A DNA stretch of 5,465 nt from Pseudomonadota bacterium (lineage in GTDB: Bacteria > Pseudomonadota > Gammaproteobacteria > Burkholderiales > Burkholderiaceae), in NCBI GenBank assembly GCA_021778935.1, contig JAJYBQ010000169.1:1-5465 (forward strand), written 5' to 3'. A program made the position numbers and the translations under genes. The stretch's first letter is position 1; the number at the start of each line of letters is the position of its first letter. Of the stretch, positions 1-5,465 are shown in pieces. The notes beneath the pieces were generated by a model. The model saw nothing but the letters and a program-made list of their open reading frames with translations. It did no database searches and was not told the origin of the DNA.

Positions 1-270
1 CTTCGGGTGCATCACAGCAAGCCGGTGAAGGAGTGGCTGGCCAAGCACCAGGACGACATCGAGGTCTTCTACCTGCCGAGCTACAGCCCAGAACTGAACC
101 CGGACGAGATGGCCAACGCCGACCTCAAACAAGCGGTGACGAAGCTGGCACCTGCGCGCACGAAGCTGCAACTGGTCGAAGCCACCGCTCGCCACCTGAA
201 AAGCGTCCAGCGTCAGCCCGAGCGGATCAAAAAATACTTCGAACATGCCCCAGTCCGTTATGCAGCATGA
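1..270 (+). CDS. IS630-family transposase, C-terminal part (5' end outside window)
   Basis: This is the last 89 or so residues of a DDE-type transposase, which would cut and join the ends of its insertion sequence. The visible part contains the IS630 hallmark LPSYSPELNPDE (codons at about 73-108). The E of NPDE (106-108) matches the third catalytic acid of this family. The reading frame is open to base 1 (Leu-Arg-Val-His-His-Ser), so the GTG at 7 is not a real start. In relatives, the second catalytic Asp lies just before this segment, outside the window. The frame ends in TGA at 268-270, about 28 bases before the inferred end of the element. The family call is firm from the motif. Whether the whole gene is intact cannot be judged here. 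Confidence 0.9.
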   Translation, partial: LRVHHSKPVKEWLAKHQDDIEVFYLPSYSPELNPDEMANADLKQAVTKLAPARTKLQLVEATARHLKSVQRQPERIKKYFEHAPVRYAA

Positions 271-298
271 TTCAATTTAATTCGGGCCGGATCAATAA
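1..298 (+). mobile_element. Right end of an IS630-family element inserted in a sugar-nucleotide gene
   Basis: The element runs from beyond the left edge to about base 298. The boundary is inferred from the neighbouring gene: its minus-strand frame reads Gln-Pro-Glu-Ser-Tyr and then leaves the family consensus exactly at a TA dinucleotide (299-300). IS630-family elements insert at and duplicate TA, so 299-300 is probably the target duplication. A second TA at 296-297 leaves an uncertainty of about 3 bases. The non-coding tail 271-298 is AT-rich compared with its surroundings and should carry the terminal inverted repeat. The matching left end is not in the window, so the repeat cannot be confirmed. 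Confidence 0.7.
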
Positions 299-300
299 TA

Positions 301-689
301 TGACTCCGGCTGCGGATGGATCTCCAGATCGCCATAGACCTCCGACGTCGACGCCTGCAGGATCTTGGCCTTCACCCGCTTTGCTAGGCCGAGCATGTTG
401 ATCGCCCCGTGCACGCTGGTCTTGGTGGTCTGGACCGGATCGTACTGATAATGGATGGGCGAAGCGGGGCAGGCCAGGTTGTAGATCTGGTCGACTTCGA
501 CGTACAGGGGAAGCAGACATCGTGGCGCATCAACTCGAACGACTTCGAATCGAGCAGCGATTCCACGTTGCGCCGCCGCCCGGTGTAGAAGTTGTCCACG
601 CACAGGACGTCGGCGCCCTCGCGAACCAGACGCTCGCACAGGTGCGAGCCGAGAAATCCCGCGCCACCGGTGACCAAAACGCGCTCCAT
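301..689 (-). pseudogene. UDP-glucuronate decarboxylase-like NAD-dependent sugar epimerase, truncated and frameshifted
   Basis: The intact enzyme converts UDP-glucuronate to UDP-xylose in the cytoplasm, feeding surface polysaccharide synthesis. The N-terminal NAD-binding Rossmann motif [10 protein letters not shown] is clear a few residues after ATG 687-689. A GGGGGAG stretch lies just upstream; a TTG at 702-704 is an alternative start. The family segments [23 protein letters not shown] and [11 protein letters not shown] follow, but in another frame. The switch maps to a run of four C (plus-strand G at 507-510) where five would restore Phe-Pro-Leu-Tyr-Val. The frame then ends after Gln-Pro-Glu-Ser-Tyr at the IS630 junction. 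The downstream catalytic YxxxK region is gone, so the fragment cannot be an active enzyme even if the one-base loss were a sequencing error. About 115 of the usual 310 or so residues remain. Confidence 0.85.
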
Positions 690-745
690 GCTCCCCCCAT
701 CCAATCCGGATCGAGTTTATCGAAAATGCCGTGCGCCGGAGGATA

Positions 746-784
746 GCCTTGCATATTGGAAGAACTTATTCCAATATGCAAGGC
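746..784. repeat. Perfect 16-bp inverted repeat with 7-nt spacer (operator or hairpin)
   Basis: The left arm 746-761 (GCCTTGCATATTGGAA) is the exact reverse complement of the right arm 769-784. The spacer is GAACTTA (762-768). The palindrome lies between two divergent genes and is markedly AT-richer than its surroundings. Its right arm ends one base before the ATG at 786 of the DUF4143 ATPase, and the only purine-rich stretch able to act as a Shine-Dalgarno (AAGG, 780-783) is inside that arm. On RNA the hairpin would hide this site; on DNA the symmetry would suit a dimeric repressor. Which applies is inference. There is no T-run, so a simple terminator is unlikely. Confidence 0.85.
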
Positions 785-785
785 C

Positions 786-1611
786 ATGTTTCCCCGCATC
801 GCCCGCGCCGCGCTTCTGGAGGCCGCCCGGCAGTTTCCGGCCGTGGCGATCCTCGGCGCGCGCCAGGTCGGCAAGACCACGCTCGCCCGGGCCGCCTTTC
901 CGGGTTTCTCCTATGTCGACCTCGAGGATCCCCGCACCGCGGCGCGATTCCGGGACGATCCGCGCACCGCGATCGAGGGATCCGGAGGCGGCGGGTTGAT
1001 CCTGGATGAGGCACAGGCGGTGCCAGCCGTCTTCCCCGCGCTGCGCGGCGCGATCGACGAACGGCGCGGCGCCAAGGGCCGTTTCATCCTGCTCGGATCG
1101 GCGCAGCCCGACCTGGTTCGAGGTGTTGCGGAGTCGCTTGCCGGCCGTGTCTGCGTCATCGACCTCGACCCGCTGACCGCGCGCGAGGTCGGGGCCGGCG
1201 CAACGCCCCAGGACTGGCGCACGCTCTGGCTCAAAGGCGGGTTCCCGGATGCGCTGCGGGGCGATTTCCGCAGGTGGTGGGAAGCGTACCTGCGCATGCT
1301 CCTCGAACGCGACCTGCCGCAGTACGGCGTGTCCGCGGACCCGGTATTCCTCCGGCGCCTGCTCACGACGCTGGCGCACCGCAGCCGGAACCGAGATCGA
1401 CCTGCTGCTCGATCGCGGGGCGGAACATGTCGCCGTGGAAATCAAGACCGGACGCGGCAACGATGCCCGGGCCCTGCGCGCGCTGCGGGAAGCGCTGCCC
1501 GACGTCGAGGCGGCGCGTGCCTGGATCGTCGACCAGGCATCGGGAATCGAACGTCTGGCCCCGACCATCGCGCGGGGAGGGTTCGACGCACTCCGCGACG
1601 GCACCCCCTGA
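786..1611 (+). pseudogene. AAA ATPase / DUF4143 protein with internal deletion and frameshift
   Basis: Intact members are about 370-400 residues: an N-terminal P-loop ATPase, a winged-helix middle and a C-terminal DUF4143 domain with a nuclease-like fold. Many sit in accessory DNA and their role is poorly defined. From ATG 786 the first frame shows Walker A GARQVGKTT (residues 24-32), Walker B LILDEAQ (71-77), the sensor segment RFILLGSAQ (99-107), and the DUF4143 entry WEAYLRMLLERDLPQYG. At about 1375-1385 this frame loses similarity right after LLTTLAH. The family's C-terminal signature GTEIDLLLDRG...VAVEIKTGR begins immediately in another frame and runs to TGA 1609-1611. Roughly 100-130 residues are missing between the two, so a deletion that was not a multiple of three removed the middle. 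Continuing the first frame past 1385 gives only low-complexity, arginine-rich translation. A TTG at 756 inside the palindrome is an unlikely start. Confidence 0.85.
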
Positions 1612-1619
1612 CGGGCCGC

Positions 1620-1634
1620 CCCGCCTCGGGCGGG
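1620..1634. terminator. Small GC hairpin between convergent genes (weak terminator candidate)
   Basis: CCCGCC (1620-1625) pairs with GGCGGG (1629-1634) across a 3-nt loop. It lies between the converging ends of the DUF4143 pseudogene and the BON gene. No T-run follows on either strand, so intrinsic termination is doubtful. The rest of 1612-1690 shows nothing recognisable. Confidence 0.2.
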
Positions 1635-1690
1635 AAACCCTGCGCTGCGAGCGCGCGGCCACGCGAACGGGGGGCGCGCGACGGAAACCT

Positions 1691-2002
1691 CTACTTGACC
1701 CGCAGTTCGTTGTCGACCGTCTTCACGCCGGCCACCCCTCCGGCAACCCGGCCTGCGATGGCGACGCTGCGCGCCGAATCCACCGTGCCGGTCAAGTGGA
1801 CGACCCCCCGGAAGGTCGTGACGCTGATATCGAAGGATTTCAGGGTCGTTTCGTTGAAGATCGCGGCCTTGACCTTGGTCGTGACGACCGAGTCGTCGAG
1901 CATCTGGCCGGTGCTCTCCTGCGTCGAGGTGGCGGCGCACCCGGTCAGGGCTGCGAACGCGAAAGCGGACAGATACAAGGACATGCGACGACGCGTGTTC
2001 AT
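1691..2002 (-). CDS. BON-domain lipoprotein (OsmY-like, single BON)
   Basis: This is a 103-residue envelope protein. Residues 1-22 form a lipoprotein signal: basic MNTRRRM, a hydrophobic stretch, then lipobox Leu-Thr-Gly-Cys with Cys22 as the lipidated residue. A short Ser/Thr-rich linker follows. A single BON domain covers roughly residues 36-103, with the typical DDSVVTTKVKAAIF helix, a central FRGVVHLTGTVDS strand-turn and the closing VKTVDNELRVK. BON domains are thought to bind phospholipid or peptidoglycan in the periplasm, and OsmY-type members respond to osmotic or envelope stress. No other domain is present. The start is ATG 2000-2002, because an AGGAGG lies 6 nt upstream; an upstream in-frame start at 2017 has no such site. 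The gene lies just beyond the displaced tRNA-Thr half, so it was probably the gene next to that tRNA before the island arrived. Confidence 0.88.
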   Translation of the reverse strand: MNTRRRMSLYLSAFAFAALTGCAATSTQESTGQMLDDSVVTTKVKAAIFNETTLKSFDISVTTFRGVVHLTGTVDSARSVAIAGRVAGGVAGVKTVDNELRVK

Positions 2003-2008
2003 GGGATA

Positions 2009-2014
2009 CCTCCT
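2009..2014 (-). promoter_or_regulatory. Strong ribosome binding site of the BON gene
   Basis: AGGAGG on the minus strand, spaced 6 nt from ATG 2000-2002. It is the best Shine-Dalgarno in the window and fixes the start of the lipoprotein gene. Confidence 0.85.
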
Positions 2015-2061
2015 CAAGGGACAAGAATGTTTTTCTGCGATCGGCCGTTATCGAACGGGGC

Positions 2062-2107
2062 TGGTGCCGGCGGCGGGAACCGAACCCGCGACCTTCGGTT
2101 TACAAAA
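2062..2107 (-). repeat. Displaced 3' half of tRNA-Thr (putative attachment site)
   Basis: This 46-nt segment matches the 3' half of the intact tRNA-Thr at 4535-4580 in the same orientation, with 41 of 46 identical positions by my count. It starts at the CCA end (TGGTGCCGGC) and stops in the anticodon loop. The last 19 nt (2089-2107, CGACCTTCGGTTTACAAAA) are identical to 4562-4580, and similarity ends abruptly after that. There is no 5' half, so it is not a tRNA gene. The five differences include loss of the conserved A58 of the T loop, as expected for a copy no longer under tRNA selection. This is the classic footprint of a tyrosine-recombinase element that integrated at a tRNA anticodon loop. 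The function as an att site is inferred. Confidence 0.85.
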
Positions 2108-2140
2108 TCAAAACAAACCGCCGGAAGCCGTTCCCCATCG

Positions 2141-2170
2141 ATCCTGGATCTGCCAGGACTGTGCCAGGAT
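2141..2170 (+). repeat. Cluster of three short CCAGGA repeats near the island end
   Basis: TGCCAGGA occurs at 2151-2158 and again at 2162-2169, with starts 11 bp apart, or one helical turn. An inverted copy, ATCCTGG, is at 2141-2147. The first two form a hairpin (2142-2147 with 2153-2158, loop ATCTG). The cluster lies 34-63 bp inside the putative island from the displaced tRNA half, a position where arm-type integrase sites are often found. No T-run follows the hairpin, so a terminator for the ParA gene is a weaker reading. The rest of 2108-2232 shows nothing else I can name. Confidence 0.4.
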
Positions 2171-2232
2171 TTTAGGGGAATCCGGGGGAAAGGAGGTTCC
2201 CGCGGCGCTCATGCTTATGTCCGATCACCTCG

Positions 2233-3210
2233 CTAGCCCACGCCGGTGCGGCGAGCGATCGCCTTTACGAGTGCTTCGAAGTCCTCGTAGCACTGCTGCA
2301 CGTTCGCTTGGTGCGCCCCGATCGCACCATCCGCTGATGACAACGCAAACATCGGCTTGCGCGCTTCCATCGCCATGGGCATCAGGCTGCGGTAGTGTTT
2401 GATGCGGTGGATTTGATTGGCGTCGGTGGCCACGTCCGCACCGGCAGTCTGCCCCAGCACGCTTTCCCGATAGGCGCCGGGAAGTCGCGCCTGCCATTTC
2501 GCGTACGCCTTCGTCGGCCGCCCCAGGCGCTCCGCATGCTGCATCAGCACGTAACCGACGGGATCCATTTCCCCCTGCGGCAAGTCCCCCAGCGTGGTAC
2601 CGGCCTTCGGACGCGCCTGCGACCACGTGTCACGCCACTGGCGCAGGGTCGGGCCGAGGTTCTTGAGCCCCTGCAGAGAAAAGAGGTCCGGTGCAACCGG
2701 GACCACGACGTGACTGGACGCCACGAGCGCGGCGCGGTTGAGCGCGCCCAGATTCGGGCCGACATCGATCAGCACGACATCCGCCTGATGACGGTCCGCG
2801 GCATCCCGAATCACGCGCCAAAAGGCGGTCGTCACGCGAAACGCCCGCTCGCGGCCCTCGAGGCAGCGCGGCCACTCCGTCGAGAGATCGTCTTCGATCC
2901 GGGACAGCGCCAGGTCACCGACGAGCAACCCCAGACGATCGGCGATCAACTCGACGTGCGCGGGGCGGATGTCCCCCGTGCCGGCGAATAGCGGCGCGAC
3001 GGCCCCTTGCAGCGTCTGGGGATGATCGTCTTCCGGCCAGAACGCTTCGAGCCGCTCCTCGTCCAGCGCCATGGTCGACAGGTTCGACTGCGGATCGAGG
3101 TCCACCGCCAACACCCGGTAGCCGATCTGAGCGAACATCCAGGCGGTGTGGTACACGAGCGACGTTTTCCCGACACCGCCCTTGTTGTTGAAGAATGCGA
3201 TGCTGATCAT
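2233..3210 (-). CDS. ParA/MinD-family ATPase (orphan, no ParB)
   Basis: This 325-residue cytoplasmic P-loop ATPase belongs to the group that dimerises on ATP and often binds DNA or a surface to position cargo. The deviant Walker A is complete: NKGGVGKTS at residues 9-17, with signature lysine K10 and nucleotide-binding K15. The switch I/A' region is VDLDPQSNLS (36-45) and Walker B is VVLIDVGPN (145-153). The C-terminal half contains the ParA-typical SSHVVVPVAPDLFSLQGLKNL segment. There is no N-terminal helix-turn-helix, so it is a small, type Ib-like or orphan form. ATG 3208-3210 is chosen because GGGAG lies 7 nt upstream (3218-3222); ATG 3214-3216 is too close to that site. The start overlaps the stop of the AlbA_2 gene (ATGA), implying coupled translation. 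No ParB-like gene or obvious parS repeat follows. A plain plasmid-partition role is therefore unlikely, and the AlbA_2 protein is the probable partner. Confidence 0.9.
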   Translation of the reverse strand: MISIAFFNNKGGVGKTSLVYHTAWMFAQIGYRVLAVDLDPQSNLSTMALDEERLEAFWPEDDHPQTLQGAVAPLFAGTGDIRPAHVELIADRLGLLVGDLALSRIEDDLSTEWPRCLEGRERAFRVTTAFWRVIRDAADRHQADVVLIDVGPNLGALNRAALVASSHVVVPVAPDLFSLQGLKNLGPTLRQWRDTWSQARPKAGTTLGDLPQGEMDPVGYVLMQHAERLGRPTKAYAKWQARLPGAYRESVLGQTAGADVATDANQIHRIKHYRSLMPMAMEARKPMFALSSADGAIGAHQANVQQCYEDFEALVKAIARRTGVG

Positions 3211-4409
3211 GCGCATTCTCCCAGGACGATCGCCGCGACGAATCCCGGTTCGACCTCGAAACGCAGTCGCGACCCCAGCGCCTTGCGCGCAATCGCGATG
3301 CCCGCGCCGAAACGCTGCACATAGCCCAATGCACGCAGCGCTTCGGCGAGATTCGGGTTGCGATAATCCGTGACGCCGGGCTGGCCGAAATTCTCCGGCG
3401 TGACGCTGCCGAAAGGCCCTCCCGGATTGTGGATCTCGATCCGATCGTCGAACCAATAAACGCGCACCGGGGCGTTCGTGGCCTCATAGCTGCGGTGCAT
3501 GAAGGCGTTGCGGACAAGCTGCCGAAGCGCATCCATCGGGTACGCCTCCGTGCGGGATTCCTGCGCCGTGTCGGCGAACCGGACGCCGCGCAGGTTATGG
3601 GCTTCGAGCTTCTCTTCGAGCCGCCGAATCTGGTCGGCGACCGTGCCGTGGAGAACTGCCTCGTCGGCCACCGGCGCCGTGAGGTCGGCCCCTGCGAGTC
3701 GGAGGAACTGCGTGTACGCGCCGGGCAGCCAGTCGACCGGCACGTTGCCGATGACCAACAATCCAAGCACCGTCGGCCGTGGCGCGGTGTCGCTCAGCAC
3801 GAGTTTGGTCGCCGCCAGCTTTTGCTCGAAGCTTCGTTCGTTGGCGATGAGCACGTCCCGCGCGACTAATGAGGGCAGGTATTCCTGTTCGAAGCGCAGA
3901 CGATCCAGATCGTCGAGCGTGGCCTCCGCAACGGGTTGCACGTCGAATGGCCGATCCCGATGCCGCCTGCGCTCGTTGAGCACGCGCTCGTCTTGCGCGC
4001 TCGCGAGTCCGCGTCGCGGCCCCCATCGGACGTGGATGCGGCCCTTGAAGCGTGCAGGAGGGGAATCACACGGCCAGACCGTCATCACGGCGACGTCCTG
4101 GCCGTGCAGATGCCGTTTCTCGACGAGCAGCGTTGGCGGAGGAGCGATGTTTCCGTCCGTCTTGATGTCGGCAAGCTGGCGGAGCAATTCATCCGAAACA
4201 TCGAAACCCCCGACCGGCATACCGTCGTCGCGCGCACCGACAAATACCACGCCCGGTTCGCCGTGGCCTGGAAGATCGTTGGCGAACGCACAGACGGCCT
4301 CCCGCACGGTCGTTGGTGCCTCGCCCTTGAACGACTGCTTGCGTTCGACGCGATCCGACTCCAGATCGCCAAGCGCCGCTTCGAGTTCGGTATCGGTATA
4401 GGGTTTCAT
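3207..4409 (-). CDS. AlbA_2 (Schlafen-like) and HATPase_c_4 ATP-binding protein
   Basis: This is a 400-residue cytoplasmic protein of the 'putative DNA-binding / ATP-binding' class. An N-terminal AlbA_2 domain covers about residues 8-135, with VERKQSF (21-27) and CAFANDLPGHGEPGVVFVGARDDG (40-63). A middle linker follows. The C-terminal part carries the HATPase_c_4 signatures: RNAFMHRSY (300-308), DDRIEIHNPGG (321-331) and YRNPNLAEALRALGYVQRFGAGI (349-371). In this family the AlbA_2 domain is associated with nucleic-acid binding; relatives are annotated as regulators, and some Schlafen-like proteins occur in antiviral loci. The start ATG 4407-4409 has GAGGA 7 nt upstream (4417-4421). The longer open frame runs back through the tRNA gene and is not real. 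It is the first gene of a two-gene unit, overlapping the ParA gene by 4 nt. The domain call is strong; the biological role is unknown. Confidence 0.88.
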   Translation of the reverse strand: MKPYTDTELEAALGDLESDRVERKQSFKGEAPTTVREAVCAFANDLPGHGEPGVVFVGARDDGMPVGGFDVSDELLRQLADIKTDGNIAPPPTLLVEKRHLHGQDVAVMTVWPCDSPPARFKGRIHVRWGPRRGLASAQDERVLNERRRHRDRPFDVQPVAEATLDDLDRLRFEQEYLPSLVARDVLIANERSFEQKLAATKLVLSDTAPRPTVLGLLVIGNVPVDWLPGAYTQFLRLAGADLTAPVADEAVLHGTVADQIRRLEEKLEAHNLRGVRFADTAQESRTEAYPMDALRQLVRNAFMHRSYEATNAPVRVYWFDDRIEIHNPGGPFGSVTPENFGQPGVTDYRNPNLAEALRALGYVQRFGAGIAIARKALGSRLRFEVEPGFVAAIVLGECA

Positions 4410-4534
4410 CGGCCTTTCCTCATCCAACGCGCCACGTCGATGGTTCCCGGGTTGTCGCGCGGGGCGGGAGCGAACGCCGATGCCGGCGCCGCGGCGAGAA
4501 CCGGGGCGAGCCTCGTCGCCTCGGCGTGGATTCC
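4410..4534. other. Leader between tRNA-Thr and the AlbA_2 gene
   Basis: This is a 125-bp gap, very GC-rich except near the ribosome binding site (GAGGA at 4417-4421 on the minus strand). I find no convincing -35/-10 pair for the two-gene unit and no T-run terminator after the tRNA. The unit may therefore be transcribed by read-through from the tRNA-Thr promoter. Under the integration model this stretch belongs to the element. Confidence 0.4.
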
Positions 4535-4610
4535 TGGTGCCGGCAGAGGGACTCGAACCCCCGACCTTCGGTTTACAAAACCGCTGCTCTACCAACTGAG
4601 CTATGCCGGC
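4535..4610 (-). tRNA. tRNA-Thr (UGU anticodon)
   Basis: This is a 76-nt tRNA with encoded CCA (TGG at 4535-4537 on the plus strand). The acceptor arms GCCGGCA and TGCCGGC pair fully, and the D arm carries GCTC/GAGC. The anticodon loop TTTGTAA gives UGU, reading ACA and other threonine codons. The T arm is GGGGG-TTCGAGT-CCCTC with one G-U pair. Position 27-43 of the anticodon stem is a mismatch (G-A), the other four pairs being intact. It lies downstream of sspB on the same strand and appears to be the insertion target of the adjacent island, whose copy of the 3' half completes the gene. Confidence 0.97.
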
Positions 4611-4633
4611 ATACGCGTTCCGTTTCGCCGCGC

Positions 4634-4661
4634 AGTCTATCGCGCCGGGGTGCACGGTCAG
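4634..4661 (-). promoter_or_regulatory. Candidate sigma-70 promoter of tRNA-Thr
   Basis: On the minus strand, CTGACC (4656-4661, 4 of 6 to the -35 consensus) is followed after 16 nt by TAGACT (4634-4639, 4 of 6 to the -10). It sits 23 nt before the tRNA 5' end. The GC-rich stretch just after the -10 would fit a stringently controlled stable-RNA promoter. The match is moderate. The remaining bases of 4611-4683 show nothing else, and no clear sspB terminator. Confidence 0.4.
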
Positions 4662-4683
4662 CCATGCCCCCGTCCGGACTACC

Positions 4684-5259
4684 TCATTTCACTCGGGTCA
4701 GCCGCGGCCGATCGCCGGGTCCGGGTGGTCCCGCAGGTCCGGCCGGCGGCTCCGGCGGCAGGTCGTCCGGCGCCGGAGCCGCGTTGCGCACCGGAAAGGG
4801 CTGAACCTTCGCGCCCTCGGGGGCGGACACCGACGTCGGCACTGCCGCGAGGGCCGGTGGCGGTGTCGGGATCGCGGGCGGAGGCGATCCGGCCCGCGCC
4901 CCATCCGCAACGCCGTCCGGCGCCGCGGAACCGGACCGTTCGGACTGCGCAGAACCCTCGAAGGCCATTCCCTCGCCGTTTTCCCGCGCGAAAATCGCGA
5001 GGATGGATTCGATCGGGACGTAGACCTCCTGGGCCTTGCCGCCGAATCGCGCCTGGAACGTCATGGCGTCGTTGCCGATCTGCAGGCGGTTGGTCGCCAT
5101 CGGCGAGATGTTGAGCACGATCTGGCCGTCCTGGATGAACTCCCGGGGAACCCTCACGGCGCCGCCGACCTGCACGGCCACATGCGGCGTGTAGCCGTGG
5201 TCGTTGCACCACTCGTAGATGGCGCGGACGAGATAGGGTTTGGTGGATTGGGCGCGCAT
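4684..5259 (-). CDS. sspB: SspB, ClpXP specificity-enhancing adaptor
   Basis: SspB delivers ssrA-tagged and some other substrates to the cytoplasmic ClpXP protease, so it links ribosome rescue to degradation. The 191-residue product begins with the family's opening KPYLVRAIYEWCNDHGYTPH, and residues 1 to about 105 form the substrate-binding domain (VPREFI, VLNISP, ARFGG, VPIESILAIFARENG). A long Pro/Ala/Gly-rich, probably disordered linker of about 75 residues follows. The protein ends in RPRLTRVK, matching the C-terminal ClpX-binding tail. E. coli SspB is about 165 residues, so the linker here is longer. ATG 5257-5259 shares one base with the sspA stop (TGATG), pointing to translational coupling. 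The upstream extension of the frame overlaps sspA and lacks family similarity. Confidence 0.95.
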   Translation of the reverse strand: MRAQSTKPYLVRAIYEWCNDHGYTPHVAVQVGGAVRVPREFIQDGQIVLNISPMATNRLQIGNDAMTFQARFGGKAQEVYVPIESILAIFARENGEGMAFEGSAQSERSGSAAPDGVADGARAGSPPPAIPTPPPALAAVPTSVSAPEGAKVQPFPVRNAAPAPDDLPPEPPAGPAGPPGPGDRPRLTRVK

Positions 5260-5465
5260 CAGCGGCGCATCACCTTTTCGCTCGGGGTCAGCGCCTCGAT
5301 GTACGCCGGCCGGCTGAAAATCCGCTCCGCGTATTTCATCAGGGGCGCCGCGCTCTTCGGCAGTTCGATTTCGTAGTGGTCCAGGCGCCACAGCAGCGGA
5401 GCGATCGCCACGTCCAGCATCGAAAAATCGTCGCCGAGCATGTACTTGTTTTTCAGCAGAATCGG
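5259..5465 (-). CDS. sspA: SspA, stringent starvation protein A, C-terminal part (5' end outside window)
   Basis: This is the last 68 residues of SspA, a glutathione-S-transferase-fold protein that binds RNA polymerase and modulates transcription in starvation. The segment carries the conserved LGDDFSMLDVAIAPLLWRLDHY helix region of the GST C-terminal domain. It closes with FSRPAYIEALTPSEKVMRR, typical of betaproteobacterial SspA. The frame is open to the right edge (Pro-Ile-Leu-Leu-Lys-Asn-Lys-Tyr before the first Met), so that Met is internal. The TGA at 5259-5261 overlaps the sspB start by one base. The order sspA-sspB is the usual one in gamma- and betaproteobacteria. Confidence 0.95.
   Translation of the reverse strand, partial: PILLKNKYMLGDDFSMLDVAIAPLLWRLDHYEIELPKSAAPLMKYAERIFSRPAYIEALTPSEKVMRR

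Follow-up and report, generated by a model that had tools for sequence, protein, structure and literature searches.

A probable integrase-less islet at a tRNA-Thr gene with a Schlafen-ParA cargo

We consider it probable that the window (the whole stretch of DNA analysed here, 5,465 nucleotides) contains an islet without an integrase that was placed in a tRNA-Thr gene by tyrosine-recombinase recombination, and that its cargo is a Schlafen-ParA module most likely acting as an abortive-infection effector. In the mechanism that we propose, an islet of 2,473 bp would have entered the anticodon loop of the tRNA-Thr gene through tyrosine-recombinase recombination, so that the tRNA gene was made whole again while a displaced 3' half came to lie at the opposite end. 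The cargo would be a two-gene module, probably translationally coupled, in which a trigger sensed through both ATPases would unleash the cleavage of tRNA or other RNA. Since the islet has no integrase of its own, it would be a mobile island reduced in content, or else a hitchhiker, and its integrase may have been lost or may act in trans.

The anatomy of the islet is defined by its ends. ARAGORN finds a single intact tRNA-Thr(TGT) gene in the window (anticodon UGU; 4535..4610, minus strand), which would be the integration target. No direct repeat in the window exceeds the one of 47 nt (89%) that joins the 3' half of this gene (4535-4580, minus strand), which we treat as the tRNA-proximal att-like copy, to a displaced tRNA-Thr 3' half at 2062..2107, the distal att-like copy, which has the same orientation as the intact tRNA; the CCA is encoded in both. 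The initial annotation had counted 41 matches over 46 nt with the terminal 19 identical, and our recount by repeat comparison returned the same coordinates and counts, the 19 identical nucleotides being the first from the anticodon-loop end. Homology ends one base 5' of the 7-nt anticodon loop, and equivalent positions of the repeat are 2,473 bp apart. Elsewhere in the window no stretch matches at more than 23 of 46 positions, and the maximum over 500 mononucleotide shuffles was 27 of 46.

Between the repeats lie two intact, overlapping minus-strand genes, the first encoding an AlbA_2 protein of 400 aa (3207..4409) and the second a ParA/MinD-type ATPase of 325 aa with the Walker A motif KGGVGKT (2233..3210); an ATGA overlap joins the AlbA_2 stop to the ParA start. 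A spacer of 125 bp separates the tRNA 3' end from the AlbA_2 start (4410..4534), and another of the same length lies at the distal end (2108..2232). The initial annotation had seen in these genes the retained payload of an element with no integrase between its repeats, and both points stand: dN/dS of the pair is about 0.1, that is, strong purifying selection, 13 integrase sequences used as queries turned up no integrase in the window, and the non-coding ends, at 125 bp, are too short to hold one. Integrase rows were dropped where they overlapped tRNA-Thr (the window, L105, L121, L124, L126, L127 and L135), an overlap that arises because the frame of the L098 query runs through the translated tRNA.

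No sigma-70-like promoter was found in 1950-4800, and the spacer between the tRNA and AlbA_2 has neither such a promoter nor a terminator-like site; the sole terminator-like site in 1950-4800 lies inside the ParA gene, one site being below the shuffle mean of 2.1. Since sspB, the tRNA and the pair share the minus strand, the pair may be expressed by read-through. The distal spacer contains two direct copies of TGCCAGGA (at 2151 and 2162), which might, speculatively, be candidate recombinase arm sites. As a traceable recombinase signature this direct repeat was rejected, its exact pattern being absent from all 399 genomes of the order; it is present in eight viral contigs, a raw count without a chance level. 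Foreign composition was rejected too as an argument, since the G+C of the islet is the same as that of the left flank.

The site was compared in 41 sspB loci, taken from a selected part of 101 genomes that are relatives of one pair-bearing genome. In 38 of them sspB is followed, on its own strand, by a tRNA-Thr(UGU) gene (it is missing from this place in L108, L125 and L128, and is more than 3 kb away in L111 and L137). On the 3' side of the sspB-adjacent tRNA gene content varies among the relatives, with one cluster recurring in some. None of the 41 loci contains AlbA_2, ParA or the BON gene of the window at E <= 1e-4; seven of the 38 offered less than 2.5 kb on the tRNA 3' side (L068, L101, L112, L119, L130, L131 and L132), so that 31 loci provide a fair test for the absence of the pair. 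In three relatives (G001, which carries locus L002; G470, which carries L001; and G387) the pair and sspB-tRNA-Thr are on different contigs, and in one the pair has a BREX placement, described below. It follows from these observations that the AlbA_2-ParA pair is an acquired cargo at the window site.

A tyrosine integrase lies 87-163 nt from the tRNA 3' end in three of the 38 loci (L098, L109 and L110). L109, from genome G390, is the sole locus of the 38 with a second tRNA 3' half, situated 9,115 bp further on and matching at 39 of 45 positions, and its homology starts at the anticodon loop, as in the window. This 9.1-kb island has its integrase beside the tRNA and contains no AlbA_2-ParA pair; the likeness in sequence seen between the islet and the integrase-bearing loci at the same site is that of the tRNA repeat. 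Near both ends of the L109 island there are GGGAACCA repeats. The integration at the tRNA-Thr anticodon loop that was first suggested from the window is supported by this island with the same ends and by the integrases beside the tRNA in L098 and L110, and the 3' side of sspB-tRNA-Thr(UGU) looks like an integration hotspot in these relatives. The initial annotation had also anticipated what a comparison of the locus would reveal: an integrase island was indeed found at the site, while an empty site, with sspB-tRNA-Thr about 60 bp from the BON gene, was not found among the 41 relative loci, where BON had no match.

The BON gene bears on the history of the left flank. Of 61 relatives, 51 have BON-domain matches, and in the five that allowed a comparison within one contig (G415, G438, G440, G381 and G453) at least 178 kb separate the best match from sspB or the tRNA. 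In the relatives examined, then, BON and tRNA-Thr are not neighbours, and this distance, with the absence of BON from the 41 loci, indicates that the left flank of the window is itself non-syntenic. The flank begins with the 3' end of an IS630 transposase (window 1-270, family-tested), and within 1-1611 there are frames that by their look resemble broken genes, one for a sugar-nucleotide epimerase and one for a P-loop ATPase. At 732-798 an inverted repeat, with 33-nt arms 79% complementary and 1 nt apart, is arranged around a TTGCATATTGGAA palindrome close to the start of the ATPase-like frame.

Such a flank is compatible with tandem accretion, to which we assign a limited share of the probability: the pair and the DNA to the left of 2062 would come from separate events, the distal half would mark a junction of two elements, and the segment with the pair would be what is left of a larger integrase island after deletion of its middle. 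The IS630 end and the broken-looking frames, the separation of BON from tRNA-Thr in relatives and the integrases at this tRNA in three of 38 loci all speak for accretion, and both decay to CIMEs and accretion are described for ICEs and IMEs in the parts of PMC5704250 drawn on here. However, the genes of the pair are intact and strongly constrained, and no further gene fragment was noticed between the repeats.

To place the islet in context, relatives of the AlbA_2 protein with 59-88% identity occupy 37 loci, ranging from proteobacterial genomes to MAGs of other phyla, with labels (Acidobacteria, Nitrospirae, Planctomycetes, Anaerolinea and others) that may include contamination. ParA accompanies AlbA_2 in 31 of the 37 and is missing from L018, L021, L022, L023, L033 and L036, the last of which ends at a contig edge. 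Within the order the distribution is patchy, with an AlbA_2 match at E <= 1e-100 in 10 of 399 genomes, and ParA is beside AlbA_2 in all ten (at least two of these are L001 and L003 again). In L002 (3102-16521) the pair sits inside a BREX locus, between PglX and BrxL and with BrxC upstream; the order is BrxC, PglX, the pair, two proteins without a family match and BrxL, and the AlbA_2 start overlaps the PglX stop. In L012 (2431-14729) the operon around it comprises a DUF499 ATPase, a protein whose C terminus weakly matches PglZ, a DUF1156/N6_N4 methylase, AlbA_2, ParA, a 166-aa protein without a family match and an SNF2 helicase; its layout is BREX-related or Hma-like. Genes that group by blastp with these methylases or helicases are near the pair in 11 of the 37 loci (L001, L002, L004, L005, L012, L014, L018, L021, L023, L025 and L029), their families having been tested in L002 and L012. 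The other neighbours tested are either defence- or toxin-like (GmrSD in L022, HipA_C in L015) or not defence-like (an NAD kinase-like protein in L006, a phosphomannomutase in L028).

Elsewhere, then, the Schlafen-ParA module can ride in BREX-type operons, and it is conceivable, if unlikely, that the islet is a satellite-like minimal element, that is, a module detached from such operons that moves itself with integrases acting in trans, its ParA activating or restraining the RNase. This satellite-like state would use only the tRNA-Thr-derived ends, and the integrases would be supplied by elements sharing the sspB-tRNA-Thr site. Integrase-like frames occur near the pair in two of the 37 loci (L023 and L029). 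That the pair is everywhere a mobile unit with tRNA ends was rejected, as a relaxed T-arm scan found tRNA ends within 1.5 kb of the pair in 0 of 37 other loci; both ends of the window were recovered as a control, and 22 of the 37 had 1.5 kb on both sides and 27 had 300 nt. Flanking repeats were sought in 32 of the 37 loci (L007, L013, L032, L034 and L036 end too near the pair) by a test that recovers the 47-nt repeat of the window as its control; eight loci have them (L003, L004, L018, L022, L025, L027, L028 and L033), and no tRNA identity was recognised among the repeats of those eight.

In L025 a degraded copy (182 nt, 77%) of the 3' end of the upstream helicase gene stands behind ParA, the two copies, upstream of 10001 and about 100-277 nt after 12177, bracketing the pair; at 77% it is too diverged to be a fresh att repeat. 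Carriage on plasmids or phages was also rejected, as matches to query P0002 were below 60% identity in 76 plasmid and 22 phage records, and below 30% among the 20 matches listed in each case. Viral contigs yielded no confirmed relative with the two patterns used.

We return to the integrase-less islet that we prefer, and to what its two tRNA halves record. They differ at five positions, two of which make up one compensatory T-stem change, while another falls on T-loop position 58, which we take to be an invariant A. The intact 3' half is identical at 45 of 46 positions to the tRNA-Thr of the relative L099; against the tRNA-Thr of 38 relatives the displaced half reaches 41 of 46 at best. The displaced half is able to fold with the tRNA 5' half, and its compensatory change implies an origin in a sequence that evolved as a tRNA. 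The displaced half of L109 likewise differs by compensatory T-stem changes, and both cases would be consistent with an element that carried in the tRNA half of a different host, after which the displaced half drifted. Folding and the compensatory change would also suit a decayed tandem tRNA-Thr gene, with the pair introduced by homologous or illegitimate recombination and no site-specific recombinase. This we find very improbable, given that nothing of a 5' half is seen beyond the anticodon loop, where homology stops, that L109 has the same break point together with an integrase and compensatory changes of its own, and that no second full tRNA-Thr is present in the stretches fetched for the 41 relative loci. 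Strong purifying selection and a strand shared with sspB and the tRNA might even suggest that the pair is ancestral and has been domesticated for housekeeping downstream of tRNA-Thr, but this is scarcely credible, and the non-ancestral status assumed at the outset is supported, when the pair was not seen at the site in 41 of 41 relative loci (with the seven short stretches among the 38), is patchy in the order (10 of 399) and has its close relatives in genomes labelled as several phyla.

With regard to the cargo of the preferred islet, Pfam assigns the 400-aa protein an AlbA_2 domain (SLFN_AlbA_2) fused to a GHKL ATPase (HATPase_c_4), with no Pfam match after the HATPase domain. Its AlphaFold model, when compared with the PDB, predicts a Schlafen-like fold; E17, E22 and D45 are invariant in 37 of 37 aligned sequences, and the first two have the same E-x4-E spacing as E205/E210 of SLFN13 (a comparison by spacing). 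By motif and model, then, the AlbA_2 domain is probably a putative Schlafen-like RNase, and the whole protein would have RNase activity. The second protein matches AAA_31 (3.6e-28) and CbiA (1.5e-13), and a scan of six window proteins brought up no ParB family. The module is probably defensive; its role would be in phage defence, and ParA may contribute the sensing. We found no publication on a Schlafen-ParA pair, a bacterial-Schlafen preprint and PMC10561277 lying outside the scope of that search.

This case presents, at base resolution, a defence-like pair apart from BREX-type operons, in a carrier without its own recombinase. Within this beta-proteobacterial group it identifies sspB-tRNA-Thr(UGU) as a site of integration, and the two-protein Schlafen-ParA module is small enough for direct testing.

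The features of the islet have counterparts in known systems. The L109 island shares with it the tRNA, the anticodon-loop break and the displaced 3' half; unlike the islet, it has an integrase and other short repeats near its ends and lacks the AlbA_2-ParA pair. CIMEs are best known from streptococci. As set out in the sections of PMC5704250 used here, a CIME keeps attL and attR and has no integration or transfer genes; the islet likewise keeps both ends, att-like by sequence only, without genes of either kind, but with only 2.47 kb and two genes the fit is an anatomical one, apart from ICE or IME descent. Islander islands, in the portion of PMC4383910 that gives their definition, have an intact tDNA and a displaced fragment in the same orientation, span 2-200 kb and require an integrase. 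With a length of 2,473 bp, an intact tDNA and a displaced 3' fragment that keeps the tRNA's orientation, the islet resembles them, but it has two genes only, neither of them an integrase, and is consequently not classed as an Islander island. Its ParA shares the ParA-type Walker A ATPase with partition systems. There is also a parallel with the BREX-associated effectors that combine a Schlafen RNase, a histidine kinase and a wHTH, as presented in the main text of PMC12839542, from which the word ParA is absent: the window protein is coupled to a ParA-type ATPase, and its pair sits in a tRNA islet with no BREX gene in the 5.5-kb window, but it shares with those effectors the AlbA_2/Schlafen domain and the C-terminal GHKL ATPase, and some of its close relatives are themselves found in BREX-type operons.
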